Below, piece after piece: positions 1 through 64,000 of a stretch of DNA of 64,000 nt (its first letter is position 1; the number at the start of each line of letters is the position of its first letter). A model generated the notes under the pieces. It did not search any database. It saw only the letters and a list, made by a program, of their open reading frames with translations, and was not told the origin of the DNA. Source of the stretch: an uncultured Alistipes sp. (GTDB lineage Bacteria; Bacteroidota; Bacteroidia; Bacteroidales; Rikenellaceae); contig CALUKI010000018.1 of NCBI GenBank assembly GCA_944321175.1, positions 1-64,000 on the forward strand, written 5' to 3'. Both the position numbers and the translations under genes were made by a program.

Positions 1-197
1 TACATCCGCGTGGCAAAGTGCACCATTTCGTGATTGACCGTGATGCGAGCCACGATGGGTGCCGTGCCGTCCTCGCGGGCCTTGCCCTTCTGGAGCACGA
101 AGATGATGGCGAAGGTGCTCTTGCGTGTAGCGGCTGCCTCTTTTTTCGGTCGTGCGGCGACGCTCTTCGGCCGCACCTTTTTCGTTGTCTTTTCCAT
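1..197 (-). CDS. tyrosine recombinase/integrase, N-terminal part (runs off window)
   Basis: Only the first 65 codons are inside the window; the gene continues leftward past base 1. Reading from the ATG at 197, a basic N-terminus (MEKTTKKVRPKSVAARPKK) is followed by STFAIIFVLQKGKAREDGTA and PIVARITVNHEMVHFATR. This resembles the beta-strand arm-DNA-binding domain (Arm-DNA-bind_5 type) at the start of Bacteroidota tyrosine integrases, which bind arm sites while the missing C-terminal domain would carry the R-H-R-Y catalytic residues. A TATTTTTG box at 225-232 lies just upstream. The 3' end of a tRNA-Asp gene lies about 300 bp away, the usual layout of an integrative element inserted at a tRNA. 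Family assignment is fairly secure; activity cannot be judged. Confidence 0.72.
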   Translation of the reverse strand, partial: MEKTTKKVRPKSVAARPKKEAAATRKSTFAIIFVLQKGKAREDGTAPIVARITVNHEMVHFATRM

Positions 198-224
198 GAC
201 GATACCTTAACTTTATCTGTTGTA

Positions 225-232
225 CAAAAATA
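225..232 (-). promoter_or_regulatory. TAnnTTTG -7 box for the integrase
   Basis: TATTTTTG on the minus strand, 28 bp upstream of the integrase ATG. No convincing -33 TTG is seen at 19-20 bp spacing, so this is a moderate-strength call. Confidence 0.4.
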
Positions 233-303
233 GTCATACGCAACTGTTTGACTGACAAACAGGTAAAGTCAATGAAGGACATGGTAGGGACAAGCGTGTG
301 CAA

Positions 304-485
304 GGTTACACGTACGTCGGAGCGTGGTTACGCGCAGGTTACGTTTCGATGTCCCGGAATGTCTCCCGGAACAGAATCAGAACCCGGCACCGAGCGACGC
401 AAGCAGTCATCCGTAACCCGTGCAACGTTTTGATTTTCCGCTCGATAGTGGATAAATAAAAGAAAACGAGACGGTTGCTGTAACC
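304..485. repeat. cluster of GGTTAC hexamers between integrase and tRNA-Asp
   Basis: GGTTAC occurs in direct orientation at 304-309, 326-331 and 337-342, and inverted (GTAACC) at 413-418 and 480-485. The last copy lies within the tRNA terminator hairpin. The rest of 198-461 has no credible coding sequence. Position between an integrase gene and its likely tRNA attachment site suggests arm-type integrase binding sites; that role is inference. Confidence 0.35.
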
Positions 486-496
486 ATCTCGTTTTC
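462..496 (-). terminator. rho-independent terminator of the tRNA-Asp transcript
   Basis: GAAAACGAGA (462-471) pairs with TCTCGTTTTC (487-496), and after one mismatch GGTT pairs with AACC around a 5-nt loop. On the minus strand the stem is followed by a T-rich run. It lies 8 bp beyond the 3' end of the first tRNA-Asp. Confidence 0.75.
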
Positions 497-504
497 TCGT
501 TCTG

Positions 505-578
505 CGGTGCGTAGGGGACTCGAACCCCTGACCCCGTGCGTGACAGGCACGTATTCTAACCGGCTGAACTAACGCACC
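505..578 (-). tRNA. tRNA-Asp (GTC), copy proximal to integrase
   Basis: Full cloverleaf: acceptor GGTGCGT/ACGCACC, discriminator G, anticodon arm CGTGC-CTGTCAC-GCACG with anticodon GTC, and T arm AGGGG-TTCGAGT-CCCCT. The 3' CCA is not encoded. Its 3' end faces the integrase, so it is the likely attachment site of the element to the left. It differs from the second copy by one base in the D loop. Confidence 0.95.
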
Positions 579-619
579 ATTGCTGGACGACCGTTTCTTC
601 ACTCAATTTGAAAGGGAAG

Positions 620-709
620 CCGGTCGCTTCTCTTCTCTTTCTCTCGTCCTCTCTATCTCTCTCTATTCCTCTTCCTCTCGTCTCTCTCTTTTTCTCCCCC
701 CCCTCTGCT
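620..709. repeat. polypyrimidine (CT-rich) tract between tandem tRNA-Asp genes
   Basis: About 90 bp are almost purely C/T on the plus strand, with repeated CTCT units and a C8 run near 697-704. The tRNA transcript would therefore carry a purine-rich spacer. It is low-complexity sequence with no coding potential. Confidence 0.8.
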
Positions 710-711
710 GG

Positions 712-785
712 CGGTGCGTAGGGGACTCGAACCCCTGACCCCGTGCGTGACAGGCACGTATTCTAACCAGCTGAACTAACGCACC
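712..785 (-). tRNA. tRNA-Asp (GTC), promoter-proximal copy
   Basis: Same cloverleaf as the copy at 505-578 (anticodon GTC, discriminator G, no encoded CCA) with an A in place of G in the D loop. A -7 box at 806-813 and a -33 TTG lie directly upstream, so the two tRNAs are probably co-transcribed leftward to the terminator at 462-496. Confidence 0.95.
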
Positions 786-805
786 GTTTTTTGCGATTGC
801 GAATG

Positions 806-835
806 CAAAGGTAGCATAAAAAATCGAATCTACAA
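806..835 (-). promoter_or_regulatory. tRNA-Asp operon promoter (-33 TTG, -7 TACCTTTG)
   Basis: On the minus strand TTG (833-835) is followed after 19 bp by TACCTTTG (806-813), matching the Bacteroidota TTTG-N19-TAnnTTTG promoter. The tRNA starts about 20 bp downstream. Confidence 0.8.
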
Positions 836-845
836 TAGTTTTATC

Positions 846-1379
846 CTATTTTTTGAAGAAAGAAAATTGAACGCTTCCGTAACTGCGATGCTGCCAGAAT
901 CTGCTGTGCCCCGTAAAATCCAGTTGACGCGAATGCTCGAAGATCAGAAGCCCGCCCTCCTGCAGCAAATCGTGTTCAAAGATCATAGATATGATCTCTT
1001 CGCTCCCCGCAAGATCGTATGGAGCATCTGAAAAAATGACATCGAAGCGTTTCACGCAGTTCTTTAAATATAGGAATACATTCGCTTTGACCGCAAACAG
1101 ACTGGTGCAGCCCAGTTCCCGCGCCGTGCGTCGTATAAAGTCATAATGCGTGGCATTGATCTCCACGGCGGTTACACTTCTCGCCCCGCGCGATGCAAAC
1201 TCATAACTGATCGATCCTGTGCCGGCGAAAAGATCCAATACGTCGCACGTTTCGAAATCCACCAGATTGTTCAGCACATTGAACAGATTCTCTTTGGCAA
1301 AGTCGGTCGTAGGACGTGCCCGCAGATTTTTCGGCGGATGGATGGCCCGCCCCTTGTAGATTCCGCTGATTATTCGCAT
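846..1379 (-). CDS. rsmD: 16S rRNA (guanine966-N2)-methyltransferase RsmD
   Basis: Predicted SAM-dependent methyltransferase that modifies G966 of 16S rRNA during 30S assembly. The start chosen is the ATG at 1379, giving MRIISGIYKG, the conserved RsmD N-terminus; the in-frame extension upstream is not family-like. Visible features are GRAIHPPKNLRARPTTDFAK, the SAM-binding VLDLFAGTGSISYEF, AVEIN, and the catalytic-loop region IFSDAPYDL. Family members normally have (D/N)PP(Y/F) there, so the first proline is replaced by alanine. The 177-residue length is normal. The start overlaps the 3' end of the DUF3822 gene by 10 bp, indicating translational coupling. Confidence 0.9.
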   Translation of the reverse strand: MRIISGIYKGRAIHPPKNLRARPTTDFAKENLFNVLNNLVDFETCDVLDLFAGTGSISYEFASRGARSVTAVEINATHYDFIRRTARELGCTSLFAVKANVFLYLKNCVKRFDVIFSDAPYDLAGSEEIISMIFEHDLLQEGGLLIFEHSRQLDFTGHSRFWQHRSYGSVQFSFFKK

Positions 1380-1969
1380 CGCACGTCTCGGAAAAATACT
1401 CGCAACTGCCGGGCCAGCGTTTTGCCGCCCGACAGACACAACGGATAGTCGCGCAGGGGAATTGTGCGGTTCAATGCCCCCAAATAGTAGAGAATGTCCG
1501 CCGTGCCTTGGGCCCGTACCGCTTCGGCCACACGCAACACCTTGTCATATAGTTTGATATAGAGAATGCCGTCGATGTGCATCAGCCAAACGCCGACACC
1601 GGTGAATTTAGGCTGGAACAACAACGGGGATGTATAAGACAGGCGGTCGCCGAACGCCTCGCACAACTGCTCGTGCCGTTTTTTGTCAAGGGCCATGACG
1701 GCAATCTGTTGCGCCTGCGGATCGCTGTACACGGCGGTCTCGGTCCCGCTGCACTCCAGACCGGCAAGCCGCAGGGCTGTGGCGGCACCGTTGCGGTCGA
1801 AGAATTCGGAGGGGATCAACACCGTTTTATGCGTCACGACCGAACAACGTATGCGCTGTGCCCGCAGCATGTCTTGCGACAACTCCGGAAAAGAATGTCC
1901 ATCCGCCCGAAGACGGATGGACAACTCTTCAGGAATTATCGGACGGCTATTCCCAGTTTCCTGCTTCAT
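1370..1969 (-). CDS. DUF3822 family protein
   Basis: Conserved Bacteroidota protein of unknown function, habitually encoded upstream of rsmD as here. I prefer the ATG at 1969 (MKQETGNSRP), which overlaps the preceding gene by 23 bp; an ATG at 2023 in the same frame would overlap more. The 199-residue sequence has the alternating hydrophobic strands and conserved pieces (LSIRLRADGHSF, GVWLMHIDGILYIKLYDK, YYLGAL, PLCLSGG) that I associate with DUF3822, a family with a proposed actin/ASKHA-like fold. No signal peptide or membrane segment is seen. Function is unknown; co-occurrence with RsmD suggests a link to ribosome biogenesis, which is only inference. Confidence 0.7.
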   Translation of the reverse strand: MKQETGNSRPIIPEELSIRLRADGHSFPELSQDMLRAQRIRCSVVTHKTVLIPSEFFDRNGAATALRLAGLECSGTETAVYSDPQAQQIAVMALDKKRHEQLCEAFGDRLSYTSPLLFQPKFTGVGVWLMHIDGILYIKLYDKVLRVAEAVRAQGTADILYYLGALNRTIPLRDYPLCLSGGKTLARQLRVFFRDVRCE

Positions 1970-2585
1970 TGTTTGCACCGTCCATCGACCCGAACTTGAT
2001 GCCGGGGTACTTTTCATATGCAATCAGCTCCGGATCCTTGACCAGATTGACCACCTCCTGACGATAGGCTACCGTGTCGAGGAACTTCACATAGGGGGCT
2101 TTCACCTCTACGACCGGTACGACGACCTTCGATTCGGTAATGAGCATGCCGGCGGACATCGTATATTCGGCCTTATTGTTTGTTCCGGGGATGTAACGGA
2201 GCTCCCTTACCTGTTCGGGAGTCAGCTTTTTCGGTGCGAAGATGGTATCGATAACCGCCACGGTAAAGGTTTCGACATTCTTCTTGCCGGCCTTTTTCAA
2301 TTGGGCCATGGCCACGGAGTCGTCCTCATCGACGATACGGCGCTGGCCTTCGATCGAGTCGTTCAACACAAAATTGATCAGCGAATCGAAATCGGCAGTA
2401 AAGTGCTGATACTTGGACTTGAACGCACGCTGTGCCGTCCGGATGTCCTTGATGCGGTCGATAACGACGGCTTCCTTGACTGCCTTTTCCTTTTCGAAAC
2501 GAATCGGCGTAGAGATTTGATCGTAGATTACATAGACCAATGCTACGATCACCAAAGCGAGAATCAGTTGAACGATTTTTTTCAT
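1947..2585 (-). CDS. conserved membrane-anchored hypothetical protein
   Basis: A 212-residue protein with a single N-terminal hydrophobic helix (about residues 4-20, LVIVALVYVIY) followed by a charged, lysine/glutamate-rich periplasm- or cytoplasm-facing region. No enzymatic motif is visible. It is the first gene of the operon with DUF3822 and rsmD (overlapping reading frames), a context seen in related genomes. The upstream region 2586-2638 is shared with the divergent helicase gene. I do not recognise a named family; a scaffold or envelope role is possible but unsupported. Confidence 0.65.
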   Translation of the reverse strand: MKKIVQLILALVIVALVYVIYDQISTPIRFEKEKAVKEAVVIDRIKDIRTAQRAFKSKYQHFTADFDSLINFVLNDSIEGQRRIVDEDDSVAMAQLKKAGKKNVETFTVAVIDTIFAPKKLTPEQVRELRYIPGTNNKAEYTMSAGMLITESKVVVPVVEVKAPYVKFLDTVAYRQEVVNLVKDPELIAYEKYPGIKFGSMDGANNEAGNWE

Positions 2586-2599
2586 TTCAATTATTTGTT

Positions 2600-2607
2600 T
2601 AAGTTTG
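2600..2607 (+). promoter_or_regulatory. -7 box TAAGTTTG for the RecD-like helicase
   Basis: TAAGTTTG lies 32 bp upstream of the ATG at 2639. On the opposite strand TAAATTTG (2663-2670) could serve the divergent operon starting at 2585, so the two promoters would overlap the start of the helicase gene. Confidence 0.4.
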
Positions 2608-2638
2608 TATTCAGTTTCAAAAAAACAGGGGTACGCAA

Positions 2639-4063
2639 ATGTTCAACACGCAAATTGCGATTCAAATTTACGCCAAAATTTGTTTCGAAGCAACAAATAG
2701 CCAAAAAAAAATCATAGAAAAATTATCTGAATACCTTTCAGATGATGACTATTCGCGTATTTTTGTATTGAACGGCTATGCCGGAACGGGGAAAACGACA
2801 TTAATTTCCGCTTTAGTTGCCGTTCTCAAGGATCTGAGAATAAAACCCGTATTGCTGGCTCCTACGGGACGTGCCGCCAAAGTCCTTGCGCGTTACAGCG
2901 GGGAACAGGCCCTGACGATCCACAAGCGCATCTATCGGCAGCGCACCAATGCGGGGTACGAGTCGAAATTTTCGCTCGATTTCAATCGGGAGCAGGGCGC
3001 GGTATTCATCGTCGATGAAGCGTCGATGCTCTCCGATACGACGAACGAAGGGTTGGTTTTCGGCAGCGGATCCTTGCTGGAGGATCTGATTCAATATGTG
3101 CGCAACGGCAGAGGATGCCGGTTGATTCTGGTCGGCGACGGGGCGCAGCTCCCGCCCGTAGGATCGGAGACAAGTCCGGCGTTGAATATGGATATTCTAT
3201 CGCATTATGGAGATGTTGTTTACACCTCGATGGATGAAGTGGTGCGTCAACAGGACGAATCGGGCATTCTCTTCAATGCGACGCTGGTGCGCTGCATGCT
3301 TGAAAACGGTATTTATGAAGTGCCTCGTTTCGAAATGGATTATCCTGACATGGAGGCTGTTGAAGGTGCCGAGTTTATGGAGAAGCTGCAGGATGCCTAC
3401 GACCGCTACGGTCGGGACGAGGTGATCGTCATCACGCGATCGAACAAACGCGCCAACCGATACAACGAAGGGATTCGCCGTTACATACGCGGAGCCGAAG
3501 AGGAGATCGAGAGCGGGGACATGCTGATGGTCGTCAAAAACAACTATCACTACGCATCGGCAGGCACGGAAGAGTCGGATGCCGCGATGAATTTCATCGC
3601 CAACGGCGACATTGCCCGATTGGTCCGGCTGCGCCGTTTCGAAGATCTCTACGGATTCCATTTTGCCAACGCCGTGCTGTCGTTTGCCGACTACGGCGAC
3701 ATGGAGATCGAATGCAAGATCCTGCTCGACACGATCCGGTCGGAATCGCCGTCACTGACACGCGACGAGAGCACCCGTCTGTTCTATGAGATCGAGAAAG
3801 ACTATGCCGACGTGAAGAGCCGGCTCAAGCGTTTCAAGGAGATCCGCGAAAACCCGCACTACAATGCCCTGCAAGTAAAATTCGCCTATGCCGTAACGTG
3901 CCACAAGGCTCAGGGCGGACAGTGGAAAGCGGTCTTTGTCGATCGCTGTCTGTTCGGCGACGAACCGATGACGCGCGATCTGTTGCGATGGCTCTACACG
4001 GCCATGACGCGCGCTACGGACAGGCTCTATCTGGTCAATTTCGACGAACGGTTTTATGCATGA
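2639..4063 (+). CDS. RecD-like ATP-dependent DNA helicase (SF1)
   Basis: Predicted SF1B helicase acting on cytoplasmic DNA ends or gaps. Walker A is NGYAGTGKTT (residues about 45-54), followed by LLAPTGRAAKVL (motif Ia), Walker B/II IVDEASMLSD, motif III RLILVGDGAQLPPVG, and the C-terminal UvrD_C_2 block FAYAVTCHKAQGGQWKAVFVD (motif V) and YTAMTRA (motif VI). At 474 residues it matches the short Bacteroidota RecD2-like helicases that lack RecB/RecC partners. The ATG at 2639 is the only upstream Met; residues 1-20 are not family-like, so the real start might be slightly downstream at a non-ATG codon. It is monocistronic and divergent from the rsmD operon. Confidence 0.88.
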   Translation: MFNTQIAIQIYAKICFEATNSQKKIIEKLSEYLSDDDYSRIFVLNGYAGTGKTTLISALVAVLKDLRIKPVLLAPTGRAAKVLARYSGEQALTIHKRIYRQRTNAGYESKFSLDFNREQGAVFIVDEASMLSDTTNEGLVFGSGSLLEDLIQYVRNGRGCRLILVGDGAQLPPVGSETSPALNMDILSHYGDVVYTSMDEVVRQQDESGILFNATLVRCMLENGIYEVPRFEMDYPDMEAVEGAEFMEKLQDAYDRYGRDEVIVITRSNKRANRYNEGIRRYIRGAEEEIESGDMLMVVKNNYHYASAGTEESDAAMNFIANGDIARLVRLRRFEDLYGFHFANAVLSFADYGDMEIECKILLDTIRSESPSLTRDESTRLFYEIEKDYADVKSRLKRFKEIRENPHYNALQVKFAYAVTCHKAQGGQWKAVFVDRCLFGDEPMTRDLLRWLYTAMTRATDRLYLVNFDERFYA

Positions 4064-4127
4064 GGGAGTGGGGACTGGCCGCTCGGACAGAGGAGGATAC
4101 ACTTTAAATTAAAAAACGAGAAAACAT

Positions 4128-4994
4128 ATGATATCAGTGGTCATTTGCAGCAGGACACGACACATCGCGGACGAGTTGCAGCAAAACATAGACCAAACAA
4201 TCGGCTGTGAATATCAGTTGGTTGTAATCGACAACAGTGCGCATGCCTACAACATATTCGAGGCATACAACGAAGGTGTGAAGAGAAGCTCCTGCGACAT
4301 CGTGTGCTTCATGCATGATGATATCCTGCATCACGCATCCGGTTGGGGCAGGAACGTTGTCGAATGGTTCAGGAATCCGCAGATCGGCATGTTGGGCATC
4401 TCCGGAAATACATACATGAGCCGTATTCCTGCAATATGGTGGGCTTCGGGCTATTGGGGCAACAGGACGGCCGTCCGTCAGAATTCCATAGACACCGATA
4501 AGAACGACCGCCAAAATTCCACGAGGACGTGCATCAATCCGCTGAACGAGCGGTATAGTGAAGTGCTCATGAACGACGGGCTGTTCTTCTGCATCCGGAA
4601 AAAGCTTTTCGACGAAGGACTTTGTTTCGACGATAAAACTTTTGGAGGCTTTCATTTTTATGATTTGGATATCTCATTCCAGGTGCGGGCAATGGGATAT
4701 AAGGTCGTGTGTGTCTATGACGTTGTCGTGGAGCACATCTCGCACTCCGTATTGAATCGGGAGTGGTTGTCTGCCGCCAGAATCTTTTACGGCAAGTGGG
4801 GACATTCGTTGCCTGCCGCGACGGTCCGGTATGACAAAAAGAGTGTCGCGGAGCTGGAATACGACACCTTCAGGACCATAAGGCACATTTTGAAAGAGAA
4901 CGGCGTCAGCTTCTGGTCCTATTTCAATCGGGAAGAATACCTGTACATGTTCAAAAAGTGTTTCGTTCGCTGTTTGAGAGAGAAAATCAAATGA
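4128..4994 (+). CDS. glycosyltransferase, GT2-like (GT-A fold)
   Basis: A 288-residue GT-A-fold glycosyltransferase. It opens MISVVICSRT, has LVVIDNSAHAYNIFEAYNEG and then FMHDDILH, the DxD-like metal/sugar-nucleotide site, followed by NPQIGMLGISGN. A late FGGFHFYDLDISFQVRAMGYKV segment holds the acceptor-side acidic residue. This resembles the Glyco_tranf_2_5 group of cytoplasmic transferases in surface-glycan synthesis. It is not linked to other glycan genes here (nearest cluster at 25-28 kb). Donor and acceptor cannot be told from sequence. A short untranslated gap separates it from the helicase, so co-transcription is possible. Confidence 0.78.
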   Translation: MISVVICSRTRHIADELQQNIDQTIGCEYQLVVIDNSAHAYNIFEAYNEGVKRSSCDIVCFMHDDILHHASGWGRNVVEWFRNPQIGMLGISGNTYMSRIPAIWWASGYWGNRTAVRQNSIDTDKNDRQNSTRTCINPLNERYSEVLMNDGLFFCIRKKLFDEGLCFDDKTFGGFHFYDLDISFQVRAMGYKVVCVYDVVVEHISHSVLNREWLSAARIFYGKWGHSLPAATVRYDKKSVAELEYDTFRTIRHILKENGVSFWSYFNREEYLYMFKKCFVRCLREKIK

Positions 4995-5057
4995 CGGCGG
5001 CATGGAAATCCGTATCGGAATCGGGACGGAATGAAACATACAACATATTGATATAAA

Positions 5058-5651
5058 ATGGAATCGAGCTATTCAGAGCAACATCCGCTTGAGCCGTTTC
5101 TTCCGGCCGGCGCCCGTCTGTTGATGCTGGGGAGTTTCCCGCCGCCGCGCAGACGCTGGTCGATGGAGTTCTACTACCCCAATCTGCAAAACGACATGTG
5201 GCGGATCTTCGGACATCTTTTTTTCGGGGATCGCAACCATTTTCTCCATTCCGACCGGAAGGCATTCGACCGCGAGCGCATCGTGGCGTTTCTGGCCGGC
5301 AAAGGCATTGCGTTGTACGACACGGCGGCTGCAGTACGGCGGTTGAAGGACAACGCTTCGGACCAGTTTCTCGAAATTGTCGAGCCGGCCGATCTCGGCG
5401 CGCTGCTGCGGCGTTTGCCCGAATGCCGCACGCTTGCCGCTACGGGAGGCAAAGCGGCCGAGACTGCGGCGCGGACGCTCGGATGCGACGTGCCGGCAGT
5501 CGGAGGATATTCGCTTTTCGGATTCGAAGGCCGTGAAATGCGGTTGTGGCGCATGCCCTCCTCTTCACGGGCCTATCCGATGACATTGGAACGCAAGGCC
5601 GAAGCCTACGGCAGGCTGTTCGACGCGCTGTTCGGAAGATCGTCCGGCTGA
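5058..5651 (+). CDS. uracil-DNA glycosylase superfamily protein (HDG/family 6-like)
   Basis: A 197-residue base-excision-repair-type glycosylase. Motif 1 appears as LLMLGSFPPPRRRWSMEFYY, followed by NLQNDMWRIFG, as in the deoxyinosine/uracil glycosylase (HDG) branch. The middle IALYDTAAAVRRLKDNASD and LAATGGKAAE fit the Rossmann-like core, and the terminal motif is RMPSSSRAYPM, where family members have an SPS/PSTS-type loop. It would excise deaminated bases in cytoplasmic DNA. It stands alone upstream of mutS, separated by about 360 bp. Substrate (uracil versus hypoxanthine) is not determinable from sequence. Confidence 0.75.
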   Translation: MESSYSEQHPLEPFLPAGARLLMLGSFPPPRRRWSMEFYYPNLQNDMWRIFGHLFFGDRNHFLHSDRKAFDRERIVAFLAGKGIALYDTAAAVRRLKDNASDQFLEIVEPADLGALLRRLPECRTLAATGGKAAETAARTLGCDVPAVGGYSLFGFEGREMRLWRMPSSSRAYPMTLERKAEAYGRLFDALFGRSSG

Positions 5652-6013
5652 AACGGGATTCCGCCATATTGCGAAAGGCGCAGCGCTCCGGATCGCATGT
5701 TCGGCCGGAGGACGGCATGGAACGGCTCCGCTTCATCCGGATTCCCGATTCCAGGTCAATAACGTGCGGTGCTGCAATCAGGACGGAATGCACCATGGCC
5801 CCAAATTGCGAGAAAATAGAGGAGCCAACCGACACGCGGCGGTCTGTCTCAGCCCGGCAAACCGCCAGACGGCATATCCGGCCCGTTTGCCGCAAAATGT
5901 ACCTGAACTCTCCCGCCGAAGCGTAAAATCTCCAAAAAATTGCTATCTTTGTATGCCTTGAAGCCTGCGAGACAAGGTTCTTTGGCACATTGTATCCGTA
6001 TATTTTATTGTAT
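5652..6013. other. intergenic region upstream of mutS
   Basis: No credible gene in either strand; short reading frames here lack family-like composition. The only signal is the TATCTTTG box at 5944-5951. A decayed gene cannot be excluded because the base composition resembles coding DNA. Confidence 0.5.
5944..5951 (+). promoter_or_regulatory. -7 box TATCTTTG for mutS
   Basis: Perfect TAnnTTTG match 62 bp upstream of the chosen mutS ATG. No strong -33 TTG is visible at the expected spacing. Confidence 0.6.
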
Positions 6014-8680
6014 ATGTCTGTCGAAAAAAAATATGTCGAGACGCCGCTGATGAAACAGTATTATAAGGTCAAGGCGGTTCATCCCGATGCGATTCTGCTC
6101 TTCCGCGTGGGCGATTTCTATGAAACGTTCGGCGACGATGCCATCAAGGCCAGCGGCATACTCGGCATCACGCTGACGCGCCGTGCCAATGGCGCCGCCT
6201 CATACGTCGAGCTGGCCGGTTTCCCCTACCATGCCATCGACACCTATCTGCCGAAATTGGTGCGGGCCGGCGAACGTGTGGCCATCTGTGAGCAGCTGGA
6301 GGATCCCAAGCTGGTCAAGGGACTCGTCAAGCGGGGTGTCATCGAGCTGGTCACACCCGGCGTCGTCATGGGAGACAACATCCTGGCAAACAAGGAGAAC
6401 ACCTATCTGGCTTCGGTATATTTCGGCCGGCAGGCCACCGGAGTATCGTTTCTCGACATCTCGACCGGAGAGTTCTATGTTGCCGAAGGAAGCGATGCGT
6501 ATGTCGATAAACTGCTGTCGAATCTTGCACCGAAAGAGATTATCTATCAGCGCGGTTATGATGACCGATTCAAGCAGAAGTTCGGGTCGGGGTATTACAC
6601 CTACCGGCTCGACGACTGGGTCTTTTCCGAGGAGTTGAACCGTGAAAAGCTCTGCAAGCAGTTCGGCACGCAGTCGCTCAAGGGATTCGGCATCGACCAT
6701 CTCGGAGCAGGCATCGCTGCGGCTGGCGCCATACTCTACTATCTTGAGTTTACGGAGCACAAGGATATCGGGCACATCACCTCCATCTCGCGGATCGATC
6801 AGGAGGAATATGTATGGATCGACAAGTTCACGATCCGCAATCTGGAGCTCTTCTCGTCGAACGCTTCGCGCGAGCGCTGCGGATTCGCCGATGTGATCGA
6901 CCGCACCCGCACGCCGATGGGCGGCCGCATGCTCAAACGATGGGTCTCCATGCCGCTCTGTAGTATCGAACGCATCCGGCGGCGGCAGGACATTGTACAA
7001 CGCTTTGTCGAAGACAGTGAGCTGAAGGAGGCCGTTGGAGAACAGATTGCCCGGATCGGGGACTTGGAGCGTATCGCATCGCGCATAGCTGCGGGGCGCG
7101 TCACGCCCCGCGAATTGGTGCAGTTGAAAAACTCGCTGGGAGCCGTCGAACTGCTGAAGGCGGTGCTCGAATCGACCGACGACGGCAATCTGCACCGTTT
7201 GGCCGATCGGATCGACATCTTGAAGGAGGTCCGGCAGCGGCTCGAACGGGAGATCTACCCCGATCCGGCAAACAACCAGATCCAACGCGGCGGAGTAATC
7301 GCCGACGGCGTGAATCCGGAGTTGGACGATCTGCGCCGCATAGCCCTGCACGGGAAAGACGTGCTGCAGCAGATTCAGCAGCGTGAAAGCGAACAGACGG
7401 GGATTCCGTCGCTCAAGATCGGCTACAACAACGTATTCGGATATTACATCGAAGTGCGCAATGCCCACAAGGAGAAGGTTCCCGACACCTGGGTCCGCAA
7501 GCAGACGCTGGCCAATGCCGAACGATACATCACCGAAGAGCTGAAGGAGTATGAAGAGAAGATTCTCGGTGCCGAGGACCGCATACTGGCTCTTGAGCAG
7601 GAGATCTACAATGCGCTGATCGGATATGTCTCGCAATCGCTTTCGCAGCTGCTCGCCGATGCCCGTGTCATAGCGCGGATCGACTGTCTGCAATCCTTTG
7701 CGCACATTGCCTGCGAACGGAATTATGTACGTCCCGAGATGAGCGACGACACCTTGATCGACATCGAACAAGGCCGTCATCCGGTCATCGAGTCCCTGAT
7801 GCCGGTAGGAGAGAAATACATTCCGAACGATATACGTCTCGACGACAAGGATCAGCAGATCGTGATGATCACCGGGCCGAACATGTCCGGCAAATCGGCC
7901 TTGTTGCGTCAGACGGCCCTGATCATTCTGATGGCGCAGATGGGGTCGTTCGTACCGGCCCGACGGGCGCATATCGGCGTGGTGGACAAGATCTTCACGC
8001 GGGTCGGCGCATCGGACAACATCTCGCAGGGAGAATCGACCTTCATGGTCGAGATGCTGGAGTCGGCCAGCATTCTGAACAACATCTCGGCCCGCAGCAT
8101 CGTATTGCTGGACGAAATCGGTCGCGGCACGAGCACCTACGACGGCATATCGATCGCATGGGCGATGGTCGAATACCTGCACAACCACCCTACTGCGCAT
8201 GCGCGTACGCTTTTCGCCACGCACTACCACGAGCTCAATGAGATGGAGAAGATGTACCCGCGCGTAAAGAACTACCATGTGACGGTGAAGGAGATGGATA
8301 ACACGATCGTCTTTTTGCGCAAGCTCGAACGGGGCGGCACGGAGCATTCGTTCGGCATTCACGTTGCGCGGATGGCCGGCATGCCCGCATCGGTCGTTGC
8401 GCGCGCCGATGAGATTCTGAAGAATCTCGTCAAGGTCTATGGCACGGACGAGATCGTACCGAGCCGGAGCCCGAAGATGCGGGGGCGCAAGCAGACCTCG
8501 GTCAGGGAGGCCGTTGAAGAGGCGGACCGCGAGTCGTCGGTACAGTTGTCGATGTTTCAGCTGGACGATCCGGTATTGGTACAGATCCGGGACCAGATCA
8601 AGGGGTTGGACATCAATTCGCTCACACCGTTGGAAGCGCTCAACAAGCTGAACGAGATCAAGAAGATCGCCGGCATCTGA
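6014..8680 (+). CDS. mutS: DNA mismatch repair ATPase MutS
   Basis: Recognises base mismatches and small loops and recruits MutL. The start is taken at 6014 ([20 protein letters not shown]), which aligns with the family; an ATG at 5990 adds eight unlikely residues. The mismatch-binding FYETFGDDA motif (phenylalanine wedge and glutamate) is at about residues 36-44, the core/lever and clamp regions follow, and the ATPase has Walker [14 protein letters not shown] near residue 621, Walker [16 protein letters not shown], and the THYHEL signature. The C-terminal helix-turn-helix dimerisation region and a short beta-clamp-like tail (QLSMFQL) are present. At 888 residues it is full length. It is followed by a strong hairpin at 8769-8804. 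Confidence 0.97.
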
Positions 8681-8768
8681 CCGGCCGGATATTCGGATTT
8701 CCCTCCATTCCGTTCTTTTCGAACCGGCGCAACAGGAACGGGGAATTTATCTCTTTGCGCATACGGAA

Positions 8769-8804
8769 CAACGGCGACTCATCCGCAGTGATGAATCGCC
8801 GTTG
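8769..8804. terminator. bidirectional hairpin between mutS and the SNase-like gene
   Basis: CAACGGCGA (8769-8777) pairs with TCGCCGTTG (8796-8804), and after one mismatch TCATC pairs with GATGA around a 6-nt loop. It lies between convergent genes; T-runs are weak. Confidence 0.6.
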
Positions 8805-8864
8805 CCGCAATGAGCCCGAAGCATGGGGCGTTCGACAAGGGAGACCTCCCCCGCTGCTCCGTGA

Positions 8865-9461
8865 TTACTTTTTGTGTCTCTCCCGCCAGACCCAGGGCGC
8901 CACATTGTCGGGGCGGCTCCAGATTCCGGCCCCCTCCTCCTGAGCGAAACGCACCGAACGGATGTAGCCCAATTCATTGACCGTGTCGTTGCGATACCAT
9001 GCCAGACCGGCGCGCAACATCTGATCGGCAACGTCTTCGTTGTCTCGTGTCGTGACGACGGCATGCTGCACGCCGTCTCTGACCCCGCCTTTGGGCATAA
9101 TCTCCACCCGTCGCTGCAGAATCATGTTGTAGAGATACTTGCGGGCTTCATATCCCTGTGGCTGGTCGCTTTCAGGGGCCTCGATACAATAGATGTGATA
9201 GGTCATCGTGTCGAGGTTGTCGCTGATACCGATGAACGTATCGCCGTCAAGGACATTGGTTACACGCACCGCATAACTCTGCCGGACGATTTCAGGGGCA
9301 TGCGGCCTGTAACTTCTGAGAATCCACAGTCCCAATACCGTCAGGAAACACACGGCGATCGTGGCGATCACGACCCCGTTCCTGATCTTCTGCTTGCGGG
9401 ACTTTTTCCGATGATGCCGGTGATGCCGCCGCTGCTTCGTCGATGAGTTCTGTTCGGCCAT
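8865..9461 (-). CDS. membrane-anchored staphylococcal-nuclease-like (SNase) protein
   Basis: A 198-residue protein: Lys/His/Arg-rich cytoplasmic N-terminus (residues 8-30), one membrane helix (about 32-51, VVIATIAVCFLTVLGLWIL), then an extracytoplasmic OB-fold SNase domain with VTNVLDGDTFIG, YHIYCIEAPESDQ and ADQMLRAGLAW. The PE glutamate is kept, but the arginine normally just after the strand (FRL...) is His here (YHIY), and the second catalytic arginine expected in a YGR-like loop is not evident (RDGVQHAVV). Catalysis may be altered or lost. It ends an operon with nspC and cysteate synthase, 15 bp behind the latter. The start is MAEQNSST at 9461. Confidence 0.78.
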   Translation of the reverse strand: MAEQNSSTKQRRHHRHHRKKSRKQKIRNGVVIATIAVCFLTVLGLWILRSYRPHAPEIVRQSYAVRVTNVLDGDTFIGISDNLDTMTYHIYCIEAPESDQPQGYEARKYLYNMILQRRVEIMPKGGVRDGVQHAVVTTRDNEDVADQMLRAGLAWYRNDTVNELGYIRSVRFAQEEGAGIWSRPDNVAPWVWRERHKK

Positions 9462-9476
9462 ATTGCACAATTTGTT

Positions 9477-10769
9477 TTAATCGAACAGCGCTTCCGCTTT
9501 CGCCGCCACCTCTTCGGGATCGGGCGCGAGCGGGAATACGCAGCTCGGTTTGAGATACCACAATTCCTTGTCCTGCTGGCAGCGCCGTTCGCCGCCGCCG
9601 GTAATGTTGAGCATGACGATCTTGTCGCGCTCCACCAAGCCGTCGGCTACGGCCTTGATCAACGATGCCGTAGCAATGCCGGCGGCCGAATAGATGTCGA
9701 TACCCTCCAGCTCTTCGAAAAGTGCGCGGGCCTTGCGGGCCTGGGCATTCGTTGCCACCAGCACCGTTCCGCCGGTTGCCTTCAATGCATCATACAATCC
9801 TCCTGCCAACGAATAGGGCGGTTTGCGGTTGGAGAGTACTTTGGCGTCGATGATTTCGGCGTCGCGCCGCGCCTTGTCGGCTTCATAGGGCAGCAGTTCG
9901 CGGGAACCGACACGCCATGCGTCGTACATCGGCACGAACGGCGCATTCTGCGAAACGATGAGCTTCATCATTTTCCGGCCGAAACGTCCGTCCTCGTTGA
10001 GCCGCATATTGGCTTCCCATGCCGCAATAGCTCCCGTACCGCTTCCGATGGCCTGGAAATAGTAATCGGGGATCTCTCCGATGGCCGTAGCGGCCGACAG
10101 GACGGTCGTAGCCATTCCGTCGCGCCGTGCAACATTCTTCGCGCCGCCTTCGGCATAGAATTTCGGGGAGCGGAGCGCCAGATTGCTCAACGAGATCGCA
10201 TCGAAATAGTCGCCGCCGCGTTCCGGAGCGATGAGTTTCACGCAAGGGTTGAGCGGGCGGTCGAACCACAAGGCTCCGATGTTGTCCTCGGGTACGGAGA
10301 GCAACAGCCGGATATTGTTGTCGGAGCAGACCTTGGCAAAGGCCCGCGCCGTATTTCCGGCCGATGCGACCACCAATGTCCGGTCGTCGTCCTCTCGAAT
10401 ACGGGCGCAGACGCTGTAAGCCTCCGTCTCCTTGAAGGAGCAGGTCGTCATCCGGGCGCCGATTTCGGGATAATAGCCGTTGAAGGTAATGTAGAGATTC
10501 TTCAGCCCCAGATAATCGGCCAGCCCCCTGCTTTTATAGGTCACAGGGGCGCTCGAACCCTGCAGCATGCGACGGACGGGCAGCCAGTCGCAGAACTTGT
10601 AGAATCCGTAACTGTCGGGGCGCACATCGATCTGACGTGCCGCATAACGGGTGCGGATCATCGACGGCTGCTTGCAGCAGGGATCGTCGAGCATCCAGCC
10701 TTCGTCTTCGAACTGCCGCCCCGTAGCGACACATTCGAGCGTGTAATCTGTCGGTTTGAAATTTTCCAT
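9477..10769 (-). CDS. cysteate synthase (PLP-dependent, threonine-synthase paralogue)
   Basis: Predicted to make L-cysteate from O-phosphoserine and sulfite, the reaction of methanogen cysteate synthase (TIGR03844-type). Diagnostic stretches shared with that family are GFYKFCDWLPVRR, PVTYKSRGLADYLGLKNLYI and the PLP lysine in TCSFKETEA (about Lys113). ASAGNTARAF, QAIGSGTGAIAAWE and the phosphate-binding NITGGGERR also fit the threonine synthase fold. In Alistipes relatives cysteate feeds sulfonolipid (capnine-type) synthesis, so that role is inferred. It sits 25 bp after nspC and before the SNase-like gene. The start at 10769 (MENFKPTDY) is preferred over 10781. A general threonine synthase is less likely given the N-terminal match. 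Confidence 0.82.
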   Translation of the reverse strand: MENFKPTDYTLECVATGRQFEDEGWMLDDPCCKQPSMIRTRYAARQIDVRPDSYGFYKFCDWLPVRRMLQGSSAPVTYKSRGLADYLGLKNLYITFNGYYPEIGARMTTCSFKETEAYSVCARIREDDDRTLVVASAGNTARAFAKVCSDNNIRLLLSVPEDNIGALWFDRPLNPCVKLIAPERGGDYFDAISLSNLALRSPKFYAEGGAKNVARRDGMATTVLSAATAIGEIPDYYFQAIGSGTGAIAAWEANMRLNEDGRFGRKMMKLIVSQNAPFVPMYDAWRVGSRELLPYEADKARRDAEIIDAKVLSNRKPPYSLAGGLYDALKATGGTVLVATNAQARKARALFEELEGIDIYSAAGIATASLIKAVADGLVERDKIVMLNITGGGERRCQQDKELWYLKPSCVFPLAPDPEEVAAKAEALFD

Positions 10770-10794
10770 GTATATTTTCAAGTTTCTTCGTTGC

Positions 10795-11934
10795 TCAGGA
10801 CATGCGCGATTTGAAATCCTCGTATCCGAATCTGCGGACGATCCGCAGTCCGCCCGTTTTGTCGGCGATTGCGATGGCGGGATGCGCCACGCCGTTGAAC
10901 ATCGTCGTTTTGACCATCGTGTAATGGATCATGTCCTCGAATACGATCCGGTCTCCGACCGCCGGTTCGCGATCGAACGCCCAGTCGCCGCAATAATCGC
11001 CCGCCAGACAACTGTTTCCGCCCATACGCCAGCGCTTTTCACCGGGCAGCGGGTCGTGCGCGCCGACGATTGCCGGTTTGTAGGGCATTTCGAGACAATC
11101 GGGCATGTGGCAAGCGAACGACACGTCAAGCATGGCCGTATGGACGCCGTTGTTTTCAACAATATCCTCGATGGTCGAAACCAGACAGCCCGTCCGCCAT
11201 GTAAAGGCGCTGCCGGGTTCGAGAATCAGCCGCAGATGCGGATGCCGTGCATGGAATCCGTCCAACAGCGCGATCAGTTCGCCGCAATCGTAATCGGCAT
11301 GGGTCATCAGGTGCCCGCCGCCCATATTGAGCCATGCGACGCGGTCGAGCCACATGCCGAAATTCGTTTCGAGGGCTTCGAGCGCCCGCCGCAGGTGTTC
11401 GGGGCGGGATTCGCACAGCACATGGAAATGCAGCCCTTCGATTCCCTGCGGGAGCCCGCCTGCCCTCTTCAGCGCGGCGGCCGTAACACCCAACCGCGAG
11501 CCGGCCACGCAGGGATTGTAGAGGTCGGTCTCGACCGGCGAATACTGCGGATTGACCCGCAACCCGCAGGAGATGCCTCTCTTCATGGCCTTGCTGCCGA
11601 AGCGTTCGAACTGATTCAGCGAGTTGAAGGTGACATGGCTGCTGCAATCGAGGATCTCGTCGATATCCGAATCGGTATATACCGGAGCATAGGTATGGGC
11701 GGGTTGGCCGAACTCTTCGTACACCAGCCGTGCTTCGGCGGCCGAACTTGCCGTTGCGCCGTCGCTGTGGCGCGCCAGTTCGGGAAAGATACTCCACATG
11801 GCGCAGGCTTTCAGCGCGACGATTACCTCCACGGGAGCATCGCGCCGCACACGGTCGATGACGGCGAGATTCCGAGCCAGCAACTGTTCGTCAAGAAGAA
11901 AACAGGGCGAAGGGAGACGGTTGAAATCGATCAT
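10795..11934 (-). CDS. nspC: carboxynorspermidine/carboxyspermidine decarboxylase
   Basis: PLP enzyme of the alanine-racemase/ODC fold that decarboxylates carboxy(nor)spermidine, the last step of the bacterial carboxyspermidine route. The PLP lysine is in IVALKACAMW (about Lys42). The conserved HFHVLCES, NMGGGHLMTH, ILEPGSAF and C-terminal GGNSCLAGDYCGDW (active-site Cys) with GDRIVFEDMIHYTMVKTT are typical. Full length at 379 residues. Its partner dehydrogenase lies 38 kb away at 49244-50434. First gene of a minus-strand operon with cysteate synthase and the SNase-like protein. Confidence 0.92.
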   Translation of the reverse strand: MIDFNRLPSPCFLLDEQLLARNLAVIDRVRRDAPVEVIVALKACAMWSIFPELARHSDGATASSAAEARLVYEEFGQPAHTYAPVYTDSDIDEILDCSSHVTFNSLNQFERFGSKAMKRGISCGLRVNPQYSPVETDLYNPCVAGSRLGVTAAALKRAGGLPQGIEGLHFHVLCESRPEHLRRALEALETNFGMWLDRVAWLNMGGGHLMTHADYDCGELIALLDGFHARHPHLRLILEPGSAFTWRTGCLVSTIEDIVENNGVHTAMLDVSFACHMPDCLEMPYKPAIVGAHDPLPGEKRWRMGGNSCLAGDYCGDWAFDREPAVGDRIVFEDMIHYTMVKTTMFNGVAHPAIAIADKTGGLRIVRRFGYEDFKSRMS

Positions 11935-11959
11935 TCGGCATTTTCGGATATAAGTTCCG

Positions 11960-11967
11960 CAAATATA
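11960..11967 (-). promoter_or_regulatory. -7 box TATATTTG for the nspC operon
   Basis: Perfect TAnnTTTG on the minus strand, 25 bp upstream of the nspC ATG. Confidence 0.6.
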
Positions 11968-12178
11968 CGGATAATAGCCGGAGCGAGACTAAGTATAAAT
12001 ACCTATTCCTTCGCATGAAACGAGATTGCTGCGGCAAAACGAATCCGGCCCGTTGCCCCTGCGGATCAGACCGATACGAAGCGGAGGCATACGGGTGTCG
12101 TCCTGCGGCAGCCGGCACGGGGATGCGCGGCGGCCCGGACGATGCCGCCGGCGACCGTCCCTTTCGACGGAGGCGGGA

Positions 12179-12209
12179 TTGGAAATCTCGAAAAAACGGG
12201 CTATATTTG
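12179..12209 (+). promoter_or_regulatory. promoter of the CPA2 antiporter (-33 TTG, -7 TATATTTG)
   Basis: TTG (12179-12181), 20-bp spacer, TATATTTG (12202-12209), 25 bp before the ATG at 12235. Confidence 0.7.
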
Positions 12210-12234
12210 CATTCGTTACCAATTGTGACCGACC

Positions 12235-14301
12235 ATGCAGATTCTTTCCGCATTAGATTTTACACTGCCTTTGACCGATCCGGTATTGAAGTACCTGCTC
12301 ATTCTGCTTGTCATCCTCGGTGCGCCGCTGCTGTTGAACAAGATACGGGTGCCGCCGCTGCTGGGGCTCATCATCGCCGGCGCCGTCATCGGGCCGCACG
12401 GATTCAACCTCATATTGCGGGACAGCGGGATCACCCTTTCCGGAACGGCGGGGCTGCTGTACATCATGTTCCTTGCGGGACTGGAGATCGACATGGGGGA
12501 TTTCAAGCGCAACAGTCTGCGCAGTCTCACCTTCGGACTCTACACCTTCTGCGTGCCGATGGCGATGGGCATATTGGCGGGTTATTATCTGCTGGGCTTT
12601 TCATGGCTCACGTCGGTGCTGCTTGCCAGCATGCTCGCGTCGCATACGCTCATCGCCTACCCGATCATCAGCCGTTTGGGTATCAGCCGGAACAAGGCCG
12701 TCAGCATAACCGTCGGCGGCACGATGATTACCGACACGCTGGCGCTGCTGGTACTGACCGTCGTCGTGGCATTCGCGACCGGCAACGCCGACGACATGTT
12801 CTGGGTGCGGCTGGGACTCTCCGTCATTCTGTTCACGCTCATCGTATTGCTGGGATTTCCTTTCATTGCCCGCTGGTTCTTCAAACGGGTGCACGACAGC
12901 ATCTCCCAATATATCTTCGTGCTGGCAATGGTCTTCCTGGGCGCGTTTCTTGCACAGGCCGCAGGTCTGGAAGCCATCATCGGGGCGTTCTTGGTGGGAT
13001 TGACCCTCAATCGGCTGATTCCCTCCACGTCGCCGCTCATGAACCGCGTAGAGTTCGTGGGCAATGCGATTTTCATCCCCTTCTTTTTGTTGAGTGTCGG
13101 CATGCTGATCGACTATCGGGCCTTTTTCACCAGTTTCGAGACGATCAAGGTCGGAGCCGTGATGATTGTCGTCGCCACCGCCGCCAAGTATATTGCGGCA
13201 TGGCTGACGCAAAAGACGTTCCGCATGTCGGTCGATCAGCGGCGCGTGATTTTCGGACTGAGCAACGCACAGGCGGCAGCCACGTTGGCGGCGGTAATCG
13301 TAGGCTACAATGTCATTCTGGGCACGGACGCCAACGGCGAACCGATCCGCCTGTTGAACGAGAGCGTACTCAACGGTACGATTCTGATGATTCTGGTTAC
13401 CTGTACGATGGCGTCGTTTTCGGCCCAGAAAGGGGCGCACAACCTCGCCATGCAGGAGGCTGCCGAGCCCGAACCGCAAAGTTTCGACGGCAGTCAGATC
13501 CTCATCCCCGTCTGCAATGAAGCCAACGTCGAGGAGCTGGTCAATTTGGGGCTTGCAATCAAATCGAAACGGCAGTCGGAAGGACTCTGCATTCTTTCTG
13601 TTATCGAAAACCGCGCTTCGGACGGCACGGCGCACAAACGTTCGCGACGGCTGCTGCATACGGCTGTCGAGACCGCCGCAGCCACCGACACGCGCGTACA
13701 GGAGCTGCTGCGGTACGACCTGAATCCGGCCAATGCCATTTCGGGCGTGATCCGCGAATGCGGCATTACGGACATCATCCTGGGGATGCACGAGCAGAAG
13801 GAACTCATGTCCGGAATCCTGGGCCGCGTAACGGAAGGAGTCGTTTCGGATAACAGCGCCAATATATTCATATACAAGTCGGTACAGCCTATATCCACCG
13901 TCAAGCGGCATTTGATCGTCATGCCTCCGCAAGCGGAAAAGGAGGCGGGGTTTTCGAGTACGCTCGACCGGTTGGTCAATGTTGTGAAGAATACGGGCGC
14001 CAAATCGATATTCTACGGTTTGCCTGCCACGCTCGATCCGATCCGCGAACGTTTTGCCCGGACGTCGAACGATATCGGATATGTACATTTCGGGAATTGG
14101 GAGGATTTTCTGATCGTATCGCGCGACATACGTCCCGACGATGCGTTGTGGGTATGGATGAGCCGTAAAAACGGCGTGTCGTACGATTCGGCGATGACCC
14201 GCATCTCGCGTTACCGGAACCAATATTTCCAGGGGCACAATTTTGTGCTGATCTATCCTTTGCAGGCCGGTACGGACGACGGATCCCTCTATCTTACATA
14301 G
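12235..14301 (+). CDS. cation:proton antiporter, CPA2 family, with C-terminal USP-like region
   Basis: A 688-residue inner-membrane monovalent cation/proton exchanger. Residues about 15-400 hold some 12 membrane helices, including RVPPLLGLIIAGAVIGPHG, FLAGLEIDM, the discontinuous-helix region SHTLIAYPII and GLEAIIGAFLVGLTLNRLIP. These match the Na+/H+ exchanger (KefB/NapA-like) core. From about residue 420 a soluble domain (ILIPVCNEANVEELVNLGLAI, ENRASDG) looks like a universal-stress-protein tandem. Ion specificity (Na+ or K+) is not resolvable. It is monocistronic with its own promoter and a downstream hairpin at 14324-14356. Confidence 0.9.
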   Translation: MQILSALDFTLPLTDPVLKYLLILLVILGAPLLLNKIRVPPLLGLIIAGAVIGPHGFNLILRDSGITLSGTAGLLYIMFLAGLEIDMGDFKRNSLRSLTFGLYTFCVPMAMGILAGYYLLGFSWLTSVLLASMLASHTLIAYPIISRLGISRNKAVSITVGGTMITDTLALLVLTVVVAFATGNADDMFWVRLGLSVILFTLIVLLGFPFIARWFFKRVHDSISQYIFVLAMVFLGAFLAQAAGLEAIIGAFLVGLTLNRLIPSTSPLMNRVEFVGNAIFIPFFLLSVGMLIDYRAFFTSFETIKVGAVMIVVATAAKYIAAWLTQKTFRMSVDQRRVIFGLSNAQAAATLAAVIVGYNVILGTDANGEPIRLLNESVLNGTILMILVTCTMASFSAQKGAHNLAMQEAAEPEPQSFDGSQILIPVCNEANVEELVNLGLAIKSKRQSEGLCILSVIENRASDGTAHKRSRRLLHTAVETAAATDTRVQELLRYDLNPANAISGVIRECGITDIILGMHEQKELMSGILGRVTEGVVSDNSANIFIYKSVQPISTVKRHLIVMPPQAEKEAGFSSTLDRLVNVVKNTGAKSIFYGLPATLDPIRERFARTSNDIGYVHFGNWEDFLIVSRDIRPDDALWVWMSRKNGVSYDSAMTRISRYRNQYFQGHNFVLIYPLQAGTDDGSLYLT

Positions 14302-14323
14302 GGGCTTTCCGCCGCTCTTCGCC

Positions 14324-14356
14324 GCCGATACCGCGAAGGGGGACTGCGGTATCGGC
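14324..14356. terminator. hairpin between antiporter and convergent peptidase gene
   Basis: GCCGATACCGC (14324-14334) and GCGGTATCGGC (14346-14356) form an 11-bp perfect stem. T-tract is poor. Confidence 0.55.
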
Positions 14357-14462
14357 CGGCGACGGACCGGCTCCGCAGGATGCGGCAGGGGCACAGGGTG
14401 AGAAAGCGGAAGAAAAGAAGGCGCGTATAATCAAGGATCGAATTAAAAGACAGATCGGCATA

Positions 14463-15623
14463 TCACCTCAATTCAACAATCTCTTCATTCCATTCGGTCA
14501 GTTTTTCCACACCGTTTTCCGTGACCAGATAGGTATTTTCGATGCCGACGGCTCCGACGCCGGCCACAACGAACTTCGGCTCGAAAGCAAAGGTCATTCC
14601 GGCCTGCAGCACCTCTTGTGAGCGAGGGGTAAATACGGGAGCTTCATTGATGTCGAGACCGACACCGTGTCCGGTAAATTTGGACTGAAAGCGCGTTCCC
14701 ATGAAACAATCCTCCAAACCGGCGCGACGGGCCGCGGCAAGCGCGTCGGCATAGAGATCGGCACAGGCGGCGCCCGGTCGTGCCGCAGCCTCCATGCGGG
14801 CTTCGATTTCGAGTGCGGTCCGATGGGCGCGACGGGCCTTCTCCGGCAGTTTCCCGACAGCATACACGCGGGTCATGTCGCTCAGATAGGCCGTATAGTT
14901 TCCGGCCATGTCGGCCATTACGGCCATCCCCTCTTCCAGCCGCGTGCCGTTTGCGCCGAGCGGCACCGAAGGATGCAGGCCTCCGCCGCCCAGCGCGAAA
15001 TCGTATGGCGCAGGAGTTCCGGCATTGTCTCCGGCAAGCAGGCTTCCCATGAAAATCTCCAGATCGGCACCGCAGGTATGGAAATAACCCAACGAGCCGA
15101 GTTTCCGCATGCGGTATTCGATTTCGATCTGCAGATCGATGTCGGTCATTCCTTTGCGGTAGCATTGCGGAATGAGTGCGCAGAGTTCGATCTGTCGCTG
15201 TGCCGACAGGCGCATCTGACCGATCTCCCAAGGGGTTTTGATCATCCGCAGCCGACTCAACGGCTGTGAAGCGTCGGCGGTCTGCGCACCATGGAAGATC
15301 CGCTGCAGCCGCACGAATTCCGCGTAAGTCAGTTGTGCGGATTCGAGCATCAGCACGCGCGGTTGCGGAAGTCCGAGTCGGAAGAGCCATTCAGGAAGTT
15401 GTTCGGGTTTGCGGATCGTATGGCACTCCGCGACGACGGGCATCGGCGGCCGTTTGACAAAACAGTGCGGCCGACCCTCGGACGGAAGATAGAAATAGCC
15501 GTTGAACAGGGTTCCGGTCAGATAATAGAGGTTGCGGTTCGACGCGACAAGACAACCGTCCGCCCCGCTTTGCTGCATGGCCTGTTGCAGCCGCAGCCAC
15601 TTTTCGTTGAGTTCGTTGGTCAT
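14463..15623 (-). CDS. aminopeptidase P-family (Xaa-Pro) metallopeptidase
   Basis: Cytoplasmic M24B peptidase releasing N-terminal residues before proline. The start at 15623 (MTNELNEKWLRLQQAM) fits the creatinase-like N-terminal domain; an upstream in-frame extension covers the tRNA-Met region and is rejected. The pita-bread domain carries the dinuclear metal ligands: Asp in VMADMAGNY, Asp in YLSDMTRVY, His in TGHGVGLDINEAP, Glu in AFEPKFVV and Glu in GIENTYLV. Length 386 residues, normal for the short Bacteroidota form. Monocistronic. Confidence 0.88.
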   Translation of the reverse strand: MTNELNEKWLRLQQAMQQSGADGCLVASNRNLYYLTGTLFNGYFYLPSEGRPHCFVKRPPMPVVAECHTIRKPEQLPEWLFRLGLPQPRVLMLESAQLTYAEFVRLQRIFHGAQTADASQPLSRLRMIKTPWEIGQMRLSAQRQIELCALIPQCYRKGMTDIDLQIEIEYRMRKLGSLGYFHTCGADLEIFMGSLLAGDNAGTPAPYDFALGGGGLHPSVPLGANGTRLEEGMAVMADMAGNYTAYLSDMTRVYAVGKLPEKARRAHRTALEIEARMEAAARPGAACADLYADALAAARRAGLEDCFMGTRFQSKFTGHGVGLDINEAPVFTPRSQEVLQAGMTFAFEPKFVVAGVGAVGIENTYLVTENGVEKLTEWNEEIVELR

Positions 15624-15767
15624 GGGTCGAGGAAACAGGTGCGCAAAAATAGCGATTCTGCGCGAGAGGTGCAAATATCCGGAATCGGAAGGGGCAGGAA
15701 TCCGTCCCGACAAAACGGCGGGTAGAATAAGCCGCCAAACAGCCGCCGGAAATCCGCCGTGAACGCC

Positions 15768-15808
15768 GAAAACAAAAACAGGCAACGTGTATATCAACAC
15801 ATTGCCTG
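15768..15808 (-). terminator. rho-independent terminator of tRNA-Met
   Basis: CAGGCAA-c-GTGT pairs with ACAC-a-TTGCCTG (15779-15808), followed on the minus strand by a T-rich run (15768-15778). It begins 11 bp past the tRNA. Confidence 0.75.
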
Positions 15809-15818
15809 ACACTTGCCG

Positions 15819-15892
15819 TAGCGAGAGAGAGACTTGAACTCTCGACCTCATGATTATGAATCATGCGCTCTAACCAGCTGAGCTATCTCGCC
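15819..15892 (-). tRNA. tRNA-Met (CAT), elongator-type
   Basis: Acceptor GGCGAGA/TCTCGCT with G-U at position 1-72, anticodon arm CATGA-TTCATAA-TCATG (anticodon CAT), T arm GAGAG-TTCAAGT-CTCTC, discriminator A, no encoded CCA. It lacks the three-GC-pair anticodon stem of initiators. A lysidine-modified tRNA-Ile2 cannot be formally excluded. Confidence 0.88.
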
Positions 15893-15922
15893 ATCATCTT
15901 GCCATCACATGGAAAGCGAGTG

Positions 15923-15952
15923 CAAAGGTAACGGTTTTTTTCTTTTGCGCAA
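15923..15952 (-). promoter_or_regulatory. tRNA-Met promoter (-33 TTG, -7 TACCTTTG)
   Basis: Minus-strand TTG (15950-15952), 19-bp spacer, TACCTTTG (15923-15930), about 30 bp upstream of the tRNA 5' end. Confidence 0.8.
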
Positions 15953-16039
15953 AAGTTTTCTTTGTTTTTTTCGCTGCGGGGAGCACCGGCAGGCTCTGGC
16001 ACCGATTTTGTCCCGCTCCGGTTAAACCTTCAATCCGTT

Positions 16040-16717
16040 ATGAATCTGGACAAAACACATCCTTTCCGCCCTTTGTCTCTTGATCTGATCACGTTGATTG
16101 CCGGCGGGATGCTGCTTGTCGCATTATCATGGGAGATCCTGACGGGCGACAACAGCCATTTTTCACAAGCCTATTTGTGGCTGCAATTCGGCGTATGCAT
16201 CGTCTTTCTGACCGATTTTTTCATCCGCATGTGTCATAACGGGCATAAAACGCGATTCCTGCTGCGTAACATTCTCTTTCTGATAATCTCAATTCCCTGC
16301 CTCAATCTGATCGACTGGCTGGGAATCGAACCGCCCCGTGCATGGGGCATGCTTATCGGGCTGATGCCGATGGCACGGGCTTTTCTGGCGCTGTATATTA
16401 TCGTTGCATGGCTGGCTGTCAACCGTTTCAACAGGTTGCTGACCGCCTATGCTTTCTCGGTAGTGGTCTTCACCTACCTCTCGGCATTGGTCTTTTACGA
16501 CTATGAGATACATGTCAATTCCCATCTCGACAGCTTCGGCGATGCGTTGTGGTGGGCATGGATGAATGTTACGACGGTCGGGGCCTCGATCTTTCCCGTT
16601 ACGGCCGTCGGCAAAATCGTCTGTGTCCTGCTGCCTGTCGTGGGGATGATCTTCTTCCCGATCTTCACGGTCTACATTTCGCAGTATTACAAAAGGGAGG
16701 AAAAACAGCAGCGCTGA
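16040..16717 (+). CDS. potassium-channel-like membrane protein with non-canonical filter
   Basis: A 225-residue protein with about six hydrophobic segments, arranged like a small voltage-gated-type K+ channel (four N-terminal helices, then pore). The pore region reads WWAWMNVTTVGASIFPVTAVGKIV, then a last helix ending FTVYISQYYKREEK. A canonical filter would be TVGYG; here it is TVGAS, so the GYG signature is missing although TTVG is kept. Related Bacteroidota proteins are annotated as ion transporters. The start at 16040 (MNLDKTHPF) is preferred; an earlier in-frame ATG overlaps non-family sequence. Conductance and selectivity are unknown. Confidence 0.75.
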   Translation: MNLDKTHPFRPLSLDLITLIAGGMLLVALSWEILTGDNSHFSQAYLWLQFGVCIVFLTDFFIRMCHNGHKTRFLLRNILFLIISIPCLNLIDWLGIEPPRAWGMLIGLMPMARAFLALYIIVAWLAVNRFNRLLTAYAFSVVVFTYLSALVFYDYEIHVNSHLDSFGDALWWAWMNVTTVGASIFPVTAVGKIVCVLLPVVGMIFFPIFTVYISQYYKREEKQQR

Positions 16718-17077
16718 AAGGCACGGTCTTCGGCTTCGCAGCGGCCGCGACACCGAGGAAGAGAACCCCGCAACGGAAGCGCTGCTTCTCCCCTGCACGG
16801 GAAGAGATTTCCGGATAATCCTCGTTCGGCGAGGCCGGATCCGCGACGGCCTCGGCCGACAATGGCATCGGGGGAAATTGAGCGATTTTCGCCGGATTAC
16901 ATTTCCGTCTCCTGTTCCGGCGCAGTCCGATTCAAGAATCAGGTTTCATTTTCTCACGCCGCTTTCCAAAATGCAAGGTTTTGCAGTTGGCGTTTTGACC
17001 CGATATTGAAAAAACTGTTTGTATTTGTCTCCCTTCCTGATTTTGCGTATCTTTGTTAAACATTCTGCTGACCTGCC
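16718..17077. other. intergenic region before the S15-type hydrolase
   Basis: No convincing gene. The only clear signal is the promoter at 17024-17055. Confidence 0.5.
17024..17055 (+). promoter_or_regulatory. promoter (-33 TTTG, -7 TATCTTTG)
   Basis: TTTG (17024-17027), 20-bp spacer, TATCTTTG (17048-17055), 22 bp before the ATG at 17078. Confidence 0.8.
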
Positions 17078-18937
17078 ATGAAAAAAACGAATCTGTTTCT
17101 TGTTTTCGGGTTATTGTGCCTGCTGCATATGGGAGCGGCAGCCCGGACGACATCCGGCCGTACATGGATCGAAGAGGACTACCGCAAAACGGAATACCGC
17201 ATTCCGATGCGCGACGGCATTCATCTGCATACAACGGTCTATGCGCCATGTGATACGACGGAGCGCCATCCGATACTGCTGACCCGCACGCCCTACTCCT
17301 GCCGGCCCTACGGCAAGGAGTTTGCCCCGTCGCTGTGGCGGTCCTACCTGTATGATTACGCCCGCAGGGGCTACATCCTCGTCTTTCAGGATGTGCGGGG
17401 CCGCTGGATGAGCGAAGGGGAATTCGTCCAAGTACGGCCCTATCTTGCGGACAAACGCGACGACACGACAATCGACGAGGCGAGCGACGCCTACGATACG
17501 ATCGATTTCCTGGTGCGCACGCTTCCAGCCAACAACGGCCGTGTAGGCGTTTACGGCAACTCCTACCCCGGCTTTTATGCCCTGATGGCGGCGGCGTGCG
17601 GACATCCCGCCTTGCGGGCCGCTTCTCCGCAGGCGCCCGTTACCGACTGGTTCATGGGCGACGACGTCCACCACAACGGTGTACTCTTCCTGCGGGACGC
17701 CTTTTCGTTCATCGGCGGCAGCATCGGGAGGCCGATGAACAACCCTACCGGCAAGGGCCCCCGCGTCCCCCGCTACCTGCGCTCAGGCGAGACCGAATAC
17801 GACTTCTTCCTGCGCAAGGCGACACTCGATTCGCTGTCGTCGATGCTGGGCGATACGGTTCGTTTCTGGCAGGAGCTGATGCAGCACCCCGATTACGACG
17901 CATGGTGGCAGGAGCGGTGTTCGGTGCGTGCGATGCACGACCTGAAGCCCGCCGTGCTGGTTGTCGGCGGGTTGTTCGATGCCGAAGACTGCTACGGTGC
18001 ATGGACGACCTACGCATCGATCCGGCGGCAGAGTCCCGCAACCTCCTGCCGGCTGGTCATGGGGCCCTGGGTGCACGGCGGCTGGCGCTCTTCGGACGGC
18101 GGAAACCGCTTGGGGGCGATGCGTTTCGGCGAGGAGTCCCTGACCGATTATTTCCAACAGCGGATCGAGATTCCCTTCTTCGACCATTACCTGCGCGATG
18201 TCGCCTTCGAGGAGAGACCCGCAGCGGCAACGGTCTTCTTTACCGGAGAGAACCGCTGGCGGACGTTCGACGCATGGCCGCCGGCAGCAGGCATCAGGGA
18301 AAACCTCTACCTGCACGGAGACGGCACGGTTTCAACCGCCCGGCCGCAGGAACGGCAGTCGTTCAGCAGCTACCGCTCCGACCCGGCGACGCCGGTACCC
18401 TACGACCATCCGGTCGGTGCGAAGCGCGACAAGGCCTACATGGTTGCCGATCAACGCTTCGCCGCCGAACGCGACGACGTCGTGACGTTCGTTTCCGAAC
18501 CGCTCGACACCGACATGACGCTGGCCGGCGCTCTCCGAGCCGTTCTCTACACCGCAGTTTCGACCACGGACGCCGATTTCGTCGTCAAGCTCATCGACGT
18601 CTGGCCCGAAGCATCGGAGCATGCAGGGTATCAGATGCTCGTGCGGGGCGATATCATGCGGGGCCGTTACCGGAACAGTTTCTCCGCTCCCGAACCGTTC
18701 GAGCCGGAGCGTGTGACCGAGGTGGCCTTTACGCTGCCCGACATCGCCCACACGTTCCTGCGGGGACACCGCATCGCCATTCAGATACAAAGTTCGTGGT
18801 TCCCGCTGGCAGACCGCAATCCGCAGCAGTTCATCGACATCCGCCATTGTAAAGCCGACGACTTCGTCCCCTGCGACGTGCAAATCTACCACGACCGCCG
18901 GCATCCCTCCCGCCTGGAGGTGCTGCGGCTGCCGTAA
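17078..18937 (+). CDS. secreted CocE/NonD-family hydrolase (X-Pro dipeptidyl-peptidase S15-like)
   Basis: A 619-residue exported serine hydrolase. Residues 1-21 are a signal peptide (LVFGLLCLLHMGAAA). The alpha/beta-hydrolase core has the nucleophile elbow YGNSYPGF (Ser about 162), acid GGLFDAEDCYG (Asp about 301) and base GPWVHGGW (His about 333). The C-terminal 200 residues form the jelly-roll domain of the S15/CocE family (ADFVVKLIDVWPEA, LRGHRIAIQIQSSWFP). It probably hydrolyses an amide or ester in the periplasm; substrate (Xaa-Pro peptide, acyl ester or beta-lactam) is unknown. Monocistronic, with its own promoter and a downstream hairpin. Confidence 0.9.
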   Translation: MKKTNLFLVFGLLCLLHMGAAARTTSGRTWIEEDYRKTEYRIPMRDGIHLHTTVYAPCDTTERHPILLTRTPYSCRPYGKEFAPSLWRSYLYDYARRGYILVFQDVRGRWMSEGEFVQVRPYLADKRDDTTIDEASDAYDTIDFLVRTLPANNGRVGVYGNSYPGFYALMAAACGHPALRAASPQAPVTDWFMGDDVHHNGVLFLRDAFSFIGGSIGRPMNNPTGKGPRVPRYLRSGETEYDFFLRKATLDSLSSMLGDTVRFWQELMQHPDYDAWWQERCSVRAMHDLKPAVLVVGGLFDAEDCYGAWTTYASIRRQSPATSCRLVMGPWVHGGWRSSDGGNRLGAMRFGEESLTDYFQQRIEIPFFDHYLRDVAFEERPAAATVFFTGENRWRTFDAWPPAAGIRENLYLHGDGTVSTARPQERQSFSSYRSDPATPVPYDHPVGAKRDKAYMVADQRFAAERDDVVTFVSEPLDTDMTLAGALRAVLYTAVSTTDADFVVKLIDVWPEASEHAGYQMLVRGDIMRGRYRNSFSAPEPFEPERVTEVAFTLPDIAHTFLRGHRIAIQIQSSWFPLADRNPQQFIDIRHCKADDFVPCDVQIYHDRRHPSRLEVLRLP

Positions 18938-19061
18938 ACCTGCACTGCGCGCGATAAGCGTTGCAACACGGATACTGCGCAGCGGCCCTCCCGCATGAAG
19001 GATCCGGCGGGAACAGGGCCGGCAAGGGCCAAGGTGCCCGCATTCGACAAATCATGAACAC

Positions 19062-19093
19062 CAACGGCCTCTTCCGCAGGGGAGAGGCCGTTG
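19062..19093. terminator. bidirectional hairpin between hydrolase and ROK kinase
   Basis: CAACGGCCTCT (19062-19072) pairs perfectly with AGAGGCCGTTG (19083-19093), loop of 10 nt, between convergent genes. Confidence 0.65.
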
Positions 19094-19132
19094 AATCTTC
19101 AGCCGAGACGCCGCACGCCGCAATCCTGCGGA

Positions 19133-20242
19133 TCAGCGGGATCCCTGCATATCTATCTTGTTCAAGGCAAAGGCATAGGCGCCCAACGAAATGGCTTTGC
19201 TGGCGCCGATGCGCGAAGTCATGATTCCGATCCGTTTCTGCGGGTCGTAGGTCACCTCGCGGTCGCTGCCATAGACCTTCAGATGCCGTACATCGCCCCG
19301 TGCGAAGGCGTCGAACTGCGTCGGATCGTCCAGATCGTAGATCTTCATCTGCACGCGGTTGTGGGTTTCGCCCTTGAAAGTCCGCATCTGCCGGTGCATC
19401 TCCTTGAGCAGTGCCGGCATGATGTATTTCCGGGCTGCGGTGATACCGCCGCCGATGACGATCAGACCGTCGATCAGCGACACGGTCGTCGCCATGGCGT
19501 CGCCGGCCACCTCACCGAAACGGGCAAAGGCTCGCCGTGCGGCCTCGGCATCGCCCTCACGTCTGCCCTCGGCGATTTCGAACATCTCCCTGGGTTCGGG
19601 CGCCGGGCCTTCGATACCGGCATATTCGCTGTAGAGCCGTTTGAGTCCTCGGATCGAGACACCCTCCTCGACATCATAGTCGGGCAGATCCTTGTGCGGC
19701 AGGCAGAAGGTCTCGATGCAGGAGTTGTCGCCCACATGCATGCGGCCGCCGGAGACGATTCCCACGCCGAACCCCGTTCCCCATGTGTATCCGATCAGAT
19801 TGTGGAACCGTTTCGGACTTCCGGCAGTCTCCAGCCGGGCATTGATCTCCGGCAGCACGCCGGCCAACGCCTCGCCGTAGGCGAACAGATCGCCGTCGTT
19901 GTTGATGAAGGTGGGAAGATGAAACTGATCCTCAAGGAAATCCTTCAGAGCCACCCCGTCCCGGAACGACGGGAAGTTGGGAAGATAGCCGTCGATGATG
20001 CCGAGCGGATAGTCGGCCGGTCCGGGAAAGGCGAAACTGATGGCGGCCGGCAGCTCCGGAAGGCGTTCGATGATCATCCGGAATCCTTCGACCAGCGTTC
20101 CCAGACAGCGGTCGAGGTTGTCGGCCCGCGACGGCAGCGTAATGGGATCGACGACGAAACGATCGCCCTGCACGGCGCCGAAGACGAAATTCGTACCTCC
20201 GGCATCGAGTGTGATTACCACACGTTTGTCCTTTTCATACAT
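19133..20242 (-). CDS. ROK-family sugar kinase (glucokinase-like)
   Basis: A 369-residue cytoplasmic ROK protein. ATP-binding LDAGGTNFVFG is at residues 12-22, FAFPGPAD follows, and the catalytic NND is at about 114-116 with YGEA. IGYTWGTGFGVGI and the adenosine-loop IVIGGGITAARKYIMP are clear. No N-terminal DNA-binding domain is present, so it is a kinase rather than a repressor. Encoded 31 bp after malQ, it would phosphorylate glucose released by the glucanotransferase, which fits a glycogen/maltodextrin role. Sugar specificity is inferred from context. Confidence 0.87.
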   Translation of the reverse strand: MYEKDKRVVITLDAGGTNFVFGAVQGDRFVVDPITLPSRADNLDRCLGTLVEGFRMIIERLPELPAAISFAFPGPADYPLGIIDGYLPNFPSFRDGVALKDFLEDQFHLPTFINNDGDLFAYGEALAGVLPEINARLETAGSPKRFHNLIGYTWGTGFGVGIVSGGRMHVGDNSCIETFCLPHKDLPDYDVEEGVSIRGLKRLYSEYAGIEGPAPEPREMFEIAEGRREGDAEAARRAFARFGEVAGDAMATTVSLIDGLIVIGGGITAARKYIMPALLKEMHRQMRTFKGETHNRVQMKIYDLDDPTQFDAFARGDVRHLKVYGSDREVTYDPQKRIGIMTSRIGASKAISLGAYAFALNKIDMQGSR

Positions 20243-20273
20243 GGTTGTTCAGGTTGTTTTGTTTTTCTGCGGT

Positions 20274-22877
20274 TCATGAATGGCTGCGTTCTGAACGGCG
20301 GAGCATGCTGCGGATGCTTCGGTTGAATTCATCGGCTTCAAGCAACTCTTCCAGTGTCAGATGCATTCTGTAATTCCAGTAGTTTTCGGGATCTGCGGGA
20401 TCGTTGATCCGTTCGGCTTCGGGATCGGGACGGCGCAGGGCGGCATCGGTGGCCAGCCAGTCCTGCAGCGGCAGGACGGCAAGCATCGACCGGCCGCCGA
20501 GTGTCCGTTCGACGATCCGGCGGCACAGTGCCGGCGAAAGCTCCGCCGGGGCCTTTCCGCGACGGTGCAGCACCTCCGAGAAATAGCGTTGCGCAAGGGC
20601 CGGATCCTCCTGCCACCAGTTGCGCAGGGGGGACATGTCGTGTGTCGAGGTTGTCCCGACAGAGAGGTATGGATATTCTGCCGGATCGCCGAAACGCTCG
20701 CCGAAACGTTTGGGCATGCGTTCGACGTCAAGTGACAGGATCCGCAGCTGCGCCATGACCTCCGGTACGCAGGCCGGGATCATCCCCAGATCCTCGCCGC
20801 AGGCCAGCATCGGCGTCGCATCGAGCAGCGCCGGCAATTTGCGCAGCGCCTCCTCGCGCCAGAAACCGTTGTGGCGATGGTAGAAATACACTTCATGCAG
20901 GCGGTCGAACGCCTGCCGGTGCGCTTCATCGAGTTGCCGGTAGAGACACGTCTCCTGCGCCGCGATACGGGGATGATAAAATCCGGGGCGTCCGCCATCC
21001 TCCAGAAACAGAACCTCCTCGCACAGGCGCAGCAATCCTTCGCGCAACCGCCGCCGGCGACGGTCGGGACGCGCGCCGAAATGTGCGACGATGCGTCGCT
21101 GTGTCGCCACTTCGGGCCGCAACGCGCCATCGGCGACATATTGCCGCTTCACTGTTCCGGCATCGGAGCCGAACAGCGCCTGCAAGGTCTCGTCGTTCAC
21201 CGCCGGACGGGTATAACGCCCCTCCGAGAGGTCGAATCCTGCCGCCGCCAGCTCTTCGCGCGAATAGGGAAGCGCCGGCCGGAAATGGCCCAGCAGCCCC
21301 CGCACGGCATCGGCGGGAATCTCCCAGATACGGAAGAATCCGAGGATATGGTCGATCCGGTAGGCATCGAAATACTCCGCCATCTTGCGCAGACGGGCCC
21401 GCCACCAGCCGTATCCGTCGCGGGCCATCACCTCCCAGTTATAGGTCGGAAAGCCCCAGTTCTGACCTTCGGCGGCAAAGGCGTCGGGCGGAGCGCCGGC
21501 CTGCCCGTCACACCGGAAAAGCGTCGGGTGGCGCCACACGTCGGCACTCGCGGGACTGACCCCGATCGGAATATCTCCCTTGAGCAGTACGCCATGATGT
21601 CGGGCATAGCGGCTTGCGTCGCTCAACTGACGGTGAAGATGATATTGCAAAAAGAGATAAAAACCAGTCTCTTCCGAATTTTCTGATATAAATCCCGGCA
21701 CGCGGTCTTCGTCATATCGGGCATCGTCGCCCCACTGCCGGAAATCGGCCGTCCCCTTCCGGTCGCGCAACACGCTGAAGACGGCATAGGGGTCGAGCCA
21801 CGGCCGGTTTTCTTCATAGAAGCGGCGATACTCCTCCGTTGCACATACGTCTTTCCATGTATCACGGTAGAGCTGTACGGCCCATGCGAGTTTGCGGGCC
21901 ATGACCGTCTCGTAATCGACCGCTGCAAGGGCATTGAGGCGCCTTTGTTCGCGGCGGTAGCGGGCATCGGGTTTCAATCCGGCCGCCGTCAGCGAGAGAT
22001 AGAGCGGATGGAGCGCAAAGCTCGAAATGGCGTTGTAGGGATAGGAGTCGCGCCGCGTGCGGCTGCGGATCGTGTCGTTGACGGGCAGCAGCTGCAATAC
22101 GCGCAGTCCCGTCCGGATGGCCCAATCGACCATGCGTTTCAGATCGGGGAACTCCCCGACGCCGAAATCCTCCTCGCTGCGCAGCGAAAAGAGCGGGACG
22201 GCACATCCTGCACCGCGCCACAGCGGAGCCGTTCCGTGCAGTTGCAGATCGGCAACGACCGTCCGTCCGGGCTCCGTCCGGCGGAAGTCGAAACGCCGGT
22301 TTCCGCCCTCCTCCCACCACACGGGTCGTTTCGTGCGGCGATCCAGAAGGAGGAATTTGTATTCAAAAGAGGCTGTTGCGGCAAGCGTGATGCTCCAGCG
22401 CGGAAAATCGGTGTCGTCCAGCGGCTGGAAACGGCTCCATTCACCCAGTTCCGGTGTGCTTCCGGCCAGCGCCAGCACCTGATCGGGCCGGACAGCCGGT
22501 GCCGAGACCGTCAATGTCAGGTTTCCCACCACCGGACGAGCATGTACCGCACGTCGCTTTTTGCGGGCAAAAATGCCCTCGGTGAAGGCCGACGAATAGA
22601 ACGGGGCGTCGGCCGGACGCTCCGACCACCGGTCGCAGATGTGCCACCGCTGCACGTCGGACGTGAGGGTCAGGCGGCGGCTGCGCCATTCGCGGCGCAC
22701 GACCCGCCCCTCGCGCTCCACCTCATATCCGTAACGGATCTCCCCGGCCGGAAGTTCCAGCCGACAGTGCCAGCGGCCGCCGTCACCGCAGGTCATCGCG
22801 ACACGCCGCCGGCCGTCGTTCCAGACAAGTCCTTCGCCCCATACGGTGCGGTAGTCGATTTCGAAAACAGCCTCCAT
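20274..22877 (-). CDS. malQ: 4-alpha-glucanotransferase (GH77) with N-terminal starch-binding modules
   Basis: An 867-residue amylomaltase of the DPE2-like type. Two CBM20-like modules occupy about residues 1-105 and 115-225 (second: LTVSAPAVRPDQVLALAGST, LGEW, FEYKFLLLDR). The GH77 barrel follows: APLWRGAGCAVPLFSLRSEE, LRVLQLLPVNDT, the nucleophile region YRIDHILGFFRIWEIP, the acid/base ACGEDLGMIP and TSTHDMSPLRNWW. A large insertion within the barrel, as in DPE2, is present. It transfers maltosyl/glucosyl units between glucans and releases glucose. It lies between ybaK (4-bp gap) and the ROK kinase in one operon. Confidence 0.93.
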   Translation of the reverse strand: MEAVFEIDYRTVWGEGLVWNDGRRRVAMTCGDGGRWHCRLELPAGEIRYGYEVEREGRVVRREWRSRRLTLTSDVQRWHICDRWSERPADAPFYSSAFTEGIFARKKRRAVHARPVVGNLTLTVSAPAVRPDQVLALAGSTPELGEWSRFQPLDDTDFPRWSITLAATASFEYKFLLLDRRTKRPVWWEEGGNRRFDFRRTEPGRTVVADLQLHGTAPLWRGAGCAVPLFSLRSEEDFGVGEFPDLKRMVDWAIRTGLRVLQLLPVNDTIRSRTRRDSYPYNAISSFALHPLYLSLTAAGLKPDARYRREQRRLNALAAVDYETVMARKLAWAVQLYRDTWKDVCATEEYRRFYEENRPWLDPYAVFSVLRDRKGTADFRQWGDDARYDEDRVPGFISENSEETGFYLFLQYHLHRQLSDASRYARHHGVLLKGDIPIGVSPASADVWRHPTLFRCDGQAGAPPDAFAAEGQNWGFPTYNWEVMARDGYGWWRARLRKMAEYFDAYRIDHILGFFRIWEIPADAVRGLLGHFRPALPYSREELAAAGFDLSEGRYTRPAVNDETLQALFGSDAGTVKRQYVADGALRPEVATQRRIVAHFGARPDRRRRRLREGLLRLCEEVLFLEDGGRPGFYHPRIAAQETCLYRQLDEAHRQAFDRLHEVYFYHRHNGFWREEALRKLPALLDATPMLACGEDLGMIPACVPEVMAQLRILSLDVERMPKRFGERFGDPAEYPYLSVGTTSTHDMSPLRNWWQEDPALAQRYFSEVLHRRGKAPAELSPALCRRIVERTLGGRSMLAVLPLQDWLATDAALRRPDPEAERINDPADPENYWNYRMHLTLEELLEADEFNRSIRSMLRRSERSHS

Positions 22878-22881
22878 TCCG

Positions 22882-23394
22882 TTACTCTTCGAGATTGGAA
22901 TCCTCCTCGTGCTCCTCGCGGATCAGGCCGGCGACCTCGGCATGCGTGAATGCAATCAGCGCATCGGGCGCCACGCGGATCTGCAAACCCCGCACGCCGG
23001 CACTCACATAGATCTCCCCATGATCGAGACACGAACGGTGAATATAGGTCGGGAATGCGCGTTTCATACCGATGGGCGAACAGCCGCCACGGATATATCC
23101 CGTCACGGGCAGCAACTCCTTCATCGGTATCAGATCGACCTTCTTGTTTCCGGAGACACGGGCGGCAAGTTTGAGATCGACCTCGGAATCGCCCGGCACC
23201 ACACAGACAAAATAACCGCTGCGTTCGCCGTGCAGGACAAGCGTCTTGAATACACGGTCGATCGGCTCGCCCAGCTGTGCGGCGACATGCGTGCACGACA
23301 GATCCGCTTCATCCACCTCATAGGGGATCAGCGTATAGGGAATCTTCGCCCTGTCGAGCAGACGGGCGGCATTGGTTTTGTCGATTCGTTTCAC
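22882..23394 (-). CDS. ybaK: YbaK/EbsC-family Cys-tRNA(Pro) deacylase
   Basis: A 170-residue aminoacyl-tRNA editing domain that hydrolyses Cys-tRNA(Pro) (or related mischarged species). Family features are NAARLLDRAKIPYTLIPYEVD, VFKTLVLHGE, the catalytic lysine region AARVSGNKKVDLIPMKELLPVTGYIRG, SPIGMKRAFPTYI and SAGVRGLQIRVAPD. No ATG is available at the family N-terminus; the start is taken as GTG at 23394 (VKRIDKTN). A -7 box lies only a few bases upstream, so the message may be leaderless. First gene of the ybaK-malQ-ROK operon; function link to glucan metabolism is not obvious. Confidence 0.88.
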   Translation of the reverse strand: MKRIDKTNAARLLDRAKIPYTLIPYEVDEADLSCTHVAAQLGEPIDRVFKTLVLHGERSGYFVCVVPGDSEVDLKLAARVSGNKKVDLIPMKELLPVTGYIRGGCSPIGMKRAFPTYIHRSCLDHGEIYVSAGVRGLQIRVAPDALIAFTHAEVAGLIREEHEEDSNLEE

Positions 23395-23398
23395 AAGG

Positions 23399-23406
23399 CA
23401 AATGTA
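23399..23406 (-). promoter_or_regulatory. -7 box TACATTTG almost abutting the ybaK GTG
   Basis: Minus-strand TACATTTG ends 4 bp before the GTG start codon, placing transcription start at or next to the start codon. A clear -33 box is not seen. Confidence 0.5.
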
Positions 23407-23471
23407 GCGAATTTGTCGCGTTTTTATAACGAAACGAAATACTTTTATAAGCAGGAAACGATATTTTTCCC

Positions 23472-23479
23472 TACCTTTG
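23472..23479 (+). promoter_or_regulatory. -7 box TACCTTTG for gpsA-like operon
   Basis: TAnnTTTG match 35 bp upstream of the ATG at 23515. Confidence 0.65.
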
Positions 23480-23514
23480 TCTCCGTACAGGTCATACACA
23501 AAAACGAATACGAC

Positions 23515-24549
23515 ATGAGCACCATTACCATCGTCGGCGCCGGCATGATGGGATCGGCACTGGCCTTTCCCGCCCGCGAAAACGGCCACGACGTCCGCCT
23601 GACAGGCACACATCTGGATCGGGAGATCATCGAGACATCGAAACGGACGGGGCAGCATCCCAAATTCGACCGTCCCTTTCCTGCCGGAGTCGAATATTTC
23701 CAGATCGACCGGCTCGACGAAGCGTTGAGAGATGCCGACATGGTCATCTGCGGCGTGAACAGTTTCGGCGTGGACTGGTTCATGGAGAAGGTACTCCCCC
23801 ACATTCCCGACACGACACCCGTTCTTTCGGTCACGAAAGGGCTGATCGCCTGTGACGACGGGACACTGATCAGCTACCCCGAATACTGGAAGCGGAACAT
23901 CGCGCCGCGCCGGATGAATCTCAATGCGGTGGGCGGTCCCTGCACCAGCTACGAACTTGTCGCCCACGACCACACGATCGTAACCTTCTGCGGAGAGGAT
24001 GTGGCGACGCTGCGTCTGATGCGGGAGTTGATGCAGACCTCCTACTACCATATCCGGATCTCGACCGACGTCATGGCCGTAGAGAGTGCCGTAGCCCTCA
24101 AAAATGCCTATGCGTTGGGCGTAGCGCTGGCCGTAGGTCTGAGCGAGAAGATCAACGGCGTGGGCAGCAAACCCCACTACAACTCACAGGCCGCGATGTT
24201 TTATCAGGGTGTAACGGAGATCCGCAAACTGCTCCTCTACCTTACGGGCAGCGACGAGCAGATCGATACGGCGGCCGGCGACATGTATGTAACGGTCTTC
24301 GGAGGCCGTACACGACTCATCGGCACCTTGCTGGGGCGCGGTTATACGATCGAACAGGCACTTGAGGAACTGAAGGGTGTAACACTCGAATCGCTGGTTA
24401 TCATCGGTCGCATCAACAAGGCGATCAAACGCCTTGCAGCCGACGGAAAACTCGATGCCCGCGACTTCCCGCTGCTGATGCACATGGATGCCATCATCGA
24501 AGGGAAGGCAACCTCCGAGCAGATTCCCTGGACGAGTTTTACGGAATGA
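23515..24549 (+). CDS. NAD(P)H-dependent glycerol-3-phosphate dehydrogenase-like protein
   Basis: A 344-residue dehydrogenase that would reduce dihydroxyacetone phosphate to sn-glycerol-3-phosphate for phospholipids. The start at 23515 (MSTITIVGAGMMGSALAFPA) gives the Rossmann GxGxxGxA motif at once; the longer frame upstream is non-family. Further features: VICGVNSFGVDWF, VLSVTKGL, VGGPCTSYELV, the catalytic-lysine helix ESAVALKNAYALGVALAVGL, and GDMYVTVFGGRTRLIGTLLG. It is diverged from classical GpsA (GPS motif altered to GGPCTSYE), so a related 2-hydroxyacid or polyol-phosphate substrate is possible. It overlaps the HAD gene by ATGA. Confidence 0.82.
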   Translation: MSTITIVGAGMMGSALAFPARENGHDVRLTGTHLDREIIETSKRTGQHPKFDRPFPAGVEYFQIDRLDEALRDADMVICGVNSFGVDWFMEKVLPHIPDTTPVLSVTKGLIACDDGTLISYPEYWKRNIAPRRMNLNAVGGPCTSYELVAHDHTIVTFCGEDVATLRLMRELMQTSYYHIRISTDVMAVESAVALKNAYALGVALAVGLSEKINGVGSKPHYNSQAAMFYQGVTEIRKLLLYLTGSDEQIDTAAGDMYVTVFGGRTRLIGTLLGRGYTIEQALEELKGVTLESLVIIGRINKAIKRLAADGKLDARDFPLLMHMDAIIEGKATSEQIPWTSFTE

Positions 24550-25223
24550 TACAACGACAGACGATGGCGACGATAAAAGGCGTTCTGTTCGATATGGACG
24601 GCGTGTTGGTTGACAACATGCGCATCCACTCCGAGGCGTTCGGCATTCTCTGCGGACGATACGGTTCGCACAACTATACGGGCAGCATCTGCCATTTCGC
24701 AGGCCGCAGCAACGAAGAGATCCTGCGGGCGCTGTTTCCGCCGGAGGTGGTGGAGCGATATGGCTGGCAGGCGCTCAGCGACGAGAAGGAGGCGATCTAC
24801 CGCGAATTGTATGCCGCGCAAATCAAGCCGGCGAAAGGCCTTGTGGCATTTTTGAAACAGTTGACCGAGAACGGCATCCGTTGTGCCGTCGGGTCATCGG
24901 CCTGCCGGCACAACGTGGATTTCGTCTTCGAGCGCTGCGGCATCGGACAATACTTTTCGGCCGTGGTAAGCAGCGACATCGTAACGCGCTGCAAGCCCGA
25001 TCCGGAGATCTATCTCAAAGCGGCCGGAGCGCTGCAGCTCGAACCGGCGGAGTGTGTCGTATTCGAGGATGCTGCGGCCGGCATCGAGGCGGGGTGCCGA
25101 GCCGGGATGAAGGTCGTGGCACTTGCCACAAGCCTTTCGCACGAGGAACTGGTCGCAGCCGGAGCATCGCTCGTAATCGACGACTTCATGCAGATCGACC
25201 TCGAACGGCTCGGCCGGCTATAA
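24546..25223 (+). CDS. HAD-superfamily phosphatase/phosphoglucomutase-like
   Basis: A 225-residue HAD hydrolase of the beta-phosphoglucomutase-like subfamily. Motif I is VLFDMDGVLVDN (nucleophile and general acid Asp), a helical C1 cap follows, motif II is AVGSSA, motif III CKPDPEIYLKAA, and motif IV VFEDAAAGIEAG. The start overlaps the stop of the gpsA-like gene (ATGA); an internal start at MATIKG is also possible. Operon pairing with a glycerol-3-phosphate dehydrogenase suggests a polyol- or sugar-phosphate phosphatase, but this is inference. Confidence 0.85.
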   Translation: MIQRQTMATIKGVLFDMDGVLVDNMRIHSEAFGILCGRYGSHNYTGSICHFAGRSNEEILRALFPPEVVERYGWQALSDEKEAIYRELYAAQIKPAKGLVAFLKQLTENGIRCAVGSSACRHNVDFVFERCGIGQYFSAVVSSDIVTRCKPDPEIYLKAAGALQLEPAECVVFEDAAAGIEAGCRAGMKVVALATSLSHEELVAAGASLVIDDFMQIDLERLGRL

Positions 25224-25274
25224 CATCCGCCGCCGCTTTCTCTGAAAAGAGCCGGATAAGAGGAAGGGTAATTG

Positions 25275-25314
25275 AAAAAGAGAAGTTTCACCGCGGAAAC
25301 TTCTCTTTCTTTTC
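25275..25314. terminator. rho-independent terminator after the HAD gene
   Basis: GAGAAGTTTC (25280-25289) pairs with GAAACTTCTC (25296-25305), flanked by A-run and T-rich tails. It can serve both the plus-strand operon and the convergent glycosyltransferase operon. Confidence 0.85.
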
Positions 25315-25390
25315 AGTGTCTGTGCGGACGACAGAAGAATGCGCCGCGAGAGGTCAGCCGGACAAGATACGCGAAAATATCCAATTATCT

Positions 25391-26542
25391 CTACCCCTCC
25401 CTTGCCTCTCTCCGATCCGGTCGGCCGCTGACCAGTTCATCGAACTGTTGCATCGTGCGGACCGATGAAAACTGTTCGGCACGTTGCAGTCCCTGTTTCC
25501 GATAGTGATCCCGAAGCTGCGGATCGTCGAGCATGCGTTGCAACCCCTCATAGATCTCTTCGTCGGAGTGTCCCGTAACAATTCCGTATCGGTTATCCTC
25601 CAGAAACTCCTCGGCAGCCATCGTCCGCGTGGCGACAACCGGCGTACCGACAGCCATCGCCTCGCACAAGACCAGCGATGCCGCTTCGGAACGGGAGGTG
25701 CTGATGAAGACGTCGGAACTCTTCATGAAGGGATAGGGAGGTTTCCGAAAACCGAGGAACTCGACCATCTCCGTGACGTCGAGCTCTCTGCACAATTGTT
25801 TGAGCGGTTCTTCCAGAGCACCTGTTCCGACAATGCGGAAACGCACCTCGCGGCCGGCATCCTTGCACATGCGCGCCACACGGATCAGCCGGTCGTGGCA
25901 CTTCACCTCCGAAAGGCTCCCGACGGCCGTCACCACCGGAATCGCGTGCGCCGGAGCCGCATCGCCCGCCGCACGGCGGATCTGCTCCAGATCGATGACA
26001 TTGTAGATGCAGCATTTCGGAACAGGAACGTCGTAGAAACGTTCGAAGCTCTCCATCGTCAGCCGCGAACAGAAAACGATCCGATCCATGTGGCTGTACG
26101 CCGCGCGTTCGTCGTCATCCGTGCGAAAAACTCTGCGCGTCCAATGGAAGGCGGGCAGATCGCAGTGCACCCACGTAATATTACGATCGGCACGGTCGCG
26201 CACCAGGTCGTGAAACAGCAACGCATCGCCTTCGAGAAACGAAATGATGGCATCGTAATGTCCACGTATCTTCCACCGCGCACACAGCCGCAGCAACAGC
26301 CGGCTGCCCTGCCGACGGTAAAATTTCATCGACTTGCGGTGCGGGAAATTCCACTCGTGATCATACAGATGGAAGAGCCGCACCTGCGGAGGCACATCCT
26401 GCATGTAACAACCCGTGCGGAAGACCATGCAGAGCGAGACCTCATAACGCGCATAATCGAGGTGCTGCAACAGGTCGATCATAGCCTTTTCGGCACCGCC
26501 TCCGGCCAGCGAGTTGATCAGGAACAGAATCTTTTTTTTCAT
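25391..26542 (-). CDS. glycosyltransferase, GT4 family (GT-B fold)
   Basis: A 383-residue GT-B transferase. N-terminal ILFLINSLAGGGAEKAMIDLL is the classic glycine-rich acceptor-side start. The C-terminal domain has TAVGSLSEVKCHDRLI, RFRIVGTGALEEPL, FLGFRKPPYPFMKSSDVFIS and the nucleotide-sugar EX7E motif STSRSEAASLVLCEAMAVG. It probably adds one sugar of a surface polysaccharide on the cytoplasmic side of the membrane. Start MKKKILF at 26542; it follows the GT2 gene directly (TGA-to-ATG overlap of stop and start). Last gene of the three-gene operon. Confidence 0.87.
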   Translation of the reverse strand: MKKKILFLINSLAGGGAEKAMIDLLQHLDYARYEVSLCMVFRTGCYMQDVPPQVRLFHLYDHEWNFPHRKSMKFYRRQGSRLLLRLCARWKIRGHYDAIISFLEGDALLFHDLVRDRADRNITWVHCDLPAFHWTRRVFRTDDDERAAYSHMDRIVFCSRLTMESFERFYDVPVPKCCIYNVIDLEQIRRAAGDAAPAHAIPVVTAVGSLSEVKCHDRLIRVARMCKDAGREVRFRIVGTGALEEPLKQLCRELDVTEMVEFLGFRKPPYPFMKSSDVFISTSRSEAASLVLCEAMAVGTPVVATRTMAAEEFLEDNRYGIVTGHSDEEIYEGLQRMLDDPQLRDHYRKQGLQRAEQFSSVRTMQQFDELVSGRPDRREAREG

Positions 26543-26543
26543 C

Positions 26544-27530
26544 TCAGTGTCGATTGCGGAGAGCAAAATGAGTCAGGTAATAGAGCGGCCACAGACGGAC
26601 GATGCGCTGCAACTGTCCGCGTGTACGGCGTGTCAACGGCACGCTGTCCCGCAGCATCCGGGCCAATGCACGGCGCATCTCACGGTAGGGCGCGGCAAAC
26701 TCTCTGGGACGCACCTGTGCCGCCGCACACTTGAAATTCCACAGGCAGCTGCGTACCAGCCGTTCATAGATCGCCCCTTCGGCATCCGTACCGGCAAAGA
26801 GTGCATGGCTGCGCATGAATTCATAACGGTCGTAGTTGGCCAGAAAGAAATGATAATGCTTCAACGGGCTGAACGTATGGCAGATGCTTTCACCGTGCTG
26901 GACATAATGGTAACAGGGTTTTCCGACATGGACGACCCGACGGCATCGGGCAATCCAGTGGTGGACGGTCCTGTGGTCTTCAAAGAAGTAGTCGTCCGGA
27001 AATTGCCGCTCCCCGAAAAGCCGCCGGTCGAACAGTTTCGTCCACACGGCCGGGCTGAGCTTTTCAAGCAGCAATTCGCGCAAGGTCTCCTGAGGTGTCA
27101 GGAGTTGCGGAGCGACCTCCGAATCGGGAACCGTTTGCGGGGCCTCCTCCGCCTCGGAGATAAAATCGCAATAGGCCATCTCGGCGTCGCAGCGCTCGGC
27201 CGCATCCAGCAACCGCGCGAACATGTCGGGTTCGATGTAGTCGTCGCTATCGACAAAACCCACATATTTCGCCGAGGCAACGGCCAGCCCCGCATTACGC
27301 GCGCCCGACAGATCGGCATGAGCGAGATGCAACACCCGAATGCGCCCGTCCTCACGGGCATAAACGTCACACAGCTCCGCCGAACCGTCTGTCGAACCGT
27401 TCTCCGCCAATATGATCTCGATATCGGGCAACGTCTGCCGGCGGACAGATTCGACACAGCGGGCCAACCATTTCGCGGTGTTGTGCACCGGAACAATTAC
27501 ACTGACCCTAACGGTTGTTTCCGTTTTCAT
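26544..27530 (-). CDS. glycosyltransferase, GT2 family
   Basis: A 328-residue GT-A inverting transferase. VSVIVPVHNTAKWLARCVES, IILAENGSTDGS, LSGARNAGLAVA and the metal-binding VGFVDSDDYIE (DxD) are textbook GT2. The C-terminal half is basic and amphipathic and may contact the membrane. The start MKTETTVRVS at 27530 overlaps the upstream WbsX gene by 23 bp. Sugar donor unknown; context indicates capsule/O-antigen-like glycan. Confidence 0.87.
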   Translation of the reverse strand: MKTETTVRVSVIVPVHNTAKWLARCVESVRRQTLPDIEIILAENGSTDGSAELCDVYAREDGRIRVLHLAHADLSGARNAGLAVASAKYVGFVDSDDYIEPDMFARLLDAAERCDAEMAYCDFISEAEEAPQTVPDSEVAPQLLTPQETLRELLLEKLSPAVWTKLFDRRLFGERQFPDDYFFEDHRTVHHWIARCRRVVHVGKPCYHYVQHGESICHTFSPLKHYHFFLANYDRYEFMRSHALFAGTDAEGAIYERLVRSCLWNFKCAAAQVRPREFAAPYREMRRALARMLRDSVPLTRRTRGQLQRIVRLWPLYYLTHFALRNRH

Positions 27531-28617
27531 TATCGATGGCATCTTTCGTAGCTTCAAGATATTGCATACCCCACTTCAAGTCCGGCTCAAGGTGGTTCCC
27601 CTCGGCCCACTCGTTCCATGCGTTCACGAAGACGAAATTCTCTTCGGAGGAATAAGGTTTGAAACGCCGCAGAACCTCACGCAGCCAGGCCCCGTATTTC
27701 GCCGGCGTGGAATCGGGGAAGAGAAACATCCGCCGCTTGCGGCGGGCGGTATTGTCCCAGCAGGGCGTCACCGAAGGATAGCGTTTGTAATCGGGCGCCG
27801 GAGCATCCAGACTGTAACGCACATATCCGTCATACGACACGCATCGCATCTTGCGGTTGTCGCCCCACAGTTTGCGCAAGTGATAGAGCAGCCGCTGCGG
27901 CCAGGGCCGGTGCTCCCAGTACTCCGTCATGCGGGGTGTAAAGGGCTGGAACTCGATCGCCGCATCGAATCCGGCGGAGAGATGCTTCGCGCCTGCGGCA
28001 TCGAAACTCTCCACGCGGCAGAGATAGAGCTCCGTGCCGCGGGCCGCAGCCTCCTCGCGCCAGACAGCGATCGTGCGCCGCATGTCGGGGAACAACGCCG
28101 AACGGTAGACGGCAAAGACCGGTTTGCCATCGACCCGGATATACCGGGGATCGCAGAATACATGATCGAGCAGATAGCGGATGTGTGCACGATCATCCTC
28201 CTCGGAGTAATTCTGCCGGATAAGGATCTCCTTTTCTCCGCCGTCCCATGCACGGGTCCAGTTTTCATTGGCCCAGCAGAGCATGAAGGGGAAATCGGGC
28301 TTTCCCGATGCCAGCACCTCCTCCAGCGGGCGCTGCATCAGCTGATGTCCGTTGAACCAGTAGTGATAATAACAGAAGCCCGCCAGTCCGGCTTCGGCGG
28401 CCATTGCGGCCTGCTGTTCGCGCACCTCCGCCACCCGCAGGTCGTAGAACCCCAGATCGGCCGGCAGATGCGGCTGATAATGGCCTCGGAACAACGGTCG
28501 GGCTTTCGTCACATTGCGCCATTCGGTAAAGCCGCGTCCCCACCAGCGATCATTCTCCGGAAAAGGATGATATTGCGGCAGATAAAATGCTATGACACGT
28601 TTCTTCGGACCGTTCAT
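27508..28617 (-). CDS. WbsX-like glycoside hydrolase/transferase (GH99-like, PF14307)
   Basis: A 369-residue WbsX-family protein, first of the glycan operon. Signature blocks are VIAFYLPQYHPFPENDRWWG, GFTEWRNVTKARPLF, YQPHLPADLGFYDLR, GFCYYHYWFNG, LCWANENWTRAWDG and the C-terminal VNAWNEWAEGNHLEPD. These correspond to the GH99-like barrel often found in polysaccharide loci and sometimes fused to glycosyltransferases. Start taken at 28617 (MNGPKKRVIAFY). Catalytic role in glycan assembly is not established for the family. Confidence 0.87.
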   Translation of the reverse strand: MNGPKKRVIAFYLPQYHPFPENDRWWGRGFTEWRNVTKARPLFRGHYQPHLPADLGFYDLRVAEVREQQAAMAAEAGLAGFCYYHYWFNGHQLMQRPLEEVLASGKPDFPFMLCWANENWTRAWDGGEKEILIRQNYSEEDDRAHIRYLLDHVFCDPRYIRVDGKPVFAVYRSALFPDMRRTIAVWREEAAARGTELYLCRVESFDAAGAKHLSAGFDAAIEFQPFTPRMTEYWEHRPWPQRLLYHLRKLWGDNRKMRCVSYDGYVRYSLDAPAPDYKRYPSVTPCWDNTARRKRRMFLFPDSTPAKYGAWLREVLRRFKPYSSEENFVFVNAWNEWAEGNHLEPDLKWGMQYLEATKDAIDNENGNNR

Positions 28618-28873
28618 TTTTTCAAAATCGTTGTGACCTATTCGGGAGCTGCATTTGCCCTGTTCCTCCAGCCGTCTCTGTCCGCTTCGGGACCGTCTGC
28701 TGCAAAGCTGCACTCCCGAACAGGTTCTTTCCCGTTTTGCAGACAAAACCCATGCATCCCGCGCAGAGTGGAGTCCGGAGCAATCGAACACACAAAAATA
28801 GGAAATTATATCGGATTCCCCCGAAGAGGGAGCGAATAATTCATGACGAGGAACAGCGAATCGTATTTTTTAC

Positions 28874-28881
28874 TACTTTTG
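28874..28881 (+). promoter_or_regulatory. -7 box TACTTTTG for DUF486 gene
   Basis: TAnnTTTG match 26 bp before the ATG at 28908. Confidence 0.6.
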
Positions 28882-28907
28882 GGCCGCGAAAAAATGACGC
28901 ACGGCTC

Positions 28908-29273
28908 ATGTCGAGAGGATTCCTTACCATTCTGCTGCTCATCTGTTCCAATGCCTTCATGACGTTGGCATGGTACGGGCACATCGTCTTCAAGTCGAAA
29001 CTCGAAAGGGTTTCGCTGGCTCTGATCGTTCTGTTGAGCTGGGGTGTAGCCCTGTTCGAATACTGTTTTCAGGTTCCGGCCAACCGCATCGGCAGCGTCG
29101 AATACGGCGGGCCGTTCACGCTGTGGCAGTTGAAGGTGATCCAAGAGGTTATCACGCTTGTCGTATTCTCCTCTTTCGTGTTGTTCTTCGGGAAACAGGA
29201 GTCCTTGCACTGGAATCACATGGCGGGATTCTTCTGCCTTGTCATGGCCGTTTACTTTATCTTCCGGCCGTAA
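28908..29273 (+). CDS. DUF486 (DMT-like) small membrane protein
   Basis: A 121-residue protein with four predicted membrane helices (FLTILLLICSNAFMTLAWYG, LALIVLLSWGVALFEYCF, VITLVVFSSFVLFFG, AGFFCLVMAVYFIF) and the conserved PANRIG and FTLWQLKVIQEVITL stretches typical of DUF486, a relative of the drug/metabolite transporter superfamily. The family function is unknown. Start at 28908 (MSRGFLTILL) fits family length. Monocistronic; convergent with the displaced end of the BASS gene. Confidence 0.85.
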   Translation: MSRGFLTILLLICSNAFMTLAWYGHIVFKSKLERVSLALIVLLSWGVALFEYCFQVPANRIGSVEYGGPFTLWQLKVIQEVITLVVFSSFVLFFGKQESLHWNHMAGFFCLVMAVYFIFRP

Positions 29274-29410
29274 CATCCGATCAACACGGAGACGCGAAAC
29301 CTTCGGCAAACGACGTCTGCCATCGGGAAATCCGACGGCTCATCTTTTCTGCCCCCCCCCGCTTTTGTCTGCCGGCACCTGTTTCGGCCCGTTCTCTGCA
29401 ACTATTTCAT

Positions 29411-29451
29411 CAAAGCGACGTCCCGCCAAATTCCGGCGGGACGTCGCTTTG
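29411..29451. terminator. 17-bp perfect hairpin, original terminator of the BASS operon
   Basis: CAAAGCGACGTCCCGCC (29411-29427) and its exact complement (29435-29451) around a 7-nt loop. It lies 25 bp beyond the displaced BASS stop codon and also downstream of the convergent DUF486 gene. Confidence 0.75.
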
Positions 29452-29475
29452 CCGAATCCGTTTCCACGCTATACG

Positions 29476-29558
29476 CTATTTTCGAACGGAAACTTTTTCC
29501 CGCTCCTTCTCCTTGTCCTTGCGGTAGATCTGGTAGGAGTTCACGAAGTTCTGCCAGA
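29476..29558 (-). pseudogene. displaced original 3' end of the BASS transporter gene
   Basis: Read on the minus strand from the 20-bp repeat, this segment encodes WQNFVNSYQIYRKDKEKERE followed by KVSVRK and a TAG stop. The intact gene at 35025-35945 ends WQNFVNSYQIYKKDRETAKNQI. The first eleven residues are identical and the tail is diverged. The fragment has no start codon or upstream coding sequence and is GC-rich like the host. It is best explained as the original gene end, cut off by insertion of the island. Confidence 0.85.
29539..29558. repeat. left 20-bp direct repeat (attachment-site core)
   Basis: GTTCACGAAGTTCTGCCAGA, identical to 35076-35095. It encodes W-Q-N-F-V-N of the BASS protein on the minus strand. 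Confidence 0.85.
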
Positions 29559-29565
29559 TATTATT

Positions 29566-29601
29566 TACTTGCGTTTATATTCATCTGAATATTAGCAAGT
29601 A
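29566..29601. repeat. inverted repeat 8 bp inside the left island end
   Basis: TACTTGC (29566-29572) pairs with GCAAGTA (29595-29601), with an inner ATATTC/GAATAT stem and ATCT loop. It may be a recombinase or accessory-factor site, or the terminator of the helicase-HNH operon. Confidence 0.5.
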
Positions 29602-29699
29602 GAATAATTATTTCCTTGTGTCGGGTAACATAATTGCAACAAAATTACGGATAAAATTGAGCCGTCCGAAATATTTTAATTCTTGTCAATCTTTTTATT

Positions 29700-30833
29700 C
29701 TATTTGCCAATACACTCGTCGAATAACTCCTCCAAATACTCTTTGGGCATAAAACCGGTTTCTACCCTTTTATGTACGAATAAATTATCTTCGTACACAA
29801 CCTCTCCGAGCTGATACTCCAATTCATTTTCACTAAACTCATCCTTATTGAGATTTGCTACGGGAACAGGCATAGAATCTCCACCACTATAACTTCGCCA
29901 CACATATGCGGATTTAGTCATTACATATAGAGAATTTCGATCTTCCGAAAATCCATACTTGACAACCACATACTCCCGGTCTCCATTATCGTTTCGCCAA
30001 TAGACGGCATTTTCGGTTAGATTAGCGGCATAAGCAGTTAAAGGATCACCACTATATTCCTGCGGAGTACATGGGTATTCATTGGGCTTATCATTATAAA
30101 AATAGATTTCTTGGGCCGCTCCGGGTGTTAACGAGAGCATAACATTGGGTTTTCTTTGTCCCGGCTCAACGGGACGTTCATATGCTCGAGGCGGAATTTG
30201 GCCCCACCCGTTTAAGGAATCGGATTGCAACTTGTCAATTTCATCTATATTCGATGACTGACCGTCATTTTGCGAAATTGATTGCCGACCATATACCCAT
30301 TCGCCCAAAGCTCCTCCGGATGCTTGCTTGTCGCTTTCTGCCCATGCCAATAATCGCTCCTTGCTAACTTGAGCTTCTGCATCCGTAACGGTTCTCATCC
30401 AACTGAAATCGGGGGTAACATCGCTTTCTCTCAACAAAGATGGATTGGCCAAAAACGCTTCGATACTACCGCAACGCATAATGATACGTTTTCGTGTAAT
30501 CGGGTTATCGAGTGCGTTCTCCAATCGGGTAACCCATCGAAGATTGTCCGCGCGATTGTTGCGGCGATTCGTATCTATATGATCGACGACATGTTCTTTC
30601 GTCGGTTTCGGACCATGAAAGGCAGTAGCCACAATAATATGAACTCGAACAGAGGCTATTTCCATGTATCCATGTTTATCATTGGCCTTACCGAAAGTCC
30701 AGAAATTATCATATTTACGAGGCCGCTTACCATCACGCGGATGGCGAAAAACAGCTCCATTATCTCGAACAGAGTATTTTTCATTTTTATAAATACACTC
30801 TATTTCGTGCTTAAAATCATTAACATCAATCAT
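29700..30833 (-). CDS. HNH endonuclease-domain protein with long C-terminal extension
   Basis: A 377-residue protein. Residues about 12-60 resemble a NUMOD-like DNA-contact region (EKYSVRDNGAVFRH), followed by an HNH_3-type core: VHIIVATAFHG (65-73), HVVDHIDTNRRNNRADNLRW (81-100). The presumptive metal ligands are the HVVDHID histidines and the asparagines of RRNNRADN. The remaining 270 residues show no family I recognise (LSLTPGAAQEIYFYN, YVVVKYGFSEDRNSLYV). It starts 35 bp after the helicase stop, so the two are probably co-transcribed. Codon use is AT-rich. A homing endonuclease is possible, but pairing with a helicase favours a nuclease subunit of a defence module. Confidence 0.72.
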   Translation of the reverse strand: MIDVNDFKHEIECIYKNEKYSVRDNGAVFRHPRDGKRPRKYDNFWTFGKANDKHGYMEIASVRVHIIVATAFHGPKPTKEHVVDHIDTNRRNNRADNLRWVTRLENALDNPITRKRIIMRCGSIEAFLANPSLLRESDVTPDFSWMRTVTDAEAQVSKERLLAWAESDKQASGGALGEWVYGRQSISQNDGQSSNIDEIDKLQSDSLNGWGQIPPRAYERPVEPGQRKPNVMLSLTPGAAQEIYFYNDKPNEYPCTPQEYSGDPLTAYAANLTENAVYWRNDNGDREYVVVKYGFSEDRNSLYVMTKSAYVWRSYSGGDSMPVPVANLNKDEFSENELEYQLGEVVYEDNLFVHKRVETGFMPKEYLEELFDECIGK

Positions 30834-30868
30834 ATAAAACGACTAAATAATTTCAATACTCGAAAACT

Positions 30869-33865
30869 CTATGCACTTGCGATGACTCCTAACTTAATCA
30901 TCCTTGTTTCCCACAAATATGCTTCAGTGAGACTGAGTAATTTCAATTGTTCTATCGAAGCTACTTCTTTCGACAATCCGGGTTGAACTATATGAACTAT
31001 ATATTCGGTTTCATACAAACTTTTTACTTTTTCCCTGATTATTGAAAGTTGTTCTTCTGTTCCTAATTCGTATCTATTTTTAGGCCCTGAAGCCCCACGT
31101 CTTAACATTCGACCAATAATATGTTCTGGTCTGGTATGAAGCCAACTTACACACTTTTGCGCTTGCCCATTAACAGCATATAAATCGTTGATTCGAGCCC
31201 CGGGACGGTCCTCTTGAGAAAATTTCAAGTGAAACAATTCCACTTTGACTTTTTTATTAACATCATCAACTTCGATCGCGATAACATCCGCGATTTCCCC
31301 TGCATTGTCATCATCGAATATTATGTCGAAATTTTGTTCTTTAAGTTTCTGTATCACATGATATTGAATGCTCGTACTATCTTTCTCATTACCTTGTGAT
31401 TCATTTTTAATATTTACACCTGCCCAATCCCAAACTTGAATCTTCTCTCGATCAAATAATACATCCTCATTTCTATATTCGGCCAAATATTGGCCTTGTA
31501 AAGTAGTTCCATCAACAAACCGGACAGTAGGGAAATAGCGGTCTTTACACAGGAATTCAGATAATGATAAGGTACTACGCCCTATGTTAATGCAAAGAGG
31601 TATTGAAACATTATCTATTAATACATTTCCATTTATAATTTTATAGGTATAATGGGATTCAAAAGCATCGCTTCTTACGATAAAATTTAACACTCCATCC
31701 ACCTGATTATCTGAAAGTAAAATATCTACAGAAATCAAAGGTTTCATATTTTCTTCATTTGTTCCTATGTAGATATTTTTTTCAAGTTCACCGATTATAT
31801 TTTCTGGCCATTCGATGGAAATTGCACGTTCGTTTGGTATAGTATCAACAGAAACATATTTCGTTGCATGTTGCATGACCATTTCATCATTAATAGATGA
31901 ATCTAAAATTTTCGCACCGATTGAATCGCACCATTTCGTAAATTCATTTATATTGTTTATTCTTCGAGACCACACTCGTCCTCTATATGAACATCCAACT
32001 GATGTTTCCTCGCCATTTTCATAGCCAGTAACAAATATGTTCGACTTAATTTTATTTTTCTGTTGAGCTTCAGTTAATACCTTTTCAATATCTGAACCTG
32101 CATGCATTGTAAAACTTCGGAGGGTATTTAAAGCATCTTTTAAGCCTACATTGGTTACTTTTATGCGGTACATATGCCCCAAACACCTAAATATACTCGT
32201 TGCATCCACTATTTTTGCTGTTTCGTCTGTAACCGCTTTGGCTAAATCTTCGAAAAGAGAACCATTATCCGAACAATTAATAAATAATAACTTTTGTTGG
32301 ACATTACGATATATGATATAGAGAGTCCAGTGCATTTCGAATAAGTCTTCAATCTTTCCGAAAGCAACCTTATCTTTTTTACCTGCAACTATTACAATTG
32401 TGTTTCCCTGCTGATTGGTGTCATAATATACTTTTTCATATTGCTCTATAGCTGTTAGCCCTTTTACATATCTTTCAGGATGCCATTCTTGTTCATTAAT
32501 TTTATAAACGACAGCACTCAGAGCGGGTAAAAGGTTTTGAATTGGTAATTCTTCTGGAAACTTCTCAAATCCTTGTATAAATTCTCGCAATGAAATTTGA
32601 TTATCAATTCTTCCTTCACTTAAAAAAGGTAATAACCGATTCCAATCAGCATCGGATGCATATAGGTGCTCGATTTCTTTTTGTGCATCAATATCTGCTA
32701 TATTCACAATTATTGAAGCGCACCCTAAAGAATCATCCATACTTGTTCTTGTAAAACGTCCAATTAATTGCAAAGTTGTAGGCAAGCTTTTTTTGATATC
32801 ATGAAAAGCTGCAATTTTCAGTTTCGGCATATCGAAGCCTTCCCCAAACATATCAACGCATACAATAATCTTACATTCACCGGCAATTATTTTTGCCTTT
32901 ATCTCTGATATTGACCTTGTAGATAAATGTGAGTGTATAGACAATGGATTATATTCCGGGAACGAATCAGCATAGATTTTTTGAATGATCTCGGCTCTTG
33001 CAATACTATTCACTCTTGCCATGAGGACATGGTCATATCCATTTTCGATATCCAATCTTAATTGTTCGATAGCCTTGTTTGCTATTATTTGATCGGATTG
33101 CTTGGAATTCCACTCAATAATTGGAATATAATTTATTGGCTTGAAATATCCTTCATCTTGCGCTTTTCGTAAAGGATAATTGAATATTATTTTACCTCCT
33201 ATAGGTTTGTCGTCATTTCGAAATGGCGTTGCAGTAAACTGGAGAATCTTCGTATTTTTAAAAGAATCTTTTACAATCGACCATGATCTTGCTGGGGTGT
33301 GATGTGCTTCATCCACGAACAAATGAGAACATTGGTTTGCGATTGCCACTTGTATAGGTTTAGACAAACTACCAATGATGCTAATTGTCGTAACCACAAC
33401 ATTGCATTGCTCCATAAAAGCAATGGCTTCTTCTGCAGAACATGGACGATGCGACATTACTCCAACAATCGGTTTCAAGACTGTTTCTTTGATTAAGCCG
33501 AATTGAGAGTTGCTCAATAATCCCAATGATGCTACTTTATCAGATATTTGTGTTCTTAACGCATCCGTCGGAACAATAATCATTGTCTTGCTACATGTCG
33601 CTGCTATCAACAACGATAGCATAACTTCTGTTTTACCTGTTCCGGTAGGCATCACGACAGTCGCTGGATCTGACGAAATTTCCCAATGTGACAGAACTGC
33701 ATAAACAGCTCCGATTTGAGGAGACCTCAAGCCTTTGATATTTCTGGTTATATCCTCTTTTTTTAAGAATATTCCGTCTTTCCACGTATCCAAAATCTGG
33801 TTTGTTGTTCTTCCTCCAACCACCGGATTACTATCTAATATTCTACCAATAGCCGCCATAATCAT
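30869..33865 (-). CDS. SF2 (DEAH) helicase with possible C-terminal nuclease-like domain
   Basis: A 998-residue ResIII/type-I-restriction-like SF2 helicase. The Q-motif region is LRSPQIGAVYAV (46-57), Walker A MPTGTGKTE (72-80), DEAH in LFVDEAHHT (185-188), motif III FTATPFRND (210-218), motif V VDMFGEGFDMPKL (337-349), and motif VI QLIGRFTRTS (366-375). Residues 400-850 have no named family. Near 858-883, IADVIAIEVDD ... VELFHLKFS gives D860, E876 and K881, reminiscent of a PD-(D/E)XK core but with non-canonical spacing. Start MIMAAIG at 33865 (or the ATG at 33859). Strongly AT-rich. DNA restriction or anti-phage function is inference from architecture and island context. Confidence 0.82.
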   Translation of the reverse strand: MIMAAIGRILDSNPVVGGRTTNQILDTWKDGIFLKKEDITRNIKGLRSPQIGAVYAVLSHWEISSDPATVVMPTGTGKTEVMLSLLIAATCSKTMIIVPTDALRTQISDKVASLGLLSNSQFGLIKETVLKPIVGVMSHRPCSAEEAIAFMEQCNVVVTTISIIGSLSKPIQVAIANQCSHLFVDEAHHTPARSWSIVKDSFKNTKILQFTATPFRNDDKPIGGKIIFNYPLRKAQDEGYFKPINYIPIIEWNSKQSDQIIANKAIEQLRLDIENGYDHVLMARVNSIARAEIIQKIYADSFPEYNPLSIHSHLSTRSISEIKAKIIAGECKIIVCVDMFGEGFDMPKLKIAAFHDIKKSLPTTLQLIGRFTRTSMDDSLGCASIIVNIADIDAQKEIEHLYASDADWNRLLPFLSEGRIDNQISLREFIQGFEKFPEELPIQNLLPALSAVVYKINEQEWHPERYVKGLTAIEQYEKVYYDTNQQGNTIVIVAGKKDKVAFGKIEDLFEMHWTLYIIYRNVQQKLLFINCSDNGSLFEDLAKAVTDETAKIVDATSIFRCLGHMYRIKVTNVGLKDALNTLRSFTMHAGSDIEKVLTEAQQKNKIKSNIFVTGYENGEETSVGCSYRGRVWSRRINNINEFTKWCDSIGAKILDSSINDEMVMQHATKYVSVDTIPNERAISIEWPENIIGELEKNIYIGTNEENMKPLISVDILLSDNQVDGVLNFIVRSDAFESHYTYKIINGNVLIDNVSIPLCINIGRSTLSLSEFLCKDRYFPTVRFVDGTTLQGQYLAEYRNEDVLFDREKIQVWDWAGVNIKNESQGNEKDSTSIQYHVIQKLKEQNFDIIFDDDNAGEIADVIAIEVDDVNKKVKVELFHLKFSQEDRPGARINDLYAVNGQAQKCVSWLHTRPEHIIGRMLRRGASGPKNRYELGTEEQLSIIREKVKSLYETEYIVHIVQPGLSKEVASIEQLKLLSLTEAYLWETRMIKLGVIASA

Positions 33866-33933
33866 AAAGTTTTAATGTATGATCTTCCCTATTATTATAT
33901 GTAGACTTCATTACCAGCCAAAGTAACGGCTAT

Positions 33934-33941
33934 CAAAATTA
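33934..33941 (-). promoter_or_regulatory. candidate -7 box TAATTTTG for the helicase-HNH operon
   Basis: Minus-strand TAATTTTG lies 68 bp upstream of the helicase start, in an AT-rich stretch where chance matches are likely. Confidence 0.4.
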
Positions 33942-34015
33942 ATGATTTTGAATCAAGTAACCATAAAAATACAACACAAACTCGCATATTTTACTAAATT
34001 TCAAGAATAATTAGC

Positions 34016-34023
34016 TACATTTG
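34016..34023 (+). promoter_or_regulatory. -7 box TACATTTG upstream of structured element
   Basis: TAnnTTTG on the plus strand, about 60 bp before the nested stem-loop at 34084-34201. It would place that element in the transcript leading to the small lipoprotein gene. Confidence 0.5.
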
Positions 34024-34083
34024 TAATTGGATTGAGTTCGCTCGTTCCAGACATATTGAGAAGAAGCGTTATGCTTATCTTGT

Positions 34084-34201
34084 AACTTGAAAACGTAGGA
34101 AATTTTCAATTAGATGCAAGGATGGCATAGTGGTTCTCACGCTTTAGCGTGGGCTGCTATCACTACATCTGCATCTATGGGTTTCCTACGACCTTCAAGT
34201 T
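34084..34201 (+). ncRNA. candidate structured RNA / nested inverted-repeat element
   Basis: Four nested stems: AACTTGA...CGTAGGAAA (34084-34102) with TTTCCTACG...TCAAGTT (34182-34201); TAGATGCA (34111-34118) with TGCATCTA (34170-34177); TAGTG (34128-34132) with CACTA (34161-34165); and a terminal CACGC-TTTA-GCGTG hairpin (34136-34153). Total 118 nt with no ORF. It lies between a promoter-like box and the lipoprotein ATG at 34280. It could be a leader RNA, a stand-alone RNA, or a MITE/REP-like DNA element. Orientation is set by the promoter and is provisional. Confidence 0.5.
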
Positions 34202-34279
34202 AAGACGTGGCATTGCAGTTCCACACTTCGTGTTACTATTAATATCCTTGTGGCAGCTGGAGGATGAAAATATTTCATT

Positions 34280-34504
34280 ATGAAAAGGTTGCTTCTCTTT
34301 CTGACGATTATCGCTATGCTAACCTCTTGTAGCATCGTAAAAAGAACTTATGTTTATGATTATAGAGAGCAAATCGAATTGATCAAAACAAACTTTCCAG
34401 AGATATACGACCTATATCGTCGTGGTGAAGTCATTATTGATAACGTATATACCTACGAAAAAGATGGAATAGAACGGGTTCACATAAGTTACCATTACAG
34501 GTAA
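34280..34504 (+). CDS. small lipoprotein of unknown function
   Basis: A 74-residue protein with a lipoprotein signal: MKRLLLFLTIIAMLTSCSIV, lipobox LTSC with Cys17. The mature part (VKRTYVYDYREQIELIKTNF...) is about 58 residues, rich in Tyr and charged residues, ending HISYHYR. No family is recognised. It follows the nested stem-loop element by about 80 bp and precedes a broken second lipoprotein frame. Short lipoproteins of this kind occur in Bacteroidota accessory regions; a role in surface exclusion or immunity would be speculation. Confidence 0.6.
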   Translation: MKRLLLFLTIIAMLTSCSIVKRTYVYDYREQIELIKTNFPEIYDLYRRGEVIIDNVYTYEKDGIERVHISYHYR

Positions 34505-34518
34505 ATCTATACGTCTCT

Positions 34519-34696
34519 ATGAAACAAATTTTCTTAATTTTATGTATTTTACAGTTGTGAGCAGACAAAAAGACAAAGAGGGGCAGAGGTTGCCAAATCA
34601 AGAATGATGAAACGTCTCTATAATGCGGATAGTGATGAACCCATTGAAGCACAAATCGACTGCGCATATACTTCTTATACAGATATAGAAATATGA
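34519..34696 (+). pseudogene. frameshifted small lipoprotein
   Basis: An ATG at 34519 opens a signal-peptide-like MKQIFLILCILQ and then hits a stop. Dropping one base near 34555 continues as CEQTKRQRGAEVAKSRMMKR and on to YTSYTDIEI with a stop at 34694-34696 (46 codons from the Cys). This looks like a lipoprotein gene broken by a single-base shift. The lipobox would be imperfect (ILQC), so chance is not excluded. Confidence 0.4.
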
Positions 34697-34792
34697 TTAG
34701 AGCCGCCTATGATTTAATCAGTTATAAATATGAGTGAGAAAAAACGGCTACAACGTTAATACAATTCCACGAAATCATAGAAGTCATCTGAA

Positions 34793-35011
34793 ATGATTAG
34801 AAAGGGTGGAGCAGTTGTGTCAAAGATAGACTATTTGTTTCTGCTTCGTCATACCGTCACCGTTTATTATTTCAACGGCAAATATGGCGAATTTGTTATG
34901 TTACCGCAGTATTATCGAGCAACAAGACAGGAAGTAATATCGGGCAATTATTGGCTTGATCAAGAAAATCGCATAAATAATCCAGAAACTGAAATCAAAT
35001 ATAAATCATAG
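34793..35011 (+). CDS. small hypothetical protein at the island right end
   Basis: A 72-residue frame, MIRKGGAVVSKIDYLFLLRH then TVTVYYFNGKYGEFVMLPQY and YWLDQENRINNPETEIKYKS. It has aromatic-rich beta-strand character, no signal peptide and no recognised family. Its last codons lie in the left arm of the 17-bp inverted repeat at 34992-35037. Convergent with the BASS gene. Could be a remnant of a longer protein; the coding status is uncertain. Confidence 0.45.
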   Translation: MIRKGGAVVSKIDYLFLLRHTVTVYYFNGKYGEFVMLPQYYRATRQEVISGNYWLDQENRINNPETEIKYKS

Positions 35012-35037
35012 CATTTTCAATGATTTATATTTGATTT
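34992..35037. terminator. bidirectional terminator overlapping two convergent gene ends
   Basis: A 17-bp perfect inverted repeat (34992-35008 with 35021-35037, 12-nt loop), A-run before and T-run after, so it works on both strands. It includes the last codons of the small plus-strand ORF and of the island-supplied BASS tail. Confidence 0.75.
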
Positions 35038-35945
35038 TTCGCCGTTTCTCTGTCCTTTTTGTAGATTTGATAGCTGTTCACGAAGTTCTGCCAGACGATG
35101 TAAGCCGTCGGCGCTACCGACGAGATCGGATCCATAAAGGCCTGCGACATCCACACCGCAAGCACCGTATTCTTCTGGCCGAGCGACTGACCGCCCGCCA
35201 CCGCATCGCCATAGCGGCGGCCGATCCAGCGTCCGGCACCGAACTGGAGCAGGCAGATCACCAGCGCCGCGACCGCCAAGGCCGTCTCCACCCTGCCGTC
35301 GGCCTCCTGATGGTCCAAAATGAAGGTCGTGGTGCGACCGATGATCACAGCCAACGATACCAGCCACATGTAGAAGGAGATCTGGCTGTGTTCAGCCACC
35401 CAGCCGCTGACGCGCGGCAGAGCGGCGCGGCACGCCTGCGCCGCAGCGAACGGCAGAATCAACAGCGGGGCTACGCGAGCAAGGATCAGGCCCAACGAAC
35501 ATTCGCCATTGCCGACCAGCGACAAAAAAACCGGCGCGACCAGCGCAATGACCATGTTGCAAAGCAGACTGAAGGTCGCCATCGTCACCACATCGGCGCC
35601 CAGCATGCCTCCGATCACCACCGCCGCCATCGCAATCGGCGTCAATACGCAGATCATGCCGCCCTGCGCCACCACCTCGTTGAACGGATGCAGAATCCCG
35701 TAAACCGCGATGCTGAAGAGCAGTTGCGCCGCCAACAGCCAGAAATGGATCGGCTGCAGCCGCATGCGGCGCACATCGACACGGCAAAAGGTGAAAAAGA
35801 GCATGAAAAAGATGAGCGACGGTGTGATCATTCCGCCGCTCCATGTTTCCAGAGCCGCTATAGGCCGGCAGAACATCGCTCCGACGACCATTCCCAACGG
35901 CATTGAGACGGTCTTGAAGTGATGCATGTGAAGATGAAGGGACAT
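35025..35945 (-). CDS. bile acid:sodium symporter (BASS/SBF)-family transporter
   Basis: A 306-residue inner-membrane protein with 8-10 hydrophobic segments. The pattern PSLIFFMLFFTFCRVD, LTPIAMAAVVIGGMLGADVVT, and near the end GGQSLGQKNTVLAVWMSQAFMDPISSVAP matches the BASS superfamily, where the two crossing helices bind Na+. Substrate is unknown; most Bacteroidota members are not shown to carry bile acids. Fourth gene of the SSS-amidase-YqeY-BASS operon (3-bp gap after YqeY). The last 16 codons after the repeat come from the inserted island, and the original tail is at 29476-29558. The product should still be functional because the change is confined to the hydrophilic C-terminus. Confidence 0.85.
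   Translation of the reverse strand: MSLHLHMHHFKTVSMPLGMVVGAMFCRPIAALETWSGGMITPSLIFFMLFFTFCRVDVRRMRLQPIHFWLLAAQLLFSIAVYGILHPFNEVVAQGGMICVLTPIAMAAVVIGGMLGADVVTMATFSLLCNMVIALVAPVFLSLVGNGECSLGLILARVAPLLILPFAAAQACRAALPRVSGWVAEHSQISFYMWLVSLAVIIGRTTTFILDHQEADGRVETALAVAALVICLLQFGAGRWIGRRYGDAVAGGQSLGQKNTVLAVWMSQAFMDPISSVAPTAYIVWQNFVNSYQIYKKDRETAKNQI
35076..35095. repeat. right 20-bp direct repeat (attachment-site core)
   Basis: Identical to 29539-29558 and part of the BASS coding sequence. Bases leftward (toward 35025) are AT-rich island sequence, bases rightward are GC-rich host sequence. Confidence 0.85.
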
Positions 35946-35948
35946 CGG

Positions 35949-36398
35949 TCAGTTCAAAAGTTCCTTGACTTTTGCCGAGATCTCCTTGCCATCGGCCTGT
36001 CCGGCCAGCCGTTTCGAAGCGACACCCATCACTTTACCCATCTCCTTCATGGAGGTTGCACCCACCTCGGCAATAATCGCCTTCACGGCCTCCGCGAGCT
36101 CCTCGGCGGTCAGCTGACGGGGCAGGAACTCCTGCATCACGGCAACCTGCGCCAACTCCTCGGCAGCCAGATCCGGCCGGTTCTGCTGTTTGTAGATCTC
36201 GGCCGAATCGGCACCCTGCTTGGCCAGTTTGGAGATGATCCTGACCACATCGGCATCAGGCAGCTCCGTTATTCCCGCACCGGAAGTTTTCGCTTCGATG
36301 ATATACTTTTTGATGTTGCGCAGCGTCTGCAGGCGCACGGCATCCTTCGCCTTCATGGCCTCCATGATGCCTTTGGAAATCTGTTGTTCAAGCGACAT
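35949..36398 (-). CDS. GatB/YqeY domain-containing protein
   Basis: A 149-residue YqeY-type protein, equivalent to the tail domain of GatB, which contacts the tRNA D-loop. Typical features are MSLEQQISKGIMEAMKAKDAV, RLQTLRNIKKYIIEAKTS, EFLPRQLTAEELAEAVKAII and the C-terminal MGKVMGVASKRLAGQADGKE. Full length for the family. Function of stand-alone YqeY is unclear (tRNA-linked). It sits 33 bp after the amidase and directly before the BASS gene. Confidence 0.9.
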   Translation of the reverse strand: MSLEQQISKGIMEAMKAKDAVRLQTLRNIKKYIIEAKTSGAGITELPDADVVRIISKLAKQGADSAEIYKQQNRPDLAAEELAQVAVMQEFLPRQLTAEELAEAVKAIIAEVGATSMKEMGKVMGVASKRLAGQADGKEISAKVKELLN

Positions 36399-36431
36399 AA
36401 TAGATAAATGTTATATTGTTTTTACTGTAAG

Positions 36432-39398
36432 TTATTTGCGTGGTTCGAGAAACTTCATTATCTCCGCCATCAGCCGATCCCGCTGCGATGCATCGACAAT
36501 CGCCTCGAAGGGAAATCCCATAGCCAGCGACCGGTAGTGGCCGCTGTACCCTACGGCAGCCGTCTGGTCGCCGTTGTCGTATCGCATCACGGTGAATCCC
36601 TCCTGTACGGGTGCAAGCGCATCGGGCGCTTCGACCGGATAGAAATCGCGGCAGGGCTCGGTATTGAAGTAGATCCGTTCACGCGCCATACGGGCCGCAG
36701 AGGGTACGACGCGCGCTTCGCCGCGACGCGACGCCCGGCCGCCCCGATAGGCATAGTGCAGGACGGAACGGACGAAATCCCGGTCGCTGTCCGTCGCTGC
36801 AGAAGACAGCCAGGGATCGGTGGCGATGAAACTGCCCGACACGAACAGCGAGCGTCCCGAAGCGGTAAATTTCCGCAAAGCGCGTTGCAGGCCCTGCGGG
36901 AAGGTCTGAAAAGCATGTCCGCTCGTACCGCGGCCCATCTCTACGGCACGCTGCTTGCCCAAGATCAGATCCATGAAGAAGTACTCCTCCATATCGACAT
37001 CTCCCGCCGACAAGGCCGCCGCCGAAGTCGAACAGAACGAATAGCCGGCCTTGAGGATCGATTCACCGTGCAGCCGCGGATAGTCGAACGTGTTGCCGCC
37101 GATCACCTCCGTCGCATAATCCGTATAGCAGGAGCCGAGCGCCTCCTCATCGTTGTCCGATTCGGTCAACCGGCGGTCGAAAACCCGCTGCTCGCCGATA
37201 AAGGAGATGTCGTAACGATCGGCTACGCCGCTGTCCAGCCGGCGATAGAAGCCGGCAATGGAGTCGCCCTGAATGCTCAGCGGAGCGCTCACGCGGTCAA
37301 AACCGTTGACCACCAGCACACGCCCCTTCGGCTGGGGCAGATATGCTGCCGACAGGGTCTCGCCGGGGAAACTCTCGCCGCCGGCATTGGTGGCCGTGAC
37401 ACGGAAACTGTACAGGACGCCCGGTTCGAGCCGCACGACGGCGGTCGTATCGTTCAATGCCCGGCCGTTGTCGAAATCCCCGTCGCCGCACCGCGTATAA
37501 AGGACATAACCCGTCGGCACGGCACTCTTTTCGAGCGGGTCATCCGTCGGCCGCCAACGCAGGCGCACCTCGTTGTCGTGATCCGTAAAGACCGCCGAGA
37601 AGTTCCGCACGGGCAGCGGCTGCACCGTGCAGGGACGATCATACTGGAACGATACGAAGCGCAGGATCGCCTTGTAGATGGCCCGCGATACGAGGAATTT
37701 GAAGCGCGGATCGCTGCCGTAGCGCATGTCGGCAAAATTCTGATGCGACAGGAGTTCGAGCAGCATCGTCGGGGCCGCCGGTACGCGGGCTTCGTAATAG
37801 GAGCGGTTCCACAACCCCCGACGCCGCCAGTCGGGCTCGTATGTCGCACGGATATCATCGACGATCTGTGTCATGACCATATCGGTCAGGTCGCGCGACA
37901 GGTAGCGGCTGGCGCCGCCTTCGAAACGGCCCTTGTTCTCCTGCGTGAAGAAGATCCCCAACGTACCGATCGTCTCGTCCGTGCGGCGGGTTCCGGCATC
38001 GGAATGGAAAGCCAGCGCCATATCGATCGGGATCCGCAGCCCCTCTTCATCGGGCAGGCGTTCGGAGCCGCCCATCAGGGCATTGACCCAATGGGCGCGC
38101 GACATGTAATCCTCCGTATAATCGTCCAGCCCCTCCTTCTGCCGATAGACCGATTCGGGGAATCCCGCCCACTGCAGCCAGTAACGGGATCCTTCACAAA
38201 AGCGGGGATAGCCGCTCGGCTCGCATACATATTCCGTATCGGAGGTCCGGAACTCTTCGGCCGGCGTGCGGGCGATATTGCCCATTCCGCCGCCGATGCG
38301 GACGGCATCGGCCGTGACGATCCGGTTTTTCTTCGACGAACGGTTGCTGAGTGCTACGACGGCCGGATTGCGCCCCGCCGCAAAGCGGAACGTGCCCAAA
38401 TAGATCCACGTCCCGCCGCCCATCGTCTGGTTGACGGCGAAACGGCTCTCGCCGCCCAAATGCCGCACGGTATAAAGGGCATCCTCGGCGCTGCGCTCCA
38501 TGCTCTTGTAGGATACATATACGGCATATTCACCGCTTGCGGGAATCTCCACGCTCCACTCGGCACGGCTCTCACGGCCGTCTGTTACGGTCTGCACGCC
38601 CCGCGCCGTGCCCTCCGCAAAGGGATTCTGGCACTCCGTATAGATATCCCGCCTGTGTGCAAAACCTTCGCCGGCATCGAACCAGCGGCGGGCACCCGTA
38701 TATTCCGCATACGATGACCCCGCATCCACACCCGGATCGTTGTCGGCAATCGTCTCTTCGCATTGCGTATCCCGTTCGCGCGGAAGCAGGACATTGGCGC
38801 CGGCCCGTTCGAGCATCGGCACCAGATACGGCAGGACATAACTTTGCGTATAGAGATCCTCGCAGGTCTCCCACAAGCGTGAACGCTGCCATTTCCAGCG
38901 GTTCTCCTGCTGGTCGAAATAACGGCCGTGACTCTGCCACATCGCGATGTGGCGGCCGGCAAGCCCCCGTGTCGGACGGACGGGCGACGAGAAGCGGGTT
39001 ACCAGCGGACGGGCCGCCTCGTTCGTGAAGCCTTTGCTGCGGCTGCCGCTGCGATAGATCCGGGGGATGAGCTCCTCGATGGGATGTTTGTCCGTAACCA
39101 GCGACAGCCGGCGGCGAGCCAGCGATGCCGGCAGCAGGGAGCGTATCGAATCGTATATCGCCGTGACGTTCTCCGGCCGGAACGGATAGTACGACATGCC
39201 GATCGAAGCATAAAGCGTCAGCCGGTTTCCGGCATCGACGACCCGCGTGATACGGGTCTTGCCGCCCCGGACCTCGCGGTCGAGAATACGGGTAAGCATG
39301 TCCGAAATCTCCGTGCGTTTCTCGGCGGAGAGCCCTTGCGCACCGGCCTGCACGCAGAGCAACAGCGTGCAGAGCAACAACAGAATCCTATTTTTCAT
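36432..39398 (-). CDS. secreted golvesin-domain protein with amidase_3-like and FnIII domains
   Basis: A 988-residue exported protein; residues 1-20 are a signal peptide (LLLLCTLLLCVQAGAQG). A golvesin C-terminal-like module (EYAVYVSYKSMERSAEDALY, ESRFAVNQTMGGGTWIYLGT) is inserted in a zinc amidase-like region: LVPMLERAGANVLLPRERDT early, then DMALAFHSDAGTRR and MLLELLSHQNFADMRYGSDP, consistent with N-acetylmuramoyl-L-alanine amidase motifs H, E and H/E. A fibronectin III-like domain follows (RLRWRPTDDPLEKSAVPTGY), then a C-terminal domain (RVLVVNGFDRVSAP). Homologues are often labelled xanthan lyase. Peptidoglycan cleavage in the periplasm is inferred. Its start overlaps the SSS gene by 11 bp. 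Confidence 0.8.
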   Translation of the reverse strand: MKNRILLLLCTLLLCVQAGAQGLSAEKRTEISDMLTRILDREVRGGKTRITRVVDAGNRLTLYASIGMSYYPFRPENVTAIYDSIRSLLPASLARRRLSLVTDKHPIEELIPRIYRSGSRSKGFTNEAARPLVTRFSSPVRPTRGLAGRHIAMWQSHGRYFDQQENRWKWQRSRLWETCEDLYTQSYVLPYLVPMLERAGANVLLPRERDTQCEETIADNDPGVDAGSSYAEYTGARRWFDAGEGFAHRRDIYTECQNPFAEGTARGVQTVTDGRESRAEWSVEIPASGEYAVYVSYKSMERSAEDALYTVRHLGGESRFAVNQTMGGGTWIYLGTFRFAAGRNPAVVALSNRSSKKNRIVTADAVRIGGGMGNIARTPAEEFRTSDTEYVCEPSGYPRFCEGSRYWLQWAGFPESVYRQKEGLDDYTEDYMSRAHWVNALMGGSERLPDEEGLRIPIDMALAFHSDAGTRRTDETIGTLGIFFTQENKGRFEGGASRYLSRDLTDMVMTQIVDDIRATYEPDWRRRGLWNRSYYEARVPAAPTMLLELLSHQNFADMRYGSDPRFKFLVSRAIYKAILRFVSFQYDRPCTVQPLPVRNFSAVFTDHDNEVRLRWRPTDDPLEKSAVPTGYVLYTRCGDGDFDNGRALNDTTAVVRLEPGVLYSFRVTATNAGGESFPGETLSAAYLPQPKGRVLVVNGFDRVSAPLSIQGDSIAGFYRRLDSGVADRYDISFIGEQRVFDRRLTESDNDEEALGSCYTDYATEVIGGNTFDYPRLHGESILKAGYSFCSTSAAALSAGDVDMEEYFFMDLILGKQRAVEMGRGTSGHAFQTFPQGLQRALRKFTASGRSLFVSGSFIATDPWLSSAATDSDRDFVRSVLHYAYRGGRASRRGEARVVPSAARMARERIYFNTEPCRDFYPVEAPDALAPVQEGFTVMRYDNGDQTAAVGYSGHYRSLAMGFPFEAIVDASQRDRLMAEIMKFLEPRK

Positions 39399-40842
39399 TC
39401 TTTCCGCGAATCAGCAACGCCATTCCCAGCATCGTGAAGAGGGCGTTATAGATCAACAATTCGAATCCGATATGGTAATTCCACACCTCGCGTGTCACAT
39501 ACTGCAGCGCCGCGCTCAACAGGGGGGCCGCAACGGCCACGAGAGGCATCCAGCGGTCGCGAATCTGCCAGCGGGTGAACATGCCGAAGACGAACATTCC
39601 CAGAATCGGGCCATAGGTATAGCTTGCGACCTTATAGACGAGATTGATGACGCTGTCGTTTCCGAATGCTTCGAAAGCGAGGATCAACAGCCCCATCAGC
39701 ACCGCCATGCCGACATGCACGCGGCGGCGGATACGGGTAAGCCGCCGGTCGTCATAGCGGCGCGTGCCTTCCAGCACATCGACCGTAAAGGAGGTCGTAA
39801 GAGCCGTCAGGGCCGATCCTGCGGCGGAATAGGTGCTCGATGTGAGACCTACGACGAAGAGGATGCCGACACTCAGCGGCAGCCCGCCGTCGACGGCCAC
39901 CAGCGAAAAGACCTGGTCGCTCTTTTCGGGCATGGCAAGCGCGTGACACTCCATGTAGAGGTAGAGGAAAACCCCCAGCATCAGGAAGAGGTAGATGACC
40001 GCCATCTGGCACAAGGCCGTCAGTACGATATTCTTTTGCGAATCGCGCGGCGAGGCGCAGCTCAGATTTCGCTGCATCATGTCCTGATCGAGCCCCGTCA
40101 TGGCGATCAGCGTGAAGACGCCCGCCCAGAACATCTTCCAGAAATAGCGGGGCGAATGGGGGTCGTCGAAGAAGAAGACGCGTGAATAGGGACTTTCACG
40201 CACGGCATCGAGGGCGGCAGGAAGCGTCAGGCCGAGTTCACGGACGATAAAGACGATGCACAGCACGACGCTTGCCACCAGACAGAGCGTCTTGAGCGTG
40301 TCGGTCCAGATGAGCGACTTCACGCCGCCCTGCTGCGTATAGAGCCAGACGAAGAGCATCGTAACGGCCATATTGACCCAGAAGGGCAGCCCGTAATGGT
40401 CGAAGACGAGCAGCTGCATCACCGCGCATACGACATAGACGCGCAGTGCGGCACCGAGCGATTTGGAGATGAAGAAGAACCATGCCCCCGTGCGGTGCGA
40501 GCCGACGCCGAAACGCCCGTCGAGGTATTCATAGAGCGATACGACCCTGAGCCGGTAAAAGAGCGGGATCAACACGAAGGCGACGACCAGCTGCCCTGCC
40601 GTGAATCCCAGCACCATCTGCATGTAGGAGAAGGAGTCGGCGGCGACCGATCCAGGAACTGAAATGAAGGTCACGCCCGAAATGGCGGCGCCGATCATGG
40701 CCAGTGCGGCCATGTACCAGGGAGTCCGCCGGTTGCCGGTGAAGAATCCGGCATTGTCGGCCTTGCGTCCCGACACATAGGCGACGGCGAACAGAACGGC
40801 GATGTAAACGGCGACGGTCAGAATGACGGCTGCAGGTGTCAT
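39388..40842 (-). CDS. sodium:solute symporter (SSS family)
   Basis: A 484-residue inner-membrane Na+-coupled transporter with about 13 helices. Family signatures include YVSGRKADNAGFFTGNRRTP, WYMAALAMIGAAISGVTFIS, and ALIAMTGLDQDMMQRNLSCAS, the SSS consensus region with the conserved GxDQxxxQR. The LTSSTYSAAGSALTALTTSF stretch carries the Na2-site serines. Substrate is unknown; location before a periplasmic amidase suggests uptake of muropeptide-derived or amino-sugar compounds, which is inference. First gene of the operon. Confidence 0.9.
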   Translation of the reverse strand: MTPAAVILTVAVYIAVLFAVAYVSGRKADNAGFFTGNRRTPWYMAALAMIGAAISGVTFISVPGSVAADSFSYMQMVLGFTAGQLVVAFVLIPLFYRLRVVSLYEYLDGRFGVGSHRTGAWFFFISKSLGAALRVYVVCAVMQLLVFDHYGLPFWVNMAVTMLFVWLYTQQGGVKSLIWTDTLKTLCLVASVVLCIVFIVRELGLTLPAALDAVRESPYSRVFFFDDPHSPRYFWKMFWAGVFTLIAMTGLDQDMMQRNLSCASPRDSQKNIVLTALCQMAVIYLFLMLGVFLYLYMECHALAMPEKSDQVFSLVAVDGGLPLSVGILFVVGLTSSTYSAAGSALTALTTSFTVDVLEGTRRYDDRRLTRIRRRVHVGMAVLMGLLILAFEAFGNDSVINLVYKVASYTYGPILGMFVFGMFTRWQIRDRWMPLVAVAAPLLSAALQYVTREVWNYHIGFELLIYNALFTMLGMALLIRGKNEK

Positions 40843-40920
40843 GGGTTGTATTCGTTACTGCTTGATAAGTGCGGATCGTGCAATGCGCCGCTTCGCCGGA
40901 CATCGCTCGTTCCGAAGTAA

Positions 40921-40928
40921 CAAAGGTA
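40921..40928 (-). promoter_or_regulatory. -7 box TACCTTTG for the SSS operon
   Basis: Minus-strand TAnnTTTG, about 78 bp upstream of the SSS ATG. Confidence 0.65.
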
Positions 40929-40976
40929 TAAAAAATTCCGCAGTTGAGGAACATGACGCTTTTTTTCGGGAATCTA

Positions 40977-41007
40977 TTTGCAAATTAAAAGAAATTGGTT
41001 ACTTTTG
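40977..41007 (+). promoter_or_regulatory. promoter of the biotin carboxyltransferase gene (-33 TTTG, -7 TACTTTTG)
   Basis: TTTG (40977-40980), 19-bp spacer, TACTTTTG (41000-41007). The ATG is at 41071, giving a leader of about 55 nt. Confidence 0.8.
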
Positions 41008-41070
41008 TTATTAAAATAACACTGAATAATATCGGAATCGAAGAATCCATTATAAAAAACACCTGAAATT

Positions 41071-42939
41071 ATGGCAAAAATTCTAAAGATCAGAGATCTT
41101 ACGTTGCGCGACGGACAGCAGTCGTCGTTTGCGACACGCATGACGCAGGAGCAGATCGACCGCTGTCTGCCCTACTACAAGGATGCGAACTTCTATGCGA
41201 TGGAGGTATGGGGCGGCGCCGTGCCCGATTCGGTGATGCGCTACCTGAACGAGAATCCCTGGACGCGGCTTGAGACGATCCACAAGGCTGTCGGCAACGT
41301 CTCGAAACTCACTGCATTGTCGCGCGGGCGCAACCTGTTCGGCTATGCGCCCTATACGGACCAGATCATCGACGGCTTCTGCCGCAACGCCATCGAGAGC
41401 GGGCTGGGCATCATGCGGATCTTCGACGCCCTGAACGACGTGGACAACGTGAAATCGACAATCAAATATGTCAAACAATACGGCGGCATCGCCGACTGCG
41501 CGGTCTGCTACACGATCGACCCGAAATATCCCGAACCGGGATTTTTCGCACGGCTGATGGGCAAAAAGAAGCCCGCACCGGTCTTCACCGATGCCTACTT
41601 CCTCGGCAAGGCGCAGCAGATGGCAGCGTTGGGGGCCGACATGATCACCATCAAGGACATGTCGGGACTGATTCCGCCCAAACGCGTGAGCGGGCTTGTC
41701 AAACTGCTCAAGAAGCACATCGACGTACCGATCGACTTCCACACGCACTGTACGCCGGGCTATGGCCTTGCTTCGGTATTGAGCGCCATTCTGGCCGATG
41801 TCGATATTGTCGATACGAACTGCTGGTATTTCGCCGAAGGAACGGGCGCCCCGGCCATCGAACTGATCTATGTCTTCTGCCGGAAATTAGGCATCGAACT
41901 GCAGGCCAACATGGAGGCCGTAGCGAAGATCAACGGCGAACTGAAGACCATCCGCAAGGAGTTGGAACTTTCGGTATTCGGAGCCGAGAAACCCGCACCC
42001 AAGGCTTTCAATCCGCTCACGGACAAGCTGCCGGCCGAGATCGATGCGGAATTCGACCGTGCAATCGCCGCCGCGAAGGCTGAAGACGAAGAGACGCTGC
42101 TCGACGCCTGCCACAAGATCGAAGCATACTTCGGATTCCCGGCTCCCAACGAACTGGTCAAGAATGCCGAAATCCCCGGAGGCATGTACTCCAACATGGT
42201 GGCGCAGCTCAAACAGCTTAAGGCCGAAGAGATCCTGCCGCGTGCGATGGAGTTGATTCCGACGGTGCGTCTGGCCGCAGGGCTTCCGCCGCTCGTGACG
42301 CCGACGTCGCAGATCGTGGGCGCACAGGCCGTATCGTGCGCGATGGACGAGAAGGCCGGACGTCCGATCTATACAACCAAGAGTTCGCAATTCGTCAATC
42401 TGGTGAAGGGCGAATACGGCAAGACGCCCGTTCCGATCGATCCGGAGTTCCGGTTCAAGATCGCCGGCGTGCGTGAAGAGACACCCTACGACACGACCAA
42501 GAATCAGATGCAACCCAATCCGGAGCTTCCCGAAGCCGGAGGTGTGAAACTTGCCGAAAACGAGAAAGAGGTGTTGCTGCTTGAGCTCTTCCCGATGGTT
42601 GCCAAGAGCTATCTGACCGGAGTCAAAGTCAAGGCCTATCAGGCGAAGAAGGCGGAGGAAGCGAAAGCCGAAGCAGCGGCAGCTGCCGAGAAAGCCGCTG
42701 CCGCACCGGTATTCCAACCCATTACGGGCCATACGGTCAACGCCCCGCTGCCGGGCCGTATCATCGAGATCAAGGTCAAGGCCGGCGACACGGTCAAGGC
42801 CGGACAGGAGGTCGTTGTACTGGAGGCGATGAAGATGGAGAACTCGATCACGACCGACTATGCAGGTACCGTAAAACAGATCTTTGTCCATGAAGGTGAC
42901 AACGTACCGACCGACGCCATGCTGATCGAAGTGGAATAA
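41071..42939 (+). CDS. oadA: oxaloacetate decarboxylase alpha subunit-like (biotin-containing carboxyltransferase)
   Basis: A 622-residue protein: HMGL-like carboxyltransferase barrel (1-270), conserved carboxylase domain (about 300-460), an Ala/Glu-rich linker (530-550), and a biotinyl domain with EAMKMEN (biotinylated Lys about 588). Barrel features are LRDGQQSSFATRM (usually LRDAHQS), RIFDALNDVDN, the carbamylated-lysine-type MITIKDMSGLI and metal ligands in DFHTHCTPGYG. It moves a carboxyl group between biotin and pyruvate/oxaloacetate. No beta or gamma subunit or biotin carboxylase is adjacent, so it may pair with a distant membrane complex or biotin carboxylase. It has its own promoter and terminator. 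Confidence 0.87.
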   Translation: MAKILKIRDLTLRDGQQSSFATRMTQEQIDRCLPYYKDANFYAMEVWGGAVPDSVMRYLNENPWTRLETIHKAVGNVSKLTALSRGRNLFGYAPYTDQIIDGFCRNAIESGLGIMRIFDALNDVDNVKSTIKYVKQYGGIADCAVCYTIDPKYPEPGFFARLMGKKKPAPVFTDAYFLGKAQQMAALGADMITIKDMSGLIPPKRVSGLVKLLKKHIDVPIDFHTHCTPGYGLASVLSAILADVDIVDTNCWYFAEGTGAPAIELIYVFCRKLGIELQANMEAVAKINGELKTIRKELELSVFGAEKPAPKAFNPLTDKLPAEIDAEFDRAIAAAKAEDEETLLDACHKIEAYFGFPAPNELVKNAEIPGGMYSNMVAQLKQLKAEEILPRAMELIPTVRLAAGLPPLVTPTSQIVGAQAVSCAMDEKAGRPIYTTKSSQFVNLVKGEYGKTPVPIDPEFRFKIAGVREETPYDTTKNQMQPNPELPEAGGVKLAENEKEVLLLELFPMVAKSYLTGVKVKAYQAKKAEEAKAEAAAAAEKAAAAPVFQPITGHTVNAPLPGRIIEIKVKAGDTVKAGQEVVVLEAMKMENSITTDYAGTVKQIFVHEGDNVPTDAMLIEVE

Positions 42940-42955
42940 AAAGACGTGGTTTTTC

Positions 42956-42995
42956 AAAAAAAGGTGGGAATCTTTCATCGGTTCTCACCTTTTTT
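42956..42995 (+). terminator. rho-independent terminator of the oadA-like gene
   Basis: AAAAAGGTGgGAA pairs with TTCtCACCTTTTTT around an 11-nt loop, followed by T-rich sequence. Confidence 0.85.
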
Positions 42996-43022
42996 CGTTA
43001 TCTTTACAAAAAAAGGGTCATT

Positions 43023-43688
43023 ATGAAACGACATTTGCTTTTACTGACTGTTGCTGCTATGGGCATTATCGGATGCTCAGAGACCAATGAAGCTCCGGAT
43101 ATAGACGGCAGTCGATACTCGACCTGCTTCGTACAGGATTATGTAGAGGCCGATCAAATAAAAATCTTCGCGGATAACGGCTCCAGCATCGGATTCGTCG
43201 CCGAAGGCACTCTGATCGACGGAAACCTGCTCGCCCCGACCTATGCCGATACGGGTTTCAACAGCAACATTGTGCCGCACAGCACACAGGCTATCGCCAA
43301 CCAATTCATGGCGATCGAACTTGTCAGCAACAACGATTACGATGAAGGGCATAAAGCGGGAAGTTCATTGGCCGACATCGTCTATCTGGCCGGAGCCTCG
43401 CCCTGCGATTTCATCCGGAGCCGCTATCTGAGCAGTTTCGACTGGAACCTCGCTCCGGAGTTTTATGCCGAAAACCGATCCTTTGCATCGTATCATGCCA
43501 AATATGCACCGGTATATCTCCGGCTGTCGGAAATCGACGGCAACGATTTAATGCTTTTGGATCCCAGATTCTTCTTGGAGTTCTCGGCACCGCCCACGTT
43601 GAGCACCACGCACAAGTTCACGCTGACAATTACGGATAACAAGGGCAAGGAGATCCGACTCGCATTCGATTGGACAAGCTGGGAATAG
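43023..43688 (+). CDS. putative lipoprotein (unknown; DUF5034-like?)
   Basis: A 221-residue lipoprotein: signal MKRHLLLLTVAAMGIIGC with Cys18 as the lipidation site. The mature part is beta-rich (FNSNIVPHSTQAIANQFMAI, YAPVYLRLSEIDGNDLMLLD, THKFTLTITDNKGKEIRLAF). The overall pattern recalls Bacteroidota lipoproteins annotated DUF5034, but I am not certain. A weak TATCTTTA box lies at 42999-43006 and a strong terminator follows. Function is unknown. Confidence 0.6.
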   Translation: MKRHLLLLTVAAMGIIGCSETNEAPDIDGSRYSTCFVQDYVEADQIKIFADNGSSIGFVAEGTLIDGNLLAPTYADTGFNSNIVPHSTQAIANQFMAIELVSNNDYDEGHKAGSSLADIVYLAGASPCDFIRSRYLSSFDWNLAPEFYAENRSFASYHAKYAPVYLRLSEIDGNDLMLLDPRFFLEFSAPPTLSTTHKFTLTITDNKGKEIRLAFDWTSWE

Positions 43689-43795
43689 TCCGGGCCATAA
43701 TCCATTCGCCGACACTGCACGGACAGATGTATGAAGAACATCGGCCGCAGCCGCCCGCATAATATCGGGGAGAGGCATACCGGTTTAACACATGA

Positions 43796-43826
43796 AAAAG
43801 ACCGCTTTGCGATAAAGCGGTCTTTT
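43796..43826. terminator. bidirectional terminator between lipoprotein and SMR genes
   Basis: AAAAGACCGCTTT (43796-43808) pairs perfectly with AAAGCGGTCTTTT (43814-43826), 5-nt loop, A- and T-runs on both sides. Confidence 0.88.
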
Positions 43827-43856
43827 CTCTTGTCTTTTTTTGAAAGGATTCTCAAT

Positions 43857-44183
43857 TCAATGCGCGACGAGTTTCAGCCCGACGATCGAAATGATCAATG
43901 TCGCCAGAAAAAAGAGCCGCCAGAAGGTCGCCGGCTCACGGAAAAAGAGAATGCCGACGATGACGGTTCCAACCGCACCGATTCCCGTCCAGACGGCATA
44001 GGCCGTACCGATGGGAAGTGTTCGGGTTGCACGAACCAGCAACACCATGCTGACGGCAAGACATACAAGAAAACCTGCACCCCACAGCGTCGCAGTCGTT
44101 CCGCCTGTTTCGCGCACCTTGCCCAGACAGAAGGCAAAGGCCGTTTCGAAACATCCGGCAAGAATCAGCAACAACCAGTTCAT
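43857..44183 (-). CDS. SMR-family transporter (Gdx/SugE-like)
   Basis: A 108-residue four-helix inner-membrane antiporter. The essential glutamate is Glu13 in LILAGCFETAFAF, and the SMR signature PIGTAYAVWTGIGAVGTVIV is intact. The short form and GxFE start resemble the guanidinium exporter (Gdx/SugE) branch more than EmrE, but riboswitch evidence (guanidine-I) is not seen upstream. It works as an antiparallel dimer. Its start overlaps the C_GCAxxG gene stop by ATGA, so the two are translationally coupled. Confidence 0.83.
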   Translation of the reverse strand: MNWLLLILAGCFETAFAFCLGKVRETGGTTATLWGAGFLVCLAVSMVLLVRATRTLPIGTAYAVWTGIGAVGTVIVGILFFREPATFWRLFFLATLIISIVGLKLVAH

Positions 44184-44674
44184 TGTGCAGCCGGAGCACT
44201 CTCCGAAGTTTCATTCCGCTGTTGCAGATACTCTCCTACGATCCGCGCCGCACAGGCTACAAGTTCAACGCAGGGACGCTTGCGGTAATACTCTGCCGTC
44301 CGTTCAGCCGGCGTCGGATCCTCCTTGCGGCAGGTCAGGCCCAGCAGCTCCCGACAGACGATCGATCCGTTTTCTGCGCGGAACGCTTCGGCGAAACGTT
44401 GTACCAGCGCATAAGTCTCCCCTTTGGCCTTTCGGTCCGAAGGGTCCGCACAGGGCGAAAGGAATCCGGCAACAAGCGACATGCCGCTCACCGTACCGCA
44501 CACCTCGCGCAGACGGCCCATTCCGCCGCCCAACGGTCCGGCGATCGTTGCGGCCAGTTGCGGATCGAGCGAAAAGAGATCGCTGTATGTCAGAAATACG
44601 GCCTGCGAGCAGTTGTATCCTTGACGGAAGAGGTCGCGGGCATGTTCCACCCGCTCTTCAAGATTGATTTTCAT
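44180..44674 (-). CDS. C_GCAxxG_C_C family protein
   Basis: A 164-residue cysteine-motif protein. The family pattern is clear: RQGYNCSQAVF (first Cys), GPLGGGMGRLREVCGTVSGM (second Cys), RELLGLTCR (third) and RPCVELVACAARI (last). The family is proposed to be redox- or metal-linked with no assigned reaction. No signal peptide or membrane helix. First gene of the two-gene operon with the SMR transporter; the pairing suggests metabolite detoxification but is unproven. Confidence 0.82.
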   Translation of the reverse strand: MKINLEERVEHARDLFRQGYNCSQAVFLTYSDLFSLDPQLAATIAGPLGGGMGRLREVCGTVSGMSLVAGFLSPCADPSDRKAKGETYALVQRFAEAFRAENGSIVCRELLGLTCRKEDPTPAERTAEYYRKRPCVELVACAARIVGEYLQQRNETSESAPAAQ

Positions 44675-45023
44675 GGGTTCATCCCTTTATCGGCAGCTGT
44701 CGTCCGCACAATGGGCAACCGCTCCCGTCGATTTGTTTCGGGAACAAAGATAGGAATTCCGGATCAGAAACGCAACATACCCTCTCCGCACCGACGCAGC
44801 GCGCGGGCCTTCCGCACGGATTTCAGGAGATGGCCGGGACCTTGACCGTTCCGGTACCGGCTTCCGCCCGACTGCAAATCATGACTCGCGAACAACGATT
44901 CCGATGCCGATCCCCGCGCGCGCAAACCGTCGGCCGCAACCGGAACAGAGAATCTGCCGCCGCCGCTTCATCCGCCCGTTCCGTTTCGGGGAGCCGCCGG
45001 CACCGCCCCTACGCCCCTAAAAC
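44675..45023. other. intergenic region
   Basis: Carries the promoter at 44745-44752 for the C_GCAxxG/SMR operon. No gene is supported; composition is GC-rich with no conserved protein in any frame. Confidence 0.5.
44745..44752 (-). promoter_or_regulatory. -7 box TATCTTTG for C_GCAxxG-SMR operon
   Basis: Minus-strand TAnnTTTG, about 70 bp upstream of the ATG at 44674. Confidence 0.55.
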
Positions 45024-45054
45024 GCCGACGCCCGGAAAGTTTCCGGACGTCGGC
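45024..45054 (-). terminator. terminator after the LuxR-type regulator
   Basis: GCCGACG-c-CCGGAA (45024-45037) pairs with TTCCGG-a-CGTCGGC (45041-45054); the minus-strand transcript continues into TTTT. Confidence 0.75.
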
Positions 45055-45086
45055 GCCACTTAACAAAATTCAAAAAATAACGGCAG

Positions 45087-45692
45087 TTATTGTTCTTCCA
45101 TCGGATGAATCGTCCGTTTGACATCGTTCAATTCGACGAGTTTGTTGACGATGGCATAGATCGTCAAACCCGCAGGTGAATGAATCTGCAGCTTGGCGGC
45201 AATATTGCGCCGATGCGTAATGACCGTATGGGTCGAAATGAAAAGCTCTTCGGCAATCTGTTTGTTGGTCAGACCCTTGACGACGCCGACGATGATCTCT
45301 TTTTCACGGGCGCTCAACAGCTCCTGCGGGGATTCGTTCTCACGGGCGCGGCCAAGCGACTGCAACTTCTCCCTGATCTGTTCGGCCGTATCGTAGATCG
45401 ATACGGCAGCATCGAAACATTGCATCAGGCGGGCATCGAGCAGCGCGTTTTGCAACGCCACGACCCGCAGCGGATGCCGGCGCAACCGTGTTAACGTCTC
45501 TTCGTCGGCCACGGCGGGAGCGATCAGCAGAATATCGGGAGTTTCCGCCGCCAGCAGTTCGTCGAGGGGCTCCGCACCGGCGCTCTCCACGACCTGCATG
45601 TCGAACCCCGTCAGGCGGCGCAATACGCTGCTCATGCCGCTCCGCAGAATGAGCGACGGCTCGACAAGCAGGATCTTCAACGGCGTACTCAT
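45087..45692 (-). CDS. LuxR-type regulator with pseudo-receiver domain
   Basis: A 201-residue NarL/FixJ-style protein. The N-terminal receiver-like domain (KILLVEPSLILRSGMSSVLR) has alanine where the phosphorylated aspartate should be: PDILLIAPAV, Ala58 instead of Asp. The C-terminal LuxR helix-turn-helix is intact: LSAREKEIIVGVVKGLTNKQ then IAEELFISTHTVITHRRNIA. So DNA binding is expected but classical phosphorylation is not. The start overlaps the hemerythrin gene stop by ATGA. It probably responds to the hemerythrin partner's redox/NO/O2 signal; that is inference. Confidence 0.85.
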   Translation of the reverse strand: MSTPLKILLVEPSLILRSGMSSVLRRLTGFDMQVVESAGAEPLDELLAAETPDILLIAPAVADEETLTRLRRHPLRVVALQNALLDARLMQCFDAAVSIYDTAEQIREKLQSLGRARENESPQELLSAREKEIIVGVVKGLTNKQIAEELFISTHTVITHRRNIAAKLQIHSPAGLTIYAIVNKLVELNDVKRTIHPMEEQ

Positions 45693-46387
45693 CGCGCATC
45701 GTGCAATTTGCGCTCCACATCCGCTACGGCCGGGATGAAGAGCCTGTTTTCCAAATCATTGTGCGAAGCCAGCTCCGATTCGCAAAGAAAGATATCGAAC
45801 AGCACGCCGTTCATCTCCTTTCGGCAACTTGCCTCCGGCGGATAATACTTGATCAGAATGTTCTTCAACTCCGTCAGCCGCGCCTCGATCTGGTCGTGCC
45901 GACGTTGGAACATCTCGATATCATACCCCGGATCCGCCTCACCGGCCAGCAGCTGCCGTACATACGGGAAGACCGTCTGCTCCTCGTACATCATGTGCTT
46001 ATCGACTTCGGCGGCATAGTCGTCGAAAAACTGCAGAACGGCCTTTGCCACTTCGCGGTCACGGCCTCCCACCGCCGCATCGAGTTTCCGCCGGATATCC
46101 GGCAGGCGGTATTGCAGAAAATAGTCGTGCGAATTATGAAGGTAATGAAGGAACGTGTCAAGCGAAATGCCGGCAGGGTCGCAAGCGCCGTCGTCGTCGA
46201 AAAGCATGTTCACGACAGCCAGGAAAGTCGTCGTATCGACACCGTTGGAGCGGCAGACCTCCGCGACGGTACGATCGCCGAATCCCAATGCGATGCCGAA
46301 ACGGCTCATGATGAGCAGCACATGAAAGTTCCCGCATACCAGATCGCTCATGCGATCCGCAGCCCTGTATTTTCCGAGTTTTTGCAT
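45689..46387 (-). CDS. hemerythrin domain protein (RIC/YtfE-like)
   Basis: A 232-residue protein: N-terminal DUF542/ScdA-like region (KLGKYRAADRMSDLVCGNFH, FGDRTVAEVCRSNGVD) and a four-helix hemerythrin domain with diiron ligands in FLHYLHNSHDYFLQY, KHMMYEEQTVFPYV, RRHDQIEARL and ASHNDLENRLFIP. Relatives repair Fe-S clusters damaged by NO or oxidants, or sense O2. It is cytoplasmic. It is co-transcribed and overlaps by four bases with the LuxR-type gene, a pair that recurs in Bacteroidota. Promoter at 46416-46423. Confidence 0.86.
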   Translation of the reverse strand: MQKLGKYRAADRMSDLVCGNFHVLLIMSRFGIALGFGDRTVAEVCRSNGVDTTTFLAVVNMLFDDDGACDPAGISLDTFLHYLHNSHDYFLQYRLPDIRRKLDAAVGGRDREVAKAVLQFFDDYAAEVDKHMMYEEQTVFPYVRQLLAGEADPGYDIEMFQRRHDQIEARLTELKNILIKYYPPEASCRKEMNGVLFDIFLCESELASHNDLENRLFIPAVADVERKLHDAR

Positions 46388-46704
46388 ACGGCGGTCTCCT
46401 TATTCCGTTCTGCGGCAAAGATAGCGAGTTTTGCTCGCAACGGAAATACCGATAAATAGGGATTTTCGACAAAAACGGTCCGTTGCAGGTGAGGGAACGG
46501 ACAAAAGGCAGGATGCCGATGCCGGGGAGACGGAATTTATGGACGGCGCCGTTTTTTGAGGGAGGCCGACAAGAGGGAGGTAGAGAGGGGTGGGAAGAGA
46601 AAAAAGAGCGTAAACAGGGAGTCGGGCCGAAACGGCCGGATCGGGGAGAAAAAAATACGGATTCTGCAAGAGAACCCGTACCTTTCATCCGTCAGCTGCG
46701 TATG
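46388..46704. other. intergenic region
   Basis: Only the hemerythrin promoter is identified. The purine-rich stretch around 46555-46640 has no protein-like frame. Confidence 0.5.
46416..46423 (-). promoter_or_regulatory. -7 box TATCTTTG for hemerythrin-LuxR operon
   Basis: Minus-strand TAnnTTTG, 28 bp before the ATG at 46387. Confidence 0.65.
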
Positions 46705-47265
46705 TCACTTTTCGAGCGACACCGTCGTCCGGCCCTCCTCCTTGCAGACATAGACCTTCACCACGCGCATCCCCCAATCTTCGGAAGAGCCTGATTCACT
46801 GTAAATCGGCATGTCGTTGAAACGCCATGCGGCGATATTGGCATAATAGTTCCTGCTTCCGGGATCGTCCAACGAATAGTCGTAGAGGATATCCATACGA
46901 TCGGCTTCGCCCTTGAAATAGACATACATGGAAAACTGGTCCGAACTGTAATCGCCGTACACGCCGGTCGTGAAATAGAAGAGGTCCTCCGTGTCGTCCG
47001 ATTCGATCCGGCACACGCCGCCGCAATACGACGTTCCGGAGATGTCGGTCGGTACTGCCGGCGGGGTTTCGGAGAGTTGAGTCGCGGGGACGGGCCAGGT
47101 GGAAGGATCATCGGGATCGATCAACCCCGCACCCGTCTCGTCCACATAGTAGAACCGCACGGCATTGCCGCGAATAAAATAATCCGATTGCTCCGTATCA
47201 TCCTTGCAGGCTATCAATGCGACCGCCAGCATCAGCAGGAACAATCCTGTTTTCAACTGTTTCAT
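46705..47265 (-). CDS. putative lipoprotein of unknown function
   Basis: A 186-residue lipoprotein: MKQLKTGLFLLMLAVALIAC with lipobox ALIAC, then an acidic, aromatic-rich mature domain (SDYFIRGNAVRFYYVDETGA, SMYVYFKGEADRMDILYDYS, IAAWRFNDMPIYSE). No known domain is recognised. Start at MKQLK (47265) preferred over the ATG one codon upstream. Monocistronic. A cell-surface or periplasmic role is likely from the signal only. Confidence 0.6.
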   Translation of the reverse strand: MKQLKTGLFLLMLAVALIACKDDTEQSDYFIRGNAVRFYYVDETGAGLIDPDDPSTWPVPATQLSETPPAVPTDISGTSYCGGVCRIESDDTEDLFYFTTGVYGDYSSDQFSMYVYFKGEADRMDILYDYSLDDPGSRNYYANIAAWRFNDMPIYSESGSSEDWGMRVVKVYVCKEEGRTTVSLEK

Positions 47266-47311
47266 CATGGCCGTTGCACCATATAGATTAAATCCGACAA
47301 ATCCCCCGCTG

Positions 47312-47319
47312 CAAATATA
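47312..47319 (-). promoter_or_regulatory. -7 box TATATTTG for the lipoprotein gene
   Basis: Minus-strand TAnnTTTG 46 bp before the start; the -33 spacing is not ideal. Confidence 0.5.
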
Positions 47320-47651
47320 GCGACAATTTTCGGTACAACCAACTCCGTAAAAAGAGGAAACGGAGATTTCGTTATAAAAACGGAATTTCGCATCTTCCTG
47401 TCGGCACGGGAATTCCGCGGGTTACGAGCCGTTCTCGGTATCTCCATGTTACACCGGCCGTCTTTCCACAGGTCAGTCCTGCCATCGTTACAGTCCGTGA
47501 ACCTGCCCTGCCTTCATCTCTTATCATCTTTCCCTCCCGGCTTCTTTTTCATGCGACGCCTCTTCGCTCTCCACCGCTTGCCACACGCCCGCTCTTCCCT
47601 GCGACGCGGCTTCGAAAAACGCCCGGCAACGATAAAAAACGGAGAAAGAGG
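47320..47651. other. divergent intergenic region
   Basis: Lies between the lipoprotein promoter and the xpt promoter. No gene is supported in either strand; short frames here overlap and lack family-like composition. Confidence 0.45.
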
Positions 47652-47682
47652 TTGTGAATCCGGTTGAAGTTCGATATCTTTG
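47652..47682 (+). promoter_or_regulatory. xpt promoter (-33 TTG, -7 TATCTTTG)
   Basis: TTG (47652-47654), 20-bp spacer, TATCTTTG (47675-47682). The ATG at 47736 follows a leader of about 45 nt; there is no room for, or sign of, a purine riboswitch. Confidence 0.75.
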
Positions 47683-47735
47683 TCTCCGTTTCGGGCTGCC
47701 GGATACATCCGGCACCCAGCCAAAACCCCAATCCG

Positions 47736-48275
47736 ATGAAGAGCTTGAAAGACCGTATCCTTCGTGACGGAAAATGTTTCCCCGGCGGAATCCTCAAAGT
47801 AGATAGTTTCATCAACCATCAGATGGATCCCATCCTGATGAAATCCATCGGTGTGGAGTTTGTCCGACGCTTCGCTTCACAGCAGATCGACAAGGTGATT
47901 ACAGTCGAAGCGAGCGGCATCGCACCGGCGATCATGGTGGGATACCTGCTGGAACTGCCCGTTGTCTTTGCCAAGAAGAGACGTCCGAGCACAATGGAAA
48001 GCCTGCTCTCCACGACGGTCTTCTCGTTCACAAAGAACCGCTCCTACGAGATCTGCGTAAGCAGGGATTACCTCGGAGCGGGCGACAAGGTGCTTTTCAT
48101 AGACGATTTTCTGGCCAACGGCAATGCGGCAAAAGGCATACTGGATCTGGCAGCGCAGGCCGGTGCAGAGGTCGTGGGGAATGGCGGCGAGGAGTTGCGC
48201 AACATGGGGATCCATGTCGAATCGCTGGCCGTCATCGAGAGCCTCGACAATTGCGAAATACGTTTCAGACCGTAA
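47736..48275 (+). CDS. xpt: xanthine phosphoribosyltransferase
   Basis: A 179-residue type I PRTase converting xanthine and PRPP to XMP (purine salvage, cytoplasm). The start at 47736 ([20 protein letters not shown]) matches the family; upstream in-frame Met is non-family. Features: [40 protein letters not shown] and the PRPP loop [14 protein letters not shown]. Slightly shorter than Bacillus Xpt but complete. Monocistronic with its own promoter. Confidence 0.93.
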
Positions 48276-49000
48276 CGGCCCGACAGAGAGTCCGCGACCG
48301 CGTCGGCCGCATCTCCTGTTTCCGTGCATCCCTGCATATTGGGGTCCCCTGCGTCTGATGTTTTCCGCATGCCTGTTACGGCTTTCGGCACCCCCGCTCC
48401 GGTCATAACGGAGCCGGCGGATACGGCATCCCCAGCCGCTGCGCAAGTCCGGGCCGCGTTCAAGCCGGATTTTCACCACACAGGCCCGCCTACAGGAGAA
48501 GAGAAGATTTTGCTCAGAATCCCGCAGGGCCTGCATATCCTGTCATGCCGGCTGTTTTGTCCATGTCCGAATCGCGAAGTATCTGCATTCTTGTGTTTTT
48601 GGGCCTTGCAGCCGCCGATGCGACAGCAGAAGTGAACGGGCGCACTCCGCGTATGGCGTTGTGCTCCCGCGCCGAGCCATGTCCCGATACGGAACGGCGG
48701 CATTGACACCCCACCGCCGGGTGAAGTCCCTGTTGAGCGGCTGGCAGATCGGTGCCAGCCGGCCGGAGGAGTGCCAAGCGGCTTGTACGAAATAGTCCAG
48801 CCGCTCGTTCCATAAGAGGAGAAAGATGCATTTTTGACGGCAGATATAGACGGACTTCGGTGAACCTGCCGGGGCTCGAAGGTCGGACAACGGCCGATCC
48901 TCACCGACGAGCCGCCGTTGTCGCCCGAAGGGCGGTTCGGAACTCCGGCGAGGAGGTAACCGGAGGCGAGAGCCCTGACCTCAGCCGCCCCTGGACAAAC
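48276..49000. other. gene-free stretch containing a tRNA-Lys 3' fragment
   Basis: About 725 bp with no convincing gene. A 54-codon frame from 48544 has a signal-peptide-like start but no family. The notable content is the 30-bp tRNA-Lys 3'-end copy at 48851-48880. It may be an eroded element remnant. Confidence 0.5.
48851..48880. repeat. 30-bp imperfect copy of the tRNA-Lys 3' end
   Basis: Matches 49029-49058 at 28 of 30 positions and covers the acceptor 3' strand, discriminator and part of the T arm of the tRNA-Lys (49039-49111), in the same orientation. It is the sort of repeat left at the far end of an element that integrated in the tRNA 3' end, here only 178 bp away. Confidence 0.65.
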
Positions 49001-49031
49001 AAAAAAAACCGACAGCCTTATCGGCTGCCGG
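49001..49031 (-). terminator. rho-independent terminator of tRNA-Lys
   Basis: On the minus strand CCGgCAGCC-gataa-GGCTGtCGG is followed by eight T. It begins 8 bp after the tRNA 3' end. Confidence 0.8.
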
Positions 49032-49038
49032 ACTTCGG

Positions 49039-49111
49039 TGAACCCGCTGGGGCTCGAACCCAGGACCCCAACATTAAAAGTGTTGTGCTCTACCTGCTGA
49101 GCTACGGATTC
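49039..49111 (-). tRNA. tRNA-Lys (TTT)
   Basis: Acceptor GAATCCG/CGGGTTC with one G-U pair, anticodon loop CTTTTAA (anticodon TTT), T arm CTGGG-TTCGAGC-CCCAG, discriminator A, CCA not encoded (CCG follows). 73 nt. Confidence 0.94.
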
Positions 49112-49157
49112 TCCGTCTGCCAAACGGAATCAACGGATCTTTTCCGATTTGGTGGTG

Positions 49158-49187
49158 CAAATGTAGAGATTATTTTTGTTTTACCAA
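49158..49187 (-). promoter_or_regulatory. tRNA-Lys promoter (-33 TTG, -7 TACATTTG)
   Basis: Minus-strand TTG (49185-49187), 19-bp spacer, TACATTTG (49158-49165). It interlocks with the divergent promoter at 49175-49205. Confidence 0.8.
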
Positions 49188-49205
49188 AATAAAACGATAT
49201 TTTTG
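49175..49205 (+). promoter_or_regulatory. CANSDH promoter (-33 TTTG, -7 TATTTTTG)
   Basis: TTTG (49175-49178), 19-bp spacer, TATTTTTG (49198-49205), 38 bp before the ATG at 49244. Confidence 0.8.
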
Positions 49206-49243
49206 TAAGGTTGTAACGTAAAATTATTCTAATTCGAAACCCT

Positions 49244-50434
49244 ATGTGTAGAGCTTTGATTATCGGCGCAGGAGGCGTAGGTACGGTGGTAACGCAGAAA
49301 GTCGCAGCCAATCCCGTATTTACGGATGTCATGCTGGCCAGCCGCACCAAATCCAAATGTGACACGGTCGCTGCAGCGATCGGCGGCGGACGGGTTAAAA
49401 CCGCCCAGGTGGATGCAGACAACGTCAGCGAATTGTGTGAACTCTTCCGTGCGTTCAGGCCCGACATCGTCATCAATGTCGCCCTCCCCTATCAGGATCT
49501 CACGATCATGGATGCCTGTCTGGAGTGCGGCGCAAACTATCTCGATACCGCCAACTACGAACCGCGCGATGAAGCGCATTTCGAATATTCCTGGCAATGG
49601 GCCTATCAGGACCGTTTCCGTGAAAAAGGCCTTACGGCCATTCTCGGCTGCGGTTTCGATCCGGGCGTGACGGCCGTCTTTACGGCTTATGCCGCCAAAC
49701 ACCATTTCGACGAGATCCACTACCTCGATATTGTCGATTGCAATGCCGGCAATCACGGCATGGCTTTCGCCACGAATTTCAATCCGGAGATCAACATCCG
49801 CGAAGTGACGCAAAAAGGCCGCTACTACGAGAACGGCAAATGGGTCGTAACCGAGCCGCACGCGATCCACAAGGCACTCCATTATCCCGAAATCGGCGAA
49901 CGGGAATCCTATGTGATCTACCACGAGGAGCTGGAGTCGCTCGTCAAGAACTACCCCACGATCCGGCGTGCACGCTTCTGGATGACCTTCGGGCAGGAGT
50001 ACCTGACCCACCTGCGCGTTATTCAGAACATCGGCATGGCCCGCATCGACCCGATCATGTACAACGGCGTGGAGATCGTTCCGATCCAGTTCCTCAAGGC
50101 GGTGCTGCCCGACCCCAAATCGCTGGGTGCGAACTATCACGGCAAGACCTCCATCGGCTGCCGGATCCGGGGCATCAAGGATGGAAAGGAACGCACATAT
50201 TACATCTACAACAACTGTGACCACGAAGCGGCATACAAAGAGACCGGTACGCAGGCCGTAAGCTTCACGACGGGTGTTCCGGCTGCCCTGGGCGCATCGA
50301 TGTGGGCGAAAGGGCTGTGGCGCGGAGCCGGCGTCTTCAATGTCGAGGAGTTCGATCCCGATCCGTTCCTTGCCGAGCTGGGCGGACAAGGGCTGCCGTG
50401 GCACGAACTGTTCGACGTCGATCTGGAGGTGTGA
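49244..50434 (+). CDS. carboxynorspermidine/carboxyspermidine dehydrogenase (saccharopine dehydrogenase fold)
   Basis: A 396-residue NADPH-dependent enzyme (CANSDH) that condenses aspartate semialdehyde with putrescine or diaminopropane. The Rossmann start is MCRALIIGAGGVGTVVTQKV, with ASRTKSKCD, NVALPYQDLTIMDACLECGA, DTANYE, ILGCGFDPGVTAVFTAYAAK, and the C-terminal GTGKTS-free tail ending PWHELFDVDLEV typical of Bacteroidota CANSDH. Its product is the substrate of NspC encoded at 10795-11934, so both enzymes of the carboxyspermidine route are in this window but unlinked. Own promoter, monocistronic. Confidence 0.9.
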   Translation: MCRALIIGAGGVGTVVTQKVAANPVFTDVMLASRTKSKCDTVAAAIGGGRVKTAQVDADNVSELCELFRAFRPDIVINVALPYQDLTIMDACLECGANYLDTANYEPRDEAHFEYSWQWAYQDRFREKGLTAILGCGFDPGVTAVFTAYAAKHHFDEIHYLDIVDCNAGNHGMAFATNFNPEINIREVTQKGRYYENGKWVVTEPHAIHKALHYPEIGERESYVIYHEELESLVKNYPTIRRARFWMTFGQEYLTHLRVIQNIGMARIDPIMYNGVEIVPIQFLKAVLPDPKSLGANYHGKTSIGCRIRGIKDGKERTYYIYNNCDHEAAYKETGTQAVSFTTGVPAALGASMWAKGLWRGAGVFNVEEFDPDPFLAELGGQGLPWHELFDVDLEV

Positions 50435-50571
50435 CCGGTCGCAACGGCACGCTCCTGCCGATGCATGTATGGTACAAACTGAAGAGGACGGCTTGCGTGG
50501 GCCGTCCTCCTGTTTCATGCGGAGACCGGTTCCGCCCGATGGCAGAAGCCGATCCGCAACCGGTTTCTCTT

Positions 50572-51342
50572 CTATTTGTAGATCTCGTTCAACAACATGG
50601 CAAGACGGTACCCTCCCCGGAGGAACTGCTGCTCGACCAGCGGTGTGAATTTCGCCACATAGTCATACGAAACGTTTGTTCCTTCGGGAGTCTCGGCATA
50701 GATCGAGGCACACAAATCGGCCGTTTCACGGAACCACTCTTCGGGCGAACCGCTCTCGATGAGCATGATCTCGTCGGCCGACAGCCGGTCGATCTGGTTC
50801 TGCCACTCGGTATAGCTCCAGTTGTGCGCAGCTTCGGGCAGGGTCGTATCCCATACCGAGTGCAGATTCGTCGCCTTGCCGAACGCCGTCACAGGGATCA
50901 TGTTCCCGCCCAGATCGCTTTTATGGCCCGCATGCATCGGACAATGCAGGTCTCCGACCAGATGGATCAGCATCTTCAGCGCCTCCGCCTCTTTTTCGGG
51001 ACTCAAACCGCCCTTCTTCAGCTGTCCGGCAAGTTCCGTCACAGCCTTTACCACATCGCCTTTCGGCTCGCGGGGCATCGTCTCGAAGGTCTGGCCGGCA
51101 TCGATATTGGCATAGTGCCACGTCTTCGTATATGCGTATTCCGGTGTATGGCTGGCATTGTCCAGCCAATTGGCATAGTAAACCGGCGAATGGCCGTCGA
51201 GCAACCGGTCGATCGCCTGCGCCGCTTCGGGCGTGAGGTTGCATTCGGCGATATAAGCCGTCACGTCGTGCCCCTTCTGCCCCCATCCGAAGGCCATCTG
51301 CACCGTTGCGAATCCAAGAAGCAGCAAACCCAGTCTCTTCAT
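50572..51342 (-). CDS. S1/P1-family secreted nuclease
   Basis: A 256-residue zinc-dependent nuclease. After the signal peptide (MKRLGLLLLGFATVQMAFG) the mature protein starts at Trp20 (WGQKGHDV), whose amino group and His25 are zinc ligands in the family. Further ligands are in YYANWLDNASH, KTWHYANID, LIHLVGDLHCPMHAGHKSDL GGN and LHSVWDTTLP. It would degrade single-stranded nucleic acids in the periplasm. It follows rho by 13 bp, so rho readthrough transcribes it. Confidence 0.9.
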   Translation of the reverse strand: MKRLGLLLLGFATVQMAFGWGQKGHDVTAYIAECNLTPEAAQAIDRLLDGHSPVYYANWLDNASHTPEYAYTKTWHYANIDAGQTFETMPREPKGDVVKAVTELAGQLKKGGLSPEKEAEALKMLIHLVGDLHCPMHAGHKSDLGGNMIPVTAFGKATNLHSVWDTTLPEAAHNWSYTEWQNQIDRLSADEIMLIESGSPEEWFRETADLCASIYAETPEGTNVSYDYVAKFTPLVEQQFLRGGYRLAMLLNEIYK

Positions 51343-51355
51343 TTCCACAATCTCG

Positions 51356-52984
<1,629 letters not shown>

Positions 52985-53131
52985 AAATTCCGTTATTCAA
53001 AATTCTAATTCGGTGATCGATCCGGTCGGATGACCGGCTGTCGTGAAATAACATTCGGTTGTTCATCGTTCCCGTTTTTTCGGTTGTCGATCCATCAGGG
53101 CCGGACCGCATCCGATATTGGAGGAACGATG

Positions 53132-53139
53132 CAAATATA
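53132..53139 (-). promoter_or_regulatory. -7 box TATATTTG for rho
   Basis: Minus-strand TAnnTTTG about 147 bp upstream of the rho ATG, with TTG at 53158-53160 (18-bp spacer). A long leader would suit rho autoregulation. Confidence 0.55.
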
Positions 53140-53183
53140 GTGCATTATTGTGTATATCAAAAAATAATGCAGTAATTTTTCAG

Positions 53184-53269
53184 TACTCGGAGCCGGGGTC
53201 GAACCGGCACGGCCATTACTGGCCACAGGATTTTAAGTCCGGCGTGTCTACCGATTCCACCATCCGAGC
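53184..53269 (-). tRNA. tRNA-Leu (TAA)
   Basis: Class II tRNA of 86 nt with a long variable arm (TGGCCAGTAATGGCC region), anticodon loop CTTAAAA (anticodon TAA), T arm GCCGG-TTCGACC-CCGGC, discriminator A, CCA not encoded, G-U at 1-72. Confidence 0.93.
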
Positions 53270-53292
53270 AGCCGCCTGCGGTTAAGGCACGA

Positions 53293-53322
53293 CAAAAGTA
53301 CGAATTAATTTTCATTCTGCAA
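53293..53322 (-). promoter_or_regulatory. tRNA-Leu promoter (-33 TTG, -7 TACTTTTG)
   Basis: Minus-strand TTG (53320-53322), 19-bp spacer, TACTTTTG (53293-53300), 23 bp upstream of the tRNA. Confidence 0.8.
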
Positions 53323-53434
53323 ACTCGAAAAGCCGCGATTTCAGTCCTGTAAAGGCGATTTTCCGCCTTGCAGCCGTCGATTCGGATGGATGTACGGATA
53401 TACGGTTGTCGGTGCCTGCCGGAGGAAAGAGGGT

Positions 53435-54034
53435 TTACCAGCTGCCATAATGGATACGCGCAGGATCGTATTTTTGTTTCGGCGAGCCGTCGGAGGCGGG
53501 GTATCCGACCGGAATGACGCAGAGCGGCAGGATGCCGTCGGGCAATCCGAGCCGGCTGCGCACTGCCGACATCCGCTCTTCGTAGGGATAGGCGGCAGTC
53601 CATACGGCCCCCAGACCGAGCGACTGCGCCGCCAGCAGCACATTCTGTGCGGCCGCCGAACAGTCGAGATACCAATAGGACTGGCGTTCCGGAGTCCCGC
53701 ATACGACGATGGCACAGGGCGCAGCAGTCAGCATCTTGGCAAAGGGCAATGCTGCGGCCAGCGAATCGAGTGCCGGCCGCTCGGTCACGACAACGAACTC
53801 CCATGGCCGGCGGTCCCTGCCCGACGGAGCCGACATCGCGGCCCGCAACAGCAGATCGATCTTCTCCGCTTCGACGGGCCGCCGCAGATAATCGCGCACA
53901 CTCCGACGGTCAAATATCGTTTTCAGGGTCGGGTTCGTCTGCTCCGGCCTCTCTTTATTGCAATCCGCGCCGCATGCCGACAGGCATCCGGCGACAACGA
54001 GAGCTGCGCTCCAAATTTTCAGACTTCCTTTCAT
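53435..54034 (-). CDS. lipid-anchored nitroreductase-family protein
   Basis: A 199-residue FMN-dependent nitroreductase-like protein with, unusually, a lipoprotein signal: MKGSLKIWSAALVVAGCLSA ending at lipobox LSAC. The core has IFDRRSVRDYLRRPVEAEKI, AAMSAPSGRDRRPWEFVVV, YLDCSAAAQNVLLAAQSLGL and AVWTAAYP, then PVGYPA, as in family members. The start at 54034 is chosen because it yields the signal peptide. It probably acts in the periplasm or outer-membrane leaflet, where cofactor supply is unclear. It is monocistronic. Confidence 0.82.
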   Translation of the reverse strand: MKGSLKIWSAALVVAGCLSACGADCNKERPEQTNPTLKTIFDRRSVRDYLRRPVEAEKIDLLLRAAMSAPSGRDRRPWEFVVVTERPALDSLAAALPFAKMLTAAPCAIVVCGTPERQSYWYLDCSAAAQNVLLAAQSLGLGAVWTAAYPYEERMSAVRSRLGLPDGILPLCVIPVGYPASDGSPKQKYDPARIHYGSW

Positions 54035-54208
54035 CGTTCGATCGCTGTTGGGGTTCTTCGCCGCTTTCCGCGGACCATGCATTCCTTGTATTCTTTACCG
54101 TTATCGTTTCGGGCATCCTGCCGTCATACCTGCGGGTATTCCGCGACAATGTTCCCTCCGGAGAATCAGCCCGTTCCAGGCCGATTTTTCCGGTGCCGGC
54201 CGTTCCCG

Positions 54209-55132
54209 TTACAGGTGGGCCGCCATCGCAGCACGCCGTGTCTCAATCCACGCGGCGACGGCATCCGCTTCGGAAGGCGAGAACCAGCGGATCTCCGGAT
54301 CGCGCCGGAACCATGTAAGCTGGCGTTTCGCATAGCGGCGGGAATTGCGTTTGATCCGTTCGATTGCCTCGTCACGGGAAATCGTGCCGTCGAAATAGTC
54401 GAAGAACTCCTTGTAGCCCACCGTCTGCAGGGCATTGAGATTCCGGTAAGGCAGCATCCTCCGGGCCTCCTCTTCGAGTCCGGCATCGATCATCGCATCG
54501 ACCCGCCGGTCGATCCGTTCATAAAGCTCCTCACGGGGCAGCGTCACGCCGATCTTGACCGCTTCGAACGGGCGGTTCCGCCGCGTTCCGGTACGTTGCT
54601 CGGAGAAGGGGCGTCCGCTTTGCAGACAGACCTCCACCGCCCGCAAGACACGGGCCGGATTCTGCCGATCGACAACCTCGTAATAGGCGGGATCGAGCTG
54701 CCGCAACCGTTCGGCGAACGCTTCGACCCCTTCGCGTGCGAGTTCTTCGTTCAATCGGGAGCGCAGCGCAGCATCTGCCTGCGGCAGGTCGTCCATACCC
54801 TCGCACAACGCCCGCACATACAGTCCCGAACCGCCGACGGCAACAACTGCATCGTGCGAACGGAACAGTTCGTCGAGAAGCGACAGGGCGGCCGTTTCAA
54901 AGGCCCCGCAGCTGAACTCCTGCGCCACATCGTGCGAAGCGATGAAATGGTGCTCGACGGCTTGAAGCTGTTCGGCCGAGGGTTGTGCCGTGCCGACCGG
55001 CAGCCCCCGGTAAATCTGTCGGGAATCGGTCGAGAGAATCGGAGCGGCGAAGCGCTGCGCCACGCGAATGCTCAGATCCGTCTTTCCGGCACCCGTCGGG
55101 CCGACGATCACGATCAGAAGCTTTCTATTCAT
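54209..55132 (-). CDS. miaA: tRNA dimethylallyltransferase
   Basis: A 307-residue enzyme that prenylates A37 of tRNAs reading UNN codons. P-loop IVGPTGAGKTDLSIRVAQRF (about 8-27), then ILSTDSRQIYRGLPVGTAQP, HHFIASHDV, VAVGGSGLYVRALCEG, ALDPAYYEVVDRQNPARVLR-type region, QTVGYKEFFDYFDGTISRDE and RRYAKRQLTWFRRDPEIRWF. Full length. It overlaps the pRiA4b gene by 8 bp. Confidence 0.96.
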   Translation of the reverse strand: MNRKLLIVIVGPTGAGKTDLSIRVAQRFAAPILSTDSRQIYRGLPVGTAQPSAEQLQAVEHHFIASHDVAQEFSCGAFETAALSLLDELFRSHDAVVAVGGSGLYVRALCEGMDDLPQADAALRSRLNEELAREGVEAFAERLRQLDPAYYEVVDRQNPARVLRAVEVCLQSGRPFSEQRTGTRRNRPFEAVKIGVTLPREELYERIDRRVDAMIDAGLEEEARRMLPYRNLNALQTVGYKEFFDYFDGTISRDEAIERIKRNSRRYAKRQLTWFRRDPEIRWFSPSEADAVAAWIETRRAAMAAHL

Positions 55133-55613
55133 CGTCGTAGTTGTCGTCGCCCTCGAAATCGCCGAAATCGTCCATCATCTGTTCGAAGATCGAGCCTTCG
55201 TCCTCGTTGGCCTCCGGATCGTACTGATTCGGTGCCGGAGCGTGTTCGAACGCCACGCGCGGATACTCCATGCCGGCTTCCGGACGTTTCGCCTCGACCA
55301 GTTCGAGATAGAGGGCGCGGTTGTTCAGCATGTCGAAGAGGTAGATCAGCCGATCGCGATTCTCATGGATCAGCTGTCCGAGCATGACCCGTTCCATCGG
55401 GATGCTCTGTGAATCCCCCATATCGAGCAGGGTGTATTCCTGCAGCCGCTCCCACCGTTCATCGGCCGTATAGAACGAAGCCATGCAGTCGTCATACCCC
55501 AGACTGCGCACGAGAAATTCATGAAACGCCCGCAGGGTCATATCGTAGGGAACTTCCATATCGCGCACGAAATGGTCGTTTTCGTCACTCAGCATGCGGA
55601 ACCTGAAAATCAT
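55125..55613 (-). CDS. plasmid pRiA4b ORF-3 family protein (PF07929)
   Basis: A 162-residue protein. MIFRFRMLSDENDHFVRDME, TLRAFHEFLVRSLGYDDCMA, SFYTADERWERLQEYTLLDM and HENRDRLIYLFDMLNNRALY match the PRiA4_ORF3 family, also annotated IS1096 passenger TnpR-like. The C-terminal 40 residues are very acidic (FEQMMDDFGDFEGDDNYDDE). Biochemical role unknown. The conserved position just upstream of miaA in Bacteroidota suggests a housekeeping function rather than transposition. Start at 55613 (MIFRF); an ATG six bases upstream is possible. Confidence 0.8.
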   Translation of the reverse strand: MIFRFRMLSDENDHFVRDMEVPYDMTLRAFHEFLVRSLGYDDCMASFYTADERWERLQEYTLLDMGDSQSIPMERVMLGQLIHENRDRLIYLFDMLNNRALYLELVEAKRPEAGMEYPRVAFEHAPAPNQYDPEANEDEGSIFEQMMDDFGDFEGDDNYDDE

Positions 55614-55648
55614 CGACATAATTCATCCTTTCTTTATTAATTCGGGGC

Positions 55649-55656
55649 CAAAGATA
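55649..55656 (-). promoter_or_regulatory. -7 box TATCTTTG for pRiA4b-miaA
   Basis: Minus-strand TAnnTTTG 35 bp before the start at 55613. A second TATCTTTG lies at 55725-55732 on the same strand. Confidence 0.6.
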
Positions 55657-55774
55657 CGGACTGTCGGACAGAGCGACAGGCGAGAACGGGGTTTTCGGAT
55701 CCGGCCGTATCCGGATGCCCGATCCAAAGATAGGGAAAAAACCGGCAATTCGAACTTTTTCCGGCCGTTTTCAT

Positions 55775-56761
55775 TCAAATTCCGGCAAGAAAGCGCATCG
55801 TGTCGATATCGTCGGCATAATCCGTGAGTCCGGGATGCTGGGCGCGGCCGAAAGGTACGCATCGCGGATGCACGGGAAGTGCCGAGACGACGCATTGCAA
55901 TTCGCCGTCGTGATCTCCGAGCCACGACACGACCTCCTGCAACGAATCGTAGAGGGTATAATGCAGTTCGCTGAGAGCCGTCGGGAAGGATCGTTCCTCC
56001 CGCATCACGGCACCGCCGAGGTCGATGAATTCCACCTGCCGCATGCGCAGCAGCGCCCGCGTTTGCAGATAGTTGCGGCGGTATTTCGGATTGGTCGCCG
56101 TGCAACGCAACGCCGGCATTGTTCCGCGCGGCAGGAACAGCAGCGACACATTGCGGCAGCCGAGCCCCGAATAGGCGAACAGATCCTCTTCCAGAGCGGC
56201 GAGGTCGGCCGGAGTCTCCTTTCCGGACAATACGGCGACGGAGTGGCGGCTTCCGCGCAACAGAGCCGGAACGCCGGCAAACATCGTCCGGAAATAACGG
56301 TTCGCATTGTCGCTTCCGGTCGCGATGACGGCATCGGGAGCCGTCACACCATCCCACACCCCGATCGGTAGCGTCGGATCGATCTCCCGCAACAAATCCA
56401 CGACATGCGTCATCAGGACGGAATCTTTCCCCGACGGTTTGATCCGGCAGGCATGGCCGCCCGCCACGACACACAACAGATCGAAGAACCCTACCAGCGG
56501 GATATTGCCGGCCATGACGATCAGGACGGTTTTCGGATGCGGATTCCGCGGACAGGAGGCCGCCCACCGTTCGAGTTTCGAGGCATCGAGCATCTCGCAG
56601 CGCAGAATTTCAACGGCCCGGATGATCTCATCGGGCAGAAACCAGCCGTTTTCAGCCGCCGCACGACGGATGACCGCCTGAGTTTCGGGCGTCTGTCCGA
56701 ACTCCTTCAAGCGGTCTCCCAAAGCCGCCAGCGTCTCGATTCTTGCATTCAGGGCATTCAT
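55775..56761 (-). CDS. acyl-CoA reductase (LuxC-like)
   Basis: A 328-residue aldehyde-dehydrogenase-fold acyl reductase. VLIVMAGNIPLVGFFDLLCV and GHACRIKPSGKD form the nucleotide-binding region. VIATGSDNANRYFRTMF, RGSRHSVAVLSGKET and the catalytic cysteine in YSGLGCRNVSLLFLPRG are typical of PF05893. It would reduce an activated acyl group to an aldehyde with NAD(P)H. No LuxE-type synthetase is nearby. A -7 box sits immediately upstream of the ATG, so the message may be leaderless. Confidence 0.82.
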   Translation of the reverse strand: MNALNARIETLAALGDRLKEFGQTPETQAVIRRAAAENGWFLPDEIIRAVEILRCEMLDASKLERWAASCPRNPHPKTVLIVMAGNIPLVGFFDLLCVVAGGHACRIKPSGKDSVLMTHVVDLLREIDPTLPIGVWDGVTAPDAVIATGSDNANRYFRTMFAGVPALLRGSRHSVAVLSGKETPADLAALEEDLFAYSGLGCRNVSLLFLPRGTMPALRCTATNPKYRRNYLQTRALLRMRQVEFIDLGGAVMREERSFPTALSELHYTLYDSLQEVVSWLGDHDGELQCVVSALPVHPRCVPFGRAQHPGLTDYADDIDTMRFLAGI

Positions 56762-56766
56762 GCGGA

Positions 56767-56774
56767 CAAAGATA
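56767..56774 (-). promoter_or_regulatory. -7 box TATCTTTG abutting the LuxC-like start
   Basis: Minus-strand TATCTTTG ends 5 bp before the ATG at 56761, a geometry expected for a leaderless message. Confidence 0.5.
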
Positions 56775-56785
56775 CGGAGTATTTT

Positions 56786-57331
56786 TCAATTCCGCTGCGG
56801 CGCCGGTTCAAAACGAACGGTTGCCGATCCGTATCCAACGGCTGCCGCAAGCCCCGCAGGATCGACGATACGGCCGAGGCGCGTATAACTGTACGACGTA
56901 GGAAATGAGGCGTAGAACAGCACCAGACACTCCGAACCCCACAGCATCAGATCACCCGTTTCGATCATATCCGGCACCGCCGGTGCCGTCGGCAGGGAGG
57001 TTGAAAGAGTGGTATATTTCTCGTTGCCGTTGAGTTCATCCATACGCACCTCCAGCGGCAGCATGGCAGCGAAAGCACGGGCCGAGGCGTTATCCTCCAG
57101 CAATGCCGCAAACGAGACCGTACCGATCGTGACGGTCAGATTGCGATTCATTGTTCCGGAATTTTCGGGTGTGTCGGGAGCATCGGGCGTATCGGAATCC
57201 GCTCCGGACGAACCCTCGACCGATCCTGCGGATGTGGATGGCAACGACACGTCATCCTCCGACGGATTGCAGGCCGCAGCCGCCAAGACAACCGTCAGGA
57301 TCAGAAAACGCAGGAGGATCTTCGTGCTCAT
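56786..57331 (-). CDS. cyclophilin-like-fold lipoprotein
   Basis: A 181-residue lipoprotein: [20 protein letters not shown] then Cys21 (lipobox AAAC), a Ser/Asp/Pro-rich linker (residues 25-58), and a C-terminal cyclophilin-like domain ([63 protein letters not shown]). This fold occurs in bacterial DUF/cyclophil_like2 proteins with no proven peptidyl-prolyl isomerase activity. Start overlaps the acetyltransferase stop by ATGA; 24 bp before the LuxC-like gene. Confidence 0.76.
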
Positions 57332-57933
57332 GATTCCGGAAGATGATCCGCAAGGGTCGGGGCGCACTCTTCACCGATCATTCGGATGAGACGGGCCGGA
57401 ACCCCGCCGACAATTCCATTGGCCGGCACATCCTTCGTGACGACCGCGCCGGCACCGACGACGGCGTTGTCGCCGATGGTCACCCCCTGCAGGATCGTTG
57501 CATTGGATCCGATCCATACCTTCCGGCCCAATACGATGGGGGCCGGAACGGTCGATGCGCGGTGTTCGGGAGCCATGCCGTGATTGAGCGTGGCGAAGAC
57601 CACGTTGTGACCGATCTGGCACCCGTCGCCGATACGGATCCCGCCGTGATCCTGAAAATGGCAGCAGGCATTGATGAACACATCCCTCCCGACGGTGATG
57701 TTCTTCCCGAAATCCGTATAAAAAGGCGGAAATACGCGGAGTGAGGGATCGACCGGACGTCCGAACAACCGCGACAGCAGCTGACGCACCTCTTCGGGCG
57801 TATGGTACGATCCGTTCAGTTCGAAGGTTATGCGACGGGCCTCTTCGCTCATCGCGTTCATGAAGCGGCCGATCTCCGGCGTGTCGAGGGGCCGGCGCGA
57901 CGCCGCAAATGCAAGAAATTCGTTGAGTGTCAT
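57328..57933 (-). CDS. sugar O-acetyltransferase (LacA/Maa, left-handed beta-helix)
   Basis: A 201-residue hexapeptide-repeat acetyltransferase. The N-terminal Mac domain is [20 protein letters not shown], followed by hexapeptide coils ([40 protein letters not shown] with the catalytic His, [40 protein letters not shown]). Acceptor is likely a maltose- or galactoside-type sugar but is not determinable. Start MTLNEFLAF at 57933. Coupled to the cyclophilin-like lipoprotein. Confidence 0.88.
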
Positions 57934-58136
57934 CTCTATTCGTTTTTTTTGACAGTTCCCGATACTCCGCCCGCAATTCGAGGCGGATTCGTTGCGCAGG
58001 AGAATCCCTGCTGCCCAGTCGGAATCGGACTGCGCTGTTGCAGGTTCGTCTCCGGTCTCCGGCAAATTCTCCGGACATGCCGGAATTTTCCTTGCGGCAG
58101 GGCTGCCGGAAGCATAATTCCGGCAGCAGCGGCATG

Positions 58137-58673
58137 TTACAGGGAATGTCCCAGTTCGTAGGCCTCCCGCATTGCCGGCGTTCCCGCGATCTCCCCGACA
58201 TGCCACACCCCCGTACCATAGACGACGCCCTTGATTCGGGGATTTGCCAGACAATCGAGAAAGCCCTGAAAGGTGTCGATCGTCCGCTGCAGCGCGTGAC
58301 GGTCTTCGTCGGCCGCCGTGACGAGGAAACAGAACTCCTTGTCATTCATCTGCGTATAGAGCCCGCAGCAACGGTCGATAAGTGTCTTCATCTGTGCCGA
58401 CATCGTATAGAAATAGACCGGCGTGGCCATGACGATCGTATCGGCCGCAACCATTTTGGCGATGATCTCCGCCGCATCGTCCTTCTGCGGACAGGGCTTG
58501 CCGTCACGGCTGCATGTGCTGCACCCCGTACAATAGTTGATCCGTTTGTCGCGCAGGAAAATCTTCTCCACATCGTGCCCGGCGGCTTCGGCTCCGCGTC
58601 GGAGTTCGTCGCACAATGTGTCGGAATTGCCGCCCCGTCGCGGACTTGAGGAGAGAATCAAAATTTTTTTCAT
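58137..58673 (-). CDS. flavodoxin-family iron-sulfur flavoprotein-like NAD(P)H oxidoreductase
   Basis: A 178-residue FMN-binding protein. [20 protein letters not shown] is the FMN phosphate loop, and [14 protein letters not shown] (about 48-61) is a compact cysteine cluster as in iron-sulfur flavoproteins. [20 protein letters not shown] is the flavin-contact strand. It likely shuttles electrons or reduces quinone/azo compounds in the cytoplasm. Own promoter at 58700-58707; about 200 bp separates it from the acetyltransferase. Confidence 0.84.
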
Positions 58674-58699
58674 GACTCGCAGGTTTTGTTTCGACTCTG

Positions 58700-58707
58700 C
58701 AAAGGTA
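58700..58707 (-). promoter_or_regulatory. -7 box TACCTTTG for the flavoprotein
   Basis: Minus-strand TAnnTTTG 26 bp before the ATG at 58673. Confidence 0.6.
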
Positions 58708-58895
58708 GGTCATTCCGAATGGCCGCACATAACGGAATCCCGGAAAAATCTACCCGAATCCCGTTTTTTTCATGCTCCATTGCCGTACATTGCGCCCCGC
58801 CCCATTTCGTCATCTCTCCATTTCCCCTTGCCCTGCACTGTTCCATGACGGGAGAAGACACCCTGTCGGGGCAGATCCGAAAAAGCCGTTTTTTG

Positions 58896-58926
58896 TTGTC
58901 CCGACACCTGGTTTTTACTAACTTTG
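58896..58926 (+). promoter_or_regulatory. ogt promoter (-33 TTG, -7 TAACTTTG)
   Basis: TTG (58896-58898), 20-bp spacer, TAACTTTG (58919-58926), 26 bp before the ATG at 58953. Confidence 0.75.
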
Positions 58927-58952
58927 CTGCCGATAAGACAAACGATCGACCG

Positions 58953-59531
58953 ATGCAACCCCGTAGCCCCCGCACGACAGCCAACCTGGAAACCGGAGAG
59001 ACATACGTCTGCAATTACCTCTCGCCGCTGGGATCGTTGCTGCTCGCTTCCGACGGATTGCATCTTACGGGCCTCTGGTTTGAAGGCCAACGTCATTTCC
59101 CCGCAGAGACATGCAGGAGCCCCCGAACGGAACACCTTCCGCTGTTCGACGCAGTACGCGAATGGCTGGACCGCTATTTCGCCGGAAATGATCCGGGAGC
59201 GGTACCGCCGCTCCGGCCGGAGGGATCGGCCTTCCAACAGGCCGTATGGGCGCTGTTGCTGAAGATTCCATATGGAGAAACGACTACCTATGGCGATCTT
59301 GCACGCACGCTTGCCCGCCTTCAGGGACGCACGACGCTATCGGCGCAGGCGGTCGGCGGTGCCGTCGGGCACAACCCCATCTCGATTCTCATTCCCTGCC
59401 ACCGGGTCGTGGGGCACAACGGCAGTCTGACCGGCTATGCCGGCGGTCTCGACCGCAAGCGTTTCCTCCTTCGTCTCGAAAGCGCCCGCCGGCCGGCATC
59501 GCTATTTCCTGCGGCGATATTCTGTCAGTGA
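58953..59531 (+). CDS. ogt: methylated-DNA-protein-cysteine methyltransferase
   Basis: A 192-residue suicide repair enzyme that takes alkyl groups from O6-alkylguanine. SPLGSLLLASDGLHLTGLWF is the N-terminal domain; FQQAVWALLLKIPYGETTTY and GDLARTLA form the wHTH with the arginine finger equivalent; the active site is SILIPCHRVVG (Cys about 149), then LTGYAGGLDRKRFLLRLE. Start at 58953 agrees with the promoter. Its 3' end overlaps the convergent AraC gene by 30 bp. Confidence 0.92.
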   Translation: MQPRSPRTTANLETGETYVCNYLSPLGSLLLASDGLHLTGLWFEGQRHFPAETCRSPRTEHLPLFDAVREWLDRYFAGNDPGAVPPLRPEGSAFQQAVWALLLKIPYGETTTYGDLARTLARLQGRTTLSAQAVGGAVGHNPISILIPCHRVVGHNGSLTGYAGGLDRKRFLLRLESARRPASLFPAAIFCQ

Positions 59532-60356
59532 CATACCCGTATAACGTTTGAAAAAGCGCCCCAGATAAGATTGGTCGGGAAAATTCAACCGATCGGCAAT
59601 CGTCTGCAACGGGACATTCGACAATGTGAGCAGGATCTTGATCTCCTGCACGATCCAGTTGTCGATCAATTGTTTCGGCGTCTTCCCGACCATCGATCGC
59701 GTCACAGCCGCCAGATAACCCTTCGAAATGCACAATTCATCCGCATAATACGCCACATCGCGGTGGTGCTGCGAATGGATCGTTATCAGTTCGACGAACC
59801 GATGCAGAAGTTCCGCCTTGCGGTCATCCTCATCGAGCCGGAGATCGGCGTAGTTGCGACGGACCTTATCGCTGATATTCAGCAGCATGTTCCGCAGATT
59901 GTTGTTCAACATCTCCCCGCGAAAAACATTCCCCACATCGTTGTAATTGGCCAGCAGCACCTCGAACATGCTGCGTGCGAGCGCAATCGTCCGGGGTGAA
60001 TGGGAATATATCGGCATCGTCTTCACATAATGAAAAAAAGCCGTATCCAAACGATATGCTGCATTTTCGAACATGGCGTGCGAGAAGGAGAAAAAAATCG
60101 TCTGGAACTCGGCATCGGCACGGACCAGCATGAAGACGGCATGCGGCATCAGAAAGACCTCCGAATTGGCCGCAACCTCATACTCCCGTGTATCGATCAT
60201 CAAGACGGCGCTTCCTTTCGTACAGAAGAAAAGGGCCCCGCCCTCCAGGCGGGCCGGTCTGTTCAAAAAGTCGCGCATGTCCGTCATTTTGACGAAAAAA
60301 GGATCATTCAACGGCAATTTTTGCCCCATAGGCTTCATAATGACAAGTTCAAACAT
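59502..60356 (-). CDS. AraC-family transcriptional regulator
   Basis: A 284-residue regulator: N-terminal cupin-like sensor (GGALFFCTKGSAVLMIDTRE, EVFLMPHAVFMLVRA) and C-terminal AraC DNA-binding domain with two helix-turn-helix motifs (DVAYYADELCISKGYLAAVT, LQTIADRLNFPDQSYLGRFF, TGMSLTEYRR). It is transcribed divergently from the RND efflux genes, separated by 131 bp, and is the obvious candidate regulator of that pump. Ligand unknown. Confidence 0.9.
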   Translation of the reverse strand: MFELVIMKPMGQKLPLNDPFFVKMTDMRDFLNRPARLEGGALFFCTKGSAVLMIDTREYEVAANSEVFLMPHAVFMLVRADAEFQTIFFSFSHAMFENAAYRLDTAFFHYVKTMPIYSHSPRTIALARSMFEVLLANYNDVGNVFRGEMLNNNLRNMLLNISDKVRRNYADLRLDEDDRKAELLHRFVELITIHSQHHRDVAYYADELCISKGYLAAVTRSMVGKTPKQLIDNWIVQEIKILLTLSNVPLQTIADRLNFPDQSYLGRFFKRYTGMSLTEYRRRK

Positions 60357-60453
60357 ACAAAAATAGGGAAAATTCCGTTATTGCAGACAAACGAGTTCAC
60401 ATTATGAAAAAAACAACTTATTTTTTGAAACAACAATTTTCTAAGGGAACATC

Positions 60454-60461
60454 TATCTTTG
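60454..60461 (+). promoter_or_regulatory. -7 box TATCTTTG for the RND operon
   Basis: TAnnTTTG 26 bp before the ATG at 60488, in the AraC-RND divergent region where the regulator probably binds. No classical palindrome is evident. Confidence 0.65.
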
Positions 60462-60487
60462 CGACGTTTTTATAAGGTTTTTTAATT

Positions 60488-61657
60488 ATGAAGAAAATTT
60501 CGATCTGCGCAGCGGCAGTCAGCTGCATGCTCATGTGCGGCTGCCAACAGAAGCCGATGCAACAAACCGTATCCGAATACGAGGTATTGACGGTCGTCCC
60601 GACCGATCGGACGCTTTCGGAGAACTATTCGGCCTCGATACGGGGTCGTCAGGACATTGATATTTACGCCCAGGTATCGGGTAAGATCGCGCAACTGTGT
60701 GTCACGGAAGGACAGCGCGTGAAGAAAGGTCAGACGCTTTTCATCATCGATCAGGTGCCGTACAAGGCTGCGCTGCAAACGGCAATAGCGAATGTCGAGG
60801 CGGCAAAGGCCGGCGTGGCTACGGCACAGCTCACCTACGACAGCAAGAAAGAGCTCTTCGCCCGCAACGTGGTTTCGCAATTCGACCTTTCGACAGCCGA
60901 GAATGCGCTGTTGACGGCAAAAGCCCAGCTGGCACAGGTCGAGGCTCAGGAGGTGAACGCCCGCAACAATCTCTCGTACACGGTAGTAAGCAGCCCGTCG
61001 GATGGAGTTGTCGGGACGCTGCCCTTCCGTGTGGGTTCGCTTGTAGGGCCTTCGACGCCGACGCCGTTGACGACCGTGTCGGACAATTCGGAGATGTATG
61101 TCTATTTCTCGATGACCGAGAACCAGCTGCTGGCCCTCACACGCGAATACGGATCGATTGACAATACGTTGAAAAACATGCCGGATGTACGGTTGCAGCT
61201 CAACGACGGCTCGATGTACGACCAGCCGGGACGCATCGAATCGATCAGCGGCGTCATCGACACTTCGACCGGCAGCGTACAGCTTCGCGCAGCCTTCCCC
61301 AACAAGGAGGGACTGCTTCACAGCGGGGGTTCGGGCAGTCTCATACTGCCGCACCACTATACGGATTGCATTGTCGTGCCGCAATCGGCGACCTTCGAGC
61401 TTCAGGACAAGGTCTATGTATATAAGGTGATCGACGGCATCGCGACATCGTCGATGATCAATGTAGCCAACATCTCGAACGGAAAAGAATATATCGTCAA
61501 TTCGGGTCTGTCGGCAGGCGACGTCATCGTCAACGAAGGCGTGGGCCTGATGCGCGAAGGCACACCGGTCAAGCCCAAGAATCAGCAGGCGGCAGTCACG
61601 GCACCGGCGGCCGATGCCGCTGCGGCAGCACAACCCGAAACCGAAAAGGAGGAATAG
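60488..61657 (+). CDS. RND efflux periplasmic adaptor (membrane fusion protein, AcrA-like)
   Basis: A 389-residue lipoprotein adaptor: signal MKKISICAAAVSCMLMCGC with lipidated Cys. Biotinyl-lipoyl halves flank an alpha-hairpin: IYAQVSGKIAQLCVTEGQRV, KKGQTLFIIDQVPYKAALQT, the coiled-coil AKAGVATAQLTYDSKKELFA ... SQFDLSTAENALLTAKAQLA, then VVSSPSDGVVGTLPFRVGSL. Beta-barrel and membrane-proximal domains follow, ending in an Ala/Glu-rich tail. It links the RND transporter to an outer-membrane factor. The next gene starts 3 bp downstream. Confidence 0.93.
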   Translation: MKKISICAAAVSCMLMCGCQQKPMQQTVSEYEVLTVVPTDRTLSENYSASIRGRQDIDIYAQVSGKIAQLCVTEGQRVKKGQTLFIIDQVPYKAALQTAIANVEAAKAGVATAQLTYDSKKELFARNVVSQFDLSTAENALLTAKAQLAQVEAQEVNARNNLSYTVVSSPSDGVVGTLPFRVGSLVGPSTPTPLTTVSDNSEMYVYFSMTENQLLALTREYGSIDNTLKNMPDVRLQLNDGSMYDQPGRIESISGVIDTSTGSVQLRAAFPNKEGLLHSGGSGSLILPHHYTDCIVVPQSATFELQDKVYVYKVIDGIATSSMINVANISNGKEYIVNSGLSAGDVIVNEGVGLMREGTPVKPKNQQAAVTAPAADAAAAAQPETEKEE

Positions 61658-61660
61658 CGT

Positions 61661-64000
61661 ATGACACTGAGACATTTCATCGACCGGCCCGTATTGGCAT
61701 CGGTCATTTCGATCGTCATCGTCATCGCGGGTATCATCGGACTCTCGACACTGCCCATCGAGCAGTATCCGAATATCGCGCCGCCGACGGTCATGGTCCG
61801 CGCCTCCTACCCCGGAGCGAGTGCCGAGACCATTCAGAAATCCGTGATCGTACCGCTTGAGGAGGCGATCAACGGTGTGGAGAACATGATGTACATCCAG
61901 TCGGAAGCATCGAATGCCGGCAGCGCCTCCATTACGGTCTATTTCCGTCAGGGCACGGATCCGGACATGGCGGCCGTGAACGTCCAGAACCGCGTGGCAA
62001 CCGCTACGGGACAGCTGCCGGGTGAGGTTACGCAGATCGGTATCACGACCATGAAGCGTCAGACGAGTATGCTGAAGGTCTTTACGGTCAGCAGCCCGGA
62101 CGACACCTACGACGAAGGTTTTCTGAGCAACTATGTAAAGATCAACATCGAACCGCGTATCCAGCGTATTCAGGGCGTAGGCGAGTTCTTCGTGCTGGGT
62201 GCCGACTATTCGATGCGCGTATGGCTCAAGCCCGACGTGATGGCTCAGCACAAGCTTGTCCCGTCGGACGTCACGGCGGTGCTGGCCGAGCAGAATATCG
62301 AGTCGGCTGCCGGTACGCTGGGTGAGAACTCGGACAATACGTTCCAATATACGATGAAGTATCGCGGACGTCTGGTTACGCCCGAAGAGTTCGGCAATAT
62401 CGTCATCCGCTCGCAGGAGGACGGTACGATTCTGCGGTTGAAGGACATCGCTGAAGTGGAAATGGGCGATGAATCGTATGCCTACCACGGACAGGTCAAC
62501 GGCCATCCGGGCGTTACGGCAATGGTCTTCCAGACGGCAGGAACGAACGCCACGCAGATCGTGAAAGACGTGGATGCGCTATTGGACGAGATTCGCGCGG
62601 AACTGCCCAAGGGCGTTGTCATCACGGACCTGATGAGCGTGAACGACTTCCTGTATGCGTCGATCGCCGAAGTGATCAAGACGCTTATCGAGGCGATCAT
62701 CCTCGTGGTCCTGATCGTTTACCTCTTCCTGCAGGATGTCCGTTCGACGCTGATTCCGACGGTCTCGATCTTCGTGGCATTGATCGGAACGTTCGGATTC
62801 CTCGCCTTCGCGGGCTTCACGATCAACCTGCTGACGCTCTTCGCGCTCGTCCTCGCGATCGGTACGGTCGTCGATGATGCGATCATTGTCGTCGAAGCCG
62901 TCCAGGCGCGGTTCGACGTCGGATACAAGTCGTCGTACCATGCCACGATCGACGCCATGTCGGGCATTACGTCGGCCATCATCTCATCGACGCTGGTCTT
63001 CATGGCGGTGTTCATCCCCGTATCGATGATGGGCGGGACATCGGGAACATTCTATACGCAGTTCGGTATCACAATGGCCGTTGCGGTCGGTCTGTCGGCC
63101 GTCAATGCACTGACGTTGTCACCGGCACTTTGCGCCCTGATTCTGAAACCCTACCTCGACGAAAACGGCGAGATGCGCGACAACTTCGCCGCCCGTTTCC
63201 GCAAGGCGTTCAACGCCGCCTTCAGCGTCATGATCGAGAAATACAAACGGGGCGTACTGGTGTTCATCAAGCACCGGTGGCTGATGTGGTCCACGCTTGT
63301 ACTGGCCCTGGGCATGCTGTTCGTATTGATGAACAACACGAAGACAGGTCTGGTTCCCGACGAGGACCAGGGCGTCGTCATGGTGAACGTCACGGCAGCC
63401 CCGGGTTCGTCGCTGGCAGAAACCAACACGATCATGGAGGAGCTGAGCAACCGTCTGAGCGCCATTCCCCAGATCCGCGACTTTACAACCGTCGCCGGAT
63501 ACGGCATGATCGCCGGTCAGGGATCCTCGTACGGCATGTGTATCGTCCGGCTGAAGGACTGGGAGGAGCGTCCGGAAAAGAGCGATGCCGTAAATGCCGT
63601 CATCGGACAGATTTATGCCCGCACGGCCGACATCAAGGACGCACAGATATTTGCCATCGCGCCGCCGATGATTGCGGGTTACGGCACATCGACCGGTCTG
63701 TCGATGCACCTGCAGGATCGTGCCGGCGGAGAGATCGAGGACTTCTATGCGCTGTCCCAGCAATTCATCGGAGCATTGAACCAGCGTCCGGAGATTGCAA
63801 TGGCCTACTCGACCTTCAACATCAACTTCCCGCAATACATCGTCGACATCGATGCGGCGAAGGCCAAACGCGCGGGTATCTCGACCACCGAGATCCTTTC
63901 GACTTTGTCCGGATACTACGGCGGACAGTACGTTTCGTACTTCAACCGTTTCTCGAAGGTCTATCGCGTAATCATACAGGCCGATCCGAAATACCGCCTC
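61661..64000 (+). CDS. RND efflux transporter, AcrB-like (HAE1), truncated by window end
   Basis: The first 780 codons of an inner-membrane proton-driven multidrug pump. MTLRHFIDRPVLASVISIVI is the first helix; PIEQYPNIAPPTVMVRASYP follows and the pore domain has VQNRVATATGQLPGEVTQIG. The proton-relay aspartates are in GTVVDDAIIVVEAV (Asp405/Asp406). SAVNALTLSPALCALILKPY is the conserved TM6 region, and the second half begins at FKHRWLMWSTLVLALGMLFV-like helix TM7. The frame is open to base 64000, so the C-terminal portion and any outer-membrane factor lie beyond the window. Likely regulated with the adaptor by the divergent AraC protein. Confidence 0.94.
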   Translation, partial: MTLRHFIDRPVLASVISIVIVIAGIIGLSTLPIEQYPNIAPPTVMVRASYPGASAETIQKSVIVPLEEAINGVENMMYIQSEASNAGSASITVYFRQGTDPDMAAVNVQNRVATATGQLPGEVTQIGITTMKRQTSMLKVFTVSSPDDTYDEGFLSNYVKINIEPRIQRIQGVGEFFVLGADYSMRVWLKPDVMAQHKLVPSDVTAVLAEQNIESAAGTLGENSDNTFQYTMKYRGRLVTPEEFGNIVIRSQEDGTILRLKDIAEVEMGDESYAYHGQVNGHPGVTAMVFQTAGTNATQIVKDVDALLDEIRAELPKGVVITDLMSVNDFLYASIAEVIKTLIEAIILVVLIVYLFLQDVRSTLIPTVSIFVALIGTFGFLAFAGFTINLLTLFALVLAIGTVVDDAIIVVEAVQARFDVGYKSSYHATIDAMSGITSAIISSTLVFMAVFIPVSMMGGTSGTFYTQFGITMAVAVGLSAVNALTLSPALCALILKPYLDENGEMRDNFAARFRKAFNAAFSVMIEKYKRGVLVFIKHRWLMWSTLVLALGMLFVLMNNTKTGLVPDEDQGVVMVNVTAAPGSSLAETNTIMEELSNRLSAIPQIRDFTTVAGYGMIAGQGSSYGMCIVRLKDWEERPEKSDAVNAVIGQIYARTADIKDAQIFAIAPPMIAGYGTSTGLSMHLQDRAGGEIEDFYALSQQFIGALNQRPEIAMAYSTFNINFPQYIVDIDAAKAKRAGISTTEILSTLSGYYGGQYVSYFNRFSKVYRVIIQADPKYRL

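Follow-up and report, generated by a model that had tools for sequence, protein, structure and literature searches.

Introduction

CIMEs are elements that lack integration and transfer genes and retain attL and attR (PMC5704250). The sites used by IMEs at the 3' ends of genes include tRNA genes and the housekeeping genes guaA, rpsI, rplL, trmE and yicC, and no transporter gene is found among them (PMC5704250). Here, we analyzed a stretch of 64,000 nucleotides from an uncultured Alistipes sp. (contig CALUKI010000018.1, referred to as the window), in which an AT-rich island is located at the 3' end of a gene for a BASS/SBF-type transporter. The island was compared with genomes of the same genus and with complete relatives of the element.

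Results

The 3' end of the BASS gene is present twice

The transporter gene (306 aa; 35025-35945, minus strand; identified as an ORF and by its homologues) is host-encoded as far as a 20-bp core, whereas its tail is encoded by the island. This core (GTTCACGAAGTTCTGCCAGA), which codes for the IVWQNFVN region of the protein, is present in two identical copies on the minus strand, at 35076-35095 (attL) and at 29539-29558 (attR). It is the longest exact repeat in the 8-kb region, as compared to at most 15 bp in 200 base shuffles, and is embedded in a 54-bp repeat of 80% identity, the copies being 5,537 bp apart. The GC content of the insert is 35-43%, that of its surroundings about 57%. The last 16 codons of the living gene (SYQIYKKDRETAKNQI) and its stop codon (35025-35075, minus strand) are supplied by the island, and the same type of tail is found behind BASS in about 12 congeners. 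The original 3' end (..WQNFVNSYQIYRKDKEKEREKVSVRK, stop) is stranded at 29476-29558 (minus strand), where the reading frame continues to SYQIYRKDKEKEREKVSVRK and its stop codon, next to the original terminator-like hairpin with 22-nt arms that are 91% complementary (29406-29456). A sequence-only reading of this DNA had claimed the perfect repeat, the supply of 16 codons and a stop by the island, and an original tail stranded 5.5 kb away beside the operon's terminator. All three are borne out, the repeat being longer than in any shuffled control, the new tail being part of ORF 35025-35945 and the stranded tail and hairpin both being native in the sister genome described below.

The window protein alone gave no Pfam match at E<=1. 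However, SBF (Sodium Bile acid symporter family) is matched by eight of the 15 homologues in the alignment, with a best E of 1.4e-7, and the label "BASS-type" is therefore sound.

An AT-rich stem-loop with 18-bp arms in the window (34992-35037) extends over the new stop codon and is kept across the element family. Its pairing holds in 85% of the cells when in register, compared to at most 47% when slid, and its covariation was not clearly above that of shuffled controls. In one congener (G140, L038) BASS carries the element-type tail and the element is gone, the next ORF being DHFR/RibD-like as called by eye. Thus, a swapped tail can persist once the element is lost.

A sister genome carries the empty site

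The BASS gene is present in 166 of the 180 genomes of the genus searched. The closest one, 92% identical, belongs to the genome of a sister species (G160) and is uninterrupted, without an insert. Its DNA aligns with the window from position 35045 onward on one side, and the same bases align on the other side with 29507-29558 at 96% identity, followed by the same hairpin. When the flanks of the window were joined at the core, they gave a single unbroken alignment of 1,250 bp to G160 (87.3% identity), with the stranded tail as the end of the joined gene. Because the joined flanks form one alignment and the gene regains this tail, the comparison shows the insertion. The integration at the 3' end of a protein gene with restoration of the frame that had been claimed from the sequence is thus supported, and the alignment to an island-free relative proposed at the time reveals an intact gene to which the tail and terminator stranded in the window are native. 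That 29476-29558 might be part of another gene, the finding set out beforehand as a refutation, was checked against the same genome and did not hold; the segment is the native BASS tail.

Complete elements at the same site

The sequence downstream of many BASS genes was collected in the order of BASS similarity, and the BASS tail was readable in 74 loci. A profile of the left terminus matches 15 of these, two of them weakly (G155, G013); owing to the similarity-ordered sampling this count is no estimate of prevalence. Both repeats are present in four loci, namely in the window (5,537 bp) and in G004 (1,720 bp), G145 (12,132 bp) and G016 (11,408 bp), and all four of these two-ended insertions share the terminal regions. 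In the window, the left terminus was identified by terminus comparison and profile (34886-35074, minus strand), and the right terminus by a profile match across its full 133 bp, core included (29540-29672, minus strand).

The elements in G145 and G016 are complete, 11-12 kb long and each situated between two BASS 3' ends. Their gene order is tyrosine integrase, an ORF of about 294 aa, HTH_17, AAA_25, primase (Toprim and CHC2 domains), Mob_Pre relaxase, cargo, HNH_3, right terminus and BASS 3' end. The integrase lies directly behind BASS and matches PF00589 (Phage_integrase), PF13102 and PF17293, comprising SAM-like and arm-binding domains. No T4SS-like gene was recognised among the listed ORFs. 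Two further genomes (G010, G019) have the same gene set, reaching the contig ends. Judged by gene content, the complete relatives have the anatomy predicted for an IME. An arm-type repeat, TTTTGTTRCTATTTTGTTAC, occurs in direct orientation at both ends and is near perfect in G016 (22/22), G145 (18/19) and Parabacteroides massiliensis (24/25); in the window copy, whose left terminus is degraded in this respect, and in G004 it was not above chance.

The related element of P. massiliensis (L159, 9760-20478; 82% Int) has no BASS gene upstream. Its left end is preceded by a right-end-like sequence and a HipA-like ORF, an arrangement that suggests tandem accretion or a secondary site.

Integrase and site are linked

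Seven integrases are 71-100% identical to the reference. Five of them lie behind a BASS 3' end (in Alistipes, Bacteroides neonati and a Bacteroidaceae MAG), that of P. massiliensis is preceded by no more than a copy of the att segment, and in the last case the gene begins at the edge of its contig. Among the relatives examined that are at most 54% identical to the reference, none was found behind a BASS 3' end. In the integrase tree, the integrases of 71-100% identity plus one 54% relative are supported as a group at 100/99, the BASS-linked sequences alone as a clade at 45/55 only. By its genomic positions, this integrase group is shown to be specific for the BASS 3' end.

Loss of the integrase

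Starting from the BASS gene, the window island matches the complete elements in the tail codons, the stem-loop, the terminus and the integrase start codon (34850-34852, minus strand). The similarity to complete integrases stops ten codons past the start, leaving a remnant that reads MTKQKQIVYL and a stop (34820-34852, minus strand), as aligned to MAKQKQTVKL.. in complete members. No remains of the ORF of about 294 aa, the HTH, AAA and primase genes or the relaxase gene were detected in the window island, in which the HNH gene is the next feature of element type. The absence of an integrase from the island, which had been stated from the sequence alone, stands as far as an integrase ORF is concerned, the first ten codons being preserved in the complement of 34820-34852. 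An ORF on the plus strand (34793-35011) is very likely no gene; it runs antisense over the left terminus and the integrase start, and these termini account for its matches.

Most of the islands of the BASS-site family that were found have a broken integrase or none. The scars comprise residues 35-54 in G004, 361-398 in G142, 1-182 followed by relaxase residues in G143, and a broken gene in G018. In G162, G015 and G140 the tail and the left end alone are retained. The search for a cognate helper integrase in the window's genome gave a best match of 43%, a fragment at a contig edge, and this assembly of 36 contigs could miss one. Mob_Pre had no match in the window's genome; the same search was positive in five relatives and in none of 14 named control genomes. 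The viral collection contained no match to the right-end pattern TAAATAATATGTGGCAGAAC, and neither an excised circle nor a recombination product was seen. An Int-bearing record labelled "Bacteriophage sp." (MT838894.1, L217) was considered as a circular form and rejected. It is bacterial chromosomal DNA with BASS, the left end of the element and a broken integrase, and its BASS tail has an early stop.

Cargo of the islands

The right-end gene of the window island encodes an HNH endonuclease of 377 aa (29700-30833, minus strand) that matches HNH_3 as well as the PADLOC homing endonuclease model. It is 90% (G016) and 87% (G145) identical to the proteins at the same right-end position of the complete elements.

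By domain match, the adjacent gene (30869-33865, minus strand) encodes an SF2 (ResIII/DEAD) helicase of 998 aa, which among the 180 genomes searched is confined to that of the window. Full-length relatives with 27-41% identity are encoded on plasmids of many phyla, with hosts including Klebsiella, Rhizobium and Acinetobacter, and are labelled "DEAD/DEAH box helicase family protein"; none was found in viral contigs. Four aligned sequences keep the Walker and DEAH motifs and a C-terminal block, FDIIFDDDxxGEIAD...HxK, in which D..DDD..GE.AD...HxK is invariant. From these residues we infer that the block may be a PD-(D/E)XK-like nuclease, and the protein is probably a single-gene defence protein, for which it is a candidate.

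On the plus strand, ORF and domain searches predict a lipoprotein of 74 aa (34280-34504). Folding and conservation point to a structured leader RNA upstream of it (34070-34275, plus strand). The leader (about 160 nt) folds with a z of -5.3 relative to shuffles. It had no Rfam match, and Rfam on the whole island gave only two snoRNA matches at chance level. Within the genus it was found in 43 of 180 genomes, at dispersed places and often in multiple copies. Of 12 loci inspected, nearly all have it directly 5' of a signal-peptide/lipobox gene, the gene families varying. In an alignment of 11 copies, both partners have changed with pairing preserved in 14 of 49 pairs, and exceptions are few. The leader looks like an undescribed cis-regulatory RNA.

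Other islands carry an AbiLi/AbiLii-like pair together with a DUF2971 protein (G145), an ApeA-like protein (G004) and an OLD/AbiL-like ATPase (G016). By family resemblance, predicted defence cargo is a common theme of the islands.

Discussion

The window island retains attL and attR, that is, the 20-bp core and both conserved termini, as well as only ten codons of int, and no relaxase or primase was matched within it, as in a CIME. G145 and G016 have their own site-specific integrase, as IMEs do, and the window island has none. Its site is in a protein gene and not at the 3' end of a tRNA gene as in NBUs, the nearest tRNA genes being at 15818-15892 and 49037-49111.

We are confident that the window island is an immobilised, integrase-less CIME derived from an IME family of Bacteroidales, and that it arose as follows. 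The tyrosine integrase of the family would recombine attP with attB in the WQN-F/I-V/I-N codons near the BASS 3' end. With attP bringing its own BASS 3' end, tail and stop would be swapped and the old tail and terminator moved to the far side, as the comparison with the sister genome shows. In the window, the part that starts at codon 11 of int and extends through the relaxase would then have been deleted or replaced by the helicase and small lipoprotein genes, the termini and HNH being kept, which is evident from the alignment to complete members. With int through the relaxase lost and the termini and HNH left, the island would stay put as a fixed cargo island, probably retained for the helicase as a predicted defence gene. 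The polarity of the loss and the immobility of the window island are what we infer from these comparisons.

Alternatively, the integrase-less islands could be passengers, moved in trans when integrases from complete elements act on their retained ends. Complete elements with matching ends do exist in the genus, and the islands of the window (5.5 kb) and G004 (1.7 kb) have no int, keep both att sites and the right terminus and differ in their defence-like cargo. Integrase-less defence mini-islands would then be a satellite population inserted, excised and swapped in trans, with the BASS tail as a docking port at which phage-defence genes are exchanged, a picture that we regard as improbable, like the trans-mobilisation that it builds on. 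The leftovers of int differ from island to island, as expected of separate deletions in place, the arm-type repeat has been eroded or lost in part both in the window and in G004, each integrase-less island is known from one species only, and the window's genome has no close Int. Given their different breakpoints and eroded arms, the islands are more likely to reflect several losses in place than a single trans-mobilised form.

A smaller chance still is given to homing, in which cleavage of the BASS 3' end by the HNH endonuclease is followed by repair that copies in the island. An HNH_3 protein with the PADLOC homing endonuclease match does adjoin the insertion edge in three islands. However, the 1.7-kb island of G004 has no HNH match, relatives of the HNH protein elsewhere are not tied to BASS, and homing into an intact gene is not expected to leave a diverged, element-specific tail plus a second copy of the old tail. 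The HNH protein was therefore rejected as the leading mover, since it is missing from the 1.7-kb island and it is the integrase that is linked to the site. The similarity of the two copies across 54 bp could also mean that ordinary recombination duplicated the BASS 3' end in tandem and that foreign DNA was gathered later, but this is hardly credible, as the tail in use is the element type of many species, the stranded tail is that of the sister's native gene, and the conserved termini and int remnants would be left unexplained. The sister genome and the complete elements contradict it. The immobilised derivative of a BASS-site IME is our preferred reading.

The conserved 3' end of the gene for a BASS-type transporter is an integration site of mobile elements in gut Bacteroidales for which no report was found in the available literature. 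It is occupied in Alistipes and Bacteroidaceae, and in Parabacteroides a related element lies elsewhere. Since the cargo varies by island and is mostly defence-like, the locus is a predictable place to seek new defence genes. The mostly broken or absent integrases provide a natural series on how often mobile defence islands become locked in place, and the same series bears on whether the swapped C-terminal tail and terminator of the transporter matter to the host. The helicase (30869-33865), whose relatives bear generic names only, is a candidate single-gene defence system, and the leader RNA (34070-34275) is worth a separate study.

The kind of element is already known (CIME/IME), and the BASS attachment site is without a report found in the open-access literature. 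The sequence-only reading had held that no att site in a BASS gene is described; this agrees with the table of a 2017 review (PMC5704250) and with the open-access literature, the limited coverage of which makes the agreement no proof. CIMEs (PMC5704250) are alike in their lost integration and transfer genes, whereas the window copy is derived from an IME, has no tandem partner and is known from sequence. In the shutdown of recombination in pandemic Vibrio cholerae (PMC7721734), site-specific recombination is likewise reported to be lost and the cargo trait kept. The trait described there is interbacterial (T6SS), while the BASS islands have genes resembling phage defence and have lost the integrase repeatedly, in different species, at a single att site. 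The Bacteroidales IMEs NBU1, NBU2, Tn4555 and MTnPi share with the BASS-site family an arm-binding tyrosine integrase, an accessory DNA-binding protein, a primase, a relaxase, variable cargo and a size of 11-12 kb (PMC5704250, PMC4755523), and also a 3'-end target with restoration of the gene (PMC5704250; for MTnPi, PMC4755523). They differ in the target, which is a tRNA gene for NBU1, NBU2 and MTnPi4, one of two preferred sites for Tn4555 and a transporter gene for the BASS family, and in the relaxase, which is Mob_Pre (Pfam) in the BASS-site family and MobP in NBU1, NBU2 and Tn4555 (PMC5704250). Unlike all of these, the window copy is devoid of int and mob. Compared to the IMEs at guaA, rpsI, rplL, trmE and yicC, the BASS target is absent from that table, and the new tail visibly differs from the native sequence.
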